Source: Gammaproteobacteria bacterium (GTDB lineage Bacteria; Pseudomonadota; Gammaproteobacteria; SZUA-229). From it: a stretch of 64,000 nt of DNA. The position numbers and the translations under genes were made by a program. The notes under the pieces are model-generated. The model had not been told where the DNA came from. It saw nothing but the letters and a program-made list of their open reading frames with translations, and did no database searches. The DNA is taken from positions 18,059-82,058 of the forward strand of contig JADGFA010000013.1 of assembly GCA_016744065.1 (NCBI GenBank), in the 5' to 3' direction. This document shows positions 1-64,000 of the stretch, piece by piece (the first letter of the stretch is position 1; every line of letters starts with the position of its first letter).

Positions 1-55
1 AATAAAAAAATATTGATTTATTTTTGTTTAAACTTATATTTTTTATGCTTCAAGT

Positions 56-79
56 GACCCTTTTTTTAAAAAAAAGGTC
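56..79 (-). terminator. A/T-rich hairpin, possible terminator
   Basis: GACC at 56-59 pairs with GGTC at 76-79 around a T7/A8 tract. It lies about 57 bases past the stop of the outer-membrane gene, so it could end that transcript. The uridine run is inside the stem and not after it, which is atypical for an intrinsic terminator. The rest of 1-135 shows no gene. Confidence 0.3.
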
Positions 80-135
80 GATGTTTTTTACACTTTTCAC
101 CTGAAATATCATCCTGAAATCATTTCATTTGCATT

Positions 136-1254
136 TTAAAAATGAAAACCTGTTTGCATAAATACACCATATGAAGAATCATCTCCTGCAACTAAAGCAA
201 CATCAAGATTAAAACCTAGCCAAAAACCAAGGCCTACAGAAAATAAATCTGGATCAGTTGAATCACTGGCCAGGTTAGATTGATAACCTAATCTCAACTG
301 CATAACACTAAATGCATCAAATTCAGCCCCTAGTGCCAGTGATTTAGATGGGTTTTCAAAACCAATTGGATCTCGCTCAGTTAAATCCATATCAGCGGCA
401 AGCGTCATAAAACCTGCATCAAACGCCGCACCAATACGCAAATGGGTATCAAAATCTATTTCAGTACCATTACTGGTCGTTTTAGTTTCTTCAAGCAAGT
501 TCTTTGCAACCAGCCCAACTCTTAATGTATCGATAACATTTAAAGTAATACCGGCATCAAAAGTAGTAAAGCTCCCTAAATCTTCAAAATCTTCATCTTT
601 TATGTCTTCAACATCAACCGTGACTATTGATTCATTAAAATCAATTGCATCAACCTGAACAAAACGAGGTGTGACACCAACAGACACCTGCATTCCTGCA
701 AATGAAAAATCTGTACCGAGAGGAACGCCTATCTCCGCTATCGTAACGCCTAATGCGGTAACCGTTGCATCAGGTAATGTTAAATTTGTTACACTCGGAA
801 TATTAACATTCGTTAAGCCTGCTGAAACCACCACATTTGCACGTGCTGTAATACCCCAGGTAAAATTCTCACCCGAAGAAACAAAGGCAACATTAGGTAT
901 AACAGCAGCAATTAAACTGGCACCATCTAATTCAGTTAATATTTCAGATTGCCTGATGACTGAAGTGGCTCCACCACCATTAATTTCCTGAAACTCATCG
1001 ACCAGATCCCTGACATTACCATCATCAATAAACTGTGCACCTATTGCAGGTAACAATAAGGCATAACGATCATTGTTTTCATTTACAGATAACATACCGG
1101 GATTAGATAATGCAGCAGTCGTAATACCACCTGTTGCAACACTTACATTACCCATAGCCACTGATCTGGCATCAAAAAAACCATACGGCAAGGCATGTAC
1201 ATTAGATAGTGACACCGCAATTAAACCTGCGGTAAGCAAACTTCTATTCATCAT
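136..1254 (-). CDS. TraF-like outer-membrane beta-barrel protein
   Basis: Protein of 372 residues with a signal peptide (about residues 1-22, ending in VHA). The mature N-terminus carries the pattern seen in the PF13729 'TraF_2' group: a D-A-R-S-x-A-M-G motif followed by glycine/alanine-rich sequence and S-N-P-G. It ends in phenylalanine after an amphipathic strand, as outer-membrane barrels do. A GGAG lies 6 bases before the first of two adjacent ATG codons. Despite the family name, the context is housekeeping and not conjugative. FadL-like or porin-like transport is a possibility, but the substrate is unknown. It is a single gene, divergent from the RDD gene to its right. Confidence 0.6.
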   Translation of the reverse strand: MMNRSLLTAGLIAVSLSNVHALPYGFFDARSVAMGNVSVATGGITTAALSNPGMLSVNENNDRYALLLPAIGAQFIDDGNVRDLVDEFQEINGGGATSVIRQSEILTELDGASLIAAVIPNVAFVSSGENFTWGITARANVVVSAGLTNVNIPSVTNLTLPDATVTALGVTIAEIGVPLGTDFSFAGMQVSVGVTPRFVQVDAIDFNESIVTVDVEDIKDEDFEDLGSFTTFDAGITLNVIDTLRVGLVAKNLLEETKTTSNGTEIDFDTHLRIGAAFDAGFMTLAADMDLTERDPIGFENPSKSLALGAEFDAFSVMQLRLGYQSNLASDSTDPDLFSVGLGFWLGFNLDVALVAGDDSSYGVFMQTGFHF

Positions 1255-1414
1255 TATAATCTCCAGAAAAATATGTTATTTATACTGGAGTTTATATCAA
1301 ATACCAAAAAAAACTGGAAAACGCCTGTCAGAGCACAGTAAAAACGATGATTCGTGCAAGGAATTGAGCAATCCGTTACAATTTTACCGACTTAATGCCC
1401 TCAACAGGAAAAAA

Positions 1415-1882
1415 ATGCCCGATTCAAACACATACATCCCCGTCCCATTAATGAAACGTCTGCTGGCTATTATTTATGATTTATTTCTAATTATTGCCAT
1501 TTGTATGTTAGTAGCTGGTGTAATTAGTATTCTAAATACGTTTATTATAAATGATGGTAACGCGATTACTGATGAACACCCGTTGTATTACATACATCAG
1601 ATTATAATATTAAGTACTATTTTCATTACCGGGTTTCTTTTTTATATTTATTTCTGGTCCCACGGAGGACAAACGCTGGGTATGAAAACCTGGATGTTAT
1701 TACTGGTATCAGATGATGGGAGTGTGATTAACAAAAAACAGGCTGTTATTCGCTCATTTGCGGCTATTTTATCCTGGGGTATATTGGGTTCAGGTTTTTT
1801 ATGGAGTTTAATCGATTCCAGACAACGCACATGGCATGATATCTTATCTTCTTCACACCTGGTTCAATTAGAAAAAAAATAA
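1415..1882 (+). CDS. RDD family membrane protein
   Basis: 155-residue integral membrane protein. The family-defining Arg and Asp are in the first helix (K-R-L-L-A-I-I-Y-D, about residues 14-22). There are hydrophobic segments at about 16-40, 60-80 and 115-135, and the G-Q-T-L-G-M-K motif preceding the last helices is typical of RDD proteins. The ATG at 1415 follows a CAGGA stretch. The open frame extends further upstream, but that part overlaps the opposite-strand gene and lacks family similarity. RDD proteins are inner-membrane proteins, and some have been linked to ion or solute transport. No substrate can be inferred here. It converges with lptG. Confidence 0.7.
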   Translation: MPDSNTYIPVPLMKRLLAIIYDLFLIIAICMLVAGVISILNTFIINDGNAITDEHPLYYIHQIIILSTIFITGFLFYIYFWSHGGQTLGMKTWMLLLVSDDGSVINKKQAVIRSFAAILSWGILGSGFLWSLIDSRQRTWHDILSSSHLVQLEKK

Positions 1883-1971
1883 CCGATTTTATCTTGTTGC
1901 ACTTGAAACTATTTAATATGAGTAAGCTAAAAGAGAAGTAAGTATCTATTATTTATATACCCGTTATAAAT

Positions 1972-3036
1972 TTATTTCACCTTACGTAAGGCATAAAAAC
2001 TGGCCATTGCTGCAAATAATATAGGTGCTGATGCACTTATGAAAGGGTACAAATGATAAACCTGACCAATATGATTTACTGTACGATTTAATAGATAAAA
2101 CCCAATACCCAGTAATAAGCCCACTAGCATCCGATTTCCCGCACCACTACTACGCTGTGATCCAAAAATAAAAGGCAGTGCTATTAATAACATCACCAGA
2201 CTTGAAACAGGGGTAAACACTTTTATCCAGAAAGCCAGCTCATAATGGCTTGAATCCAGGTCATTGCTTTTTAAATAGTTACTATATGTGAACAGATCCA
2301 TTGCTGACATATTATCTGGCTCAACACTGACGACATTAAATAAGTCTGGATTAAGCAACCTTTCCCATACTTCAGTTTCTATTTTTCGACTTACTACCTG
2401 ATCATTATAAAACTCTGTCTGCTGAATATTATCCAGTCGCCATTTACCCTCTATATAATGTGCAGACTTCGCACGGGTTATCTGCTTTAACTTATTATCA
2501 TCAGATAACTCATATATATTAACTTTACCAAGATTCATTCCGGGAAAAACATGGCTCACGTATAAAAAGCGCTGACCATCTCTTGCCCAGAAACCACTCT
2601 CACCTGCAAGGCTAATTGTTTGTTGCAAATCTTCAGCCCTTAGTGACTGAGCCTGTCTTTCACTAACAGGCACAACCAGTTCACCAATAAGCGCAATAAA
2701 AACCAGTAAAATAAAACCTGCTTTTAAAACAGAAAAAACAATACGAACAATAGACACTCCTGCCGCACGCATCACTGTAAATTCACTATTACCAGCCAAT
2801 GTCCCCAGACCAAGCAAACTGCCAATCAATACTGCCGTTGGAAATATCTCATATAAACGTTTAGGCAAACTCAACAGAACAAATAGCCCCGCCTCCAGCA
2901 TACTGTACTGACCTTTACCCACATCATCCATTTCAGAAATGAAATCAACAAAGGCAAGCAAAGCCCCTAGCACGAGTAACACCATTAAAGTTCCGTAAAT
3001 AACGGTCCTGGCAATATGTCTGTCAATTATTCTCAC
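1972..3036 (-). CDS. lptG: LPS export permease LptG
   Basis: 354-residue YjgP/YjgQ family permease. It has an N-terminal transmembrane helix pair, a periplasmic beta-jellyroll region (about residues 130-260) and a C-terminal group of helices. With LptF and the LptB ATPase it forms the inner-membrane machine that extracts lipopolysaccharide and passes it to LptC/LptA. It opens with M-R-I-I-D-R-H-I-A, typical of LptG, and is of usual length. Its ATG overlaps the end of lptF by 4 bases (3033-3036), so the pair is translationally coupled. The gene order lptF-lptG is the normal one. Confidence 0.93.
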   Translation of the reverse strand: MRIIDRHIARTVIYGTLMVLLVLGALLAFVDFISEMDDVGKGQYSMLEAGLFVLLSLPKRLYEIFPTAVLIGSLLGLGTLAGNSEFTVMRAAGVSIVRIVFSVLKAGFILLVFIALIGELVVPVSERQAQSLRAEDLQQTISLAGESGFWARDGQRFLYVSHVFPGMNLGKVNIYELSDDNKLKQITRAKSAHYIEGKWRLDNIQQTEFYNDQVVSRKIETEVWERLLNPDLFNVVSVEPDNMSAMDLFTYSNYLKSNDLDSSHYELAFWIKVFTPVSSLVMLLIALPFIFGSQRSSGAGNRMLVGLLLGIGFYLLNRTVNHIGQVYHLYPFISASAPILFAAMASFYALRKVK

Positions 3037-4181
3037 GATGCTTCCACACCCGATTTAGCTCGATGAAATGCAATTTGTGATACAAACTGCCTTAAACCTC
3101 CTGCACGTTTTAACCACCAGTAAAAAATTAAAATAGCAGCAAAACCATGTACCCACCATAGACCTAGCCATTCAGGTACTTTTTGTTTTTCTACCCAACT
3201 TTGCCCGATACCTAATAAATTGGAATAAATTAGATAAATTAAAATGGCCAGGGCCAGTTTTGAATAACGACCTTTTCGCGGCGTGGTGTAACTTAAAGGC
3301 AGGGCTAGCACTGCTAGCAAGAAGGCCCCAATCGGCAAAGATAACCGCCAGTGTAATTCGGCGCGGTAATCTACCCTGTCAGAATTCCACAAATCTATTG
3401 TTGGTACTGCTTTTTTACGGCTTATTTTTTGTGTTGCCTGTTGCTCTGGAAGGTAGATTCCTTTTTTCTCATATCGTGTGATTCGAAAACGGGATGTACC
3501 GGGTTCACCTTCATATATCTGCCCATTTTCAAACATAATAAAGGGTCGCCCACTATCATCTTTATAACGTTTAGCCAAATCTGCAGACTCAATATTATCG
3601 AGCAGCTTATTTTCAGTTTTCTTGTTTGTCTGATGTAAAAAAACATTAAACATTTGTGAGCCATCTTCAGACTGACGCTGCAAAAACATAATAGCATCGC
3701 CCTTTTTCGACGCATTAAAACGCCCCGCCGTTACACCTGTAAGCTCAGAACGGTTTTCAATCTCTGATTTAAGCAGTTCAGCCTGCTGCGAAACCCAGGG
3801 CATCAAAAACAGAGTGAGGTACAACATAATGCCTGTAGCAGGTATAACAACCATCATCAATGGCCGATACAGGCTCATCAAACCAACACCACAGGCCCCC
3901 AGAGCAGCCATTTCATTGTCTTTATAAAGTCGACTAAAACTCAGCAGAACACCAAGATAAAGGCTTAATGGAATAAGTAAAATAAGGTAACGAGCACCGG
4001 TAAACAATAATAAGGACCAGACCGCATCGCCAGGAATAGCCCCTTCAGCAGCTTTACCTAATAACCTGGCTAATGTGCTACTCAACAAAATAAGCATTAA
4101 TATTAATGTAACCGCTAACCAGGTTAAAAGCAGTTCTTTCGATATATAACGATCAATAATGGTGAAATAACGCTTTAGCAT
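3033..4181 (-). CDS. lptF: LPS export permease LptF
   Basis: 382-residue partner of LptG in the LptB2FG lipopolysaccharide exporter. Helices near residues 15-35, 60-80 and 100-120 are followed by a periplasmic domain containing the G-V-T-A-G-R-F stretch, then C-terminal helices. It is divergent from pepA with a 283-base gap, the arrangement found in many gammaproteobacteria. The length is a little above that of E. coli LptF, with a basic C-terminal tail. It is the first gene of the two-gene operon. Confidence 0.93.
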   Translation of the reverse strand: MLKRYFTIIDRYISKELLLTWLAVTLILMLILLSSTLARLLGKAAEGAIPGDAVWSLLLFTGARYLILLIPLSLYLGVLLSFSRLYKDNEMAALGACGVGLMSLYRPLMMVVIPATGIMLYLTLFLMPWVSQQAELLKSEIENRSELTGVTAGRFNASKKGDAIMFLQRQSEDGSQMFNVFLHQTNKKTENKLLDNIESADLAKRYKDDSGRPFIMFENGQIYEGEPGTSRFRITRYEKKGIYLPEQQATQKISRKKAVPTIDLWNSDRVDYRAELHWRLSLPIGAFLLAVLALPLSYTTPRKGRYSKLALAILIYLIYSNLLGIGQSWVEKQKVPEWLGLWWVHGFAAILIFYWWLKRAGGLRQFVSQIAFHRAKSGVEAS

Positions 4182-4355
4182 AGGTTTTAAGGGAATTTCC
4201 GTAAATTTTACATTTGTAAGGCCTATTCTACCTCATCTATTACTTTAATTTATTACACATCATTATTCTGAGTGTTTTTGCCATAGGACAATAAAATCAT
4301 ATTTTTCAAAATAAAGGCCTTTTTTAACAATTTTCTCTGTAAAAACAGCTAAAAA

Positions 4356-4383
4356 TTGCATAAAATCACTTCCCCTTTAAAAT
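4356..4383 (+). promoter_or_regulatory. candidate sigma-70 promoter for pepA
   Basis: A TTGCAT box (4356-4361) is separated by 16 bases from TAAAAT (4378-4383) in an A/T-rich context within the divergent lptF/pepA gap. The expected transcript would have a leader of about 75 bases before the pepA ATG. This is by eye only. Other A/T-rich hexamers in the same gap could compete. Confidence 0.35.
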
Positions 4384-4464
4384 ATTTCTTTATATTAACA
4401 GGCCGTTATAACGTATAAACAGACCTGTCATCAAATTATTACTATTATTATTTATGGAGTAACT

Positions 4465-5964
4465 ATGGAATTTTCGGTAAAGAGTGGCAGCCCAGAGAAA
4501 CAACGCATTTCATGTGTTGCCGTAGGCGTATTTGACTCACGTAAACTTTCACTTTCAGCACAGATTTTAGACGATGCCAGTCATGGCTTTATTTCAAATT
4601 TAATTCGACGTGGTGAGTGTGAAGGTAAATTAGGACAAACATTATTATTGCATAATGTACCCAATACATTATGTGATCGAATTTTACTCATTGGCTGTGG
4701 CCGTGAAAAACATTTTGATATTAAGGCATTCCAGAAGGCCAATCATGTTGTATCCACTTTTCTTGATGACCGAGGTGCAACTGAAGTATTTTCATGTATC
4801 ACCGAACTTAATGTAAAAAACCGCAATTCTGCCTGGAAAGTCAGCCATGCAGTGCAGGCTACAGAGGATTCTCTTTATACTTTTAATCAGCTAAAAAGTA
4901 AAAAAGAAAATACCCGCCGCCCATTACGAAAAGTTATATTTAGTGTGCCTAGTCGTCGTGAACTACCTGAAGGAGAACAGGCTGTACGTGAAGGCATGGC
5001 GATTTCATCCGGCATTAAATTAACCCGTGACCTGTCTAATCTTCCAGGAAATATCTGTACACCCACCTATCTTGCAGAAGTTGCAAAAAACCTGGAAATG
5101 ACCCATCGTGGTTTCAAGACAGAGATACTCGAAGAAGATGATATCGAAAAACTGGGCATGGGCTCGTTTTTATCTGTTTCCAAAGGCTCAAGACAGCCTG
5201 CAAAATTAATCACCATGCAACATATGGGTGGAGATAAAAATCAGAGGCCCATTGTATTTGTTGGCAAGGGTGTCACATTTGATTCAGGTGGCATCAGCCT
5301 TAAGCCAGGTGCCTCCATGGATGAAATGAAATATGACATGTGTGGTGCCGCCAGTGTAATGGGCGTAATGAGTGCCTGTGCTGATCTACAGATACCTTAT
5401 AATATAATTGGTATTATTCCAGCGACAGAAAATATGCCCGATGGCCTGGCAACAAAACCAGGTGATATTGTTACCAGCATGTCGGGTTTAACGATTGAAG
5501 TCCTTAATACAGATGCAGAGGGCCGATTAATTTTATGTGATGCACTCACCTATGCACAAAAATTTGATCCAGACGTTGTTATTGATATCGCAACATTAAC
5601 CGGTGCCTGCATTGTGGCATTGGGTAGTCATACAGCAGGCCTTTTGGGCAATCATAACCCTCTCGTTAATGACTTACTAAATGCAGGCCGCGATGCGGGT
5701 GATCGTTGTTGGGAACTGCCTTTATTTGATGACTACCAGCAACAACTCGATAGTAATTTTGCTGATATTGCTAATATTGGAGGCAAGGAAGCGGGCACAA
5801 TTACTGCGGCCTGCTTCCTTTCTCGTTTCACCAAAAAGTATCACTGGGCTCATCTGGATATTGCCGGTGTCGCATGGAATTCGGGTAAAAACAAGGGAGC
5901 AACCGGTCGGCCTTTACCGTTATTAATGCAATATATTTTTGATCGGATGGCTGAAACTAAATGA
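4465..5964 (+). CDS. pepA: leucyl aminopeptidase PepA
   Basis: 499-residue M17 family leucine aminopeptidase, a cytosolic hexameric two-metal enzyme that removes N-terminal residues. In E. coli it also binds DNA in Xer recombination. The metal-binding segment G-K-G-V-T-F-D-S-G-G starts near residue 267, followed by K-Y-D-M-C-G-A. The signature N-T-D-A-E-G-R-L starts near residue 347. Both are intact. A GGAG lies 6 bases before the ATG. It overlaps holC by 4 bases, so aminopeptidase and polymerase chi are co-translated, the usual gammaproteobacterial order. Confidence 0.95.
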   Translation: MEFSVKSGSPEKQRISCVAVGVFDSRKLSLSAQILDDASHGFISNLIRRGECEGKLGQTLLLHNVPNTLCDRILLIGCGREKHFDIKAFQKANHVVSTFLDDRGATEVFSCITELNVKNRNSAWKVSHAVQATEDSLYTFNQLKSKKENTRRPLRKVIFSVPSRRELPEGEQAVREGMAISSGIKLTRDLSNLPGNICTPTYLAEVAKNLEMTHRGFKTEILEEDDIEKLGMGSFLSVSKGSRQPAKLITMQHMGGDKNQRPIVFVGKGVTFDSGGISLKPGASMDEMKYDMCGAASVMGVMSACADLQIPYNIIGIIPATENMPDGLATKPGDIVTSMSGLTIEVLNTDAEGRLILCDALTYAQKFDPDVVIDIATLTGACIVALGSHTAGLLGNHNPLVNDLLNAGRDAGDRCWELPLFDDYQQQLDSNFADIANIGGKEAGTITAACFLSRFTKKYHWAHLDIAGVAWNSGKNKGATGRPLPLLMQYIFDRMAETK

Positions 5965-6404
5965 TCTCTGTTGATTTTTACATTTTACCTGATGACCAGT
6001 CAGACAACCTGCAGAAATATGCCTGCAAATTGGCTGAAGCTCACTGGCAATCAGGTAAGCGTGTATTAATTCAGACAGATTCATCTGGTGAAAGTAAATT
6101 ACTCGATAATCTTTTATGGGACCTTCGTAGTAACAGCTTTATCCCACACGGTATTGCCACTTTAGAACCTTCAGATCAGCAACAACCTGTTTTGATTTCA
6201 CACCAGAAAATAAATAGTCAAAACTTTCAGTCTATTATCAACTTATCATCACGCCCTGCTGATTTAAGCAATAATGAGCTGGGAATAGAAGAAATACTTA
6301 ACCAGAATGAACAGCGCAAACAATCCGGCAGACAAAACTATAAAGTCTACCGAGAGTCTGGTTATACCCTGAAACACCACACACTGGAGAGCACTGATGG
6401 CTGA
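5961..6404 (+). CDS. holC: DNA polymerase III chi subunit HolC
   Basis: 147-residue chi subunit, which joins the clamp-loader complex (through psi) to single-strand DNA-binding protein. The opening V-D-F-Y-I-L and the segment A-x-x-H-W-Q-S-G-K-R-V-L-I-Q-T (about residues 27-40) match the family, as does P-V-L-I-S further on. It overlaps pepA by 4 bases upstream and the next gene by 8 bases. It is slightly extended at the C-terminus by a basic tail. Confidence 0.88.
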   Translation: MISVDFYILPDDQSDNLQKYACKLAEAHWQSGKRVLIQTDSSGESKLLDNLLWDLRSNSFIPHGIATLEPSDQQQPVLISHQKINSQNFQSIINLSSRPADLSNNELGIEEILNQNEQRKQSGRQNYKVYRESGYTLKHHTLESTDG

Positions 6405-6816
6405 TCTGGACAATAGTATTCCTACGCTAACTAACATTACGCACCAGGGAAACAAAGAAATGTTAAACCATTTCGATGCACACCAGTTTGATGATGAAAC
6501 AGATGAAATTGATTCTGCATTACCCCTTGAAAACGCCAGTGACCTTGAGAACACAAATGAATTAAATGTCACTGAGCTAAATGAAATTCCATCCATTAAA
6601 ATAGACGATAGCACAACAGATAATACAGCCAATATAGAAATAGACGATTTTTCTGCCGCTATGCAATCCATTACCATTGAAGCAGTCGCGCAGGAACCTG
6701 AACCATCAATAACCAGCAAGGATTTAAAGGAGAAAATTGACCTGGCAATTACTGATGCTCTACCCGGCATTGAAACATATTTAAAAAAATCACTTTATAG
6801 TAAATTCGATATTTAA
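6397..6816 (+). CDS. acidic protein between holC and valS, unknown function
   Basis: 139-residue, strongly acidic protein. The first hundred residues are rich in Asp, Glu, Asn and Thr and look disordered. The last 30 (from S-K-D-L-K-E-K to the end) form a probable amphipathic helix with a basic patch. It overlaps holC by 8 bases and is therefore probably co-translated with it. I do not recognise a family. An acidic linker ending in a short binding helix would suit a protein-interaction adaptor, but this is inference. Confidence 0.6.
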   Translation: MADLDNSIPTLTNITHQGNKEMLNHFDAHQFDDETDEIDSALPLENASDLENTNELNVTELNEIPSIKIDDSTTDNTANIEIDDFSAAMQSITIEAVAQEPEPSITSKDLKEKIDLAITDALPGIETYLKKSLYSKFDI

Positions 6817-6985
6817 GTCGGTTTAATGCAGAAAGGCTAAAAATGCCCTCTGACAACTCAGTGCTCTTCACAGTAAATCAGATAATTTCACCTCCTCTCT
6901 TTCTCTCAATACCATGAAATATTCGGCCTCACTCCCTACATAGGCTATAATTCGCCTTCTTTTTACAGGCAAAATCAAGATATCC

Positions 6986-9772
6986 ATGGAAACAACTTAC
7001 AATCCCCAATCAATAGAACAAAACTGGTATAAAACCTGGGAAGACAGGGGCTATTTCACCCCACAGGCCAGAGATAATGCGGATAATTACTGCATTATGA
7101 TTCCACCGCCTAATGTCACCGGTACTTTGCATATGGGGCATGCTTTTCAGGATACGATTATGGATACCCTGACGCGCTATCACCGCATGAAAGGCGACAA
7201 CACACTGTGGCAAGCAGGTACTGACCATGCAGGTATAGCAACACAGATGGTTGTTGAACGCCAGTTAGCGGCTGACGGTAAATCACGCCATGACTTGGGT
7301 CGAGACAAATTCATAGATAAAGTATGGGACTGGAAAGAGCAGTCCGGTGGTGCAATAACACAACAGCTACGCCGTATGGGTGGCTCTCTGGACTGGGAGC
7401 ATGAACGTTTCACCATGGATGAAGGTATGTCCGAGGCCGTACACAAAGTTTTTATCCAGTTATACGATGAAGGCCTGATTTATCGTGGCAAACGCCTGGT
7501 TAACTGGGACCCTGTTCTACACACCGCCGTATCTGATCTGGAAGTTATCTCAGAGGAAGAGTCTGGCCACTTATGGCACATGCGTTACCCACTTACCGAT
7601 GGATCAGGACACCTGGTTGTCGCAACAACCCGACCCGAAACCATGCTAGGTGACGCTGCCGTTGCGGTACACCCAGAAGACGAACGCTTCAAACATTTGA
7701 TTGGCAGTACCATCACACTACCTCTGGTCGGTCGTGAAATCCCTGTTATTGGTGATGATTATGTCGATATGGAATTCGGCAGTGGCTGTGTAAAAATTAC
7801 ACCTGCCCATGATTTCAATGACTATGAAATGGGCCAGCGTCATGCACTGCCCATGCATAATATTTTTACTGTTGATGCACGCATTAACGATGAGTGCCCT
7901 GAAAAATATCGCGGCTTTGATCGTTATGAAGCGCGCGATATGATTATTCATGATCTAGATGAACTGGAACTGTTAGAAAAAATTGATGATCATAAACTAA
8001 TGGTACCCCGGGGAGATCGTTCTGGCTCTGTCGTTGAACCTTATTTAACAGATCAGTGGTATGTAAAAATCGCTCCCCTTGCTGAACCCGCCATTGATGC
8101 GGTTAAAAATGGTGATATTAAATTTGTACCGGAAAACTGGAACAAAACCTACTTTGAATGGATGAACAATATTCAGGACTGGTGTATCTCACGACAAATC
8201 TGGTGGGGCCACCGTATTCCTGCATGGTATGACGACAACGGTAAAGTTTATGTTGCCGACTCTGAAGCAGAGGTACGCAGCAAATATAATCTTGCAGATG
8301 ATGTCAGCCTGAAACAGGACGAAGATGTTCTCGACACCTGGTTTTCATCCGCACTCTGGCCTTTTTCAACGTTGGGCTGGCCTGAAAACACAGATCGTTT
8401 AAAACAGTTTTATCCAACCAGTGTATTAGTAACTGGTTTTGATATTATTTTCTTCTGGGTTGCACGCATGATTATGTTCGGGCTTAAATTTCAGGGTGAA
8501 GTACCTTTTAAAGAAATTTATATACATGGTCTGGTACGTGATGCAGACGGACAGAAAATGTCTAAATCTAAAGGTAATGTTTTAGACCCTATCGATATTA
8601 TTGATGGGATAGATTTAGAATCGCTGGTAAGCAAGCGTACCAGCGGTTTAATGCAGCCAAAAATGGCGAAGAAAATTGAAAAATCAACTCGCAAACAGTT
8701 CCCTGATGGTATTCCTTCATTTGGTACTGATGCATTGCGCTTTACTTTTGCTTCACAGGCCACCACTGGGCGTGATGTCGTATTATCAACTGAGCGTATT
8801 TCAGGTAACAGAAACTTCTGTAATAAAATATGGAATGCAACACGTTACGTATTAATGAATACTGAAAATAAAGATAACGGTATTGATAATACGAATTGTG
8901 AATATTCATTAGCTGATCGCTGGATTCGCTCACGCCTGCAAACCGTTGAGGATAACGTGCATCGCCATTTTGAAAGTTATCGTTTTGATCTGGCAGCACA
9001 AGAACTCTACTCTTTTGTCTGGGAGGATTACTGCGACTGGTATTTAGAATTATCTAAACCCGTATTATTAAAAGAACACTTTAGTGAGAGCGAAAAACGC
9101 GGAACACGCCAGACTCTGGTTCAGGTATTAGAAACTATTCTGCGACTAAACCACCCAATTATGCCATTTATAACTGAAGAGCTATGGCAAAAAGTTGCAC
9201 CGCTTGCAGGAATAACAGAAGCAGACATGACTTCTGAGACGATTATGTCACAACCCTACCCCATTTCATCCGAAACACAGATAGATAAACAGGCAGAAGA
9301 AGAGCTTGAATGGGTAAAGCATTTCATTATGGGGATTCGCAGTATTCGTTCTGAAAGTGATATTGCACCTGGCAAACCCTTACCCGTCATACTGCAAAAT
9401 GCCAATGAAACAGACACTAAACGCTTCAATGATAATGAAGCATTTATAATGACACTGGCCAAGCTTGAGTCTGTGCAGTTTATTCACGAAGATGAACCAG
9501 CACCTGAATCATCAATCGCCCTTGTTGGTGAGATGAAAATCCTTATTCCCCTTGCTGGATTAATTGATAAAAATGCAGAACTTGCTCGCCTCAGTAAAGA
9601 AATAGGTAAGCTTGAAATAAACTGTGAAAAAAGCAATGCAAAACTGGGCAACCCCGGGTTTGTTGACAAGGCCCCGGAAGCTGTAGTAAATAAAGAGCGT
9701 GATAGAGTAGCCGAAATGGAATCAGCCATAATAAAACTAAAAGAGCAGCTAACAAAAATTTCAGCACTTTAA
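6986..9772 (+). CDS. valS: valyl-tRNA synthetase
   Basis: 928-residue class Ia synthetase that charges tRNA-Val. The HIGH-type motif appears in [13 protein letters not shown] (about residues 41-53). The K-M-S-K-S motif is near residues 524-528. The CP1 editing domain lies between them ([12 protein letters not shown]). The last 70 residues form the ValS C-terminal coiled coil that contacts the tRNA. It is full length and follows the holC block after a 169-base gap that shows nothing clear. Confidence 0.96.
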
Positions 9773-9783
9773 ATAAACCCGCG

Positions 9784-9810
9784 CCTCATTATTTACAGGA
9801 GATAATGAGG
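9784..9810 (+). repeat. 9-bp-arm hairpin after valS
   Basis: CCTCATTAT (9784-9792) is the exact reverse complement of ATAATGAGG (9802-9810), with a 9-base loop. It starts 12 bases past the valS stop codon. There is no T-run after it, so it may be an mRNA-stabilising hairpin or a Rho-independent terminator remnant. Confidence 0.45.
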
Positions 9811-9850
9811 TAGCATAAGCGTCAGTAAAAACTTAAAAGAGAAGGCAACT

Positions 9851-10405
9851 ATGACTTTTGCACCGGAAAAACAACAACAAATTGCTACTTTCCATGCCCC
9901 CCTTATTGTAAATGTAGTGAACTCTATCAGTGACACATCATTACGCCCGGGCCTTGAACAGGTACTAAAAGCATCGGCTGAGAATGGCTGGGAAAATCTG
10001 GTATCAGCTATTCGAAAAATATTACAGGGACAGCGTGACAGCAGTATATTAAAAGGTCTGGATGATGAAGATCAGGTAATTATTGACGCTATTTTAAAAG
10101 GCATTCAAAATCCTGCCACAATGCCTGATCCAAATCAGGAAGCAGATCCTTCAATGGCCGCCCCCATGCTTGCACAGTTAATTAGCGGCGCAGGCAAAGG
10201 CGATACCGATGCATTAAGCATGTTAGGGCAGATGGCTGAACAAATGTCGACAACACAGGGTGACCTTGCACGGTTTAGTACCTTAATAAAACCCCTCGTT
10301 GATGGTGAAAGAGATATAGATAAACTCTGCGATAAAATCGGACCTACTGGAGAATCACTAGTAAAAGCTATTCTTGATGAACTGGGTAAACTGGATTTGC
10401 ATTAG
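9851..10405 (+). CDS. hypothetical helical protein
   Basis: 184-residue soluble protein, mostly predicted helical, with no signal peptide or membrane segment. The N-terminal half has a repeated-helix feel (Q-Q-I-A-T-F-H-A-P-L-I). A proline/aspartate-rich linker near residues 90-105 precedes a Gly/Ala-rich second half. I do not recognise it. GAGAAGG sits upstream of the ATG. It lies downstream of valS in the same direction and converges with the cytochrome gene. Confidence 0.6.
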   Translation: MTFAPEKQQQIATFHAPLIVNVVNSISDTSLRPGLEQVLKASAENGWENLVSAIRKILQGQRDSSILKGLDDEDQVIIDAILKGIQNPATMPDPNQEADPSMAAPMLAQLISGAGKGDTDALSMLGQMAEQMSTTQGDLARFSTLIKPLVDGERDIDKLCDKIGPTGESLVKAILDELGKLDLH

Positions 10406-10413
10406 TTAATACA

Positions 10414-10493
10414 CAGAAAATATAGATAACTTCCATAAGCCGAATGTTTTTGTACGCCTTCTCCCTCTAAAATAAATACTACTATATTTTCTG
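10414..10493. repeat. 12-bp inverted repeat between convergent genes
   Basis: CAGAAAATATAG (10414-10425) and CTATATTTTCTG (10482-10493) are perfect reverse complements separated by 56 bases, in the gap between two convergent genes. It could be a bidirectional transcription end, but the long spacer makes this uncertain. Confidence 0.35.
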
Positions 10494-10523
10494 CTTATTT
10501 TATTCAGTGCAAACAGAACCTGC

Positions 10524-11714
10524 TTAATCCGTTAATGTTTGCAGAAATGAAACCAGGTCATTAATTTCACCAGGCGTTAAGTTTAATTCACCTATATTAC
10601 CGACATTATCAACATTGTCGCTTACCTCTGCTACAACTAAAGGCGCAATATCACGCACATTATAAAATTCTATAACCTCAGTCAGTGTAGTAAAAACTCC
10701 GTTATGCATATAAGGGGATGTATTGGCAATATTACGTAAATTTGATGTACGAAATTTTCCATTATCTGTTGCAAGCATTGTAATATCGCCCAGACCATTA
10801 TCAATAAAACCACCACCAAGAGCAGAAACCAGGACGGTATTTTCAGGTACGCCAATATTTTTATATTCAAAATTAGAAAACACTTCAACACCACCACTTG
10901 TGTGGTGACACAGATTACACTGAGCCTTTCCGTTAAACAGGTTCAGGCCATTTAGTTCCGCTACAGTAAATACAGCGCTACCATCCTGCACCTGATCAAA
11001 TTTTGATGATTCGGGCGAAAACAATTCTGTTCTTTCAAAAGCAGCAATCGCATCTGCAATATAATTAAATGACTTATTTACATCATCCAGTATATCGGCA
11101 CCAAATAGCGCAGTGAAGTCACTCACATAAACAGCCGTTTTAAGTTTATCGATTACTGACGATTCACTTACATTCGCCATTTCAACTGGATTAAGAAAGG
11201 GCCCCTTTGCCTGTTCTTCAAGTGATTCGGCACGCCCATCGAGAAACTGCCCGCCAATAACAACAGCAACTGTTCCACCGCCTGCTACAGGTCGCTGGAT
11301 AGTCTGTAAATCTGGAATATGGGCAGCATAACTCGCGGTAGGTGCATTACGGTTTCCTATGCTCCCCCCATCGGCTCCCAATGATGTTGCATTGCTGTTA
11401 TCAGGATCATCAAAACCAGCACTTGCTGTATGGCAGCCTGCACAGGACTGACCAACAGGTGTCGACAGACTGGTATCATTAAATATTTTTTCGCCCAGGC
11501 TAATAAGGGCCGCAGTATCTACAACAGTGCCATCTTTAACCGTTGTTGTATTAACGGTATTAGTCGTTGTAGTGGTTACTTCTGTGGTACCTGCCACTGG
11601 CGTTTCCCCACCACCTGAGCCACTACCACAACCCACTGTCAATAAAGGTAAAGCGAGTACAGATATACAAATTACACATTTAATATTAAACAACTTAAAT
11701 TCTCTCCATTCCAT
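10524..11714 (-). CDS. dihaem cytochrome c peroxidase / MauG family lipoprotein
   Basis: Up to 396 residues. Two C-x-x-C-H haem sites are visible: C-A-G-C-H at residues 91-95 and C-N-L-C-H at 266-270. This is the layout of the CCP/MauG family (PF03150), which reduces hydrogen peroxide or does related oxidations in the periplasm. The N-terminus has a hydrophobic stretch ending G-C at residue 29 followed by Gly/Ser, suggesting a lipoprotein, and a Thr-rich linker (about 43-60). The ATG lacks a Shine-Dalgarno sequence. A TTG eight codons in sits 8 bases after GGAGAG and may be the true start. The substrate is not certain. Confidence 0.8.
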   Translation of the reverse strand: MEWREFKLFNIKCVICISVLALPLLTVGCGSGSGGGETPVAGTTEVTTTTTNTVNTTTVKDGTVVDTAALISLGEKIFNDTSLSTPVGQSCAGCHTASAGFDDPDNSNATSLGADGGSIGNRNAPTASYAAHIPDLQTIQRPVAGGGTVAVVIGGQFLDGRAESLEEQAKGPFLNPVEMANVSESSVIDKLKTAVYVSDFTALFGADILDDVNKSFNYIADAIAAFERTELFSPESSKFDQVQDGSAVFTVAELNGLNLFNGKAQCNLCHHTSGGVEVFSNFEYKNIGVPENTVLVSALGGGFIDNGLGDITMLATDNGKFRTSNLRNIANTSPYMHNGVFTTLTEVIEFYNVRDIAPLVVAEVSDNVDNVGNIGELNLTPGEINDLVSFLQTLTD

Positions 11715-11840
11715 TGATATTTTATAACTGTTTTAATATGAATCTCTTGATTTATTACATAAAACAGCCAGATAACAGATGCCTACAATGACATATTATG
11801 AGACTAGATTCTTCATTTTTTCAGCATAACAAAAACTCTC

Positions 11841-14534
11841 TCAAGCTAAGCTATCAAGTAGTTTGTTTATCTTATGCTCAAAATTACGTTTAAATTTTAA
11901 TATGTGGTTAATCTGAATATCATCACGATCATCAACATTAAACACCCTCAATGGCACATCAATATCCGTTATATAAACAGGGAGCCTGCCCTCTCTGGTC
12001 ATTTTCACTAACATATACTGCACACACTCCGTTAATACGTCCTGTTTAAAATTTTTATATAAAAATTCATGACCATTGCATATAAGATTAAGCTGATCGC
12101 CATCGGCACTTCCATTAATACTTACCTGTATATCATAATAGTTTTTGTTAGCTGATACTGCATCTGGACCTATAATATAAAAATCTACACCACCTAATTG
12201 ATTAATACTAATCTGATTAATTTCTAATGCAGGCAAATCACGTTCCTGGTAGTTTATTTTTTTTAATCGAATTAAAATATTTCTAAAAAAATATAACCAG
12301 TGGGTAATATAGCTTTCACGTTCATATACAGTTAAAACATCTACCAGTAACGCACCCTTTTCACCAACAGCCCAACTATGAAGATCACCATTAATTATCT
12401 GAAAAAAAACCTGTAAGACATTTTTTTTATTATTTCTATAAATTTCACGCAATGGATAATCAGGATAGGCCAACCGTTCCAGCGCCGTATCATGAAATAC
12501 CTCGGAAGCAGTTTCAAGATAGTCAATTAAGTCACGTTTTTTTCCTATTTTAGAATATTCTAAAAATGATTGTTCAACAATTATCACATAATATTCTTCT
12601 CCCATTCTAAGAACAAAACGCCCATCATCCTTGCGCTCTGAATAAAAATATGCCTGCATTTCAGAATAAATCTGCTCAATCCGTTGTGCCACATAAGTAC
12701 TGTCACCCTCCCCATGACCAAAAATAAAAATATCCTGTGGCCTGGCTAATTCACTTAATGGCGCATGATGGGTCCATTTACACAAACAGTTTAAAATACC
12801 AGCATCACCTGAATACTGTTTTATACTGACATCACCCCAGCTATTAATAATCAATTGCTCACAATGCATCACTATATTTTTTAACTGATTAGAAAAATCA
12901 AACGACGCCTCCACAGAAGGAATCTGTGCATTATTTATTGCAGAAAAATTAATAAATAAAAGTGATTGCAACGGCTTTACTGAATTTTCAAAGGCAACCG
13001 CAGGTATATTCAATAATAAGTCAGGTTTCAACTGTTGAATCAATATCTCTAAAACATAATGCGCTTCAACCTGCTTTACCTGTTGACCCAGGCTTTCAAC
13101 AGACACCTGAGTAGAATGATTTACCACTCTATTTAACCAGCACCAGGCCAACAAGCCCAAAAGGCTATTAAACCCCTCGACACTTCTCTCATTACCTTCT
13201 GATATTTCTAACACCAGGCTCCATCGAGTTATACCTTCAACAAGCGCCTGCTTCAAATGAATACGATCAAAAATAATATCTGTTTTATTTTTATTGTTAT
13301 AAAGCGGAATACGATCATCACCACCAGATAAAAAAACCAGCATATTCTGAGCAACTGAAGCCAGTGATTTATCCTGATCAGAAACGTGAAGCTCTCTGTT
13401 GTACTGTGTGACTACGCCTGAAAACACCTGATATACTTCATGCGATACTGCTTTAAAAAAATTAAGATATGAAATAATACCTTCAAGACCTGGCGCAGCC
13501 GACTCATAGGTATAATCATCCTGTAAAAATGCTTGAATTAATTGTTGATTAAGCTTTCCTGGTGTATTTTTTAACCGTGAAAACAACCTAACAGGTGTGA
13601 GAACATGATCTTTTTCAGAATAGTGGCTGAAGACCTCATGCATCAAATCTGCCATGATATCAACTGGCTTCATACCTGACTCACCTGTATACATTAACCG
13701 TTTTAAACGAATAGAAACCCCATCAAGCTCAGGCCAGAATGTACTTCTTTGAGCCGTTATCAATAACTTTACCAGGCAAACTTCCGATGATTGCTTTATT
13801 TTTTGAACTAGATCAACAGCCTGTTTTACAATATCATTGCGATTAAACTCCGCCACACTACCTAAATCAATAAACTCTTCAACATCAACAAATCTAACCT
13901 GCTTAATATGCTTTACAAAGTCAACATACTCCTTATCTTTATCTGGCGGAACCAACCACCACACAGGGTATTTACCTGCTAACAAAATAGCTTCACTATA
14001 GAATCCATCAAGAAATATTGATTTATTACCTGTATTAATTTTTCCCATTTTGTTTTTTACAAAATCATCGACTGACAGGCATATAAAATTTATTTTTTCT
14101 CCTCTGGCTAAAAACCATTGATCAATTTTATTTATTTTCTCTTTTAATAATGAAAGTTGATTTTTATTTAATGAGGGGCGATAAAATATCCAGCAGCTAT
14201 TAACGCCATCAATTAACTGCTGATGAAAGTAAACGGCATCTATAGCATAATGTTTAACCACCCCTTCTTGTTGATAGCGAAACTTATCATTTAATGATCT
14301 GGCATCATTTATTGCATTTTTATCTGGTTTATAAAGAAAGATACCCGTAGGTGTATCAGGGTCAGCATAACCAGGTAATAACTTGTTATTTAACTGTAAA
14401 AAAAGAGGGATAAGTTGAATATATTTATAAGAATCATCGCCAATTATTTCAGGTAATCGTTCATATTGTGCAGCATTCCAGCTTAAATAAGCTTGTCTGG
14501 CATCTGCTACCTGAATTTTATTTTCAATTTCCAT
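11841..14534 (-). CDS. class I adenylate cyclase homologue with degenerate active site
   Basis: 897-residue protein aligning by eye along its length with E. coli CyaA. Shared landmarks include P-G-Y near residue 55, G-I-F-L-Y (about 64-68), F-L-D-G-F-Y and L-L-A-G-K (about 175-190), and W-C-W-L-N-R. The nucleotidyltransferase signature of CyaA (a G-S...S-D-x-D-x-W pattern) is not present. The equivalent stretch at about residues 101-115 reads V-Y-F-H-Q-Q-L-I-D-G-V-N-S-C-W. The tryptophan aligns, but both catalytic aspartates are replaced (Val and Ser). A non-catalytic or regulatory role is therefore likely. Its start overlaps the response-regulator gene by 11 bases, so the two are co-translated. 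Confidence 0.75.
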   Translation of the reverse strand: MEIENKIQVADARQAYLSWNAAQYERLPEIIGDDSYKYIQLIPLFLQLNNKLLPGYADPDTPTGIFLYKPDKNAINDARSLNDKFRYQQEGVVKHYAIDAVYFHQQLIDGVNSCWIFYRPSLNKNQLSLLKEKINKIDQWFLARGEKINFICLSVDDFVKNKMGKINTGNKSIFLDGFYSEAILLAGKYPVWWLVPPDKDKEYVDFVKHIKQVRFVDVEEFIDLGSVAEFNRNDIVKQAVDLVQKIKQSSEVCLVKLLITAQRSTFWPELDGVSIRLKRLMYTGESGMKPVDIMADLMHEVFSHYSEKDHVLTPVRLFSRLKNTPGKLNQQLIQAFLQDDYTYESAAPGLEGIISYLNFFKAVSHEVYQVFSGVVTQYNRELHVSDQDKSLASVAQNMLVFLSGGDDRIPLYNNKNKTDIIFDRIHLKQALVEGITRWSLVLEISEGNERSVEGFNSLLGLLAWCWLNRVVNHSTQVSVESLGQQVKQVEAHYVLEILIQQLKPDLLLNIPAVAFENSVKPLQSLLFINFSAINNAQIPSVEASFDFSNQLKNIVMHCEQLIINSWGDVSIKQYSGDAGILNCLCKWTHHAPLSELARPQDIFIFGHGEGDSTYVAQRIEQIYSEMQAYFYSERKDDGRFVLRMGEEYYVIIVEQSFLEYSKIGKKRDLIDYLETASEVFHDTALERLAYPDYPLREIYRNNKKNVLQVFFQIINGDLHSWAVGEKGALLVDVLTVYERESYITHWLYFFRNILIRLKKINYQERDLPALEINQISINQLGGVDFYIIGPDAVSANKNYYDIQVSINGSADGDQLNLICNGHEFLYKNFKQDVLTECVQYMLVKMTREGRLPVYITDIDVPLRVFNVDDRDDIQINHILKFKRNFEHKINKLLDSLA

Positions 14535-15270
14535 CAGGTAAATACCGGTTTAATCGTTCTTTAAAGCTGCCCGACTTAACCGGTTTTGTAAGGTAATCAT
14601 CTGCACCTGCGGCCAGGCTCTTTTTCACATCAGCCACATCTGAGCTTGCTGTCAACATAACAACAGACGTTTTCCGCCAACTTGATTTACTACGAATTTT
14701 CTCTACCAGTTGTATCCCGTTTTTATTTGGCAACCCAATATCCATTAAAACCAGGCGTGGAGGAAGCATTTTATTGAGTAAATTATATGCCTTGATCCCA
14801 TCATCTATTTCTATAACTTCCACATGATTGCTGGATAATATTTTTTTTACCATAACACGAATAGCTGGATCATCCTCTACCAACAATACAACTCTGGAAA
14901 TCATATACTTGAAAAACTGCTTTTGAAATAACGCAGAATGATAAGGCTTTACTGCATAACCAGATGCCCCACTATGCCTGGCTTTTTCTATTGCTGTTTT
15001 GTTTTCAACACTGCTAACCAGCATCATAATATATGCATTACTTCCTGCTTCTGTTTTTTTTATTTCACGACAAAACTCAAAACCATTTGCATCACTCAAT
15101 TCGCTATCAATTATTATAAGAGTAATTTCATTTTTATTATTGTTTGATTTTATTATATCACGCGCTGATTCAGCTGAATTCGAAATAGCAACAGACTCAA
15201 ACCCTGACTCATAAAAAACTTGCCTGATTTTATTTTCAGGCGTTTTTTCAGAATCAACAATTAAGATCAT
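14524..15270 (-). CDS. response regulator with two receiver domains
   Basis: 248 residues made of two REC domains and no output domain. REC1 (about 1-120) has the phosphoacceptor D55 and K108. REC2 (about 125-245) has acidic E132-D133-D134, phosphoacceptor D177 (L-V-L-M-D-I-G-L-P-N) and K229. Both look competent for phosphorylation. No kinase gene is adjacent. It is upstream of, and overlaps, the adenylate-cyclase homologue. The simplest reading is that its phosphorylation state controls that protein through direct contact, but that is inference. Confidence 0.85.
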   Translation of the reverse strand: MILIVDSEKTPENKIRQVFYESGFESVAISNSAESARDIIKSNNNKNEITLIIIDSELSDANGFEFCREIKKTEAGSNAYIMMLVSSVENKTAIEKARHSGASGYAVKPYHSALFQKQFFKYMISRVVLLVEDDPAIRVMVKKILSSNHVEVIEIDDGIKAYNLLNKMLPPRLVLMDIGLPNKNGIQLVEKIRSKSSWRKTSVVMLTASSDVADVKKSLAAGADDYLTKPVKSGSFKERLNRYLPDGN

Positions 15271-15296
15271 AACTTTATACCCTGAATAAATATATT

Positions 15297-16529
15297 TTAA
15301 CTGGTCGGAGGTTTAACTCTTGATAAAACAATTGCGCCAACGATAAAAAGCAATAACACTGAAAGTATAGAGTAACGGTGATTCTCTGTTATCAACGCAA
15401 CCCCACCCATCATAACTGGGCCAATTATGGCTGCGGATTTACCTAACATATTATATATACCAAAATATTCTGCTGTCTGCCCCTGTGGAATCATACGGGC
15501 AAAATACGAACGACTCATCGCCTGAACACCACCCTGCACCAGACCAATTAACACCGCCAGCACATAAAAATCAGTTGCTGTACTCATAGTATAGCCAAGC
15601 CAGGTTATGGCTGCATATACACCTATACCAGCCATTAATGCATTTTTAACACCAACACGATTGCCTATATACCCATATAGTATAGCGGCAGGAAAACCGA
15701 CAAATTGAGTTATTAATAATGCCTGTATAAGCTCCCCCGTATCAAACCCCAGAGCCATACCATAATCTACAGCCATACGAATAATAGTATCTACCCCATC
15801 TATATATATCCAGTAAGCAATTAAAAACAGACGAGTTTGCCGATTGCTAAAAACTGTTTTGAATAATTTGAAAGTTTGTAATGTTATATTTTCATTATTA
15901 ACTGGATTCTTCTGATATATATCCTGCGTCCAGAATGCCAGTGGTAAACTAAAAACCAACCACCATATTGCAACCATGATAAAACACAGCAGCACCACAT
16001 CTATTGCATGGCTATAACCTAGTAGCTCAGGTTGCTGGCTGAATACAACACACAATGCCAGTGTGATTCCTCCACCAAGATACCCCATGCCATAACCAAA
16101 ACCAGAGACCTTATCAATCTGAGCATCAGCACATACGGGTACAAGTAATGCATCATAAAATACATTTGCCGACATAAATCCAACTGTTGCTATGACATAA
16201 AGGCATAATGCAAATATCCAGTCACCCTGATGAGCAATATAAAACATACCGGTGGAAACAACACCCAATATCATAAAGCCAAGCAACAATGGTTTTCTTA
16301 ACTTTAATCTGTCACCTATAACACCCAGAAAAGGCGCTAGAAAAACAACGATTAAACTCGCAGAAGCATTGCCCATACCTAACCAGAATGTATTTTCTGA
16401 ATCGCTTAAACTCGATGCCCAATATGATTTAAATACGACTGGAAAGAAACCTGCAATAACAACTGTAGCAAAAACAGAATTTGCCCAGTCATAAAAAGCC
16501 CAACTGATAATAGATTTATTTTTATACAT
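15297..16529 (-). CDS. MFS transporter, Atg22/UMF1 type
   Basis: 410 residues with about 12 hydrophobic helices. The start motif W-A-F-Y-D-W-A-N-S (about residues 10-18) is the hallmark of the UMF1/Atg22-like branch (PF11700) of major facilitator proteins. G-D-R-L-K-L-R-K-P-L follows helix 2, as the MFS loop motif requires. The ATG at 16529 sits five bases after a GGTGGGGG stretch. A TTG six codons upstream is possible but less likely. Substrates of this branch in bacteria are unknown; fungal Atg22 exports amino acids from vacuoles. It follows the MCP gene on the same strand. Confidence 0.82.
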   Translation of the reverse strand: MYKNKSIISWAFYDWANSVFATVVIAGFFPVVFKSYWASSLSDSENTFWLGMGNASASLIVVFLAPFLGVIGDRLKLRKPLLLGFMILGVVSTGMFYIAHQGDWIFALCLYVIATVGFMSANVFYDALLVPVCADAQIDKVSGFGYGMGYLGGGITLALCVVFSQQPELLGYSHAIDVVLLCFIMVAIWWLVFSLPLAFWTQDIYQKNPVNNENITLQTFKLFKTVFSNRQTRLFLIAYWIYIDGVDTIIRMAVDYGMALGFDTGELIQALLITQFVGFPAAILYGYIGNRVGVKNALMAGIGVYAAITWLGYTMSTATDFYVLAVLIGLVQGGVQAMSRSYFARMIPQGQTAEYFGIYNMLGKSAAIIGPVMMGGVALITENHRYSILSVLLLFIVGAIVLSRVKPPTS

Positions 16530-16659
16530 AACAACCCCCACCAACAAAGCTCAGTGGTGCCCCTGTTTATTTTTATTTTAACTGAATTTGAATTAGATAC
16601 TGGCTTCAGTATATCATTGAGCTTATTTACATTATATTTATAATAAATTTTATCTGTTA

Positions 16660-17931
16660 TTAAAACAATTCAACGTTATCAGCCCGTGTACTGTTTTCTT
16701 CATTACTCTGAATAACAGGCGTACACTCCTGTTCATCATCAATAGAAACATTTTTTCCACCGACCATAATACTCAGTTGGTCGCCCATTTTACCAAGCTC
16801 CATACTCTCTGAAATAAGCATATTAGTTTTAGAAATAGATTCCTGAGATGATTCTAAAATTGATTTTAAACTATTTGAGGCGACTTCAACCGAACTTTGA
16901 GAATCCAGAGTAGACTCAAGTAAATGCTTGGAGTGTACAGAAACCTCAACCATTAACCCGACTATCTCAGAATACGACATAACAACACCTTCCATTAACT
17001 CATCAGCTTTGTCTGCCTGTTTAACACTGTTATTTATTACCGTAACAGCCCTGTCTACATGCTTTAGTAGCACATTAATAATTTCATTAATTTTTTGTGC
17101 TGATTCCTGCGTTTTATTTGCCAGGGAACGAACCTCATCAGCAACCACGGCAAAGCCTCTACCCTGCTCGCCCGCTCGCGCAGCCTCAATTGCGGCATTT
17201 AAAGCCAGTAAATTAGTTTGTTCCGCAACCCCGGTAATCACCTCTATAATACTGCCAATAGATTTACTATCTTCTCCCAGTCTTTCAATTATTTCACCCG
17301 CATCATTAACAGATTCAGCTAATAACATGACACCGGTAATCGCCTCTGTCATAACCTGTTTACCACTGGCTCCCTCCTTCTCAGACTTATTTGACAACTC
17401 ATGCGTACTTTCAGCCACATTACTCGCAAGATCAACAGCAGCCTGCAACTCATCAATAGTTACCTGCACCTGTGCGGTACTAGATAGCTGTTTTTGCATA
17501 ATATCAGCTATTTCACCAGATACCCCTGTGAGGCTTTGTGCCTCTTCCCCAAGGCGCGAAGCTACATCACTAAATAAACTACGATTTGTTACTGCTGATA
17601 AAACAAACTGATTGTAGTTTTCACTAAAACGGATAACGGCCTTACTGCGAAGGTTCGTTTTTAACTCACTTTCTGGTATTTCCCCCTGTAAATAGGTCTC
17701 TGCAACACCACATACCTGTTGAAACATTAAATTGTTTGCCTGGCGATTCAAGATACCGATTACAATAGGAAGTATGACTGCTGTTATGCTGCAAGCTGAT
17801 ATAAAAACAAGCTGATCGGCTGACACATTACCCGCTAAACTAACTAAACTCACAAATACCAGACAACAACTAACAACGTAAACCCCCCAAATAACTAACC
17901 GCTGACTGATTAACGAAACAAGCTTATCCAT
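16660..17931 (-). CDS. methyl-accepting chemotaxis-type transducer
   Basis: 423 residues. Two transmembrane helices sit close together near the N-terminus (about residues 12-35 and 38-58), with almost no periplasmic sensor between them, then a long cytoplasmic coiled coil. The signalling hairpin tip is intact ([16 protein letters not shown] and [12 protein letters not shown]). The short N-terminal part suggests it senses membrane or cytoplasmic cues, or works through a partner. The ATG at 17931 follows AGGGGTGAGT. A GTG two codons earlier overlaps that ribosome site. No che genes are adjacent. Confidence 0.88.
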
Positions 17932-18066
17932 ACTCACCCCTGAAATTAAAAACCAAGCCTAAAACCAATAAATAGCACTCTCTGATGACATCGTGCTTTA
18001 TATTTCTGTATAACTACTAAATAATAGTATATAAATGGGGTTATCTAATAAAAATATGCCTGAAAG

Positions 18067-18690
18067 ATGAATCGAACTTTTCTTATAATTCTAATGATTG
18101 GCACTGCAATGATGATTGCTGTGATCGGTCAACATGAACCAACATCTCAACTTGACACCATGCCATGGGAGGTAGACCGCTTACAAAACGGCTCTTTACG
18201 GGTATTTGGCATAACATTGGGCAAAACCAGTATTCAGGATGCCAACCAGATATTTGCCAGTTTTGGAAAAACTCAGCTTCAGATCAACGTTGATGATAAA
18301 CAGGTTGAAACTTATCAATTAATTGCAAGCTACGACGAATTGATTATTGGTGGTTTAATCGCGCAGATAACTTTAAGCTATCAACTGGATCAAAGCACTC
18401 TGCAAAAAATAGCTCATTCATTAGGAAATCTCCAGAATACTCAGGAAACCCAGTTCTATTCCATTAATAATGATATTGAAATGGGCTATTTAAATACCCC
18501 TGTTTCAACGATTACTTATATTCCTCTGGTTGATTACGGGATGGAAGTTATACGCCAGAATTTTGGCCAGGCAGTCGAAGAAAAACAGATAAACGAAGAT
18601 CTGCTTCTCTGGAGCTACCCAAAAATGGGACTACAGATTTTTATTTATAAGAATAAACCTGATCACTTTGTTTACGCGCCGTTAAAATAA
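18067..18690 (+). CDS. hypothetical membrane-anchored protein
   Basis: 207 residues with an N-terminal hydrophobic segment (about 4-21) that could be an uncleaved anchor or a signal peptide, followed by a mixed alpha/beta soluble domain outside the membrane. I do not recognise a family. The repeated short pattern G-x-T-L-G-K-T and the Y-x-x-L-x-x-S-Y-D-E element are visible but not diagnostic. The start codon is preceded by a weak GAAAG. It stands alone, divergent from the MCP gene and followed by the repeat array. Confidence 0.55.
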   Translation: MNRTFLIILMIGTAMMIAVIGQHEPTSQLDTMPWEVDRLQNGSLRVFGITLGKTSIQDANQIFASFGKTQLQINVDDKQVETYQLIASYDELIIGGLIAQITLSYQLDQSTLQKIAHSLGNLQNTQETQFYSINNDIEMGYLNTPVSTITYIPLVDYGMEVIRQNFGQAVEEKQINEDLLLWSYPKMGLQIFIYKNKPDHFVYAPLK

Positions 18691-18740
18691 CAAACACAAA
18701 AAGCGATGCTATTCTGAATGAAAGTAAATAAGCTTAAGCT

Positions 18741-19493
18741 CGTAATGCTAAATATTTCTACGATACAGGATCCTTCCACTGCGCTCTCGCTTCGGTCAGG
18801 ATGACAGTGTGTCACAACCTCTTTCTTGCCCGTCATCCTGAACGTAAATGAAGAATCTTAAAGCCATAATACTGGATATTTCTACGGTACAGAATCCTTT
18901 CACTGCGCTCTCGCTTCGGTAAAAATGACAGTATGTCACAACCTCTTCCTTACCTGTCATCCTGAACCTAAGTGAAGGATCTTAAACCCATAATACTGGA
19001 TATTTCTACGGTACAGAATCCTTCCGCTAAGCTAGCGCTTCGGTCAGAATGACAGTATGTCACATCCTCTTCCTTACCTGTCATCCTGAACCTAAGTGAA
19101 GGATCTTAAAGCCATAATGCTGGATATTTCTACGGTACAGAATCCTTTCACTGCGCTAGCGCTTCGGTAAAAATGACAGTATGTCACATCCTCTTCCTTA
19201 CCTGTCATCCTGAACCTAAGTGAAGGATCTTAAAACCATAATACTGGATATTTCTACGGTACAGAATCCTTCCGCTAAGCTAGCGCTTCGGTCAGAATGA
19301 CAGTGTGTCACATCCTCTTCCTTACCTGTCATCCTGAACCTAAGTGAAGGATCTTAAAGCCATAATGCTGGATATTTCTACGGTACAGAATCCTTTCACT
19401 GCGCTAGCGCTTCGGTAAAAATGACAGTATGTCACATCCTCTTCCTTACCTGTCATCCTGAACCTAAGTGAAGGATCTTAAACCCACCACCCC
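18741..19493. repeat. tandem array of a 124-bp palindromic repeat, six copies
   Basis: The landmark GGATATTTCTACGGTACAG recurs at 18874, 18998, 19122, 19246 and 19370, with a diverged copy at 18750. The period is exactly 124 bases. Each unit contains two opposed halves, GATCCTT...CGGTCAGGATGACA and TGTCATCCTGAAC...AAGGATC, so each can fold into a long imperfect hairpin. Variants alternate (ACTGCGCT...TAAAAATGACAG against CGCTAAGC...CAGAATGACAG), giving a 248-base higher-order period. It fills the 889-base gap between 18691 and 19579. The last 85 bases before prfC are non-coding. The same family recurs at 52.3-52.7 and 53.1-53.5 kb. Confidence 0.9.
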
Positions 19494-19579
19494 TGAATAC
19501 TTCACCACTCAATATTTTTTCACTGCATTTTTACTTTGCTCAGGGCAACAACAGAACTATCCCCTCTCAGTAATAACGT

Positions 19580-21181
19580 TTATACCTCGCTCACTCCATG
19601 TTCACGGGTAGCCAGGAATTGAACTTCAGGATAGCGTTCCTGAGTCATATCCAGGTTTACTCGTGTTGGCGCAATGTATACCAGATCACCCGCATGGTCT
19701 AATGCCAGGTTCGATGCAGTTTTACTTTTAAATTTAGCCAGAATTTTTTCATCATTACAAATAACCCAGCGTGCTGTTGTTACATTCACATGCTCAAAGG
19801 TACAGTCCACCTTGTATTCATGCTGCAGCCTATGTGCAACCACATCAAACTGCAGAACACCCACTGCCCCCAAAATTAAATCATTATTATTTAACGGCTT
19901 ATAAAGCTGGGTTGCTCCTTCCTCACAAAGCTGCATTAAGCCTTTTTGCAGGGCTTTCATTTTTAACGGGTCACGTAACTGTGCACGACGAAATAACTCA
20001 GGCGCAAAATTTGGGATACCGGCAAACTGTAAATTTTCACCATTTGTAAAGGTATCACCGATGCGTATTGTTCCATGATTATGTATACCAATAATATCGC
20101 CAGCATAGGCTTCATCGGTATGGCCACGATCAGATGCCATAAAAGTCATCGCATCATTTAGCTTTATATCTTTTTGAATTCGCACATGTTTTGCTTTCAT
20201 GCCTTTTTCAAATTTACCCGAACAAATGCGCATAAATGCAATACGGTCACGATGCTGTGGGTCCATATTCGCCTGAATTTTAAATACAAAACCCGTGAAT
20301 TTTTCTTCTGTTGAATCAACAAACCTTGCGCCTGCATCACGCCCCCTGGGCTGGGGAGCAAACCCATCCAGAGAATCCAGTAATTCTTTAATACCAAAAT
20401 TATTAATTGCTGAGCCAAAAAATACGGGGGTTAACTTACCTTCACGATAAGCTTGCAAATCAAACTCATGACTTGCACCCTTAACTAATTCAATTTCATC
20501 TCGAAGCTCAGCAGCCATAGACCCTAACTTCTCATCCAGCTCCGGGTTATCTAAACCCTCTATTATTTCACCTTCAAGAATTTTGCCACCATGAGTCGCA
20601 CTGAACAGATGAACACAGTTATTATATAAATGAAAAACACCTTTAAAACTTTTACCCATACCAATTGGCCAGGTCATAGGTGCGCACCGAATATCTAATA
20701 TATTTTCTACATCATCAAGCAGATCAATTGGGTCACGTGCCTCACGATCCATTTTATTTACAAACGTCAGGATAGGCGTATCGCGCAGACGACACACATC
20801 CATTAATTTGATAGTCCGCTCCTCTACCCCTTTCGCAGCATCTATCACCATTAAGGCGGAATCAACCGCGGTTAAAGTTCGGTAAGTATCTTCTGAGAAG
20901 TCGGCATGACCCGGCGTATCCAATAAATTAATAATACAGTTATTATATGGAAACTGCATAACCGATGAAGTAACCGAAATACCCCGTTGTTTCTCCAGCT
21001 CCATCCAGTCAGATGTTGCATGACGTGCAGCTTTACGGCCTTTAACCGTGCCTGCTGTCTGGATCGCTCCACTAAATAGCAACAGTTTTTCAGTTAAGGT
21101 TGTTTTACCCGCATCCGGGTGGGAGATGATAGCAAAAGTGCGTCTCTTCTTGATTTCATTGAGAAAATTGCTATCTACCAT
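19580..21181 (-). CDS. prfC: peptide chain release factor 3, with element-derived N-terminus
   Basis: 533-residue translational GTPase that recycles RF1/RF2 after termination. The P-loop S-H-P-D-A-G-K-T-T lies at residues 20-28. G3 D-T-P-G-H-A-D-F and G4 N-K-M-D are intact, and RF3-specific C-terminal domains follow. The first 20 codons and the start codon belong to the inserted element, not to the chromosome: a similar but different 5' end of prfC (M-S-E-I-L-E-Q-M-Q-R-R-R-T-F-A-I-V-S-H-P-D) lies 29 kb to the right at 50273. Expression now depends on element sequence upstream. The start has no well-placed ribosome site (AAGGG is only one base away). Confidence 0.94.
21117..21124. other. left attachment core in prfC codons S-H-P
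   Basis: GGGTGGGA is identical at the right end (50215-50222). On the left it encodes the S-H-P part of the functional RF3 P-loop. Around it the two ends stay similar (GCAAAAGT also shared), as expected for an element that mimics the gene it enters. The exact strand-exchange position within the core is not known. Confidence 0.7.
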
Positions 21182-21196
21182 GCCCTTAAAAACCTT

Positions 21197-21222
21197 ATTT
21201 GTACTTAAATTTGTACTTGTTT
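21197..21222. repeat. 26-bp direct repeat, left element end
   Basis: A 26-base sequence made of two TTTGTACTT units is repeated perfectly at 50061-50086, near the right end and in the same orientation. It lies 72 bases inside the left core. The likely role is as arm-type binding sites for the integrase or an excisionase. It also lies in the leader of the chimeric prfC. Confidence 0.75.
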
Positions 21223-21231
21223 GTTAAATTA

Positions 21232-21317
21232 CCTTTTGGAGTTATTCCAAAAGGGCGATATTTCATGAAAAATGATCTTTTATACCGACAATATAGCTAT
21301 TTTAGAACGGTATAAAA
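21232..21317. repeat. two perfect inverted repeats between abiEii and prfC
   Basis: CCTTTTGG (21232-21239) pairs with CCAAAAGG (21247-21254). TTTTATACCG (21278-21287... written 10 bases) pairs with CGGTATAAAA (21308-21317), with a 20-base spacer. They separate the AbiE operon from the new prfC start. They may be terminators for AbiE transcripts or protein-binding sites for recombination. Neither has a downstream T-run. Confidence 0.5.
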
Positions 21318-21357
21318 AGCGCACCATTCTACCGAATAATTCATGCTCTATAAATTA

Positions 21358-22254
21358 CTATCGCAAAATATCTTCCAGCTCTGTTAATTGCTGCTGGTAA
21401 ACATCTAGATTGTCCCTTTTAAATTTTTCCAAATTAATGAGCTTCCATTTAACTGATGGAAAATTCTGATAATCATATATCGACCAATCAGGAGTTAAGC
21501 GATTAAGTCTTAACAGAAATACCTTGTCATTTTCATCCAAACTGGCTCTTACTGTTTCAATAAGTTGAATCCTTGTTGCCTCATAATCATCATAACTAAA
21601 CTCAATTGCACTCATGCCTTCAAACTGGTTTTCAAAGGCTGTGCGTTGATCGAGAAAATGTGGATTAAGTATTTCATGGGTTGGTCGATTAGAGCTGACC
21701 AATCCAAGCAAAAAGCCGCGCTTAATTTCATCAGTAAAGCTCTCATTTTCAAACATGAGCTTCACATCAAATAAATCTCTTGGGTGCTGCCTATCTAAGG
21801 CTGCACATATTTTGCCACCATAAAGCTGTCCCATTGGCACAATAGGCATCGTGCAAAACACGTCAAACTGCTCTTGTGCGGTTTCACAAAGCTGAGCTTT
21901 CGTTGCCTCTCCTAGCAAACCACGCCCCACCATGTTTACTTCTATTTTTATGGTTATGCCATGCTCATTAAGTTGAAGCTTACAAATATTCTCTTTATGT
22001 TCAATTCGTATCGATGGGCGAAGCTTTTCAATATTTTCCTTGATGCGCCCTAGTGCTACATTGATTGCATCAAGCGTTTCTTTCCGTTCTGAAATTTCAA
22101 CATAGGTTAAATCAATATCGACTGATAACCTTGGCATATTACGCACAAAAAGATTAATGGCTGTACCTCCATGCATGGCAAAGCAATCTTCTTTTGCAAC
22201 TTCTGGCAATACATCTAACACAAGCTTAACCTGTTTTTTATAGGCTTCGTTCAT
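21358..22254 (-). CDS. abiEii: AbiEii-family nucleotidyltransferase toxin
   Basis: 298 residues, AbiEii/AbiGii family. The polymerase-beta-type nucleotidyltransferase motif is clear: H-G-G-T-A-I-N at about 28-34, followed by S-V-D-I-D-L-T with D46 and D48. Members of this family are the toxins of type IV toxin-antitoxin pairs and block growth on phage infection, with nucleotide transfer to tRNA shown for some. It overlaps the antitoxin gene by 4 bases and is translated after it. Its position beside the left attachment site suits a role in keeping the element in the host. Confidence 0.87.
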   Translation of the reverse strand: MNEAYKKQVKLVLDVLPEVAKEDCFAMHGGTAINLFVRNMPRLSVDIDLTYVEISERKETLDAINVALGRIKENIEKLRPSIRIEHKENICKLQLNEHGITIKIEVNMVGRGLLGEATKAQLCETAQEQFDVFCTMPIVPMGQLYGGKICAALDRQHPRDLFDVKLMFENESFTDEIKRGFLLGLVSSNRPTHEILNPHFLDQRTAFENQFEGMSAIEFSYDDYEATRIQLIETVRASLDENDKVFLLRLNRLTPDWSIYDYQNFPSVKWKLINLEKFKRDNLDVYQQQLTELEDILR

Positions 22255-23021
22255 ATCACTGCTTCCAGCTCTTTGGGAACGGTTATCTGATATTTTGCAA
22301 CATAAGTTCCCTGACTTACGATACTGCGTTTACCTGAGCCTAAATCAACTTTGTCCAGATCAATAAAGTTAAACCATTCATGACCTGCTTTATCAGCCAA
22401 GTATAAAAATAGTCTTTTTACTTTTATCGAAGTACATTCTTCCAATAATTTTTGCACTGTTGCTGGGCGCAAATTATTCAAGCTTTCCATTAGCTCAAAC
22501 ACTTCCAAGAGTGGTTGAGATTTGGGGGCTAAATACAAACATTCCATAACTGCTCTTGCAGGACTGGAAACCTTAACCGTGAAGCTCTTATGTTCGATTT
22601 CTATCAAGCCCAAATCAGGTGGTAAAAAGGACGTAAGCTTACACTCTATACTTACACCCCAGTCACGCTTTTTAAACCAAAGTGGCAAGCTGTCTTGCTT
22701 GCCTCCAAACAATTGCACCCTCTTAGCCGATAACTCCAAATAGTGCGCTTTCCCTTGCATCGACAGAGCGGTTTTACCTGCTGGATGTACAAAAAGACCT
22801 AGCTGGGATTGCAAGGCATAGATACCGCCCAAATAATCAACCTGATCGCCGTGGCGTATTAGTGCGCCCGTACCGATAGAATCAAACCACTGGCTTTTTT
22901 TGTACCGTTTTTGCAAATCAAGACTATAGCCCTGCTCACTTAGCCATGCTGAAGAGAGCACTATGTCAGAAGGCTGAGTGCTAAGCAGTGTGTTTAATTT
23001 TGTCTCTCTTACGGTACTCAT
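22251..23021 (-). CDS. abiEi: AbiEi-family antitoxin / autorepressor
   Basis: 256 residues. The N-terminal winged-helix region (L-S-S-A-W-L-S-E-Q-G-Y-S) and the C-terminal domain with V-S-S-P-A-R-A-V-M-E-C-L-Y are typical of AbiEi antitoxins, which neutralise AbiEii and repress their own promoter. It is the first gene of the pair. The start codon lies inside one of two identical palindromes, which strongly suggests autoregulation. Confidence 0.85.
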   Translation of the reverse strand: MSTVRETKLNTLLSTQPSDIVLSSAWLSEQGYSLDLQKRYKKSQWFDSIGTGALIRHGDQVDYLGGIYALQSQLGLFVHPAGKTALSMQGKAHYLELSAKRVQLFGGKQDSLPLWFKKRDWGVSIECKLTSFLPPDLGLIEIEHKSFTVKVSSPARAVMECLYLAPKSQPLLEVFELMESLNNLRPATVQKLLEECTSIKVKRLFLYLADKAGHEWFNFIDLDKVDLGSGKRSIVSQGTYVAKYQITVPKELEAVI

Positions 23022-23099
23022 AGTACCAATTTACACCATATTTTAAACCTATTCAACAAAAAGGTTTAAAATTAATTATTTTTAGGTACTGACAGTACC
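23013..23099 (-). promoter_or_regulatory. AbiE operator region with paired palindromes
   Basis: GGTACT-N3-AGTACC occurs twice, at 23013-23027 (its central CAT is the abiEi start codon on the other strand) and at 23085-23099. Between them is a perfect TTTTAAACCT (23041-23050) / AGGTTTAAAA (23062-23071) inverted repeat. The layout fits cooperative binding by AbiEi, which in characterised systems represses through inverted repeats at its promoter. Nothing else is seen in 23100-23227. Confidence 0.7.
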
Positions 23100-23227
23100 A
23101 ATATAAAAATAAACATAAACTATAAAGCTGGTATCTTAAATAGCAGCTACTTATATGGCGTTAATAAGTAAATATATATGTTTACTGTGAATGCATAGCA
23201 GTCAATATATTTATTGACCGCTATGCA

Positions 23228-23533
23228 TTAAAAGAGATTGAATTGCCTAGAGTTTTCTATGGAATTCCTCCATTTTTCGCTTTTTGCTTCAGCATCAATA
23301 AAGCTGGTCACGTATTTTAGTGACCCACCTTTGCCATCAAGCTCTGGCTCGCTAATAAATATTGATTTATAACCCGTCTCAGTAATTGGCAAGGGTAATG
23401 TACTTTTAACTTCAATATGAAGCATTTCATAACCGTATATTTTACGGTGAGAACTCAGAGAAGCAGGTTTTGAGCATGTAATCTGAATATCTATCCCTTG
23501 CCAAGTGATATTGAAAACGTCCTTGTTTTCCAT
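23228..23533 (-). CDS. hypothetical protein downstream of ardA
   Basis: 101 residues from the ATG at 23533, which follows GGAG by 8 bases. An alternative ATG at 23548 overlaps the ardA stop codon (TAATG) and adds five residues. It is a soluble protein with several beta strands (F-N-I-T-W-Q-G-I-D-I-Q-I) and no known motif. It is tightly linked to ardA on the same strand, so it is probably co-expressed early after transfer. I do not recognise a family. Confidence 0.6.
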   Translation of the reverse strand: MENKDVFNITWQGIDIQITCSKPASLSSHRKIYGYEMLHIEVKSTLPLPITETGYKSIFISEPELDGKGGSLKYVTSFIDAEAKSEKWRNSIENSRQFNLF

Positions 23534-23547
23534 TTGTACAGTCTCCA

Positions 23548-24066
23548 TTAATGCGCCCAGAATACGTGAACTTCTTGGTAGCCAGTTTCAACGGTGAATA
23601 TATCCCCGCTCATTTCCATGTCGCGCCCCATGCGTTCATAGTCGATATAAAACTCTAAATGCTTGGGTATCTCGCTGGTGTCAGTTGTTAACTCTTCGGC
23701 ATAGTCTGCGAGTGTGCTGTAACAACCGTTATAGTTTTCTTCTAAAGCTTTTCTGGCATCTTCTAAATCATCGCCAAAGTGAGAAAGAACATCGCCTGCA
23801 ACTTCTCCAAATTCTTCCAAGAAACATGCTACTTCATGCGCACTGTCTAAGCCTTCATATTCACCAAGTCGATAAGTTCCAAAACCTTCATAATCATGGA
23901 TTGCATATTCTTCTGCTTCTTCATCCAAGGGGGTAGCTTTTAACATCTCGTTTACTTGTTCTTGAATGTCGTCCATATCTAATGTGGCATCGATCCAAAC
24001 ACCATGTAAAAAACCGTTGTTGTAAGCCGCTAAATCTGCAACATATATTCTTATTTCTTCGCTCAT
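23548..24066 (-). CDS. ardA: anti-restriction protein ArdA
   Basis: 172-residue, very acidic protein of the ArdA family, which mimics about 42 bp of bent B-form DNA and blocks type I restriction and modification enzymes when an element enters a new cell. It begins I-R-I-Y-V-A-D-L-A-A-Y-N-N-G, and has the segment E-Y-A-I-H-D-Y-E-G-F (about 53-62), both typical. Length is normal. AGGAGATTAAGAC precedes the ATG. An element carrying both ArdA and its own type I system must avoid self-inhibition, which makes the control of ardA interesting. Confidence 0.93.
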   Translation of the reverse strand: MSEEIRIYVADLAAYNNGFLHGVWIDATLDMDDIQEQVNEMLKATPLDEEAEEYAIHDYEGFGTYRLGEYEGLDSAHEVACFLEEFGEVAGDVLSHFGDDLEDARKALEENYNGCYSTLADYAEELTTDTSEIPKHLEFYIDYERMGRDMEMSGDIFTVETGYQEVHVFWAH

Positions 24067-24086
24067 GTCTTAATCTCCTATATCTT

Positions 24087-24119
24087 AAAAAAACACCCCT
24101 TTTGGGGTTGAGAAACCCC
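24087..24119 (-). terminator. terminator/anti-terminator pair ahead of ardA
   Basis: Reading towards ardA, GGGG (24119-24116) can pair with CCCC (24107-24104), or that same CCCC can pair with GGGG (24099-24096). The second pairing gives a 5-bp stem with an AAAA loop followed by a run of seven T (24093-24087). The two hairpins exclude each other, as in attenuators. The stem is short, so strength is uncertain. Confidence 0.45.
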
Positions 24120-24240
24120 AGAAAAAAAGCGAGAGCAGCGAGCGTAAGATCACATGTTTTGGCGTAATCCAGACAGGGGGAACCACCCAGCCTGCACAAG
24201 CGAAGCGCGGAAGGTTGGGGGATGTCTTGATGGAGACAAG

Positions 24241-24436
24241 TTATGTGATATTTTTAGGTCTACCCAAAAGGGGAATGCCCTTCAAACCAAGTAAACTCGC
24301 CATGTCATTTATGGTGAGTTTCTCAATATGCCTTTGATACGATACGGGTCGTTGCAGGGTGTCCCTGCTTGAATGGGGTGTCGGAAAACGCATGAGTTTC
24401 ATCCATGCGGTTGAAGCAGGGGAAAGCCGTTTCCCC
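24241..24436. promoter_or_regulatory. hairpin-rich region upstream of ardA
   Basis: Four perfect or near-perfect hairpins occur in 200 bases. AAACTC-gc-CAT...ATG-gt-GAGTTT spans 24293-24321. GCAGGG-tgt-CCCTGC spans 24354-24368. CGCATG-N9-CATGCG spans 24389-24409. GGGGAAA-gccg-TTTCCCC spans 24419-24436. CCCTGCTT (24363-24370) can instead pair with AAGCAGGG (24414-24421). Some plasmids express ardA from folded single-stranded DNA promoters during conjugation (Frpo/ssi type), so this may be one. The other parts of 24120-24716 show no supported gene. A 70-codon open frame here (24241-24453, minus) is not convincing. Confidence 0.5.
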
Positions 24437-24716
24437 ACAAGATCATCTAACAAAACAACTTACTCAAAAAGTATCTAGCACCAATAAATCATGATGGTGT
24501 CCCATCCCTCTCCTTACAAAAAAAGAACACCTTCACCAAACAGACTTTTAATCAGATTTAAGCACATGGATTTTAGATAACGCGCAAGCCTATCCTGATA
24601 GTCTTAGAAAGGCTTTTACTCTGACGTTGCAACCAAAGGTGCGGTTTCACATCCATGCACTGACCTCTCTCCTACAAAGATCGTGATGGCACGGTCTCCA
24701 AATAAAGGAGAGTAAA

Positions 24717-24896
24717 ATGAAACTACTTACAAGATTTGAATTAGCAGCAAAAAACAAAACTGAGCTACATGGCTTACTAAGAAACAGCTTCAATGAATTA
24801 GCTAAAAGCAAACCCGACACCTATCAGCGCAGGAACGCACTAGCATCTATCGAGAATATTCAACAAGAAATTGGCTCAAGGGTACTTCGCCCTTGA
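24717..24896 (+). CDS. small 59-residue element protein
   Basis: 59 residues with a strong ribosome site (AAAGGAG, 5 bases before the ATG). It is mainly helical and basic (R-F-E-L-A-A-K-N-K-T-E-L-H-G-L-L-R). It resembles small proteins I have seen encoded on plasmids and integrative elements near ardA, with a characteristic Y-Q-R-R-N-A-L-A-S-I-E-N-I ending, though I cannot name a function. It is the only + strand gene between ardA and the relaxase. Confidence 0.65.
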   Translation: MKLLTRFELAAKNKTELHGLLRNSFNELAKSKPDTYQRRNALASIENIQQEIGSRVLRP

Positions 24897-24931
24897 GCCT
24901 CAAGTGGACATAGCAAAAGTCAAAAAATCAC

Positions 24932-27199
24932 TTATGAATCAACATCGTCAAATACTGATCTAGTATTATCATGCTTGGGCACATCTGAACTTTTACTTTT
25001 CTCAAAAAAATCATCTTCACTTGGAGTATATTCACTCTTTAAATCTTCTATAACGCCATCAATACGCTCTATGGCTTCCTTTATCTGCATTAGTGACATT
25101 TCATTTTCTTCAAATTCATTAGAATAATCATCTAATGAACTTTTTAATTCCTCAAAATAAGCATCGGGCTCATCTTCTCCATCATAGTTAGAACGCCAAT
25201 TATCTATCTGATCATCCAAGTTAGGTAATAGTGAATTTTGAACCAATTGTAAAATATCAGATAGCTCATTATGCGACATCAACCCCCTAATGTTATCTCT
25301 TAAAAAACCAGAATCTGGAATATCTATTGCTAGCTCTTTGATTGAAGACACAGCCTTAATTCTCTGTTCTTCTGGAAGCAGATCAAACTCGTGAAGGCGT
25401 ACCAATACATCTATATCTGAATTAGCATATATATACGACCCAACAGATAATTGAGAAATAAATTCTGGGAATTCACACATAAATTTACTAAGAAATATTT
25501 TATTACAACGATATGAGAGAAAACGACACAGTGATGATTTGTTGAACCATTTTGTTGTATCAAACGACTTTATCTTTTTAATTACTATATTGTATTGGCT
25601 GGATGGAATAATGACGCTAACACCTTCCACACCAACATCTCCGCAGGAAATTTCTGAAAATAACTTATCCAGAGGAGCTCCCGTAAGGTATATATCCATT
25701 AAATTCTGATTAGATGCCACTATTGCTGCAAACGCATCTCGTATTGTAGGATGTTTAAAGTGCCAAAAATAATCACCATCCTTTATCGTGTTAAGCAACA
25801 TACTTCCATTTAAAGATTCTAAGCCCTTCATTGCATCACCAATAGTCCCTCCAAGGCGTGCTATAGCTTGCTCTTCTTCAAGAGTCATGCTCAAGGGACA
25901 TGGCAACGTACCCCCTCTAATGAATACAAGCGCTAGTGCAGATCGACTAGAGTCATCCATTGTGTTGATTATTTCACAAAGCATATCTAATGGGTTCTCG
26001 ACAAAACTATCGAGCCCATATTTTGATATATTTAAACTTTTTGTAAATAACGGGTTACCTAACCTCCTAGCAATTTCAGGACTAAATTTTTCATGGTGAG
26101 CCACTTCTGAGAGAAATGGTTTTAATTTTTGCTTATAGGACTTATGCTGAGTTCCGAGCCTAATATGATTATATAAAATCTGCTCTCGCTCTTCATTTGT
26201 GAGGTTTTCAACATGAATTACAACCTGTGATTCTTTTATAATGGGCAATGCCGATTCTTTAAGATATCTTTTCGCTGATTTATAAACATAGTCCCTAGAC
26301 GTAAATATTACTTTTGCACCTTTATGGATTGCTGCATTCATATGAGGGAACGTTTTACTCCAATCGAGTGCAGCACTAAAATCAATTTGAGTGGCTCCAA
26401 AAGCATCATCAACCCAGAATAATTGTTTCTCATTTGGATTAAAATGTTTAACAAAATCATCAGCATTTCGTACTTTAATGGTAGAGCATCCCCACTCATC
26501 TAAAGACCCCATAGCTAAAGCCGCCGCAATAGTAGATTTACCACACATAGGCTCACCTAGTAGAAGCACAAAACCATGCTCTACCAGTGCCTTTGCACTT
26601 TGTCTAAATGCATCCGTGATAATAAATTTAGATAAATCATCTCCAAGGGAGCTTAAAATTTCTTGCGCTTGGCTATATGCTCTATCATCGAGTATTTGGC
26701 TTAAGTCACCTAGTCCGTACATTCTTGGAACCAACAATCTCAACCTTGAGGACTCCTGAATTTTTTGTGAAATCCAATCGACTCCATACGCCTTAAATTT
26801 CTTTAATCCTGGCAATGATTCAAATGCCTTACAAATGGTCTCCTCATTCGTACCTGTAAGCCGTGCATTCGAAAAAAGAAAATAATTATCAGCCAGCCCT
26901 TTTGACGCAAGGCGCTTTGCTTTTTTAATTTCATCAGTAAGATCAGATAACTTTATCTGCTTATCAGGTGACGACGTATATTTGCACTGAACAGTGAAAC
27001 TACCTTCAAATACTTCATTTTGCACGTCATGCCACTTACCTTGAAATGCTCCATCACGACCACCATCATGAGAGTCAAAAAACGTTTGAACTGTCTGCCC
27101 CCATATTTCGCTAACAATAGTTGCACACAGATTCTGAAAGGCTTTCCAGCCTAATGTATGAAGCTCATATGTAATATTATTTGCTTGAACAGGCGACAA
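24932..27199 (-). CDS. Mrr-like nuclease fused to STAND-type NTPase, defence protein
   Basis: 755 residues. The N-terminus is an Mrr-like PD-(D/E)xK nuclease: D45-G-G-R-D49 followed by Q71-C-K73. A P-loop NTPase follows with G-E-P-M-C-G-K-S-T (about 215) and the acidic W-V-D-D-A motif, matching the layout annotated as nSTAND3. The C-terminal half is helical and ends in an acidic tail, where sensor repeats would sit. STAND proteins of this kind often act as phage sensors that trigger an effector nuclease. The start is a TTG, 8 bases after AAGGA. It is the last gene of the hsd operon (41-base gap). Confidence 0.75.
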   Translation of the reverse strand: MSPVQANNITYELHTLGWKAFQNLCATIVSEIWGQTVQTFFDSHDGGRDGAFQGKWHDVQNEVFEGSFTVQCKYTSSPDKQIKLSDLTDEIKKAKRLASKGLADNYFLFSNARLTGTNEETICKAFESLPGLKKFKAYGVDWISQKIQESSRLRLLVPRMYGLGDLSQILDDRAYSQAQEILSSLGDDLSKFIITDAFRQSAKALVEHGFVLLLGEPMCGKSTIAAALAMGSLDEWGCSTIKVRNADDFVKHFNPNEKQLFWVDDAFGATQIDFSAALDWSKTFPHMNAAIHKGAKVIFTSRDYVYKSAKRYLKESALPIIKESQVVIHVENLTNEEREQILYNHIRLGTQHKSYKQKLKPFLSEVAHHEKFSPEIARRLGNPLFTKSLNISKYGLDSFVENPLDMLCEIINTMDDSSRSALALVFIRGGTLPCPLSMTLEEEQAIARLGGTIGDAMKGLESLNGSMLLNTIKDGDYFWHFKHPTIRDAFAAIVASNQNLMDIYLTGAPLDKLFSEISCGDVGVEGVSVIIPSSQYNIVIKKIKSFDTTKWFNKSSLCRFLSYRCNKIFLSKFMCEFPEFISQLSVGSYIYANSDIDVLVRLHEFDLLPEEQRIKAVSSIKELAIDIPDSGFLRDNIRGLMSHNELSDILQLVQNSLLPNLDDQIDNWRSNYDGEDEPDAYFEELKSSLDDYSNEFEENEMSLMQIKEAIERIDGVIEDLKSEYTPSEDDFFEKSKSSDVPKHDNTRSVFDDVDS

Positions 27200-27240
27200 A
27201 ATTTAAATCCTTTTCTCTATCTACAAATAGAAATATACAA

Positions 27241-28509
27241 TTATTCATCGATATCACTTTCGATCAAGGGAATTTCCAATCCTTCTATTTCTTGTAGGGC
27301 TCGTCCCGCAATTCCCTGTAAATCTCCATACATTCCAACAGTTGATTCAAGAACGCCCTGTATTTGAGCGTCACGCTTCGCCCATAGTCGTGTCATCGAT
27401 TTTTTCTCTCTATCCAAATCAGCTTGCATATCTGAGAATTTCTCTACGATAGCTTCAACACGGTGGCGAAAGCGTGGGCCAGTAAGGTAGTCATAGACAA
27501 GCTCCATTTTAGTCTGTTGCCCTTCCTGAGACTGTTTAGAGTTAGCCACCTCAATTAGGGTCTGCCGAAGTGAAACAACGAGTGGAAAGGCATATTTAGG
27601 CGCTGTAACCCAAACCCCATCGACATGGCTAAAACTCTCAACATCCTTTGGTAGCGCCTGAGTTATAAGAACAGAAATTTCTGCCTTGGCTGTCCTCTGA
27701 TCACCACGTAGTTTTGAAAGCCAAGAGTCACTCCAATTTTTAGTCCGTTTTGATTCCCATAAGATTGCCCCGCATGAAAGCCCCATCGGAGAAACGACGC
27801 GCTGAACAACATCTCCACCAAACTCACCTTTAGCAACAGGCTCGATGGCATCGAATGGAAACTTAGCACGAAGTGTACCTTCAAGTTCAAGCTCCATCAC
27901 TTCCCCTTGAAGCTGCTGCGATCCTTGTTCTGCCTTGCGTTTTAATTCTTCAATTTTGTTTTGCATTGAAGAAATTTGCTCTTCTTTTTCTAAGACCTTT
28001 AGTTTTAAGCTATCTTCTGCTTCCTTTTTTGCTTTTTCTCTAACCAGAGTAATTGATTCCTGAACACGTTTTTCAACTGTTAAATCTAACTCTCGTTTAG
28101 CATCATCTAATTCACGTTGTTTTCGGATCACCTCAGCTTGAGCCTTTTGTGCTTCTTCAAGTTTTTTGTTTCTCTCATCAAGAATTTCTTGAAGCTCAGT
28201 AAGTTCTTTTGATTTTAATTCAAGATCAGAAGCTGCTGCCGATTTTGCTTTTTTAGATTCCTCCTCTGCTATTAATTTCCGCTCAGTGATTATTTTTTTT
28301 GTAACTTGTTCATCAATAGCTTTTTGTGCATCTGCTACAACTTTTTTCTGATTACGTAATTCTTCCTCACGTTTGGAAACATCAGCCTCTTGCTCTGCTA
28401 ACTTTCCCTCAAATTCCTGCCTCGTGGCTTTGATAAGTGGTGCAGCAAGTGACTCTGTAACCTTTATTTCAGTTGAGCAATTTGGACAAATAATAGTTGG
28501 TTCATTCAT
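27241..28509 (-). CDS. DUF2130 coiled-coil protein with nuclease-like core
   Basis: 422 residues. A short zinc-ribbon start (C-P-N-C at about 9-12) is followed by a long coiled coil (about 30-205) and a C-terminal DUF2130 domain. That domain has E-F-G-G-D-V and L-W-E-S-K, a likely PD-(D/E)xK core. The family is often linked to type I restriction loci. It overlaps hsdR by 4 bases (ATGA), so it is co-translated with it. Its role is unknown: DNA-binding accessory, extra nuclease or phage sensor are open options. Confidence 0.72.
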   Translation of the reverse strand: MNEPTIICPNCSTEIKVTESLAAPLIKATRQEFEGKLAEQEADVSKREEELRNQKKVVADAQKAIDEQVTKKIITERKLIAEEESKKAKSAAASDLELKSKELTELQEILDERNKKLEEAQKAQAEVIRKQRELDDAKRELDLTVEKRVQESITLVREKAKKEAEDSLKLKVLEKEEQISSMQNKIEELKRKAEQGSQQLQGEVMELELEGTLRAKFPFDAIEPVAKGEFGGDVVQRVVSPMGLSCGAILWESKRTKNWSDSWLSKLRGDQRTAKAEISVLITQALPKDVESFSHVDGVWVTAPKYAFPLVVSLRQTLIEVANSKQSQEGQQTKMELVYDYLTGPRFRHRVEAIVEKFSDMQADLDREKKSMTRLWAKRDAQIQGVLESTVGMYGDLQGIAGRALQEIEGLEIPLIESDIDE

Positions 28510-30896
28510 AGGCTATTTTCCTGATACAAATGTTTCTGAAAACCGACAAAAGCATCGCGAATTCTTTTTACTCCACCAAGCTGATCCGCAGCATCCATCA
28601 CGGCACTATATTTAAGCTCAAGTAGATGTGGTAGTTTTTCCTGATCAAGCTCACCTACACCTTCTTGAACATATTGAGATAGCACAAAGCCAAGAAACTC
28701 CTGTAGCTTCTCATCATATCGAGAGAATATTATGTCCTTATGCGTATCAGCGCGTTCTTTCCTTGTAATGGGAGCTAGAGCAAAGGCTATATATGCAAGA
28801 ACATCGAAAAGATCACTCTTCTCAGCATCAATCATTCCCTTGATTTCGTCGAGTTGCTCATCACCATAGCCTTTCTCTGCCAAACTGCTCAACAATGCCT
28901 TTCGTGTATCTGGATTACTCCACAGTGACCGTAGTTCGTCTTCATCCTTAAAGAGTTCTGGTAAGTCTCCAAATAAGCGCGAAATAAATTCTGCTGCCGA
29001 CATAGGCTTACCATCAGGGCTCCAAAATGTAGTCGCCATCATGTGCTGAATAGTACGTTCTTTCCCATCTGCAAGCTTGACCTTAACCTTAACTTTTTTC
29101 TTGCAAACACATGGAATTTCACCGCATTTTGGGCAAGACTCTGTTTCCCGCTCGCAAATACATGGACGTTGACCACAGACAGGACATTCTTCTGGGGGAC
29201 AGCTTTCACAGGTACATGGACTATTGCTACAACGTTTACACAGCTCAGGTTCTAATGGTTCGCCATCCCATTCAGGATCATTAAAATGCTCGTAAGCCTT
29301 TACAAAATCATAGATCGTGAAGTAATCCTTTCCATCAAACAGGCGTGTCCCTCTTCCTACAATTTGTTTAAATTCAATCATAGAATTTACTGGGCGCATC
29401 AAGACAATATTTCGTACATTACGCGCATCAACCCCTGTTGATAGCTTTTGCGAAGTAGTCAGAATTGTAGGAATAGTTTTTTCGTTATCTTGGAATGTTC
29501 TAAGATGTTGTTCACCAAGCTCACCATCATTGGCGGTTACTCGGACGCAATAATTAGGTTCCTTGCTCGCCTTCATCTGGTTTATAAGGTCACGCACAGC
29601 TAATGCATGATCCTGAGTAGCGCAAAATACAAGCGTCTTTTGTGCCTGATCGATTTCATCCATAAACAGCTTTACACGATATGTTTCACGCTCTTTGATC
29701 TCAATGACACGATTAAAATCATCTTCATCATACCGCTTGCCTTCCTCGATCTCGCCTTCGATCAACTGATCGTCAGAAGTATAAACATAGTCATCGATTG
29801 TTGTAGCTATTTGCTTCACTTTGAATGGAGTCAAATAGCCATCATTTATGCCTTCCTTTAGGGAGTAAATATAAACGGGCTCGCCAAAATAAGCGTAAGT
29901 ATCAACATTACCTGTTCGCTTGGGTGTTGCTGTGAGACCTAACTGAACCGCAGGAGAGAAATACTCAAGAATCCCTCGCCAATTACTTTCATCATTAGCT
30001 CCGCCACGATGACATTCATCAATAATAATAAAATCAAAGAAATCTGGTGGATAGTCACCAAAGTTAGGTGCTGAATTTCCATCAGCATCACGCCCACTCA
30101 TAAACGTTTGGAAGATAGTAAAGAAGATACTGCCGTTCTTAGGTACTCGTCCCTTCTTACGAATTGTTTCTGGATCAATTCGCACAAGTGCATCTTCTGG
30201 AAATGCAGAAAATGAATTGTAAGCCTGATCTGCAAGAATGTTACGGTCAGCCAGAAACAAAATTCTCGGGCGACGAGTTGGCTCACGGCCTATATTCCAG
30301 CGACTATGAAAAAGTTTCCATGCAAGCTGAAAAGCAATAAACGTTTTTCCAGTCCCTGTTGCCAAAGTCAGTAGAATACGCTCACTTCCAGCAGAAATAT
30401 TCTCAAGTGTTTTATTGATAGCATTGTGCTGATAATAGCGTGCCTGCCATTGTCCCCCTTTATCTTCAAAGGGCACATCACCAAAACGCTCACGCCATAG
30501 ATTGACCTCAGAGAATGTCTTATCCCATAACTCATCAGGGGTAGGGTATCGATCTACATAGCATTCCTCACCAGTCTGCATATCAACCTGATAAATGCCT
30601 GCACCATTGGTGGAGTAAGTAAATCGGGTTTGTAGTTTCTCTGCATATTTTTTAGCCTGTCCAACACCTTCCGTATCAGGAAGGTCTCGTCGTTTTGCCT
30701 CAATGACAGCAAGTTTTTGCCCTTTATAGAACAATACATAATCAGCAATATCTTGTTTCGATCTTTTACCCGCGCCCTGCAAACGACCAAGTGTAATAAC
30801 TTCCCGTCGAACACGGCTAGCATCAACAACACCCCAACCAGCCTCCTTTAGGGCGGGGTCAATTAACTCTGCGCGGGTTTCTGCTTCATTCATCAT
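28506..30896 (-). CDS. hsdR: type I restriction enzyme HsdR
   Basis: 796-residue EcoEI-type restriction subunit. The N-terminal nuclease domain carries A-D-Y-V-L-F and V-I-E-A-K-R. Walker A G-T-G-K-T is at 181-185 and the DECH box at 293-296. Q-I-V-G-R-G-T-R is helicase motif VI. It translocates DNA and cuts at a distance when HsdM/HsdS find unmodified sites. An unusual Cys-rich insert lies at 553-598 (13 Cys in 46 residues, with the unit C-P-x-C-G-x-x-P-C-x-C). It overlaps neighbours by 4 bases on both sides. Confidence 0.93.
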   Translation of the reverse strand: MMNEAETRAELIDPALKEAGWGVVDASRVRREVITLGRLQGAGKRSKQDIADYVLFYKGQKLAVIEAKRRDLPDTEGVGQAKKYAEKLQTRFTYSTNGAGIYQVDMQTGEECYVDRYPTPDELWDKTFSEVNLWRERFGDVPFEDKGGQWQARYYQHNAINKTLENISAGSERILLTLATGTGKTFIAFQLAWKLFHSRWNIGREPTRRPRILFLADRNILADQAYNSFSAFPEDALVRIDPETIRKKGRVPKNGSIFFTIFQTFMSGRDADGNSAPNFGDYPPDFFDFIIIDECHRGGANDESNWRGILEYFSPAVQLGLTATPKRTGNVDTYAYFGEPVYIYSLKEGINDGYLTPFKVKQIATTIDDYVYTSDDQLIEGEIEEGKRYDEDDFNRVIEIKERETYRVKLFMDEIDQAQKTLVFCATQDHALAVRDLINQMKASKEPNYCVRVTANDGELGEQHLRTFQDNEKTIPTILTTSQKLSTGVDARNVRNIVLMRPVNSMIEFKQIVGRGTRLFDGKDYFTIYDFVKAYEHFNDPEWDGEPLEPELCKRCSNSPCTCESCPPEECPVCGQRPCICERETESCPKCGEIPCVCKKKVKVKVKLADGKERTIQHMMATTFWSPDGKPMSAAEFISRLFGDLPELFKDEDELRSLWSNPDTRKALLSSLAEKGYGDEQLDEIKGMIDAEKSDLFDVLAYIAFALAPITRKERADTHKDIIFSRYDEKLQEFLGFVLSQYVQEGVGELDQEKLPHLLELKYSAVMDAADQLGGVKRIRDAFVGFQKHLYQENSL

Positions 30897-33151
30897 GCAA
30901 TTTCGGGAACAGCTATAAGGTTATCATTAGCCTCTTCAACAGTTCCATCATCTCCCTTTAATCCCATCATCATGTTGTAATGTGCAATGTGACCTGATTT
31001 ATCAAATATTTTTCTAAATACATCAAGATACGTATCCACCATAGTAGTATCGCAACTCACGTAAAGATCATCATGAGCAAAATGTGATCCGTCATTTACC
31101 CATGAAAAAAGCGAACCACAAACTTGTTTTTCTTTGCCATCAAACATATCAGTAATATCGTCATTATTTATATTCCCGAGTATCTTGAAATAATTTTCCA
31201 ATATCCGACGCAATGTATTCTGTATCGTTAAAATTGAACGTCCTTCATCTTTAACCTCATTCCACAATAACTCATAAGACGTTTTAACGGGGTTATCGTC
31301 ATGCTTTTTAACAGATGAATGTTGTTCGATTTTTTTAACCACCCAAAACGTCTCTTCATTCATCGCACCATCACGACGTTTCTGATTGAACGTTATCTCT
31401 TTATGAAAATATACATTATGGGTAAAGATGAACACTTGCTTGATATGACCAGTTCCAGAGTGCACTTCTCCAAACAGTCGTTTGATGAGGCTACTTACAA
31501 TAAACAAAATATCACTATCCAAACTGGAAACAGGATCGTCTATAACAATCACTCTGTTTTCAGTCATTCCGCTTTCTGTCGTACTTCCTTTTAGCAAATG
31601 ATAAAAATACAAGAAAGTAATGAATGTCTTCTCTCCTTCACTCAAAGTTTCCTTTGCCTCAGAACCATCAGGACGAACGATAGTGTAATAGCCACCTTTT
31701 GCAGATTGCGCTATCTTGAACCCTACGAAACCAAAAGAAGATAACAGTGCATTTATTTCATCAATCGTTGGCTGAATGCTTGTGATTTTCTTTTCAAGCA
31801 CCCTAATTTCATCTGTCTTAATCTTCTTCTCAGCTACCTTATCGGTAACACCCTTTCTTAATCCTGCAATTGCAGCATCTAGTGGCGTTTTCCTACTTGT
31901 ATAGCTGTCATGAACAGCCTTACCTTCTTCAACTATATATTTCCAAATCTGAGATGTAAGATTACGCTTCTCCTGACCTATGTTATCTACAGTATTGTTA
32001 TGAAGCGCAATTTCTTCATTCGCACTTTTAATTGCCAGACTTATTTCGTCCAATGTTTCTTTCAAGGATTCCAATTGAACAACAAGGCTTGCTTCTTTTT
32101 TCTTTCGCGAAATATGCTGTTTATTTGCGCTAATCTTCGTTTCGACAAGGTTCTTATGAGAGTCCAGTTTTTCACAATCCAGATAGTGTGGTGCTGCATC
32201 AATTATGCTTTGTAACCGCTGGATAATATTGGTGCTGAATGTCTCATAATTTGTCTCTAATTGTTCAATTGCAGCTATATCATTCAGGTAAGTTTCGTCA
32301 AAATATTTATTCAGGCTTTCAGCAAAAGCGTCATCTGTTTCTTGCTGGCAAAAAGGACACGTCCCATTATTTACGTCATAAAAAGCACGCCCCTGTTTTA
32401 CCCAATCACTATTGCCAAGTTTCTTAATCATCGCCGCAATATCAACATCTTCTTTACCAATAACTTTTTTGGTCAGAATGTCTACAGTTTCAAGATCAAC
32501 TAAGTCAAAATATAGTAACGGCGGGATAGGACTCATTTTTTCAAGATTATCTGCAAAGACAGTGGCACATTTTATCTTCAATTGTTCCAAAGTCTGCAAG
32601 TCAGCCTTGTTGCCCTCGACTTCTGTTAACAGCTTAGCTTTGAACTTAGCCTTCTTATCCCTGACACCTTTAAAAGCGTCTTTAAAGTCACTGTCATATT
32701 TTATTTTCAAATCCCAGCATTGTCCTTCGAATTCACTTTCCAATGCTGTCAAATCAGCAGCCTTTCCACCGTTACCATCTTCACCTATAAGTGTTTTATT
32801 TTTTCCTTGAATTTCTGTCTCAAGATCATCTTTCGTCTTCTTTGCATCTACGATGGCTTTTAAATCTGCATCATTTTTTTCACCAAGTGTGAAAATACCT
32901 TTTAGCTCTGAGTCAGAGTTAAAGTTTCTATCAACAAAATCACGGTTATAAACCAACGCTTCAAGCTTATTTCCCCCGCGCCAAGTCACAAGACATTGAG
33001 GATAAGACTCTTCATCTGCTATCACCCTTGAAATTGTCGTTTTTCCTGAGCCGTTGGAACCATAGAAAAAATTATTGTTAGACAATCCATCTATGATCTG
33101 TTCAGTATTGCCAAAACTGGCAACTGATTTTATTTTTATACCTTCAATCAT
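30893..33151 (-). CDS. rloC: RloC-like anticodon nuclease (AAA_13 family)
   Basis: 752 residues. An ABC-type ATPase is split by a long coiled coil: Walker A (Y-G-S-N-G-S-G-K-T, about 30-38), a zinc-hook-like C265-P-F-C268 at the coil apex, signature L-S-E-G-E-K (about 480), and Walker B V-I-D-D-P. The C-terminal part carries the anticodon-nuclease triad as R648-x3-E652 and H690 (N-D-G-S-H). PrrC and RloC cut tRNA anticodon loops when a phage disables the restriction enzyme or DNA is damaged. The coil with a hook points to RloC over PrrC. It sits between hsdS and hsdR with 4-base overlaps to both. Confidence 0.85.
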   Translation of the reverse strand: MIEGIKIKSVASFGNTEQIIDGLSNNNFFYGSNGSGKTTISRVIADEESYPQCLVTWRGGNKLEALVYNRDFVDRNFNSDSELKGIFTLGEKNDADLKAIVDAKKTKDDLETEIQGKNKTLIGEDGNGGKAADLTALESEFEGQCWDLKIKYDSDFKDAFKGVRDKKAKFKAKLLTEVEGNKADLQTLEQLKIKCATVFADNLEKMSPIPPLLYFDLVDLETVDILTKKVIGKEDVDIAAMIKKLGNSDWVKQGRAFYDVNNGTCPFCQQETDDAFAESLNKYFDETYLNDIAAIEQLETNYETFSTNIIQRLQSIIDAAPHYLDCEKLDSHKNLVETKISANKQHISRKKKEASLVVQLESLKETLDEISLAIKSANEEIALHNNTVDNIGQEKRNLTSQIWKYIVEEGKAVHDSYTSRKTPLDAAIAGLRKGVTDKVAEKKIKTDEIRVLEKKITSIQPTIDEINALLSSFGFVGFKIAQSAKGGYYTIVRPDGSEAKETLSEGEKTFITFLYFYHLLKGSTTESGMTENRVIVIDDPVSSLDSDILFIVSSLIKRLFGEVHSGTGHIKQVFIFTHNVYFHKEITFNQKRRDGAMNEETFWVVKKIEQHSSVKKHDDNPVKTSYELLWNEVKDEGRSILTIQNTLRRILENYFKILGNINNDDITDMFDGKEKQVCGSLFSWVNDGSHFAHDDLYVSCDTTMVDTYLDVFRKIFDKSGHIAHYNMMMGLKGDDGTVEEANDNLIAVPEIA

Positions 33152-34410
33152 GCAACGGCCTCTTTCTTGATATTTGGTGTGTCTTCTATTATCAGTTCAC
33201 CAACAAAGGCTTTTTGCAATAGAGATTGTTTCAACTCGGTAAGAGCTGTTAGTTTTTGTCTGTAGATGACTTCAAGGCACTCAGTTTTAACAGCCAATTT
33301 ATTTGTCTCCCTAATCACTCTCTTTTGCTCAGAAAGTGATGGTAGAGGTATCGCATGTTGCTCGATGAACTCTTTGGGCACTCGTTTATGACCGACAGCT
33401 CCAGTCATGACCCTAGCCCCTTCGCTACGGAAACTATCACGGGACAAAAAATAAAATAAATACTCGGGATCAATTTCTCCCTTTGACCTAAAAACAATGA
33501 ATTCACTTGATCCAAAACCTATACCGTTAGTTAAATTATTTGCAATTCCAAGCTTCCCATTTTCAAAGCATGGTGTAATCTTTGCTAGTAACACATCATT
33601 ATTAGCAAAATAAGTATAGCTCCCTGTTACATCAGCTAAAGGCTTATCTGTATCCAATAGAATGTCTTTCCTGCACTTGCCCAATTTATTCATTGGAACA
33701 AAAGACACAAGATCTGTATCTGCTAAATGTTTCTTTGCTTCATTCTTTGGTGGTTTGATAACACATACATCCTCAAGCGTCTTTTCAACCCACCCCTCGC
33801 CCTTGCTGATAAAAATGTTGTTCAGGTGGCTTTCAAACAGTTCGTGTACATTAGAAAAATTCTTTATGGCATTGACAGTAGCTTTATCAATCCCCTTAAA
33901 TGCCTCATCAAGAATAGCAACAATACGCTTTTGTTCATGGACAGGAGGAATTGGTATTGGGTAATTTTCAATATATCCCTTTGGTACGCGCTTGTGACCA
34001 ACAGCACCTGTCATCACTCGCGCACCATCATCTCGAAAGCTATCCTGAGAAAGAAAATAGAACAAATATTCTGGGTCAATATTTCCCTTAGAACGAAAAA
34101 CAATGTATTCGCTAGAACCAAATCCAACACCATTAATTAAGTTTCGGGCTATACCTAATTTTCCATTCTCGAAACATGGCGTAATCTTAGCCAGAAGTAC
34201 GTCATTATCTGCAAAGTAAGTGTAACTACCAACAACTTTGTTAAGAGGTCTTTCTTCATTTAGTAATAAATCTTTTTGTCGTAAACCCAAGTTACGCATT
34301 GGCACAAACGACACCAAGTCTGAATCAGAAAGTTTTTCTTTTGCTTCTCGCTTTGGCGGCTTTATCTGGCAGATTCCGCCTAAGGTCTCAAGCTTCCATC
34401 CCTCTCTCAT
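33148..34410 (-). CDS. hsdS: type I specificity subunit HsdS, internally duplicated
   Basis: 420 residues, made of two target-recognition domains of the usual HsdS layout. The two halves are unusually alike: I-K-P-P-K-x-E-A-K, L-V-S-F-V-P-M, A-K-I-T-P-C-F-E-N-G-K-L-G-I-A and G-A-V-G-H-K-R-V-P-K occur in both (starting near residues 14 and 216). HsdS halves normally differ and read two different half-sites. Here one would expect a symmetric target. Conserved helical spacers (E-Q-K-R) follow each domain. It overlaps hsdM and rloC by 4 bases each. Confidence 0.92.
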   Translation of the reverse strand: MREGWKLETLGGICQIKPPKREAKEKLSDSDLVSFVPMRNLGLRQKDLLLNEERPLNKVVGSYTYFADNDVLLAKITPCFENGKLGIARNLINGVGFGSSEYIVFRSKGNIDPEYLFYFLSQDSFRDDGARVMTGAVGHKRVPKGYIENYPIPIPPVHEQKRIVAILDEAFKGIDKATVNAIKNFSNVHELFESHLNNIFISKGEGWVEKTLEDVCVIKPPKNEAKKHLADTDLVSFVPMNKLGKCRKDILLDTDKPLADVTGSYTYFANNDVLLAKITPCFENGKLGIANNLTNGIGFGSSEFIVFRSKGEIDPEYLFYFLSRDSFRSEGARVMTGAVGHKRVPKEFIEQHAIPLPSLSEQKRVIRETNKLAVKTECLEVIYRQKLTALTELKQSLLQKAFVGELIIEDTPNIKKEAVA

Positions 34411-35858
34411 AACATCCTCTGAATGGTTGCTAGAATTTTTGCACTCTCAGCATCTAAGGCAATCATCTCACCAATAATTTCCTCAGGCTCACGCAGCGGA
34501 GCTTCTTCTGGGGTATTAGGGTTCTTCATCGACAAATCAAAGGTATCAAGATCAATGTTACTTGCATCAATAGACCAAGAATTTTCACTACCCGCAAAAC
34601 TTGCTTGTAGTTGAACAAATTCTTTTAAATCATCATCATTTAATGCATTTGTTTTCCCAAGGTTTCTTTTTGGGTCAAGCTGGTAATACCAAATATTTCT
34701 AGTTGATGCACCTTTTTCAAAAAACAGTACAACTGTTTTTACCCCTGCACCCAAGAAAGTTCCGCTAGGGCAAACAAGTACTGTATGCAGATTACAACTT
34801 TCCAGCAATTCCTTACGAAGTTCTTTCGCCGCATTATCTGCATTAGACAAGAACGTATTCTTGATAACAACTGCACCACGCCCACCAGCCTTCAAGTGCT
34901 TAATGAAATGTTGAAGGAACAGAAATGCAGTTTCACCAGTTTTAATCGGAAAGTTTTGTTGTACTTCCTTACGCTCTTTTCCACCGAATGGTGGATTAGC
35001 CAAAATTACGTCATAACGATCGTTTTCCTGAACATCGGCAAGATTTTCAGCAAGTGTATTAGTATGAGTAATATTGGGCGCATCAATACCATGCAAGATC
35101 ATATTCATGATCGCAATAACATAGGCAAGAGGCTTCTTTTCTTTACCGTAGAATGTCTTGGTTTGAAGGGTTTCTAACTGGCTGGTGGTTAGCTTACCTT
35201 GTCGCATAAAATCATGAGCTTCACATAAGAAACCAGCCGACCCCACTGCGCCATCATAAATACGTTCACCAATCTTTGGCTTAACCACGTTGATCATGGC
35301 ACGAATAAGTGGACGCGGAGTGTAATACTCACCACCGTTACGACCAGCATTACCCATATTTTTTATCTTAACTTCATAGAGGTGGGACAGCTCATGCTTT
35401 TCTTTTTGTGAGCGAAAGCGCAAACCATCCATGAGTTCTAGCACGTCCCTCAAGCTATAACCACTCTGAAATTTATTTTTAACCTCACCAAAAATCTCAC
35501 CGATTTTATATTCAATGGTATCTGGGGCGGTCGCACGCTGTTTGAAACCTTTTAAGTATGGAAAAAGCTTTTCATCTACATATTCAACAAGATCATCACC
35601 AGTCAGTGCTTTGTCATGATCAAATGTGCCATCCTCTTTTTTTGGTGCAGCCCAACTTGACCAATGGTGTTTTTCATCAATGATAAATTCGTACGGCTTG
35701 CCAACAAGCTCTGCTTCCATCGCACGTTCTTTTTCAAGATCATCCAGATATTTGAGGAACAACATCCACGATGATTGCTCTGTGTAATCAAGCTCCGTGG
35801 TACAACCAGCTTCCTGACGGAGTACATCATCTATACTTTTAAATGCTTGTTCAAACAT
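34407..35858 (-). CDS. hsdM: type I DNA methyltransferase HsdM
   Basis: 483-residue N6-adenine methyltransferase. The N-terminal helical HsdM domain is followed by AdoMet motif I as D-G-A-V-G-S-A-G-F-L (about 193-202) and catalytic N288-P-P-F291. With HsdS it protects host DNA, and it is also needed for restriction. The motif I wording is a known variant of D-P-A-C-G-S-G-G-F. It is first of the 4-base-overlap chain hsdM-hsdS-rloC-hsdR-DUF2130 and follows a small HTH gene. Confidence 0.95.
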   Translation of the reverse strand: MFEQAFKSIDDVLRQEAGCTTELDYTEQSSWMLFLKYLDDLEKERAMEAELVGKPYEFIIDEKHHWSSWAAPKKEDGTFDHDKALTGDDLVEYVDEKLFPYLKGFKQRATAPDTIEYKIGEIFGEVKNKFQSGYSLRDVLELMDGLRFRSQKEKHELSHLYEVKIKNMGNAGRNGGEYYTPRPLIRAMINVVKPKIGERIYDGAVGSAGFLCEAHDFMRQGKLTTSQLETLQTKTFYGKEKKPLAYVIAIMNMILHGIDAPNITHTNTLAENLADVQENDRYDVILANPPFGGKERKEVQQNFPIKTGETAFLFLQHFIKHLKAGGRGAVVIKNTFLSNADNAAKELRKELLESCNLHTVLVCPSGTFLGAGVKTVVLFFEKGASTRNIWYYQLDPKRNLGKTNALNDDDLKEFVQLQASFAGSENSWSIDASNIDLDTFDLSMKNPNTPEEAPLREPEEIIGEMIALDAESAKILATIQRML

Positions 35859-35884
35859 CTCTTTCCTCTATTTTTTTACTCAAT

Positions 35885-36064
35885 CTATCCAACACGCTTC
35901 TTTTGTTCGGTAATCCAATTTTCAATATCGGATTCCTTAAATCGCCAGCTACCACCCACTTTAAAGCCTGGCAGCTTACCTTCGGCTGCCAAGCGATAAG
36001 CAGTCTTCTCAGCTAACTTGAGATATTCCGCTACTTCTTTCAAGGTTAGTATGTCGTTACTCAT
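35885..36064 (-). CDS. small excisionase-like HTH protein upstream of hsdM
   Basis: 59 residues with the MerR/excisionase-type helix-turn-helix: L-T-L-K-E-V-A-E-Y-L-K (6-16), then T-A-Y-R-L-A-A-E-G-K-L-P-G-F-K-V-G-G-S-W-R-F. This is the HTH_17 pattern. It ends 26 bases before hsdM and is probably the first gene of the operon. It may regulate it, or act as a recombination directionality factor. Confidence 0.8.
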   Translation of the reverse strand: MSNDILTLKEVAEYLKLAEKTAYRLAAEGKLPGFKVGGSWRFKESDIENWITEQKKRVG

Positions 36065-36154
36065 GGCTTATCCACCTAAATGCTAGGTGAGAGAATAAAG
36101 GAATATTGGGGAAACGACAACCGCAAACACCTTTTCACTCAATGATTTACACAA

Positions 36155-37519
36155 CTATTCAGGCTTGCGCTCACGAGTGCGTGTAGTCCTTTTAGATGAT
36201 CGTGCTCTAGTATGATCTGAGTTAGTATTTCCGCTCTGAGATTTATCATGCACAGCACGGTCAAAAGTAGGGCGAATTGACCGATGTTCACCGTGTTTAC
36301 TTTCTCTATCCTGCACCTGTCTGTACTCATGAATGCGCTTGGCAAGCAGAGTTCGTTCATCTTGCTGATTACCTCGAACCTGCTTGAATTCATCTTGAAG
36401 TACTGAGCGTGATCCGCCATGGCGGAAAACCAACTCTTCCCTCGTTGTCTTTTGCTTCTGTTTCAGGATTGCCGTTTCTTTTTGGTTAATCAAGCGTACT
36501 CGTTTCTCTCTGCCTGTTACCTTATCGAAAAAACCCATCACTCCACGCCTAAATTTATCCCTTCCTGCCTTGGCAAGAATATGTCGCTTAACTCGTTGTT
36601 GCTCAGACAACTCGCGACGCTCGGCACGTTGCACTCTGACAAGCTCTGCCTTCTTATCAAGTAGTGGCTGAATTTCATCTGTATGGCGCTTTTTAAGCAG
36701 GGCAATCCTGCTTCTAATCTCAGAATTAAAACTTAATCTGATTTTGTCCTGCGTTGCCTCAACAGTTGGTAATAAATCAGGGCTTCCTAGCCTGTTTTTC
36801 AGCTCTTTGGTTTTAATACCGCCAAAGCGTGACAGGGAGTAAACTTTGCTGGAATTGTCCAAAACGACAAATCCACGCCTGTCACCCTGCGCCAAAAATA
36901 GGCTGCGCTCCTGAAGAGCGTGTTTAAAGCTCTTTAGATTGTCGGAATGCTTCCAAGCATCCTGACAAAGCATTTTGATCTCTTTGGGATCAATGCCCTG
37001 TCTTTTTAGCTGTTGCCATTCAACGTTAGTTAGTTTGAATGGATCACGCTCACGCTTATCTATGAGACCTTTTGGCATATCCCAACCATGCTCAAGGTAT
37101 AGCTGTCTTGAGATGTCGGTACATTTGTTCTTAAAATGGGACATATTGATGGCTTTCATACTATCAATATTAATGCGAGACCAGACTACATGTGCGTGTC
37201 TGCGTCCCTCTTTCTCATGAAAGACAACGGCGCGAGGCTGATCTGTTAGCCCTAGCTTTTGCTCAAGGCTATCGAAAGCCGCCTCAAAATGATCGAATGT
37301 GACATCTTCACCTTCGGGAGGATTAAACGAAACTGACATCATGGGTTGCTGACATCGCGTCCCTTGGGACACACCGTCGATTTCAAGCAATGCGGCATGA
37401 AGTGATTGCCCTGCCAATCCTCGTACTTCATGCAAAGTAACATGGTCATTGTCATGAGCATTCATTAAATGATTAGCAAGATTACGCGCACCACTGCGCT
37501 GTGATGCTTTAATAATCAT
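36155..37519 (-). CDS. relaxase / mobilization nuclease
   Basis: 454 residues. The start I-I-K-A-S-Q-R-S-G-A and the histidine motif H101-E-K-E-G-R-R-H108-A-H110 place it in the MobA/VirD2-type relaxase family (PF03432). The C-terminal half is basic and coiled. Oddly, there is no tyrosine in the first 130 residues, where the nicking Tyr usually sits, although an MOBP-like histidine triad is present. Related proteins of this branch that I recall also lack it. The ATG at 37519 overlaps mobC by 11 bases; an upstream extension in frame is possible. Confidence 0.85.
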   Translation of the reverse strand: MIIKASQRSGARNLANHLMNAHDNDHVTLHEVRGLAGQSLHAALLEIDGVSQGTRCQQPMMSVSFNPPEGEDVTFDHFEAAFDSLEQKLGLTDQPRAVVFHEKEGRRHAHVVWSRINIDSMKAINMSHFKNKCTDISRQLYLEHGWDMPKGLIDKRERDPFKLTNVEWQQLKRQGIDPKEIKMLCQDAWKHSDNLKSFKHALQERSLFLAQGDRRGFVVLDNSSKVYSLSRFGGIKTKELKNRLGSPDLLPTVEATQDKIRLSFNSEIRSRIALLKKRHTDEIQPLLDKKAELVRVQRAERRELSEQQRVKRHILAKAGRDKFRRGVMGFFDKVTGREKRVRLINQKETAILKQKQKTTREELVFRHGGSRSVLQDEFKQVRGNQQDERTLLAKRIHEYRQVQDRESKHGEHRSIRPTFDRAVHDKSQSGNTNSDHTRARSSKRTTRTRERKPE

Positions 37520-37907
37520 GATGATGCCCTTGCTTGTCATTGCCTGTCTCTTCGGTTGTCTCACGATAACCAAGAGCAGACATGACCATTGCTCGCATGT
37601 CAGCTAAATCCTTGAGTGCAACAATAAGCTCAGGGATTTCGACTGAACCCTCCGTATTGAGGGTGCGAGCAAGCTGGTTTAGATTGTTACCGACTCGTCC
37701 GAGTTGACCTAACAAGCGAGCCAGCTCTTTGCGATCCACTTGTGGATGGCGAAATTTTCGCGGACGTTGATTGAGTGCAGCAGATTTGAAGTATCCAGCA
37801 ATGGATAATCCTGCGGCACGAGATCGGCGCTCGACTTCAATACGCTCTATTTCAGAGAGACGTATTGAAAATGGAGGGGTGCGTTTTGTGGAAACTTGTT
37901 TACCCAT
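37509..37907 (-). CDS. mobC: MobC-like relaxosome accessory protein
   Basis: 132 residues. A ribbon-helix-helix-like N-terminus (F-S-I-R-L-S-E-I-E-R-I-E-V) is followed by the MobC core L-L-G-Q-L-G-R-V-G-N-N-L-N-Q-L-A-R (about 64-80, PF05713). Such proteins open the DNA at oriT and help the relaxase. It ends in a His-rich tail. It overlaps the relaxase gene by 11 bases and precedes it, with the oriT candidate directly upstream. Confidence 0.85.
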   Translation of the reverse strand: MGKQVSTKRTPPFSIRLSEIERIEVERRSRAAGLSIAGYFKSAALNQRPRKFRHPQVDRKELARLLGQLGRVGNNLNQLARTLNTEGSVEIPELIVALKDLADMRAMVMSALGYRETTEETGNDKQGHHHDY

Positions 37908-37951
37908 AAAACCCTCACTAGCAAAAATTTACTTAACGAGGGGATGCTAAC

Positions 37952-38013
37952 GGGGGAAATGTAATTCCCCCTTGCCCAGATCGGTGTTGGTTGGTACTAC
38001 CAACACACATCTG
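37952..38013. other. oriT candidate: paired inverted repeats upstream of mobC
   Basis: GGGGGAA (37952-37958) / TTCCCCC (37965-37971) is followed by a two-step palindrome: CAGAT (37977-37981), TGTTGGT (37985-37991), then ACCAACA (37999-38005), ATCTG (38009-38013). Spacers on both sides of the inner arms are equal (3 bases), and the loop is 7. The location beside relaxase and MobC genes is where oriT usually lies. No established nic consensus was identified. The remainder of 37908-38487 holds no clear gene. Confidence 0.55.
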
Positions 38014-38430
38014 GCGTATCGAGTAACTTCAAGTTTAATACGCAAACTATTAACAATTAGTTAACCGAATGGGTCACGGGGTCTCCCCGCTCCGCTTGCA
38101 AAGTGGACATTCCACTAGGCAACAATGCATCCCAAATATAATTTATAAGAACAATAAAATTGCTCTTATAAATTCATCATAATGTTGGAATAAATATTAA
38201 AAAAGATGAGACAAGGCACGACACTACAAAGCTAACAACGTCATGCCAAGACATGCCCGTAACAGGCTGTGACAGTGACTTAGATAGAATTTTATAAAAT
38301 AAAATGCAACATATTATTAGTAAAGTATTAACGCCAACGTGGTTTAATGAATATAGGGTTGCAGTCCAATGAAACGGATTTTTGCAACTCTTTTCATTTG
38401 GATTCAGCTCTAAACGATGGGGTGCGGTTT

Positions 38431-38461
38431 GGGAAGTGTCGAGTAAATCTCTTCACTTCCC
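38431..38461 (+). repeat. 8-bp inverted repeat before hypothetical gene
   Basis: GGGAAGTG (38431-38438) and CACTTCCC (38454-38461) can form a hairpin with a 15-base loop in the leader of the next gene, 26 bases before its ATG. It could block or stabilise the message, or be an operator. Confidence 0.5.
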
Positions 38462-38487
38462 TTACTCAAAATGAAACAGGTGAGATT

Positions 38488-38772
38488 ATGGATGATTGGG
38501 ATATTGATGAGATAATTCGTAGGTACTTACCAAATACTCATAATGAGAGTTCTGACCCAATGACTCAACCAGAGCAGATAGATACAATCACATATGCCAA
38601 TATCCAAGAAACATACGAATTAATGGCAAATATAGTTACTGAGCATGGCGAAGAGTATTTGCCAATTTTTGAAAGGTTGCATGACGAACTGGAAGGCCAT
38701 CTGGCAAAAAAGAAGTTATTATCAAAAGCCTTCAAGATTTCCAATAAAATAAACGAACCAAAAATGCATTAA
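38488..38772 (+). CDS. hypothetical acidic protein
   Basis: 94 residues from the ATG at 38488, which follows GGTGAGATT. The open frame extends 47 codons further upstream, but that part overlaps a hairpin and lacks a ribosome site. It begins M-D-D-W-D-I-D-E-I-I-R-R-Y and is mainly helical with an acidic middle. No family recognised. It lies between the oriT candidate and the second recombinase, in the same direction as the latter. Confidence 0.5.
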   Translation: MDDWDIDEIIRRYLPNTHNESSDPMTQPEQIDTITYANIQETYELMANIVTEHGEEYLPIFERLHDELEGHLAKKKLLSKAFKISNKINEPKMH

Positions 38773-38776
38773 TTTT

Positions 38777-38808
38777 GTCACACATAACGTCGCACGATTT
38801 GTCACACA
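38777..38808 (+). repeat. composite GTCACACA repeat, upstream copy
   Basis: GTCACACA at 38777-38784 and 38801-38808 (24-base period) with CGCACGATTT between them. The same 32-base arrangement recurs at 39008-39039. These look like binding sites for a recombinase or repressor. Confidence 0.6.
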
Positions 38809-38868
38809 TTTCATTTTTCATAAAAAATATAGTGTTTTATTTCAGCGTTTTAATTGGTACAAAAAACT

Positions 38869-38893
38869 GGTTTGACGGATATCCCCTCCACCA
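38869..38893 (+). other. sequence resembling a tRNA/tmRNA 3' end
   Basis: The 25 bases end in CCCCTCCACCA followed by five T, like the 3' end of a tRNA or tmRNA with a T-arm-like GGTTTGA upstream. There is no matching 5' part here, so it is not an RNA gene. It may be an attachment-site remnant from an earlier integration. This is a resemblance only. Confidence 0.3.
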
Positions 38894-39007
38894 TTTTTAC
38901 TCCTTTTCATCACTTCAACATACATAGCTATCCCAATACAAAAGAACGCTTTTTTCTTTTTTATTGACTGATTCTGCCTGACGTTATACTTTTAATACAA
39001 AGGAAGT

Positions 39008-39039
39008 GTCACACAAAATGCGACACATTTTGTCACACA
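39008..39039 (+). repeat. composite GTCACACA repeat, abutting recombinase start
   Basis: GTCACACA at 39008-39015 and 39032-39039 (24-base period) around CGACACATTTT. The second unit ends directly at the ATG (39040), leaving no room for a ribosome site. Binding here would block transcription or translation of the recombinase. Confidence 0.6.
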
Positions 39040-40359
39040 ATGGATTATATCTTGAAGCGTGGTAAGTGGTTTTACTATAAACGGCGCGTACCAGTAGAAA
39101 TACAAAAACACTATGATAAAGAAGTTATTCAAACCTCTTTAAAGACTGACTCTGAACAATTAGCCAAGCAACGTGCAACAATTTTCAATTCAGAGCTTGA
39201 AAAGCTATGGGAAAGCCTTGCTCTTGATAATGAGCAAGAAACAAGCACAAAACTGTCTAAAGCCAAGCATATAGCCCGCATACACGGTTTTTCTTACTCT
39301 CCTGCTACCCATATCGCAGAAAGCCCAATTGAAGAGATCATACGCCGCGTAAATGCCGTAAAAGACGATATATCCAGCAATTCTGATAAGGTTGGGGCGA
39401 TATTAGGTAAGCACGACGAAGATAAACTATCAATTTCTAACTCAATCGATGTGTTTTTTGATTTTCAAAAGCCCAACCTTTCAAACAAATCGCCCCAACA
39501 AATAATTAGGTGGAAAAACCCAAGAAAAAAAGCTGTTCTAAATTTCATTCAGGTAATCGGAGATTTACCTGTAAACCAAATCACTAGAAAAGATGTTCTT
39601 AATTTTAGAAGCTGGTGGGTTGATAGAATAGAAAATGAAGGTTTGACTGAGAATTCAGCAAATAAAGATTTTTCCTATCTGCGAACATTAATGGGTTTCA
39701 TCCGAGACCACTTTGAACTGGAAATGAATGTCCAGGCTCTATTTTCAAGAATTCAACTAAAGGAAACGAAAAGCTCACGACCACCTTTTTCTACCGACTT
39801 CATAAGAAACACACTACTGAATTCTGTGAACCTAAAAGGGTTGCACCGTGAATGCCAGTTAATGCTTTATGCCATGGCTGATACTGGTGCTCGTCCTTCT
39901 GAGCTTTTAGGGCTAGACGCTGAGCGTGGCGATATAGTTCTTGATGCTCCTATACCTTATATTTTTATTCGTCCAGATAAAAAGAAAGCACTAAAAACTG
40001 CTCAAAGTGAGCGACAAATTCCTCTGGTTGGAGCCGCTCTATTTGCCTTTAAGGAACTTGAAGGCGGTTTTGAGCATTACTATCAAAAAGCAGATACATT
40101 ATCAGCTAACGTAAATAAGTTTCTCAACGATAGAAACCTTCTCCCTACCAGTAAGCACAGTCTGTATAGCCTGAGACATAGTTTTGAAGACAGGCTCACA
40201 GCCGTAGAACCACCAGAGAAAGTGCAATCATTTTTGATGGGACATAAATACAGACGTGAACGCTATGGAGATGGGCCAAGCCTTGAGCAAAAGAAAAAAT
40301 GGCTAGATATGATCTGCTTTAAAGAGCTTGAAAAAGCAGGGTGGAATGAAAATAAATAA
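39040..40359 (+). CDS. second tyrosine recombinase (DUF6538 type)
   Basis: 439 residues. The N-terminus Y-I-L-K-R-G-K-W-F-Y-Y-K-R-R-V-P is the DUF6538-type start. Catalytic features follow in order: R in T-G-A-R-P-S-E, S-L-R-H-S-F, M-G-H-K and the nucleophile Y in R-E-R-Y-G. All look intact. It is not at an element end, so it may serve internal recombination, resolution, or come from an element that arrived earlier. It lacks a visible Shine-Dalgarno sequence. It converges with the ankyrin gene. Confidence 0.85.
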   Translation: MDYILKRGKWFYYKRRVPVEIQKHYDKEVIQTSLKTDSEQLAKQRATIFNSELEKLWESLALDNEQETSTKLSKAKHIARIHGFSYSPATHIAESPIEEIIRRVNAVKDDISSNSDKVGAILGKHDEDKLSISNSIDVFFDFQKPNLSNKSPQQIIRWKNPRKKAVLNFIQVIGDLPVNQITRKDVLNFRSWWVDRIENEGLTENSANKDFSYLRTLMGFIRDHFELEMNVQALFSRIQLKETKSSRPPFSTDFIRNTLLNSVNLKGLHRECQLMLYAMADTGARPSELLGLDAERGDIVLDAPIPYIFIRPDKKKALKTAQSERQIPLVGAALFAFKELEGGFEHYYQKADTLSANVNKFLNDRNLLPTSKHSLYSLRHSFEDRLTAVEPPEKVQSFLMGHKYRRERYGDGPSLEQKKKWLDMICFKELEKAGWNENK

Positions 40360-40378
40360 TATTTTCACAAAGGCGAAA

Positions 40379-40759
40379 TTAGCCTACATCAGGGTCGAAT
40401 GGCACAACTCTATTTGGGTCTGCTAGTTCTTCACGGCGTTCTTTGCACCAACGTGAGTTTAGGGCTGTGACTAAATCTTCGCTACCTATTTGTAGTGCTA
40501 AATGAAGTGCGTGCCTATTGTATATATCTTTATGTCGCGCTGATATGTCTGAGTTTTCTAATAGAAAAAATGCCATGTCTTCATGAAATTCGCAAACAGC
40601 AAGTTGTAGAGCATTCATTCCATTTGAATTAAATTCGTATATGCATGATGGATTATCTTTTAATGCAGCTTTCGCTTCATCAAAATCACAAAATTGAGCT
40701 GCATGTAGTAAATTTGGTTCCATCCAATCACTATTACTTTCTGTTTTTATCTTTAACAC
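40379..40759 (-). CDS. ankyrin-repeat protein
   Basis: 126 residues from a GTG start with AGGA 7 bases upstream. About three ankyrin-type helix pairs are visible: N-L-L-H-A-A-Q-F-C-D-F-D-E-A, G-M-N-A-L-Q-L-A-V-C-E, and N-R-H-A-L-H-L-A-L-Q-I-G-S. Ankyrin repeats bind proteins. It lies 27 bases after the 329-residue gene on the same strand, so the two probably form a pair. A toxin/immunity or sensor/partner role is possible but unproven. Confidence 0.7.
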   Translation of the reverse strand: MLKIKTESNSDWMEPNLLHAAQFCDFDEAKAALKDNPSCIYEFNSNGMNALQLAVCEFHEDMAFFLLENSDISARHKDIYNRHALHLALQIGSEDLVTALNSRWCKERREELADPNRVVPFDPDVG

Positions 40760-40786
40760 TATAATGTCCTAATGGTGAATAATTAG

Positions 40787-41776
40787 TTAATTTTCACGCA
40801 AAGAGCTGTAGATGAAATTGGCTTTTTTTATTGCCAAATTTCTTTCCTTAATATTGCTCACTAAGGTTAGCCCTGAAAAATTCATACATTTATCTTTATC
40901 TTTTTCTGAAAAATATATGGGGTATAAAATTCCAAAAGGGGATATATCAACATTTGATCGAATATCAAACAATGAAACTGTCGTTGATTTATTTCTTGGA
41001 TTAAATCTCTGCTCACTTAAATATTCTAAAAATACAGGTTTTAGCGTTTGGTGATGTTTCATTACCAGCAAATTATTACCCTTTAAGTAGCATCCGATAC
41101 AAAACTCTGATTGCATTGAATCACTAAATAAAATTGCTAAATAAGACTCATCAAATCTGCTCTTCTTTATTGCCAGATAAAAATTACCGATCAGTTTTTG
41201 AGTTATTATTTGATCATTAAGCTGGTTATGAAATATTTCTTCGCTTTTCTTTGTGTGTATAAATTTAAAAATATACCCATCGTCAATAGTTCCTAAAGGG
41301 TAAGTTTTAGTACTGTCTTCTGAATAATTATCACTAACCTTACCGAGATCAAGACTTTCATTAATTTTTGAATTTTTCATCATTCTAGGTTTTGTAAATG
41401 ATGTAAAGAATTTAGCTAAATAATTCACCTCATTGATGAGGTCAAGAACTGCTATTTCTTCGGCTTCATGCATCCATAAAAAGTGCTCAATTAATTCAAA
41501 ATGATCGATATCCCCATCTCTAGTACCATCTGTTTTTCCACTTATAATATTTCCAAGCTTCTTACTAAATTCTTTTTTTAAGTCATCAGGATAACCATCG
41601 TAGTATGAGGTCATATCTCGAATGATCAGTTTAAGCGAACCTAAGGGGTGATCCTTCACTCCTTGATACTTATTATAAGTTTCTCGAAATACTGCAATGA
41701 CTGCAACTCTGTATAAATATGGGGATCGCTTAACAAATGCAGCTCTTTTGTCCAAAGATGAAAGCGGTTCCTTCAT
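40787..41776 (-). CDS. hypothetical protein paired with ankyrin gene
   Basis: 329 residues, soluble, no signal peptide. The N-terminal half is helical (K-R-A-A-F-V-K-R-S-P-Y-L-Y-R-V-A-V-I) and the C-terminal half alternates short strands. I recognise no family. It is first of a two-gene unit with the ankyrin gene. It is divergent from the coupling-protein operon with 217 bases between, where promoters for both must lie. Confidence 0.5.
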   Translation of the reverse strand: MKEPLSSLDKRAAFVKRSPYLYRVAVIAVFRETYNKYQGVKDHPLGSLKLIIRDMTSYYDGYPDDLKKEFSKKLGNIISGKTDGTRDGDIDHFELIEHFLWMHEAEEIAVLDLINEVNYLAKFFTSFTKPRMMKNSKINESLDLGKVSDNYSEDSTKTYPLGTIDDGYIFKFIHTKKSEEIFHNQLNDQIITQKLIGNFYLAIKKSRFDESYLAILFSDSMQSEFCIGCYLKGNNLLVMKHHQTLKPVFLEYLSEQRFNPRNKSTTVSLFDIRSNVDISPFGILYPIYFSEKDKDKCMNFSGLTLVSNIKERNLAIKKANFIYSSLREN

Positions 41777-41993
41777 AAATATCTCTTCTGTTATTCATTA
41801 AAAAGTCAATAAATTCAAACACTAGGAAATAATAGGAGTTTTTATCTAGTTTTTGGGAAAAACTGATTTTGCATAAACATTATATTTCCTTCTAAGCGCC
41901 AAGTGCAGCCATTGAGAGTATTTCAATGACAACACTCACTGTTAAGACAGGCGTTATTTGCTCACATTTTAACTAGCATTTAGAGGAAACACT

Positions 41994-43166
41994 ATGAAAA
42001 CCGCAACTTTCGCAGATCGCCTAAGCGATCATAAAAAACAACTACAACGCGTAGCAGGTATCGGGATAGCTGCTGATACCGCAATAAACACTGCCTATAT
42101 CTATGAAAGCCTCACTATCAATGATAGCGGATTACTACCGATCATTGCTTGTTCTGTGTTCGCACTATTTTGGTTTAACTCCGTGTATTGGGCAACATCA
42201 TTTGGAATAGATTTACTTTCCAATGCCGATGAGGACAAAAAACGTAAAGTCTTACCCTTATGGAGTGGCTTTATGGGTGTTGTCCTTGGTATTTCAGTTT
42301 ATATGAGTGCCAACTTTTTAGGTCTGGATTTATCTGAAAACGAATATCTGCAAGATACTATTTATAGCGTATTTGAAGTTGAAAGTACCGTTAGTAAAAA
42401 GCATTCAAATGTGATGAGGCTAGAAACCGTATTTGAAAGCTCTGGTAGTAGTGCCAAGGTAATGAAGGCATTAGAAATAAAGGAAGGTGGTATATCTGGC
42501 AAAAGTGGATTGGGAGAAGTTGCAAGCTTACTTGCCAGTCTCGAAGCTGTCACTTCACTTTCACGTAAACAGTTGGTTCAGGCAAATGGGTTGGCAGAAC
42601 CAGTTAAACGTGAAATTAGCGAATTAAAGGAAGATATTCGTCGTATTTCTGCCCGTGAAGATTTGAGCTATCACGAAAAGACAGATCACCTAAAAGAAAA
42701 AATAGAATTACTAAGCCTTGCTGTAAAGCAGTTACAACAAAACCTACCTATCAGCACTATAACAAATGCAATAGATGCTCTTGGGCAAGACTTCAAAGCG
42801 TCAGGCGTTAACGATACTGCATCGCAACGAATTACTGCTGTATTTCACCCAATCAGTACACGCTTATCTCGTGAGCTAGGTAGCCTAAAAGAAGCAAGCA
42901 GACTTGAAATACCTTCGATAAAAAACCTAAGTGACTATGAACTTTTAAGTCGAAGCGATGAGGTTCTTCCTCTTCTTGTTATCTCTCTAATTTTGGCATC
43001 CATGCCATTAGGTTTGTCCTTTTGTATTTTCTTAATTTCTCCCAGTCAGTCAGAAGTTGACCATCAAGTAGCCTCACCTGTGAGTAGCTTCAGTAATGAA
43101 ACCATAAAAGAAAATAAAGAAAGCATGTATCCAATTAATTCAATAACCAACAACACTAAACACTAG
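41994..43166 (+). CDS. membrane protein of the coupling-protein operon
   Basis: 390 residues. Hydrophobic helices lie at about 34-58 and 85-105, and near the C-terminus at about 325-350. A long helical, charged region (about 120-320) lies between them, with coiled-coil character (L-K-E-D-I-R-R-I). A strong GAGGAAACACT ribosome site precedes the ATG. It is the first gene of a same-strand run leading to the VirD4-like protein. Since that ATPase lacks its own membrane anchor, this protein may hold it at the membrane. Family not recognised. Confidence 0.6.
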   Translation: MKTATFADRLSDHKKQLQRVAGIGIAADTAINTAYIYESLTINDSGLLPIIACSVFALFWFNSVYWATSFGIDLLSNADEDKKRKVLPLWSGFMGVVLGISVYMSANFLGLDLSENEYLQDTIYSVFEVESTVSKKHSNVMRLETVFESSGSSAKVMKALEIKEGGISGKSGLGEVASLLASLEAVTSLSRKQLVQANGLAEPVKREISELKEDIRRISAREDLSYHEKTDHLKEKIELLSLAVKQLQQNLPISTITNAIDALGQDFKASGVNDTASQRITAVFHPISTRLSRELGSLKEASRLEIPSIKNLSDYELLSRSDEVLPLLVISLILASMPLGLSFCIFLISPSQSEVDHQVASPVSSFSNETIKENKESMYPINSITNNTKH

Positions 43167-43175
43167 GAGAAAATT

Positions 43176-43847
43176 ATGAATACAGAAAATATTGATATCA
43201 ATAAGCAAGACAACACAAATAATCCTAGCGGGTTAGCAAAACCCTTCTTTTTCGGAATTGCACAAATACTGTCTCTTCCAGTAGTGCTAGGCATCATTTT
43301 AGTCGTGTATGAATTAAACGTTCCACCTGAGCGTTCAATCTATAACGCCATCATGCGAGTTGCTGCTACGGGCGAAGCCACACACATCAAAACACTCGCT
43401 AACGATCAGGCGAAGCTTGAGCAGTTAATGGCTCTTGCCGTTGCAGAAGTTGAACGAGGTAATAACGCTTATGCAATGTATTACCAAGCCATCGGTCAAG
43501 TCATGACCATTATTTACACCATGGAGAGTGACCTTTTAAAAGCCCAGCTTGCTACTGCTCAAGATAGTTTTGGTGTCACCAAATTCACTGCCAACATGGG
43601 CGATCTAACTTCTCTTGTAGGTATGGTTTTAGGTGACAAACAACTTCAAGCGGCGGGAAGCTATTCGCGACAACAACGCGAGAGCATGGCACGCCAGTTG
43701 AAAGAGATTACTCAAAACCATCGTTCTTCGATACCAAAGGATTTAATTCGTGATTTACCAACTCCTACGGATTGGAAGTTAAAAACACTGGAATTTAAAC
43801 GTCTTGCTGAGGAGATAGTCAATGGCTCTCAAAAACCAACAAAGTAA
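43176..43847 (+). CDS. second membrane protein of the coupling-protein operon
   Basis: 223 residues with one clear transmembrane helix (about 27-47, L-S-L-P-V-V-L-G-I-I-L-V-V) and a large, mostly helical domain. It starts 9 bases after its neighbour and overlaps the coupling-protein gene by 26 bases, so it is co-translated. A role with the upstream membrane protein in anchoring or docking the ATPase is likely from position alone. No family recognised. Confidence 0.6.
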   Translation: MNTENIDINKQDNTNNPSGLAKPFFFGIAQILSLPVVLGIILVVYELNVPPERSIYNAIMRVAATGEATHIKTLANDQAKLEQLMALAVAEVERGNNAYAMYYQAIGQVMTIIYTMESDLLKAQLATAQDSFGVTKFTANMGDLTSLVGMVLGDKQLQAAGSYSRQQRESMARQLKEITQNHRSSIPKDLIRDLPTPTDWKLKTLEFKRLAEEIVNGSQKPTK

Positions 43848-45429
43848 CTCCAAAGGTTACTATTCTCAAAAACATTCGGCACCAAGTGGCAATAAAGTTT
43901 TGCAGGCAGTGTTTACCTTTAATCGAGTTCTGGAGATATGGCACACGATCCAAGGGCGTAGACGTTCATTTTTGGAAGCAGAGCGTGCCAAAGCCTTGAT
44001 CAAGTCAGGTGAAGTCTCGGGCAAGTTGCAAAACTCCAATCTAGGTACTTTGGAAGATGCTGTAAATCTTGGGTTGATCAAAAAAGATGGTGAGAAGCTG
44101 GGCGGTGTTTATCTGGGGCATCTGGATGGGCATCCTCTATTCATGCCTTCCGATTTTCACTTAACGATTTTGGGAATGAGTGGCTCAGGTAAAAGCGTCA
44201 CTATCGTAAAGCCCAATCTTATTACTCTTGGGCTGGGTGGCGAGAGCAGTATGTATTTCAACATGAAGGATGATGAACTTTACACACCAACTCACAAAGG
44301 GCGAGCCAAGATTGATGGTGTAGCAGTCACCCATATTGATCATTTCATAGAAAATGATCCCCTCCCTACTTGTATCAATCCACTTCATGATTTGATTGAG
44401 AGTGTGGCGAACGGTCATATGATTGTGGATGATAGCTTTGAAAAAACTGAGATGCTTTATGCACATTGCCAGCATGAAGGAGCCAATAGCTGGATATCTG
44501 ATGATGCAAAAAAGATATCTCATGTGCTTTTAATACAATGGGCAACGTATGATCCAGACCGATGTTTTTTAGGTGCATTCTGGGATTTCTCAACATATTC
44601 ACATGAGAAGTTTGGTCAAGAGTTATTGAGCATGAAAGATAGTGATGCTGGTGGCGGGTTTGTCGCCATGCAATCTCAAAAAATATATGACCAGTATGGC
44701 AAAGAACATACCGATCAATTTGAATGGGTAATTGATAGCTTTCAAAAAGCATTCAAGCTGTTTGGTAGAGGCTCAGTGCTTCGTGATAAAACCCAGTTTA
44801 ATCACTATGACCCAGCCGTGCTTGCCAAAACTCTAAGCACTGTATCAATAAACTTCCCTTCAAAATACGTGGTCAGCCATGCTCAATATGCGGTACTCAT
44901 TAGTGATTACTTTATCAAGCGTATTGCACAAGTAAAAGACAGAAAACACCGCGTGACATTTTGCATCGATGAGTTCGGGAACATCCCGCGCATCCCGTCA
45001 ATGGCTCAGGCTTTGAGGCTTTACCGCGAGATCAATAACGGGTTAGGCATTCGCATTATTACGGTTGTCCAAGACCGTGAAGCGTTTGCCAAATACAAAG
45101 CTGAGGGTGGCTATAAAGTTTTTGAAGAAAACTCGGTATGTATGGTCTGGGGTGTATCTGGAACACATGCCAAAGAGCTATCTGACAAAGCAGGGTACAA
45201 GTCCGTTTCTATTGCAACCGCAAGCCACAATGCAGGTATCAGTGCGGATGGCGGAGGTCTCGGCATGGGTGAAACACTAACCCCCGTCCTTCCCGTTTCA
45301 GAGATAGCTCAAAACTTCCAAGGCAAAGCCGTTTTAGACTTAAAAGAAAAAATATTTATCGTTGATCGTCCACCTTGGTGGGAGATTGATTTCGTTAAAG
45401 ACTACATTGAGGGAGAAGATCATGATTGA
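43822..45429 (+). CDS. VirD4/TraD-type coupling protein (T4CP)
   Basis: 535-residue conjugation ATPase. Walker A is G118-M-S-G-S-G-K-S125, Walker B I-D-E-F with D383-E384, and V-V-Q-D-R-E follows. This is the VirD4/TraG order. It brings the relaxase-DNA complex to a type IV channel. There is no N-terminal transmembrane pair, which most such proteins have; the first 100 residues are hydrophilic. GAGGAG lies 7 bases before its ATG. Carrying its own coupling protein but no channel suggests the element connects to foreign T4SS machines. Confidence 0.87.
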   Translation: MALKNQQSNSKGYYSQKHSAPSGNKVLQAVFTFNRVLEIWHTIQGRRRSFLEAERAKALIKSGEVSGKLQNSNLGTLEDAVNLGLIKKDGEKLGGVYLGHLDGHPLFMPSDFHLTILGMSGSGKSVTIVKPNLITLGLGGESSMYFNMKDDELYTPTHKGRAKIDGVAVTHIDHFIENDPLPTCINPLHDLIESVANGHMIVDDSFEKTEMLYAHCQHEGANSWISDDAKKISHVLLIQWATYDPDRCFLGAFWDFSTYSHEKFGQELLSMKDSDAGGGFVAMQSQKIYDQYGKEHTDQFEWVIDSFQKAFKLFGRGSVLRDKTQFNHYDPAVLAKTLSTVSINFPSKYVVSHAQYAVLISDYFIKRIAQVKDRKHRVTFCIDEFGNIPRIPSMAQALRLYREINNGLGIRIITVVQDREAFAKYKAEGGYKVFEENSVCMVWGVSGTHAKELSDKAGYKSVSIATASHNAGISADGGGLGMGETLTPVLPVSEIAQNFQGKAVLDLKEKIFIVDRPPWWEIDFVKDYIEGEDHD

Positions 45430-45844
45430 TGAATTAGAACAAGCACGATTGGAAAAGCAGGTGCAAGCTGTTGCCGATAAAGTTCATGATCTGCTTGGTG
45501 ATCCAATAGATCAGCTCGAAGGTAACATTAAAACCGAACGCGTAATTTTAGAAATCCCTAAAGCATTTACCTACCTAGCCACCTATTTAGAATTTCTTTC
45601 AAATACTGATAGCAAATCAGTTACCGCTTGGGGGCATCATGAAGAATGCTTTAAACGCAAATATAAATATCATCGTGGTGCAATGCGTTGCTACCTTGAA
45701 CGATTAATCGATCAAGCCATGCATGAGGAACTGCACCAGCTATTTCATTTTTCACACCCACTTATAAAGCAACAAGATATGCCAGATTTAAACACTGTGA
45801 TTGAAGAAAATAATTTGAATTTAAAAAACGATTTACCCTTTTAA
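45422..45844 (+). CDS. hypothetical protein downstream of T4CP
   Basis: 140 residues from the ATG at 45422, after GGAG and overlapping the T4CP stop by 8 bases. It is soluble and helical, with a H-H-E-E-C-F-K-R-K-Y-K-Y-H-R-G-A segment. No family recognised. Translational coupling to the coupling protein suggests a mobilization role. Confidence 0.55.
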   Translation: MIDELEQARLEKQVQAVADKVHDLLGDPIDQLEGNIKTERVILEIPKAFTYLATYLEFLSNTDSKSVTAWGHHEECFKRKYKYHRGAMRCYLERLIDQAMHEELHQLFHFSHPLIKQQDMPDLNTVIEENNLNLKNDLPF

Positions 45845-45871
45845 TTAATTACTACCTAAACGAGGTTTGTT

Positions 45872-46117
45872 ATGACATTTAATGATCAAAATATAGGGCA
45901 ATATTTAAATACAAGCGATCTTTGTGATCGTTATAGATGTTCATCGAGAACAATATTTAGAAAGCTTAGACGCGCCTACAATCCTATGCCTGCACCAGTT
46001 ATAAAAACAGTGGGTTCGAGCAATCTATGGTTAATAGAGGACATTCTAGATTGGGACGCATCCGAGATGCGTAGAACCCAAGACGAAGCTTTCATTAATG
46101 ATGGAACAAAACACTAA
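45872..46117 (+). CDS. AlpA-like helix-turn-helix protein
   Basis: 81 residues. The segment Y-L-N-T-S-D-L-C-D-R-Y-R-C-S-S-R-T-I-F-R-K-L-R-R is an excisionase/AlpA-type winged HTH, followed by N-L-W-L-I-E-D-I-L-D-W, the usual recognition-wing closing. Candidate regulator or recombination directionality factor for the element. It ends the coupling-protein gene run, 19 bases ahead of the phosphatase-like gene. Confidence 0.75.
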   Translation: MTFNDQNIGQYLNTSDLCDRYRCSSRTIFRKLRRAYNPMPAPVIKTVGSSNLWLIEDILDWDASEMRRTQDEAFINDGTKH

Positions 46118-46136
46118 GTTTGTGGGAGAATAAGTT

Positions 46137-46475
46137 ATGAACTTATTATTTGTATGCAGTGAAAACAGGCTCAGAAGCCCAACGGGTGAAGAGGTGTTTT
46201 CTCACTATGAAAATGTGAGTGCCATCGGTTGTGGCACAAATAAAGATGCCGCCACGTCTGTCAGTGGCGACCTTATCGAGTGGGCTGATATCATCTTTGT
46301 AATGGAAAAAAGCCACCGCAATAAGGTGTCAAAAAAATTCAGGGAATTGCTGAAAACCAAGCGCCTGATCTGTCTTGATATCCCAGACGATTTTGAAAGA
46401 ATGGATGCAGTCCTAGTCAGACTGTTGGAAAGCCGTGTTTTACCTCATATCCCGCATACGCGGAAAATCTCATGA
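46137..46475 (+). CDS. low-molecular-weight phosphatase-like protein
   Basis: 112 residues. The N-terminus L-L-F-V-C7-S-E-N-R-L-R13-S contains the C-x5-R-S phosphate loop of low-molecular-weight protein tyrosine phosphatases, and D-I-I-F-V-M-E follows as in the family. The short family to which it seems to belong is about this size. The usual C-terminal D-P acid motif appears as C-L-D-I-P-D-D. A possible role is nucleic-acid or protein phosphate removal; substrate unknown. Its presence in a mobilizable element is of note. Confidence 0.75.
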   Translation: MNLLFVCSENRLRSPTGEEVFSHYENVSAIGCGTNKDAATSVSGDLIEWADIIFVMEKSHRNKVSKKFRELLKTKRLICLDIPDDFERMDAVLVRLLESRVLPHIPHTRKIS

Positions 46476-46491
46476 GTATATTAGGTGGTGG

Positions 46492-46506
46492 CAGTAAATT
46501 TTACTG
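46492..46506. terminator. hairpin between convergent genes
   Basis: CAGTAAA and TTTACTG pair around a single T between the ends of two convergent genes. It is a short candidate for bidirectional termination. Confidence 0.35.
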
Positions 46507-46520
46507 TCATCATTCCATGT

Positions 46521-46928
46521 CTAGCATAGCAGTTGCTTTGGCACTCTATTTTCAGTGACTACCCATGCTTTTCTATCACTATTCCAATGAGTCAAGTAGG
46601 TGATAATACAACCTTCTGAGGTAATTACATCGCCCCCAGATGTTATCGCAGTTCCTTCATACCAAGCTGTATTGCCAATAGCTGAAGCATTTCCTGTAAT
46701 TGTTGTTGTCTGAGGAGTAACAAACGTACCTCCACCCCAACGGAATTGAAACGCTCTCCGTCCATCACTCATATCAAATGCGTTTATAGGAGCGCCACTA
46801 TCAATCATTACTTCTTGAATATCTTGCCCTAAGTATTGTTCCATATGCGTAGAAGCACATCCAGCGGCAATGCTTAAAACAAGTGTTACTAGAAATATGA
46901 TGTTAACTTTTCTATATACTGCAATCAT
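46521..46928 (-). CDS. small lipoprotein
   Basis: 135 residues with a signal peptide ending L-S-I-A-A-G-C (lipobox, Cys at about 24). The mature part has M-E-Q-Y-L-G-Q-D-I-Q-E-V-M-I-D-S-G-A-P, seen in several small outer-membrane lipoproteins, and two further Cys. Function unknown. It is one of three envelope genes on the element's minus strand, which may alter surface exclusion or phage entry. Confidence 0.65.
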   Translation of the reverse strand: MIAVYRKVNIIFLVTLVLSIAAGCASTHMEQYLGQDIQEVMIDSGAPINAFDMSDGRRAFQFRWGGGTFVTPQTTTITGNASAIGNTAWYEGTAITSGGDVITSEGCIITYLTHWNSDRKAWVVTENRVPKQLLC

Positions 46929-47016
46929 TTACTTAATCCTTCTTGGGCTCTTTTTGTAGTGGTTGATGTGGAGTTAAAATGTTTTCTTAAATATTTATGC
47001 CTCAACATATAATCAG

Positions 47017-47682
47017 TTAATTCATATAGTAAAGATAAGACATGATTGTTTCAGTTCTTTGTGATTCCATTTTCACCCTAGCCCAACTAACCCCAGTAGT
47101 ATGGCGACTGCCCATACAACTACGTTGACCAGAACAAATTCGATGCGCATCGACAAAACTAGACATATAATTTTCCCAATTATCCTGACTTAGTTTTAAT
47201 GATGCTGCTAATTCAGGTGATGCATTATCATAAAGATAATTTAGTGCATATTCTTGTTCCACTTGCCATCTTTCTGCTGTCTTCATTTCACAGCTTGAGG
47301 TCGCAATTGTTGTATACCCATATTTTTTTTCACACTGATTTTCCAAATTGGAATAAGGGTGTGGATGAACATCTGGGTCGATATAAATTTTGTAAAAATT
47401 TCCATCTTTTTTTCTAACAACGCCTAATCCTTTAGTCGAAGAATAACTGATAGTCATTAACTCACCAACCTTCCATGTTTCTACAATATCGGTTGATATA
47501 AACTGATTATAATATGCCCCTCTTAATACCTGTCCATCAGAAACTTTTAATTCAATACTTGTAGGAAAATCCATCTGCTTTTGATAAATCACTTCAAGGA
47601 TTGGTTCTATTTCAATGCCCTTCGTAGGCTCAGCTATTGCTGGTGATATGGTAAGAATAAATATAAGTAAAATATATTTCAT
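47017..47682 (-). CDS. secreted protein with LprI-like domain
   Basis: 221 residues from the ATG at 47682. A TTG five codons earlier would also fit. Signal peptide about 1-18 (ending A-I-A). The C-terminal half (about 120-215) has C-E-K-K-Y-G, C-E-M-K-T-A, Y-A-L-N-Y-L-Y and a pair of Cys near R-S-C-M-G, as in the lysozyme-inhibitor-like LprI/DUF1311 family. It would be periplasmic. Function on the element is unknown; defence against muramidases is possible. Confidence 0.6.
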   Translation of the reverse strand: MKYILLIFILTISPAIAEPTKGIEIEPILEVIYQKQMDFPTSIELKVSDGQVLRGAYYNQFISTDIVETWKVGELMTISYSSTKGLGVVRKKDGNFYKIYIDPDVHPHPYSNLENQCEKKYGYTTIATSSCEMKTAERWQVEQEYALNYLYDNASPELAASLKLSQDNWENYMSSFVDAHRICSGQRSCMGSRHTTGVSWARVKMESQRTETIMSYLYYMN

Positions 47683-47766
47683 TAGGTTTTCTTTCAATAT
47701 GGTTTAGCAGAATGAGTTGTTTTGCAGGCCTACCCTATAATCAGTTAAAGTCCACCATTTTAATTG

Positions 47767-48330
47767 CTATACCTTATGGTGACGATAAAGGGTCGCCTCA
47801 TAAAGTTGCTTGGAAATTGCATCCATTTCCTGCCATTTTCTTATAACATCTCTTATTTGAGGCATAACTTTATTCTGGTCACCATTCAGCCACTCTGAAA
47901 CAGCTTTGCTTCCCATACCATGCGTTGGATCTAAAATATTTTTTGTATCCATACAGACTAATGGCGGTTGTTTTAATGCAGAAAGGATATCTATAGAAAT
48001 ATTCTCAGGAAAACCAAAATTATGCAGAATTTGTATTTCCAACGGCTCCCTCAGCTCATCAGGAATTTTATATTCATCGTAAGCTGTTATAGCTGAATTT
48101 AATAAATAGCCAAGTACATTATGTCGAAGAGGTTTCGTCCACTCTTTGGCTTGTCCAAATTCATTTATTACTTCACTAAGTACCAAATTATGAAACACAC
48201 CAAGCCTACCTATGCACTCATTTATTTGCTGCTTATTCTCATGATAGAGAGTTAATCCTTTATTCTCTTTCTGCTTTTTATTCCAGAAAAACCATCCCAC
48301 AGCAATTAAGATCAGTACTAATAATTCCAT
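47767..48330 (-). CDS. membrane-anchored hypothetical protein
   Basis: 187 residues. An N-terminal hydrophobic helix (about 2-15) carries W-F-F-W-N-K-K-Q and is followed by a soluble helical domain. AAAGGA precedes the ATG by 8 bases. No family recognised. It runs on the same strand as the other envelope genes. The gap at 48331-48530 (200 bases) holds nothing clear. Confidence 0.5.
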   Translation of the reverse strand: MELLVLILIAVGWFFWNKKQKENKGLTLYHENKQQINECIGRLGVFHNLVLSEVINEFGQAKEWTKPLRHNVLGYLLNSAITAYDEYKIPDELREPLEIQILHNFGFPENISIDILSALKQPPLVCMDTKNILDPTHGMGSKAVSEWLNGDQNKVMPQIRDVIRKWQEMDAISKQLYEATLYRHHKV

Positions 48331-48530
48331 TTAAAATATCCTTTAATAATATTGTTTTCTTATTATTTAGATCATAGCAGGATGAATTTCCACCACTCAT
48401 GATGATGTCCCTCATTTAAAAATATGATCTATTAAGTCATAATCAGTTGAAGAATGAGAGTCAAATAATTGCATTTGTGGAGTTGTTATCGGGGGTTGAT
48501 AAATCATCCTCTGTGAGCGATCAGAATATC

Positions 48531-48716
48531 CTAGTATTTATAATAATCCCTGTAGTGTCTTTTCATTCTGACACGTAAATGCCGTTGAGCCATCGGATTT
48601 GCCATGCAAGTTTCGCAATAGTACAGGCTACCTTTTATTGACCCACTAGACCTCAACATTTTGCTCGTTTTCTTTGGCTTATCTTCTTGGCAATAACCAC
48701 ATTTAATAGTTTTCAT
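48531..48716 (-). CDS. small zinc-ribbon-like protein
   Basis: 61 residues starting at M-K-T-I-K, 7 bases beyond the integrase stop. Two Cys pairs, C-G-Y-C (6-9) and C-E-T-C (about 34-37), can bind zinc, and the end is basic (R-H-L-R-V-R-M-K-R-H-Y-R). It may be a DNA-binding helper of the integrase, downstream of which it is transcribed. Confidence 0.6.
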   Translation of the reverse strand: MKTIKCGYCQEDKPKKTSKMLRSSGSIKGSLYYCETCMANPMAQRHLRVRMKRHYRDYYKY

Positions 48717-48723
48717 TAAATAA

Positions 48724-49992
48724 TCAACCATATCGCCTGCTATCAAGCTCAACCAGATTGTCATTAGCTAGTGTTGTTGGCTCATTAATATCAACCAGTC
48801 CAAACAAACGTTTGCACCACGCTTCATAAGCTTTCGCCTGTTCTTTCAGATAATCATGGCGATCATAAGTTTTCCAAACTCCACCTAAGGTATGACCAAG
48901 CATGATCTCTGCAATATGTGGTTCAGTAAGCGTAGAAAAGTTAGTTCTGGCGGTACGCCTTAAATCATGCATCGAAAAGTGAGCAAGCTCATAGTCCTCA
49001 TGCCTTCTCAAATATTGCATTATGTTGTAGGGCAGTGCGACTGGTGCAGTATGCCCCATGACATCGTTTGAGCCATCATTGGTGAAAACATACTTACTGT
49101 CTGCACTAAGATCGAATGCTTGCTTCAGAAATCCTTCAATTGAAGGCGTTATCGGACGCAGTAAAGGTTTACCGCTTTTTTTACCAAGCTTGTGGTTTTC
49201 AGGGGGGATAGTCCAGACCTTAGCTTTAAAATCAAAATGATCTTTTTCAGATAAACGTAGCTCACCATTACGGCAAGCATAAATCAGACACAGCTTAACA
49301 AAGAGCTTGTTCTTGTCTGTGATGCGAGAATTATCCACTGCCAGCCAAAGCATTTTAATCTCTTCATCAGATAGAGAACGATCTACTGATCTTTTCTGAA
49401 TCTGCAAATCTTCTTTGGCGTAAATATCTGCCAATACATTTGAAGGAATAAGCTTTCGCTTTAAACCATATTTCATCATCTGTTTCGCATTGACCAGAAT
49501 GCGTTCTGCTATGGCAGGGCGTTTTTGAGCCAATGTTTCTAGAATATCTAGCCACTCATGAAGAGTTATTTTTTCAGCAGGTAACTTTCCTATTCTTGGG
49601 AACACATGAATTTCAAAAGAGCGTTTTATATCATGGTGCATCTTCTTGTTTTTTACGCAATATGCGTCATACCAAAGCTCAAATAAACCCTTGAGGGATT
49701 TTGCAGCAATGATGGTTTGCTTTTCAAGCTGGCGGACAACTTTTGGATTATGCCCCTGCTCAAGCTTTTTCCTAAGTCGAAGCATTTCTGATCTTGCCTC
49801 TTTAATTGACATTAAAGGGTACGTACCTAAATCAGTTCGTGTCTGCTTGTTGTTATAGTAATAACGTAAGCTGTAGGTGATTTTACCTTTGGGTGTTACG
49901 CGGACAACCAGACCATCTCGATCAGTTTTGGTTATTGCTTTCGCGCGTTCTTTTCTATTGTTGGCTTTTAGCCAAGATTCTGTAATTGCCAT
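48724..49992 (-). CDS. int: P4-type tyrosine integrase
   Basis: 422 residues from the ATG at 49992 (GGAG, 7 bases). The N-terminal arm-binding domain (DUF4102-like, D-G-L-V-V-R-V-T-P-K-G-K) is followed by a core with A-C-R-N-G-E-L-R, M-H-D-L-R-R-T-A-R, and L-G-H-T with Y in K-T-Y-D-R-H. All catalytic residues look present. It sits 223 bases from the right attachment core and is the likely enzyme for insertion into prfC. P4-type integrases mostly use tRNA genes, so use of prfC is less usual. A TTTGTACTT-like site just upstream suggests autoregulation. Confidence 0.93.
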   Translation of the reverse strand: MAITESWLKANNRKERAKAITKTDRDGLVVRVTPKGKITYSLRYYYNNKQTRTDLGTYPLMSIKEARSEMLRLRKKLEQGHNPKVVRQLEKQTIIAAKSLKGLFELWYDAYCVKNKKMHHDIKRSFEIHVFPRIGKLPAEKITLHEWLDILETLAQKRPAIAERILVNAKQMMKYGLKRKLIPSNVLADIYAKEDLQIQKRSVDRSLSDEEIKMLWLAVDNSRITDKNKLFVKLCLIYACRNGELRLSEKDHFDFKAKVWTIPPENHKLGKKSGKPLLRPITPSIEGFLKQAFDLSADSKYVFTNDGSNDVMGHTAPVALPYNIMQYLRRHEDYELAHFSMHDLRRTARTNFSTLTEPHIAEIMLGHTLGGVWKTYDRHDYLKEQAKAYEAWCKRLFGLVDINEPTTLANDNLVELDSRRYG

Positions 49993-50020
49993 GATTGTAC
50001 TCCAAGTCATTGAAACCAAT

Positions 50021-50086
50021 GAACAAGTACAAATAAATTTAAGCTCTGATGAAACACAAAATTTGTACTTAAATTTGTACTTGTTT
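50021..50086. repeat. integrase-site cluster at right end, with 26-bp repeat copy
   Basis: An inverted AAGTACAAATAAATTT (from 50025) and the 26-base direct repeat (50061-50086), identical to the left end at 21197-21222, lie between int and the attachment core. They are probable arm sites and operator. Confidence 0.7.
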
Positions 50087-50171
50087 CGTGTGACTCAGCA
50101 TGACAAAGAAGGGCTTAAGGAGTCAATAAGACAACCCAAGACATGTTGTAACTATATGAAATTAATATAGT

Positions 50172-50273
50172 TTATGTCTTTTGATGACTCAGGTTGTCTT
50201 GTTGGTCAAAATCTGGGTGGGAAACAATCGCAAAAGTACGACGGCGCTGCATTTGCTCAAGTATTTCAGACAT
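50172..50273 (-). pseudogene. prfC': displaced native 5' end of prfC
   Basis: From the ATG at 50273 the frame reads M-S-E-I-L-E-Q-M-Q-R-R-R-T-F-A-I-V-S-H-P-D and then, past the core at 50215-50222, runs into element sequence and stops at 50172. This is the original start of prfC cut off by the insertion. It may still be transcribed from the old promoter, yielding a 33-residue peptide. Confidence 0.85.
50215..50222. other. right attachment core
   Basis: GGGTGGGA, identical to 21117-21124, inside the displaced prfC 5' end. It marks the right boundary of the element within a few bases. Confidence 0.7.
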
Positions 50274-50381
50274 AGATAAAGGGTCGTTTCAGGCTAAATA
50301 AAAAAGAGGGGAATTATACAATATTTAGAGTTATAAATAACAAGATTTACCAGGCAGCAATAAAAGGCTTATCTCAGGCTA

Positions 50382-52265
50382 CTAAAATCGGTACTGGAAA
50401 TCAAATACCAGCCTGAAAGAATCATCTGGTACGCTAATACTGTCATCACTAAACTCATCCTTAACCGGGACAGCAAACTGCAAATTTCCGCTGATATGAC
50501 GCCCATAGCCATATTGAACGCCAATTCCTACATCCGCGAGTGTCCCATCATTATCCTCATCCCCCTCCAATGCATACTGAACGCCATGGGATGCATTTAA
50601 AAAGAAAAAAGGCTGCATTTTCTGTGAGATATCACGCTCACGAAAATAATCAAACATAAATATCTGAGGGGAGTTAAATACCCATTCCAAACCCAAATAT
50701 AAGGAGCTATCACCCGAGAACTGATTTATCGGGAAAGCCCTGACAACCGTGGGGCCAGCTAATGCTGATTGCTCTGCCGCGGGTAATGGCTGATCTGTAA
50801 GCTGTAATTCAGCTTTCAAGATTAAACGTGTAACAACATCCAGTCCGGGAATAGTAAAAAAGCCTAAAAGATTATAATCTGCATTCATTTTGTTATAGTC
50901 TTCATCCTGACCTTCCGCCTGACCAAAATCAAAACTTCCACTGGTTATTCCAAATGACCCCAGGTGCAATAATTTATCTTCTGTATCTAAAATATCAAAT
51001 TGCCCACGTAAACGTATATTCTTTATTTTATCGTCCAGACCCAGGTTACCAAACTCATCACTATCCAATATAGTTTTGGTTGTATTAAACGTTAAATACG
51101 CCCACCAGCTCATTTCCCGCGAGCGTAATATTGAATAATCAAAAACTAATTCTGCCTGTTGGGTCTCACCTTTAATACCTATCTGGCTAACAGTTGAATC
51201 GGTGTTTGTACTTTGATCAATAGCAAACTGATTACTGGAAACACTCACACTGGCAAAGAGTTTTTTCTGCCAGACAGGAACACGATAACCTAACAGACCA
51301 TAGGTAGAATTATCGGGTGATGAAGATTGCAACAAAGCCAAAGACAACTGATCGGCTATATTTGCAGGATTGTTCCAGTAAAATTGATAAAATGCCCTGA
51401 TTTTTCCTGTTGAATCCGCACCATGATTATCCAGACGAAGGGTATGATCAAATTCATTCTCAGAAACAGCACTTAAGTTTAACCGAGTATCGCCAACCTG
51501 ATCCCCAGCTTCAAAAGTACCCGATATGGCAAGCCCGGGCAGATCATTTAAAAGAAACATACGCTCTTCTATAAGATCAAACTTCACCGGTATATACATC
51601 ACATCATGAAATGCTGAACGAATAATATCATCGCTGTATAACTCATTTTCAAGCACCTCAACCTCACCCAACTTACCATTTAACACCGTTATCACCAGCA
51701 CACCATCACGCATAGCCTGCCGAGGCACAAACGCCGTTACCAGCCCCATACCCCGTTCACGGTAATATTCTTCTACCTCATAAGCTATATTTTCAATTTC
51801 CCCTAAACTTAAACCACGTTTTTCTTTTTGCTCTCGCACTAACCAGATAAATTTTTGCAAATCAGGCGTAGTGACATGATCAAACTGCCTGGTAACATCA
51901 ATTGTATTTAATAAATCTAATATTTCAGCAATTTCTTCATCGGTATAACCATGTGCACGCAATTTATCTTCTCTCATTATTGCATGACGACGATCTTCAA
52001 TGTGCTTGATTATATCCTTGCGAAAAATACCCAGCTCAGGATAATCACCAATACCCTGCAATCGAATTTCTTTCACCCATAAACGCGGGCCACTTTCAGT
52101 ATCTGGATTTCGATAACGAGTACTGGGTATATTAATATTTTCATAAACCGATGAACCATGTAATGTACTAGACTCAACCACTTCCGGCATTTCAACTATG
52201 CCAGCAAAAGAAGTTGCAGTAAAAAACATGAATAAAAGAGAGTATTTTTTCAAATGAGATTTCAT
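50382..52265 (-). CDS. two-partner secretion transporter TpsB (ShlB/FhaC type)
   Basis: 627 residues. Signal peptide about 1-21, then a POTRA domain (L-W-V-K-E-I-R-L-Q-G-I; Y-Y-R-E-R-G-M-G-L-V-T-A-F-V-P-R-Q) and a 16-strand barrel ending in R-F. It exports the TpsA exoprotein across the outer membrane. The first POTRA contains a long charged helical insertion (about residues 95-145) not usual for the family. It lies downstream of tpsA on the same strand, 1.2 kb away, with repeats and a GIY-YIG gene between. It was the upstream neighbour of prfC before insertion. Confidence 0.9.
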   Translation of the reverse strand: MKSHLKKYSLLFMFFTATSFAGIVEMPEVVESSTLHGSSVYENINIPSTRYRNPDTESGPRLWVKEIRLQGIGDYPELGIFRKDIIKHIEDRRHAIMREDKLRAHGYTDEEIAEILDLLNTIDVTRQFDHVTTPDLQKFIWLVREQKEKRGLSLGEIENIAYEVEEYYRERGMGLVTAFVPRQAMRDGVLVITVLNGKLGEVEVLENELYSDDIIRSAFHDVMYIPVKFDLIEERMFLLNDLPGLAISGTFEAGDQVGDTRLNLSAVSENEFDHTLRLDNHGADSTGKIRAFYQFYWNNPANIADQLSLALLQSSSPDNSTYGLLGYRVPVWQKKLFASVSVSSNQFAIDQSTNTDSTVSQIGIKGETQQAELVFDYSILRSREMSWWAYLTFNTTKTILDSDEFGNLGLDDKIKNIRLRGQFDILDTEDKLLHLGSFGITSGSFDFGQAEGQDEDYNKMNADYNLLGFFTIPGLDVVTRLILKAELQLTDQPLPAAEQSALAGPTVVRAFPINQFSGDSSLYLGLEWVFNSPQIFMFDYFRERDISQKMQPFFFLNASHGVQYALEGDEDNDGTLADVGIGVQYGYGRHISGNLQFAVPVKDEFSDDSISVPDDSFRLVFDFQYRF

Positions 52266-52326
52266 AATTTATTTTTTATACTGTTATCACTAAAGAGCAA
52301 TTAAAAAATGCTAGTACCCGTTATAC

Positions 52327-52690
52327 TTAACACCTTCACTACTCAAGATCCTTCCACTACGCTATCGCTTCGGTCAGGATGACAATGTTTTACATTCTTT
52401 TCTTATCTGTCATCCTGAACGAGTAAAGGATCTTAAACCGATTACCTAAATACCTTCACGACTCAAGAACTTTCCGCTGTGCTCTCGCTTCAGTCAAAAT
52501 GACAATGCCTTACACTCTTTTCTTAATCTGTCATCCTGAACACCAGTAAAGGACCTTAAACTCATTACCTAAATACCTTCGCGACTCAGGAACTTTCCAC
52601 TGTGCTCTCTCTTCGACCAGAATGACAATGTTTCATATTCTTTTCTTATCTGTCATCCTGAACGCCAGTGAAGGATCTTAAAACTATAAG
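52327..52690. repeat. array of the palindromic repeat, three copies
   Basis: About 120-123-base units starting near 52327, 52447 and 52570, each with CGCTTC-G-GTCA-type and TGTCATCCTGAAC halves. Same family as at 18.7-19.5 kb. The fourth start point coincides with the GIY-YIG stop codon (52692). It fills 52266-52691, which has no gene. Confidence 0.85.
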
Positions 52691-52691
52691 C

Positions 52692-53000
52692 TTAAACACC
52701 TTCACCCTTCAGCTCAGGCAACAAATCCTTCCAGTCAGGATTAACCTTTTCAACCAACAAATTTTTCTTACGTCTAATCCAGCCTTTTAACTGTTTCTCT
52801 CTGGAAATTGCCGAAGCAATATCGACAGTTGACTCAAAATAAACTAATTTATTAATATTATATTTTTTAGTAAAACCATTTATCTGCTTATTTTTATGCT
52901 GATATATACGTGCATACAGATCCCTCGTAACACCTATATACATAACTTTATTATTCCAGTTCGTTAATATATAAACAAAATAATCATGTGAATTTCGAAT
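52692..53000 (-). CDS. small GIY-YIG nuclease, probable ATT start
   Basis: 102 residues if translation begins at the ATT (53000-52998), which lies 7 bases after AAAAGGA. This includes the essential first strand Y-F-V-Y-I-L and M-Y-I-G-V-T, i.e. the GIY-YIG motif, and then R-I-Y-Q-H-K and L-V-Y-F-E. The first ATG (at 52943) would cut off the first half of the motif. An ancestral ATG has probably changed to ATT, lowering or abolishing expression. The gene is flanked by palindromic repeat arrays, and its 3' end merges with a repeat unit. Similar small proteins (YhbQ-like) are common; their substrate is not clear. Confidence 0.75.
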   Translation of the reverse strand: MRNSHDYFVYILTNWNNKVMYIGVTRDLYARIYQHKNKQINGFTKKYNINKLVYFESTVDIASAISREKQLKGWIRRKKNLLVEKVNPDWKDLLPELKGEGV

Positions 53001-53117
53001 TTTAAATTCCTTTTAAAAATACAAATATTTTATTAATTCCCTTAAACTAATTAGTAACCGTATATCACAGTTTCTTTCTTATCCATCATTCCAAAAACCA
53101 GAAGCATTGAATCAACC

Positions 53118-53509
53118 ACCCTGAACATTTTCACTACTCAAGATCCTTCCACTACGCTTACGCTTCGGTCAGGATGACAATGACTTCTATCTACCTTCTT
53201 CTCTTAACTCTGTCACCCTGAACGCCAGCGAAGGACCTTAAACCCATTAACTTAAATACCTTCAGAAATTCAGACTTCTTACTCTCCACTTACGCTTCGG
53301 TCAAAGTGACAATGCCTTCTATTCACCTTCTTCTCTTAACTCTGTCATCCTGAGCGCCAGCGAAGGATCTTAAACCCATTAACTTAAATACCTTCAAGAA
53401 TTCAGGCTTATTACACTCCACTTACGCTTCGGTCAAAGTGACAATGCCTTCTTTCACCTTCTTCTCTTAACTCTGTCATCCTGAGCGCCAGCGAAGGATC
53501 TTAAACCCA
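53118..53509. repeat. palindromic repeat array abutting tpsA stop
   Basis: Three related units of about 132 bases (TAAATACCTTCA landmark near 53253 and 53385), with CGCTTCGGTCA and TGTCATCCTGAGC halves. The last unit ends exactly where the tpsA stop codon begins (53510). The stretch 53001-53117 holds no gene. Confidence 0.85.
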
Positions 53510-56500
53510 TTAATTTTCAAGCACTTCTTCTGTTTCACCTGAAATGCGCCTGAAATATTCTTCATCTTCATCTTCGTCTTCATTTTCAACATCAAAACGC
53601 TGGTCTCGCGGCAACAGCACCGGGTCAGAGCCGACAACAAAATGACGTAAGTCGGTGAATATAGCTGGGTCTATATCAAGTAGCGTTTCAACTTCTGTTA
53701 CCTGAACACCATTTGCCGCAGCAAGTGTATCAGCCGATGTAAACTGCAATAATGAATTATCCCGTATATCTGTATCCGCGTTAGGCACTGGCTCTATGTA
53801 TATGGGGTCTAAACTTGCACGCATTAACAGCTCTACTTTGCCACTGATATCCAGCACCAATGGGCGTTGCAATGTACCCAAATTACCTTTAAAACCGATT
53901 AAACGTAAATTTGTAGCGGTTATATCCGGGTTATTAATATCTTCGTCACCTACGCCTAAAAAGCTACCATTGGCTGTACGCATACTTACCGTACCCGTGC
54001 CATCAGGAAAAAATTCTTCTGTCAGGTTTTGCACCAGTGTTATGTTATCTATAAAAACATCATCATTGGTTTCAAAATTAAAGTTACCTGTATCAGATGC
54101 ATTATTAACAATACTGGTTAGCGTAATATCACCACCGGTATTTTTTATATTAATATCGCCACTACCGGTATTCAATGCACTTAAATTAGATACCTGTATA
54201 TCAATATCTTTTGTTGTATCTGCTATCGCACCGGCACCAATACCATTAACCGCCGTAAAAGATGCTGTGGTCGCTACCACATTCAAGGCATTTGCATTTG
54301 CATCAATTAAGCTGTCTACCGTTGAAAAGCTGGCCGTGCCACCTGCACTAATACTATTTAGAGAAAGGTCTCCAGTGGTTGTACTAATATTTATATTCGA
54401 AGTCACACTGCTGTCATTTAACACCAGCGCCTGATCATTCACCACCGTTGCATTATTGGCACCTGAAATACCCAGGGTATTTAATAAATTAGCTTCAGTT
54501 AATGTAATATCACCATTACCACTGTTCAAATTAGTCGCCGTTGCTATATCTAAAATGGTACCCGACATCTGGGTTAAATTACCCGCCGTATTTACAGTTA
54601 AGCTATTGCTGGTAACATCCATTAATTGCAATGCATTAATATCACGTAAGTTCACATTCTGCGCAGCAATTACTCTAATTCTTGCAATATCATTTCCTGC
54701 ATTATCCAGCGTAATATCAGAAGCTCCTGCATCTAATATTGCCGTATCAATCACCCTTAATGCAGTAGCGCCATTTTGAATACCGCCTGATGTTGTCAGC
54801 GCATTAACAATACCAATATTACCCGATAAGCTAATCGTATTGGCTGTATTAATCTCTAAATTAGCAATTGTGCCATTAACCGACACAGTATCGGTTGCAT
54901 CTATATCCAGTAAACCATTTACTGTGGCACTATTAACTGAAAGGTTATCTACTTCATTTATTAAAACATCATTTGCCTGAACAATATTCAGGTTTTCAAG
55001 GTTAACCTGGTTTGTTGCAAAATCGATATCGCCAGCTGCTGTTGCATTAATAATTGTATTAGATGCTACCGTTAAAGTAGTAACACCACTGTTAACTCCA
55101 CCCGCTGTTGTGTTAATCGTCAGGTTATTCATATCACCTTCAATATTCACCAGGCCACCAGCATTTAGTGTAAGGTCACCATTTAGTACCGATGTGACTG
55201 AAACATCATTTGTATCCGCGATCACACTTGTTGCCGTATTACTTATGTTTATGGCATTAAAATCATTTGATGCATTATTTAAATCAATGCTTGCAGCCTG
55301 AAAACGGGTATTACCCGCCACCCTTAAAAAACTGTTTTGAGAAATGGCTGCTGTAGTATCTAATGTTAAATTACTGATAATCGCCGATGAAGATAATTGA
55401 ATATTTGCATCATTACGAATAGCAAGATCTGTTATTACAGTAGAAAACGATAATATATCTATAGGGCCCTGCAAACTATTTCGTGGGCGCAAAGCTAAAT
55501 CGACTTCAGTGAAATTATCCAGATTGATCGCCCCATCAGTAATAAAGCCCAATGTTGTCGAGCCACTTACGGTTAAAGCAGAATCCAGAATATTACTTAT
55601 TATACTACTCCCGACACCAAACCCGGCAAAAATATCTAACGAGGCCATATTTCCAGAGATATTTATATTATCAAATTCACTAATCTCAACAGCCGATGCA
55701 TTCACAATTTCTACATCATTAAGATTATTTATACTATTTAAAATAATATTACTGGTGCCCGCATCCAGTGTTGTTAAGCCGGTTACTGTTATTACACCCG
55801 TATCACTAATACCACCCGCAGCCGTTACATTTAACGTAGTTGCATCAATCCTATCCAGGCTAACCGTATCTACCGCTGTTAAATCAACTGTTGTTGCCGC
55901 TATATCGCCACTTTGTGTAATATCCTGCGCATCAATATCTAAAATATCAGTACTATCAACACTCACAATATCAATGTCATTCGCGCCATTGTTAATTGTG
56001 GCCGTACCCGCAGCAAGCACCTGCACACTGCTCAGATTATTGGTCATAGTTAAATTAATATCACCTCCGGTTGCCGATAAAACAGTTGGCCCCGCATGGC
56101 TTATTATCGTATTCTGGTCAATATCACCCGCCGTACTGGTTAACGTTAAAGTAGACGCATTACCCAGGGTAAAGTTATTAGTAAGCAAACTGGCACCACG
56201 TAAATTAATATCCCCGGTTACAACTATTCCATCCTGAAGCTCAAAAGCGGAACTATCTCTCACCGTTAAACTAGAAAGTGTATTAGCGATAATATTTAAA
56301 TCATTGGAAAAATTATTACCCGAAGAGTCTAATATAATGGCTCTACCATCTGGTACAGTTAAATTAGTAAACCCCCTTACTACTATATCCCCGATATCGG
56401 TAATATTGCCCTGCGCATTAACCGTTAAATCACCGGATACATCCATTGCACTTAGCTGAGTACCCAATAAATCGACATCAACAATATTAAAATTACCACC

Positions 56501-58879
56501 AACCGTTGCGGTTCCTGTGCCAATACTGGTCACTGAATTATTATTTATATTAACAGTTAGATTATTTGCATCGGCAATTGTAACCGCTGTACCACCATTA
56601 ATATTAACCAGCCCAAAATCATTCGCATTATTAATTAAAGCAATACTTCCCGAAGCAATTAAATTAGTATCACCCGCCACAATAAAATTACCGTTAGCGG
56701 ATATTCCTCCATTGGTTGCGATAATATTGACATCGCCATCAGGTGTTACACCCGCCCCACCAAAAACAGCCACCGGATCAAAACCCGAACTGGCTCCCGG
56801 CGCAGGTACGCGTGTATTAATTGTCGTGCCTGCTACCTGAACAAACTCTCTGCCACTGGCGGTAAAATTACCGCCCTGTAAATTGATATTATTATTAATG
56901 CGTACACTGCCAATCCCCGCATTGCCACCAGAGCCGGTGTTCGCCTGAAGAATTAAATTTAAAATATCGCCATCAGGGGTAAAAGTAGCCGGCATACCTG
57001 ATGTATTATCACCATCAGAGTCAAAAATAGCGCCATTAATAACAATATCTCGATGCGCCGTCAGGGTAAGCGTTGATGCATTCTCCCCATCACGTGTAGT
57101 GCTGCCAATATTATCGATATCAAGATCATCCACCAGAATAATATCACCGTAAAAGTAACTCTCGCCTGCGACCTGAGTGGTTTCTGGTGTTATATCGATT
57201 GGAGGTAAGCAAACACCCACAATACAAGGTTCATTAGGTATGTCTAATGGGACGCTTGTCTGGACGGTTACGTTTGCGCCATCTTGTAAAGCGTTTTGTA
57301 ATGTACCTATAAATAAATTTGAAATATTATCAGTCGAAGTAAAATCAGGAGCTACAGGAAATATAGGATTACTATTTGCTCCATTACTAATTGTTAACAC
57401 AGATGGGTCAATCAACCAATGACCATGTGAACCATTAACCGCACTTACATCTATATCCGGCGCCAGGTCAGCATAATCATGGCTTGAGGTTTCAATAAAG
57501 CCACCATCCCCCGCCTGTTGACCACCCCTTGCGGTTAATTCACCGTATGCCCTGGTCGTCTTATCTGACCAGACAATAATTTTCCCCGCATCTCCTTCAT
57601 TCAGCGCATCCGCATGAATACGGGTATGCTCGCCTAAATAAACCGCCTGGGCATTTTTAATCTTCGGATTCTTGCCCTGATAATCCCCGCCAATTAAAAC
57701 CTCGCCGCCACCATTAGCACCGGAGACATCAATAAGCGCATGATCAACTAAGCCAACACGGTCCCCCAGCACATGCACCGTGCCGCCTTCGCCTTCTTCA
57801 AGGGCCTGGGCTGAAACAACACTGTCATCGGTTAATAATACCGTGTCATTTGCATCAAACTTAACAGTGCCACCCTTACCACTGAGCGTATCCGCATTAA
57901 TCTCACCCCGGTGATTAATATTTTCACCACTTAACACCAGCGTGCCCGCATTTTTATCACCGGCTATATCAATCACACCCAGGTTACTGATATCACCATC
58001 TGGCCCGGCTAAATAAACCACCCCGTCCCGCTCTATCACCTGACCACTGGTAAATGAAAATACCTGCTGCCTGTCCATATTATTTAAACTGCTTTTAATC
58101 GCATCGGCCTGTTTTGCCGTCAGCACCACATTCCCCTGATGCGCGTCAATTAATCCGCTGTTTAAAATGGCCGGCTCATCCAGCTCTAAAATATCCGCAA
58201 GCACCGCCTGATTAATCTGAATACTAAGCTGATCATAATGATCAAAACGAACCAGAATATCACTGCCCGCCACCAGAGCCACGGTGCCAAAATGCGCCAC
58301 TAATAAACCCCGGTTGTTAATTTGCTGGCCCAGTAACACCAGAGCGCCCCCATCAATCACTTCCAGGCGACCTTCATTAACAATTAAACCCGAGGTATTT
58401 TCCAGAGCCTTAAAATTAAGCTCACCCCGCATAAAGTCATCGCTGCTCACATCCAGTGCAGCAACAAATAAGCCCCCGGCATTAACCGTTGCATTTTTAC
58501 CAAAGAAAACCCCATTTGGATTAACTAGAATAATCTGCCCATTGGCATTAATTGAACCGTGTATCTGAGATGCACTCTGATCGAGAATGCGATTTAAAGC
58601 GATGGCCGAACGACCCGGCTGATTAAAGTTAACCGATTCATTCTGATTAACATTAAAACTTTGCCAGTCAATCGCCAGGCGATGACTGAACTGGTTTATT
58701 GTCGTCGTCAGATTAGACTGACTAATATTGCCCGTCCCGCCAACAATATTGCCTCCCGCAGGATTAGCATAAAGACAGGGAGAAAAAACCAACTGGGTAA
58801 CAAAGACCGAGCAACCTAAAACATTTAACTGTTTATTAAACAATCGGTTTAAACAATTCTTTCCTTCAGTTAGTTTCAT
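53510..58879 (-). CDS. TpsA filamentous-haemagglutinin-like exoprotein
   Basis: 1789 residues. A long signal peptide (about 1-39, ending L-Y-A) precedes the TPS domain (N-I-V-G-G-T-G-N-I, then N-P-N-G-V-F-F-G-K, about 110-122), the part recognised by TpsB. The rest is a long series of Asn/Asp/Thr-rich beta-helix repeats (I-N-x-x-G-x-I, L-T-V-N), with an acidic tail ending E-E-V-L-E-N. No toxin domain is visible, so adhesion or biofilm is the likeliest role. Its 5' end has two broken copies to the right. Confidence 0.9.
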   Translation of the reverse strand: MKLTEGKNCLNRLFNKQLNVLGCSVFVTQLVFSPCLYANPAGGNIVGGTGNISQSNLTTTINQFSHRLAIDWQSFNVNQNESVNFNQPGRSAIALNRILDQSASQIHGSINANGQIILVNPNGVFFGKNATVNAGGLFVAALDVSSDDFMRGELNFKALENTSGLIVNEGRLEVIDGGALVLLGQQINNRGLLVAHFGTVALVAGSDILVRFDHYDQLSIQINQAVLADILELDEPAILNSGLIDAHQGNVVLTAKQADAIKSSLNNMDRQQVFSFTSGQVIERDGVVYLAGPDGDISNLGVIDIAGDKNAGTLVLSGENINHRGEINADTLSGKGGTVKFDANDTVLLTDDSVVSAQALEEGEGGTVHVLGDRVGLVDHALIDVSGANGGGEVLIGGDYQGKNPKIKNAQAVYLGEHTRIHADALNEGDAGKIIVWSDKTTRAYGELTARGGQQAGDGGFIETSSHDYADLAPDIDVSAVNGSHGHWLIDPSVLTISNGANSNPIFPVAPDFTSTDNISNLFIGTLQNALQDGANVTVQTSVPLDIPNEPCIVGVCLPPIDITPETTQVAGESYFYGDIILVDDLDIDNIGSTTRDGENASTLTLTAHRDIVINGAIFDSDGDNTSGMPATFTPDGDILNLILQANTGSGGNAGIGSVRINNNINLQGGNFTASGREFVQVAGTTINTRVPAPGASSGFDPVAVFGGAGVTPDGDVNIIATNGGISANGNFIVAGDTNLIASGSIALINNANDFGLVNINGGTAVTIADANNLTVNINNNSVTSIGTGTATVGGNFNIVDVDLLGTQLSAMDVSGDLTVNAQGNITDIGDIVVRGFTNLTVPDGRAIILDSSGNNFSNDLNIIANTLSSLTVRDSSAFELQDGIVVTGDINLRGASLLTNNFTLGNASTLTLTSTAGDIDQNTIISHAGPTVLSATGGDINLTMTNNLSSVQVLAAGTATINNGANDIDIVSVDSTDILDIDAQDITQSGDIAATTVDLTAVDTVSLDRIDATTLNVTAAGGISDTGVITVTGLTTLDAGTSNIILNSINNLNDVEIVNASAVEISEFDNINISGNMASLDIFAGFGVGSSIISNILDSALTVSGSTTLGFITDGAINLDNFTEVDLALRPRNSLQGPIDILSFSTVITDLAIRNDANIQLSSSAIISNLTLDTTAAISQNSFLRVAGNTRFQAASIDLNNASNDFNAINISNTATSVIADTNDVSVTSVLNGDLTLNAGGLVNIEGDMNNLTINTTAGGVNSGVTTLTVASNTIINATAAGDIDFATNQVNLENLNIVQANDVLINEVDNLSVNSATVNGLLDIDATDTVSVNGTIANLEINTANTISLSGNIGIVNALTTSGGIQNGATALRVIDTAILDAGASDITLDNAGNDIARIRVIAAQNVNLRDINALQLMDVTSNSLTVNTAGNLTQMSGTILDIATATNLNSGNGDITLTEANLLNTLGISGANNATVVNDQALVLNDSSVTSNINISTTTGDLSLNSISAGGTASFSTVDSLIDANANALNVVATTASFTAVNGIGAGAIADTTKDIDIQVSNLSALNTGSGDINIKNTGGDITLTSIVNNASDTGNFNFETNDDVFIDNITLVQNLTEEFFPDGTGTVSMRTANGSFLGVGDEDINNPDITATNLRLIGFKGNLGTLQRPLVLDISGKVELLMRASLDPIYIEPVPNADTDIRDNSLLQFTSADTLAAANGVQVTEVETLLDIDPAIFTDLRHFVVGSDPVLLPRDQRFDVENEDEDEDEEYFRRISGETEEVLEN

Positions 58880-58915
58880 CTAAAATTCTCTCCCTGCACA
58901 CGTTAAGACTTTAAA

Positions 58916-59695
58916 TTAATTTTTAGTTAAGACGACGGCACGTCCTCGATTACCATCAGCCGCCATTAACACAAGCGTTCCATTTGTATCGCCTTCTGTC
59001 CAGGCCAGGCCAGTATATGTCCCTGCTGACACAAAACAACCTCCTCCCCCCCCATCACTAATTAAATTAACTGCATACACATTAACCGAAGCTTCTATCA
59101 GACCAAAATCCCCTGTAAATCCACAATCAGCGCCATCACCTGAATCACCACTGTTTACAGCAATAACCCCATCACTACCAATATTCAATGTCATAGTCGC
59201 ATTTGAACCCGCTACAAAAATTCCCGACCAGGTCCCAGAAAGTCGACTTAAATCTGAACCCTTAGCATAAACAGAGGGTGTAGTATTAAAAACCATCGTT
59301 CCAGTCAGGTTAGACACTGATTCAACAAAGTCCACAGAGGCTGATGTCCCTGCAACATAACTTCCCTCATAAGTAATTGTATTTATACCAGAACCAGCAC
59401 CGCTGTATCTCTTTCCTGTACCAGCTAAAGATACCGTCTGATCGGTTAAATTAGCATCAAATAATTGCGATACACCATCTAAGTTATTTGATAACACCAT
59501 CATTCGGTTATTATATATAATGGCTTTTTCTTCAAGTCCATTAAACGTTGAATTTCCCCCTGTAATATTCCCTGTATAAATCCCATTCGGCGAAGTCACC
59601 GAACTTCCACCATCACTACTACATCCGGTTAACATAAAACCTGATACCACAACAAGAGCAGAAACTAACGATTTAATTCTAAAGATTTTTTCCAT
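58916..59695 (-). CDS. lipoprotein paralogue 1
   Basis: 259 residues from M-E-K-I-F-R-I-K-S-L. Signal peptide with lipobox F-M-L-T-G-C, then S-P-N-G-I-Y-T-G-N-I-T-G-G and a C-terminal pattern A-W-T-E-G-D-T-N-G-T-L-V-L...V-V-L-T-K-N, seen in all three paralogues. Beta-rich, possibly outer-membrane surface exposed. It lies upstream of tpsA in the same direction, 36 bases before its start. Family not recognised. The ATG at 59695 was chosen over one 7 codons upstream because a GGGGCG precedes it. Confidence 0.75.
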   Translation of the reverse strand: MEKIFRIKSLVSALVVVSGFMLTGCSSDGGSSVTSPNGIYTGNITGGNSTFNGLEEKAIIYNNRMMVLSNNLDGVSQLFDANLTDQTVSLAGTGKRYSGAGSGINTITYEGSYVAGTSASVDFVESVSNLTGTMVFNTTPSVYAKGSDLSRLSGTWSGIFVAGSNATMTLNIGSDGVIAVNSGDSGDGADCGFTGDFGLIEASVNVYAVNLISDGGGGGCFVSAGTYTGLAWTEGDTNGTLVLMAADGNRGRAVVLTKN

Positions 59696-59716
59696 TTTCA
59701 AACGCCCCGAGAGCAT

Positions 59717-60169
59717 AATTTATTAGATTTCAGAAAATACTAGCAAAATACGGCTTATAAGGCTACAGAGAACTGCTTAAAGTGAGAAGCAATATAATAA
59801 AAAATTTTAAAAAACAATGAGTTAGATTTTTAAAGCCATGTTAAATTTCTAAAAATCAGACTAATCCTGAACTAACTGATAAATAACTTGCCTTACAACA
59901 AACCTGTTATTCCTGAGCGAGAATAAAAAATCTGCTGCCACGAAACAACAGGACAGAGTATGACAGCCGATCCTTCGACTACGCTCAGGATGAGAGAAGT
60001 TTATTCTTTACCCATCACCATCGACAAAATGAATACCTTTAGCAGCAATATAAAAAAATAACAAAACTAACCCAATAACCAATTTTGACGAACAGCCAAA
60101 ACATAGATAGAATTCAATATGACAATATTAACAAACTTATAATCATTATACTCTTAAGGATAAGACTTC
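59717..60169. other. 453-base gene-free stretch, part of segmental duplication
   Basis: 59700-59880 is closely matched by 62395-62560 (shared GGCTTATAAGGCTACAGAGA). At about 59967-59995 lies one half of the palindromic repeat (CTTCGACTACGCTCAGGATG). No gene seen. Confidence 0.7.
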
Positions 60170-60733
60170 ATGCCTTCTAACATTCTCTCTCAGCTTCCCG
60201 AACTACAGAAACAATCTAACAAATACTTAAATCCTGTCATCATGTCTTTCCTGCATGACCACACTAAACCTCGAACTTTAGTTGAATCAGCATTAGTAGC
60301 AAGTGGAAAGTTTCAAATTAAACCAAAAAAAGGAGCTCCCTCACTTATTACCCCAAAAAACAGACAATCCAAAAGAAAAGTTAGCACTTTCTTACCGGGT
60401 AGCGAACATATTACAGATAAACTAAATAAAGAATTATTAGGTGGAGAAAGCTACCCTGTATTAACAGCTACATTAAGCCTGGCAACTGGAATAATTTCTG
60501 GGGGCGCTGGTCTTATTTTCACACTAGCAACCACAGGTCTTGCTCTAACAAAAACAACCAGTAAAGTTTTAGCTCGCCCAGGCGATGAAATATGGCATAT
60601 AGAAGAAATTGGTAAAGTAAACAATATCGCTATTTATGTATCGGCATTTTTTATAGTTGATCCATATAGAAACCAGACTTTCAATAAAGGCTGGCTTATT
60701 CATGAAGAACGTGAAGAAATAACCTTAAACTAG
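60170..60733 (+). CDS. hypothetical protein with hydrophobic segment
   Basis: 187 residues. A basic N-terminal half (K-P-K-K-G-A-P and R-Q-S-K-R-K-V) precedes a Gly/Ala-rich hydrophobic stretch (about 105-130) and a soluble end with W-H-I-E-E-I-G-K. The start is preceded by AAGGATAAGACTTC. No family recognised. It is the first of three same-strand genes set inside the duplicated lipoprotein region. Confidence 0.55.
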   Translation: MPSNILSQLPELQKQSNKYLNPVIMSFLHDHTKPRTLVESALVASGKFQIKPKKGAPSLITPKNRQSKRKVSTFLPGSEHITDKLNKELLGGESYPVLTATLSLATGIISGGAGLIFTLATTGLALTKTTSKVLARPGDEIWHIEEIGKVNNIAIYVSAFFIVDPYRNQTFNKGWLIHEEREEITLN

Positions 60734-60774
60734 CTCTCTATAACTATTCGAGAACAGGGACAGCAAATAACATC

Positions 60775-61125
60775 ATGAACATTTTTAATATAACTCGTTT
60801 AATGATAATAACATGCACACTATACTCTCATAATTTATTAGCCAATAATGAAAGCAATTTCACAGTAAAAGACTACTCTAAACTTTGCAATATATACAAA
60901 TACATTACTGCTAAGCCAATAAATTTATCATCAAAAGAAAAAGAAATGAAATTAACTCAGAACGTACAAGACAAATTACCCGTATTATTTAATAAGTTAT
61001 TTATTCACATAATTAAGGCAGACGTCGATATTCGATACAAACTTATAAAACAATATGCACAACAACAAAATAAGGTTTCATGGGATTGTGAAACCGCCCG
61101 TCTTTATTATACAACTCAATTTTAA
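60775..61125 (+). CDS. hypothetical secreted protein
   Basis: 116 residues with a signal peptide (about 1-23, ending L-L-A). The mature part is basic and helical, with Cys near each end (L-C-N-I-Y and W-D-C-E-T-A) that may form a disulphide. No family recognised. It follows the previous gene by 41 bases. Confidence 0.5.
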   Translation: MNIFNITRLMIITCTLYSHNLLANNESNFTVKDYSKLCNIYKYITAKPINLSSKEKEMKLTQNVQDKLPVLFNKLFIHIIKADVDIRYKLIKQYAQQQNKVSWDCETARLYYTTQF

Positions 61126-61139
61126 GCTCATCCATTCTC

Positions 61140-61463
61140 ATGAACTACATATTAGAAACGACATCCACCCAATCAGCACAACAAGAGCTGTATTTTGAAC
61201 TGAATAATGAAACCAATATAATTAAAAATAATGAATGGCACCTGAACAATATTGATATTGTTGTCCCTGTATTAATTATAATAATCGGCCTTTTTCAATT
61301 TATTTTACGAAAATGGATTATTCCAGTTTCTGACGATATTATAGAAAAACTTGAAAAACAATTCCCATCACAAGGGTTAATATACAATCCAATATTTGGT
61401 ATTTATATTGCAGTCACAGGCATAATATTATTAATAACACTAAATTTTTATATTTTTTTATAA
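61140..61463 (+). CDS. hypothetical protein with two transmembrane helices
   Basis: 107 residues. Helices at about 39-58 (I-V-V-P-V-L-I-I-I-I-G-L-F) and 86-107, separated by a short charged loop with I-I-E-K-L-E-K-Q. No family recognised. It follows the secreted protein by 14 bases; the three may form an operon. Confidence 0.5.
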   Translation: MNYILETTSTQSAQQELYFELNNETNIIKNNEWHLNNIDIVVPVLIIIIGLFQFILRKWIIPVSDDIIEKLEKQFPSQGLIYNPIFGIYIAVTGIILLITLNFYIFL

Positions 61464-61486
61464 AAAATGCAATTACCTCTTTCATA

Positions 61487-61552
61487 ACCTAAAACATTTA
61501 ACTGCTTATTAAATAATCGATTTAAACAATTCTTTCCTTCAGATTGTTTCAT
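61487..61552 (-). pseudogene. tpsA 5' fragment, copy 2
   Basis: From the ATG at 61552 the frame reads M-K-Q-S-E-G-K-N-C-L-N-R-L-F-N-K-Q-L-N-V-L-G, matching the first 22 residues of TpsA (M-K-L-T-E-G-K...), then diverges. It follows lipoprotein paralogue 2 as intact tpsA follows paralogue 1. Confidence 0.8.
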
Positions 61553-61588
61553 CTAGAACTCTCTCCCTGCATACGTTAAGACTTTAAA

Positions 61589-62389
61589 TTAATTTTTAGT
61601 TAAGACTACGGCACGCGCTTTATTTCCATCAGAAGTCAACAGTACCAGTGTTTCATCCGCAGCACCTTCTGTCCAGGCCAGACCACTAAAGGTACCCGCA
61701 CCTAAATCACAGACAATCACCTGATCCCCTCCATCACTTATCAAATTTAATGAATACACATTAACTGCTGAATCAAGAAGACTGAATGTGCCTGTAAAAC
61801 CACAACTCGAACCATTACTATCAATACTTGAAGCCACATCAATCATGCCATTGGCATTAATAGTAAGTGTCATCACTTTACCAAAACCTGAATCATAAAT
61901 ACCTGACCACGTGCCACTTAATCTGACCAGATCTGAACCTTTCGAATATATTGCTGGACTGGCCGTTAAATTTATCGTGCCTGGAGTTAATGTAACTGTA
62001 CCCGTTGTCTGCTCCACAAACTCAATGCTAGCAGAGCTTCCACTTACAAATGTCCCATCAATGATTAAATCATTTAGCTTTGATGGAAACGGAGAGTAAT
62101 TTGCGCCTGTTCCTGCAAGCGATACACTGGCATCAACCACTTCCATATCAAATATTTGACTTACACCATTAGAGTTATTTGATAACACCATTATACGGTT
62201 ATTATATATAACTGCTTTCTCTTCAAGCCCATTAAACGTTAAATTCCCTCCAGTAATACTCCCGGAATAAATCCCATTCGGCGAAGTCACCGAACTTCCA
62301 CCACCACTGCTTCCACAACCGGTTAACACAAGGCCAAGTACCACAACAGCAGCAGAAACTAACGATTTAATTCTAAAGATTTTTTCCAT
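61589..62389 (-). CDS. lipoprotein paralogue 2
   Basis: 266 residues from M-E-K-I-F-R-I-K-S-L. Lipobox V-L-T-G-C, then the shared S-P-N-G-I-Y-S-G-S-I-T-G-G and V-V-L-T-K-N ending. It differs from copy 1 mainly in the middle. It was duplicated together with flanking sequence on both sides (see findings). Confidence 0.75.
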   Translation of the reverse strand: MEKIFRIKSLVSAAVVVLGLVLTGCGSSGGGSSVTSPNGIYSGSITGGNLTFNGLEEKAVIYNNRIMVLSNNSNGVSQIFDMEVVDASVSLAGTGANYSPFPSKLNDLIIDGTFVSGSSASIEFVEQTTGTVTLTPGTINLTASPAIYSKGSDLVRLSGTWSGIYDSGFGKVMTLTINANGMIDVASSIDSNGSSCGFTGTFSLLDSAVNVYSLNLISDGGDQVIVCDLGAGTFSGLAWTEGAADETLVLLTSDGNKARAVVLTKN

Positions 62390-62712
62390 TTTCAAACGCC
62401 CCGAGAGCATGATTTATTAAATTTCAGAAAATACTAGCAAAATACGGCTTATAAGGCTACAGAGAACTACTTAAAGTGAGAAGCAATATAATAAAGTTTT
62501 TTAAAAAACAATGAGTTAGCTTTTTAAACCCATGTTAAATTTCTAAAAATCAGGCTAATCTTGAACGAGAGTAAAGCACCTGCTACTACAAAGTAACAGG
62601 ACAGAGTGTGACACCTGATCCTTCTACTTCTACTTCGCTCAGGATGACAGAAATATTTTATTTATCAATTTTCGTCAACAATTAATACTCTTAAAATCAA
62701 TATTTAAAGACA
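62390..62712. other. 323-base gene-free stretch with repeat half
   Basis: The first part duplicates 59700-59880. Near 62618-62650 lies a single half of the palindromic repeat (GATCCTT...CTTCGCTCAGGATGACAG). No gene seen. Confidence 0.7.
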
Positions 62713-62797
62713 GGTCAAAAAACAACCGAGTAACCTAAAAAAATAGCTGCTTATTCAATAATCGATTTAAACAACTTTTTCCTTCAGATTGTTTCAT
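62713..62797 (-). pseudogene. tpsA 5' fragment, copy 3
   Basis: From the ATG at 62797 the frame gives M-K-Q-S-E-G-K-S-C-L-N-R-L-L-N-K-Q-L then stops. A small deletion followed by CCGAGTAACC-type sequence shows it once extended further into tpsA. It follows lipoprotein paralogue 3. Confidence 0.75.
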
Positions 62798-62833
62798 CTA
62801 AAACTCCCTCCCTGCACACATTAAGGCTTTAAA

Positions 62834-63622
62834 TTAATTTTTTGTTAAGACTACGGCACGTCCTCGATTACCATCGGCCGCCATTAACACAAGCGTTCCA
62901 TTTGTATCACCTTCTGTCCAGGCCAGGCCAGTATATGTCCCCGCTGATACAAAACACCCAAACGCACTACCACCATCACTAATTAAATTAACCGCATACA
63001 CATTAACCGAAGCTTCAAGTACGTTAAAGGCACCAGTAAACCCACAATCAGCACCACCACCTTGATCACCACTACTTCCACCAATAACTCCACTAGCATC
63101 AATATTTAAAACCATCTGCGAGCCCACAACAAAAGTACCAGTCCATGTTCCAGCTAACCGACTTAAATCAGACCCTTTTGAATACAACGAAGTACTTGCA
63201 ACTAAATTCATAGTTCCAGAAGGCAAGGTTATAGCTCCTGTAGTTAATTCAGTAAAGTTAACTACAATACTTTGTCCCGAAGAGAAAGAACCATCATACC
63301 CAACCTCATTAAGATCAACGCCTGATGCACCATATCTCATTCCTGTACCAGTCAATGATACAGTTGATTCTGATAAATTATTATCAAAAATTTGAGATAC
63401 CCCATCTGCCTTATTTGACAAAACCATCATTCTGAAGCCATAAACAATCGCTTTTTCTTCTATACCATTTGAAGAAACATCCCCCCCCGTAATATTCCCT
63501 GTATAAATCCCATTCGGCGAAGTCACTGAACTTCCACTGTCACTACTACAACCAGTTAACACAAGGCCCGATACCACAACAGCAGCAGAAACTAACGATT
63601 TAATTCTAAAGATTTTTTCCAT
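62834..63622 (-). CDS. lipoprotein paralogue 3
   Basis: 262 residues with lipobox V-L-T-G-C at about 25 and the shared S-P-N-G-I-Y-T-G-N-I-T-G-G and A-W-T-E-G-D-T-N-G-T blocks. Its C-terminal third is nearly identical to copy 1, but the middle is diverged. AGGATATTTTAA precedes the ATG. Upstream sequence differs from copies 1 and 2, so it may be the oldest. Confidence 0.75.
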   Translation of the reverse strand: MEKIFRIKSLVSAAVVVSGLVLTGCSSDSGSSVTSPNGIYTGNITGGDVSSNGIEEKAIVYGFRMMVLSNKADGVSQIFDNNLSESTVSLTGTGMRYGASGVDLNEVGYDGSFSSGQSIVVNFTELTTGAITLPSGTMNLVASTSLYSKGSDLSRLAGTWTGTFVVGSQMVLNIDASGVIGGSSGDQGGGADCGFTGAFNVLEASVNVYAVNLISDGGSAFGCFVSAGTYTGLAWTEGDTNGTLVLMAADGNRGRAVVLTKN

Positions 63623-64000
63623 TTTAAAATATCCTGAAAGTAAGTTTATTTATCCTTAGAAAATGCTAACAAAACGTTTGCTATAAGGCCAGAAACAAAA
63701 ATTTAAAATAAAAAATAATGACTGAGTCTTTACAAAACAATTAATTAACTAATAAATAAAATACGTCATAACAAATCTGTCATTCTGAATGTAAGTGAAT
63801 AATTCACTATGATGAAATAATCAGACAGAGCATGATACCTGATCCTTCGGCTTCGCTCAGGATGACAGACAATTTATTGTTATGTCCTGGAAAGCCTCAT
63901 CCAATTAACTAAAATACCCTACCAATTATAAATCACGCTAAAACCACGAATACATCACAAAAATATAATTTGCGATTCTACTAAAACGCATAGTACTATG
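63623..64000. other. 378-base right edge, no gene, one repeat half
   Basis: A/T-rich sequence with a single palindromic-repeat half at about 63839-63868 (GATCCTTCGGCTTCGCTCAG followed by GATGACAG). No open frame or RNA seen before the window ends. Confidence 0.65.

Follow-up and report, generated by a model that had tools for sequence, protein, structure and literature searches.

Can the body of a class I adenylate cyclase be kept under selection after its catalytic site has been lost, and for what use? The question arises from one gene in the window, the whole stretch of 64,000 nucleotides analyzed here. A sequence-only reading had described its product (P0001) as a dead CyaA homologue coupled to a regulator made of two receiver domains. 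The gene and its upstream neighbors are arranged as follows.

15297..16547, minus strand: MFS transporter gene (Atg22-like; PF11700), upstream and on the same strand
14524..15270, minus strand: two-receiver gene (P0002, 248 aa; two PF00072 matches)
11841..14534, minus strand: pseudo-cyclase gene (P0001, 897 aa; PF12633 and PF01295, lost catalytic residues, dN/dS 0.10-0.19)

The P0002 gene precedes the P0001 gene and shares 11 nt with it, and a gap of 26 nt separates the MFS gene from the two-receiver gene. Given this gap and the common strand, the three genes look like a single operon as far as gene arrangement can indicate, with the MFS gene probably first. The order MFS-(REC)-cya recurs in relatives. 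Across the genera of family f1, to which P0001 belongs, the common layout is valS, a gene for 184 aa, cya, (REC) and MFS, with the MFS gene upstream at every locus where it is visible. The chemoreceptor-like gene at 16660-17937 (MCPsignal) is the fastest-changing of the region, with 51% identity to locus L027 compared with 92% for valS.

Elsewhere in the window, a probable genomic island (21200-50380) lies between prfC (19580-21181) and a TpsB-like gene (50382-52265). It carries restriction-modification-like genes, a relaxase-like gene and two integrase-like genes, all named from their translations. In genome G003 (locus L029) prfC directly adjoins the TpsB-like gene. Three similar lipoprotein-like genes (58916-59716, 61589-62410 and 62834-63622) stand in tandem, downstream of a very large gene whose product resembles a secreted protein.

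Homology to CyaA along the length of P0001, as first proposed, was borne out by Pfam matches that cover both domains, PF12633 (1e-25, 91 bits) and PF01295 (4.9e-15, 55 bits), both above the curated cut-off of 27 bits. By sequence family P0001 accordingly belongs to the class I adenylate cyclases. Both halves are also matched by NCBIfam models for class I cyclases, with scores far under the equivalog cut-off. The parts of P0001 to which the following results refer are listed below.

14181..14234, minus strand: degenerate active-site segment, residues 101-118 (alignment; 6-residue deletion relative to E. coli CyaA)
13740..14252, minus strand: nucleotidyltransferase-like domain, about residues 95-265 (model pLDDT near 80; Foldseek)
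11844..13322, minus strand: C-terminal half, residues 405-897 (10/14 invariant positions kept; pLDDT 74)
11952..11969, minus strand: T-D-I-D-x-P motif, residues 856-861 (column counts; common to motif-bearing class I cyclases)

P0001 was aligned with CyaA of E. coli K-12 and, from across the class, 94 homologues bearing G-S...S-D-x-D. These 95 reference rows were chosen by that motif, and its columns are therefore invariant by construction; R188, K260, K264 and D300 lay outside the row filter and are still invariant in 95/95 motif-bearing rows. P0001 resembles E. coli CyaA in its homology over both domains and in keeping invariant residues of the fold core and C-terminal part, but differs in having lost G-S, S-D-x-D, R188, K260 and D300, with the G-S loop deleted. 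All five motif residues are replaced: at G102, S103, S113, D114 and D116 (E. coli numbering) P0001 has Q, Q, G, V and S (its residues 105, 106, 110, 111 and 113), and six residues are missing. Among the four positions outside the filter, only the Lys at 264 stays. Several of these residues were reportedly identified by mutagenesis of E. coli CyaA in work by Linder in 2008. The proposal that both catalytic aspartates and the G-S motif had been replaced was thus confirmed by the alignment, and the view of P0001 as a class I cyclase body that lacks the catalytic site is supported.

The six-residue deletion takes out the G-S loop in f1, and in the P0001 model (pLDDT 65 as a whole, near 80 in this part) strands 98-105 and 112-118 are joined directly. 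Foldseek placed the N-terminal domain with the nucleotidyltransferases AAD(9) (probability 0.96) and ANT(3'')(9) (0.92), at E values that are not significant. As judged from the alignment, residue loss is centred on the catalytic region, since f1 retains 12/40 positions there that are invariant in motif-bearing enzymes compared with 10/14 in the C-terminal part (all residue types; Fisher 0.011). Among polar invariant positions between E. coli residues 100 and 332, f1 retains 3/22.

It might be argued that enzymatic activity persists, through a rebuilt active site or as a different nucleotidyl transfer reaction, and a relocated site had been among the initial suggestions. W118, K136 and, mostly, K264 are retained in f1 and D857-x-D859 is conserved, which would suit such an activity. 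However, column counts gave no conserved relocated G-S...D-x-D in f1, the loop that carried G-S is deleted, and the conserved acids of the N-terminal domain (D176, E181, E220 and E251) make no D-x-D pair among them. The sole conserved D-x-D in f1, D857/D859, is also found in motif-bearing enzymes and is, on these columns, ancestral. Relocation is therefore not borne out, and persisting activity of either kind is considered improbable.

The loss is shared by relatives. The class I N-domain was found in 10/54 genomes of f1, every one with a dead site, and was absent from the other 44; no intact class I gene was detected in the 54 genomes. Chance or a frameshift is ruled out as the cause, since ten genomes show the identical loss. 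No second class I homologue was detected in the genome of P0001 by either Pfam domain, so the search for an intact cyaA elsewhere found none. Second, more distant f1 homologues were observed in two other genomes. One (G003, L042:5113-7716) carries the six-residue deletion common to P0001 and no catalytic motif; on account of that deletion it probably arose after catalytic loss. The other (G013, L038:46-2250) is cut off ahead of the active site. Outside f1 the motif was present at 100/105 loci across the class, and the five exceptions comprised two fragments without an N-domain, one pseudogene (G414) and two open frames, in G212 (family f3) and G141 (family f89). A contig scan with a single protein as query gave no match, and a second contig scan yielded eight loci from uncultured MAGs.

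If P0001 were the decaying remains of a cyaA now lost, this would account for the 44/54 f1 genomes without a cyclase and for the f3 copy in G414, which contains stops. The full-length open reading frames at a common locus in several f1 genera argue against decay, as does dN/dS near 0.1. Between f1 orthologues dN/dS was 0.10-0.19, values that are indicative since dS is near saturation; in f3 it was 0.075-0.136, and about 0.12-0.14 in close pairs, where dS (0.24-0.31) is unsaturated. Neighboring genes in the same comparison gave pN/pS from 0.05 to 0.45. Based on the low dN/dS in both families, P0001 and its homologues are judged not to be relics; that explanation is largely refuted and very unlikely. 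Loss of catalytic residues together with purifying selection identifies P0001 as a pseudoenzyme. Bacterial pseudoenzymes are a known kind and likewise keep a fold under selection once catalysis is lost (PMC10211241).

A second family, f3, provides a comparison. An N-domain match was found in 48/57 of its genomes, chiefly in frames of about 880 aa, and at the loci inspected the arrangement was purH-[cya]-argC with no two-receiver gene near the cyclase. All 19 full-length rows (L191-L209) lack G102, R188, K260 and K264; S103 is lost in 18/19 and D114 also in 18/19. Position 116 is D or E in 18/19 rows and position 300 in 19/19, and L200 retains D-F-D, not G-S. From these columns f3 is degenerate, but less thoroughly than f1, and the acids at 116 and 300 together with D-F-D in L200 make residual metal or nucleotide binding possible. 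The same acids are the contribution of f3 to the case for persisting activity.

Family f89 is represented by one genome (G141), in which G-S is kept and D-x-D lost. Its cyclase gene (L210:1903-4602) adjoins a lysA-like gene, a frequent cyaA site, and is possibly a recent loss in place. Trees separate the motif-bearing enzymes (support 99 and 95) from f1, f3 and f89, among which long branches meet, and an AU test did not reject f1 and f3 as one clade (p 0.55). A single clade of all three, with the attendant long-branch risk, is allowed by the trees. The remains of the site differ (six residues deleted in f1, D/E at 116 in f3, G-S in f89), and these different remnants favor separate catalytic losses.

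Whether the dead protein still serves cAMP signaling can be asked first in the source organism. Its genome encodes four domains of class III cyclases, in all of which inspection by eye found the Asp residues expected at the metal site, and a CRP whose pocket reads GEAGLF...ERSA, Arg-Ser being present. These domains and pocket residues suggest ordinary cAMP signaling here without class I, with cAMP probably made by the class III cyclases and acting via CRP. Such a genome would suit a role for P0001 in regulating, as their partner, class III cyclases to which cAMP synthesis had passed, like a pseudoenzyme controlling an active relative. Against that role, the f3 protein persists although a class III cyclase is missing from 55/57 f3 genomes, and a partnership of this kind is rated as rather improbable, slightly more so than persisting activity. 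For the same reason, replacement by class III enzymes was rejected as a full account: it suits the source genome and fails in f3. A CRP homologue occurs in 50/57 f3 genomes, and four f3 CRPs, all from a single genus, have Arg-Met, not Arg-Ser, in the cAMP pocket. Considering the degenerate sites and the near absence of class III, the f3 protein appears to survive where cAMP synthesis by either class seems absent. Since the dead form is kept under selection, and in f3 is conserved in genomes mostly without class III enzymes, a retained function other than cAMP synthesis is probable. The CyaA fold thus appears to have a second job without need for cAMP making, as the site is lost yet relatives are under selection in at least two families.

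The C-terminal half is the better conserved part of P0001 and may carry this function. Its model consists of repeated three-strand-plus-helix units. Foldseek returned weak actin-like or RNase H-like matches (best E 0.002, low TM), so that any such resemblance of the modeled half is faint and not significant. No match to P0001 or its relatives was obtained when solved structures were searched by sequence.

P0002 consists of two receiver domains only.

14911..15270, minus strand: REC1 (degenerate acidic pair D6-S7; six-orthologue alignment)
14524..14898, minus strand: REC2 (E132-D133-D134, D177, T207 and K229 invariant in six; canonical)

REC1 keeps D6, S86 and K108, but Ser7 replaces the second acidic residue in 6/6 orthologues, and in REC1 of L029 the phospho-acceptor is replaced by Asn. 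Judged by the acidic pair, acceptor Asp, Thr/Ser and Lys, REC2 qualifies as a receiver in 6/6 and REC1 does not. The initial description of two intact receivers and nothing else thus stands for REC2 and for the absence of any further domain, not for REC1.

The gene pair was sought in relatives, and a P0002 orthologue was found in 6/10 f1 genomes that carry the dead cyclase and in 0/44 that do not (Fisher 8e-6, relatedness ignored). It adjoins the cyclase gene in all cases, with the 11-nt overlap at three loci. Adjacency and co-occurrence are both as expected of a receiver-effector pair, although, since the test ignores relatedness, the association may reflect ancestry. Genomes G002, G006, G008 and G018 carry the dead cyclase without the receiver gene, and three such loci, when searched for a receiver remnant, gave none that was convincing. 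Because these four genomes keep the cyclase alone, the two-receiver protein is accessory and not essential to the pseudo-cyclase. The coupling proposed in the sequence-only reading is consequently upheld by overlap and distribution, and limited by the genomes that do without it.

These facts can be arranged in two ways. The pseudo-cyclase may have a binding role of its own, with the two-receiver protein a mere operon neighbor that does not touch it; the two may act for the MFS transporter encoded upstream or have only their expression in common. The four genomes without the receiver gene fit this arrangement, as do f3, with no such gene nearby, and the MFS gene upstream at all loci in view. 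It is harder to reconcile with a receiver that never occurs without the cyclase, is always adjacent and overlaps it at three loci, and we regard it as a real but lesser possibility. In the explanation we prefer, and to which we give an even chance, P0001 is a pseudo-cyclase that binds chiefly by its C-terminal half and is receiver-gated in some genera. With the nucleotidyltransferase site gone, the remaining body would be kept to bind a partner or ligand. P0001 and P0002 would bind each other, an unlinked histidine kinase would phosphorylate REC2, and this phosphorylation would alter the binding or location of the pseudo-cyclase. Where the receiver gene is absent, the pseudo-cyclase might act by itself or use a different receiver.

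In Pseudomonas aeruginosa, the Chp system influences the cAMP that CyaB produces. Its receiver protein PilG, which has no DNA-binding output, is linked with a cyclase pathway (PMC10519157), and P0002 is similar in being a receiver protein without DNA-binding output associated with a cyclase. The cyclase there is an active class III enzyme, whereas P0001 belongs to class I and is dead; the receiver there is part of a chemosensory system, whereas here a two-domain receiver lies in the gene cluster of the cyclase. The open-access literature, a scope that leaves out most subscription journals, yielded no account of a class I cyclase with a dead site; both the conservation of such a protein and its association with a two-receiver partner appear to be new.

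The broader proposal, somewhat short of an even chance and offered tentatively, is that the class I body is a signaling module that outlives catalysis: a degenerate CyaA kept for a function independent of cAMP in at least two gammaproteobacterial families and, in one of them, the output of a dedicated two-receiver switch. As matches to the cyclase families, the proteins described here are easily misread as cAMP producers, and some genomes may be credited with a synthesis that they do not have. The retained C-terminal half hints at an unrecognized function of this region of CyaA, and since the body is here naturally split from catalysis, C-terminal function can be probed by a simple deletion. 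If the proposal is true, the C-terminal half of ordinary CyaA would have a role beyond regulating cAMP synthesis.
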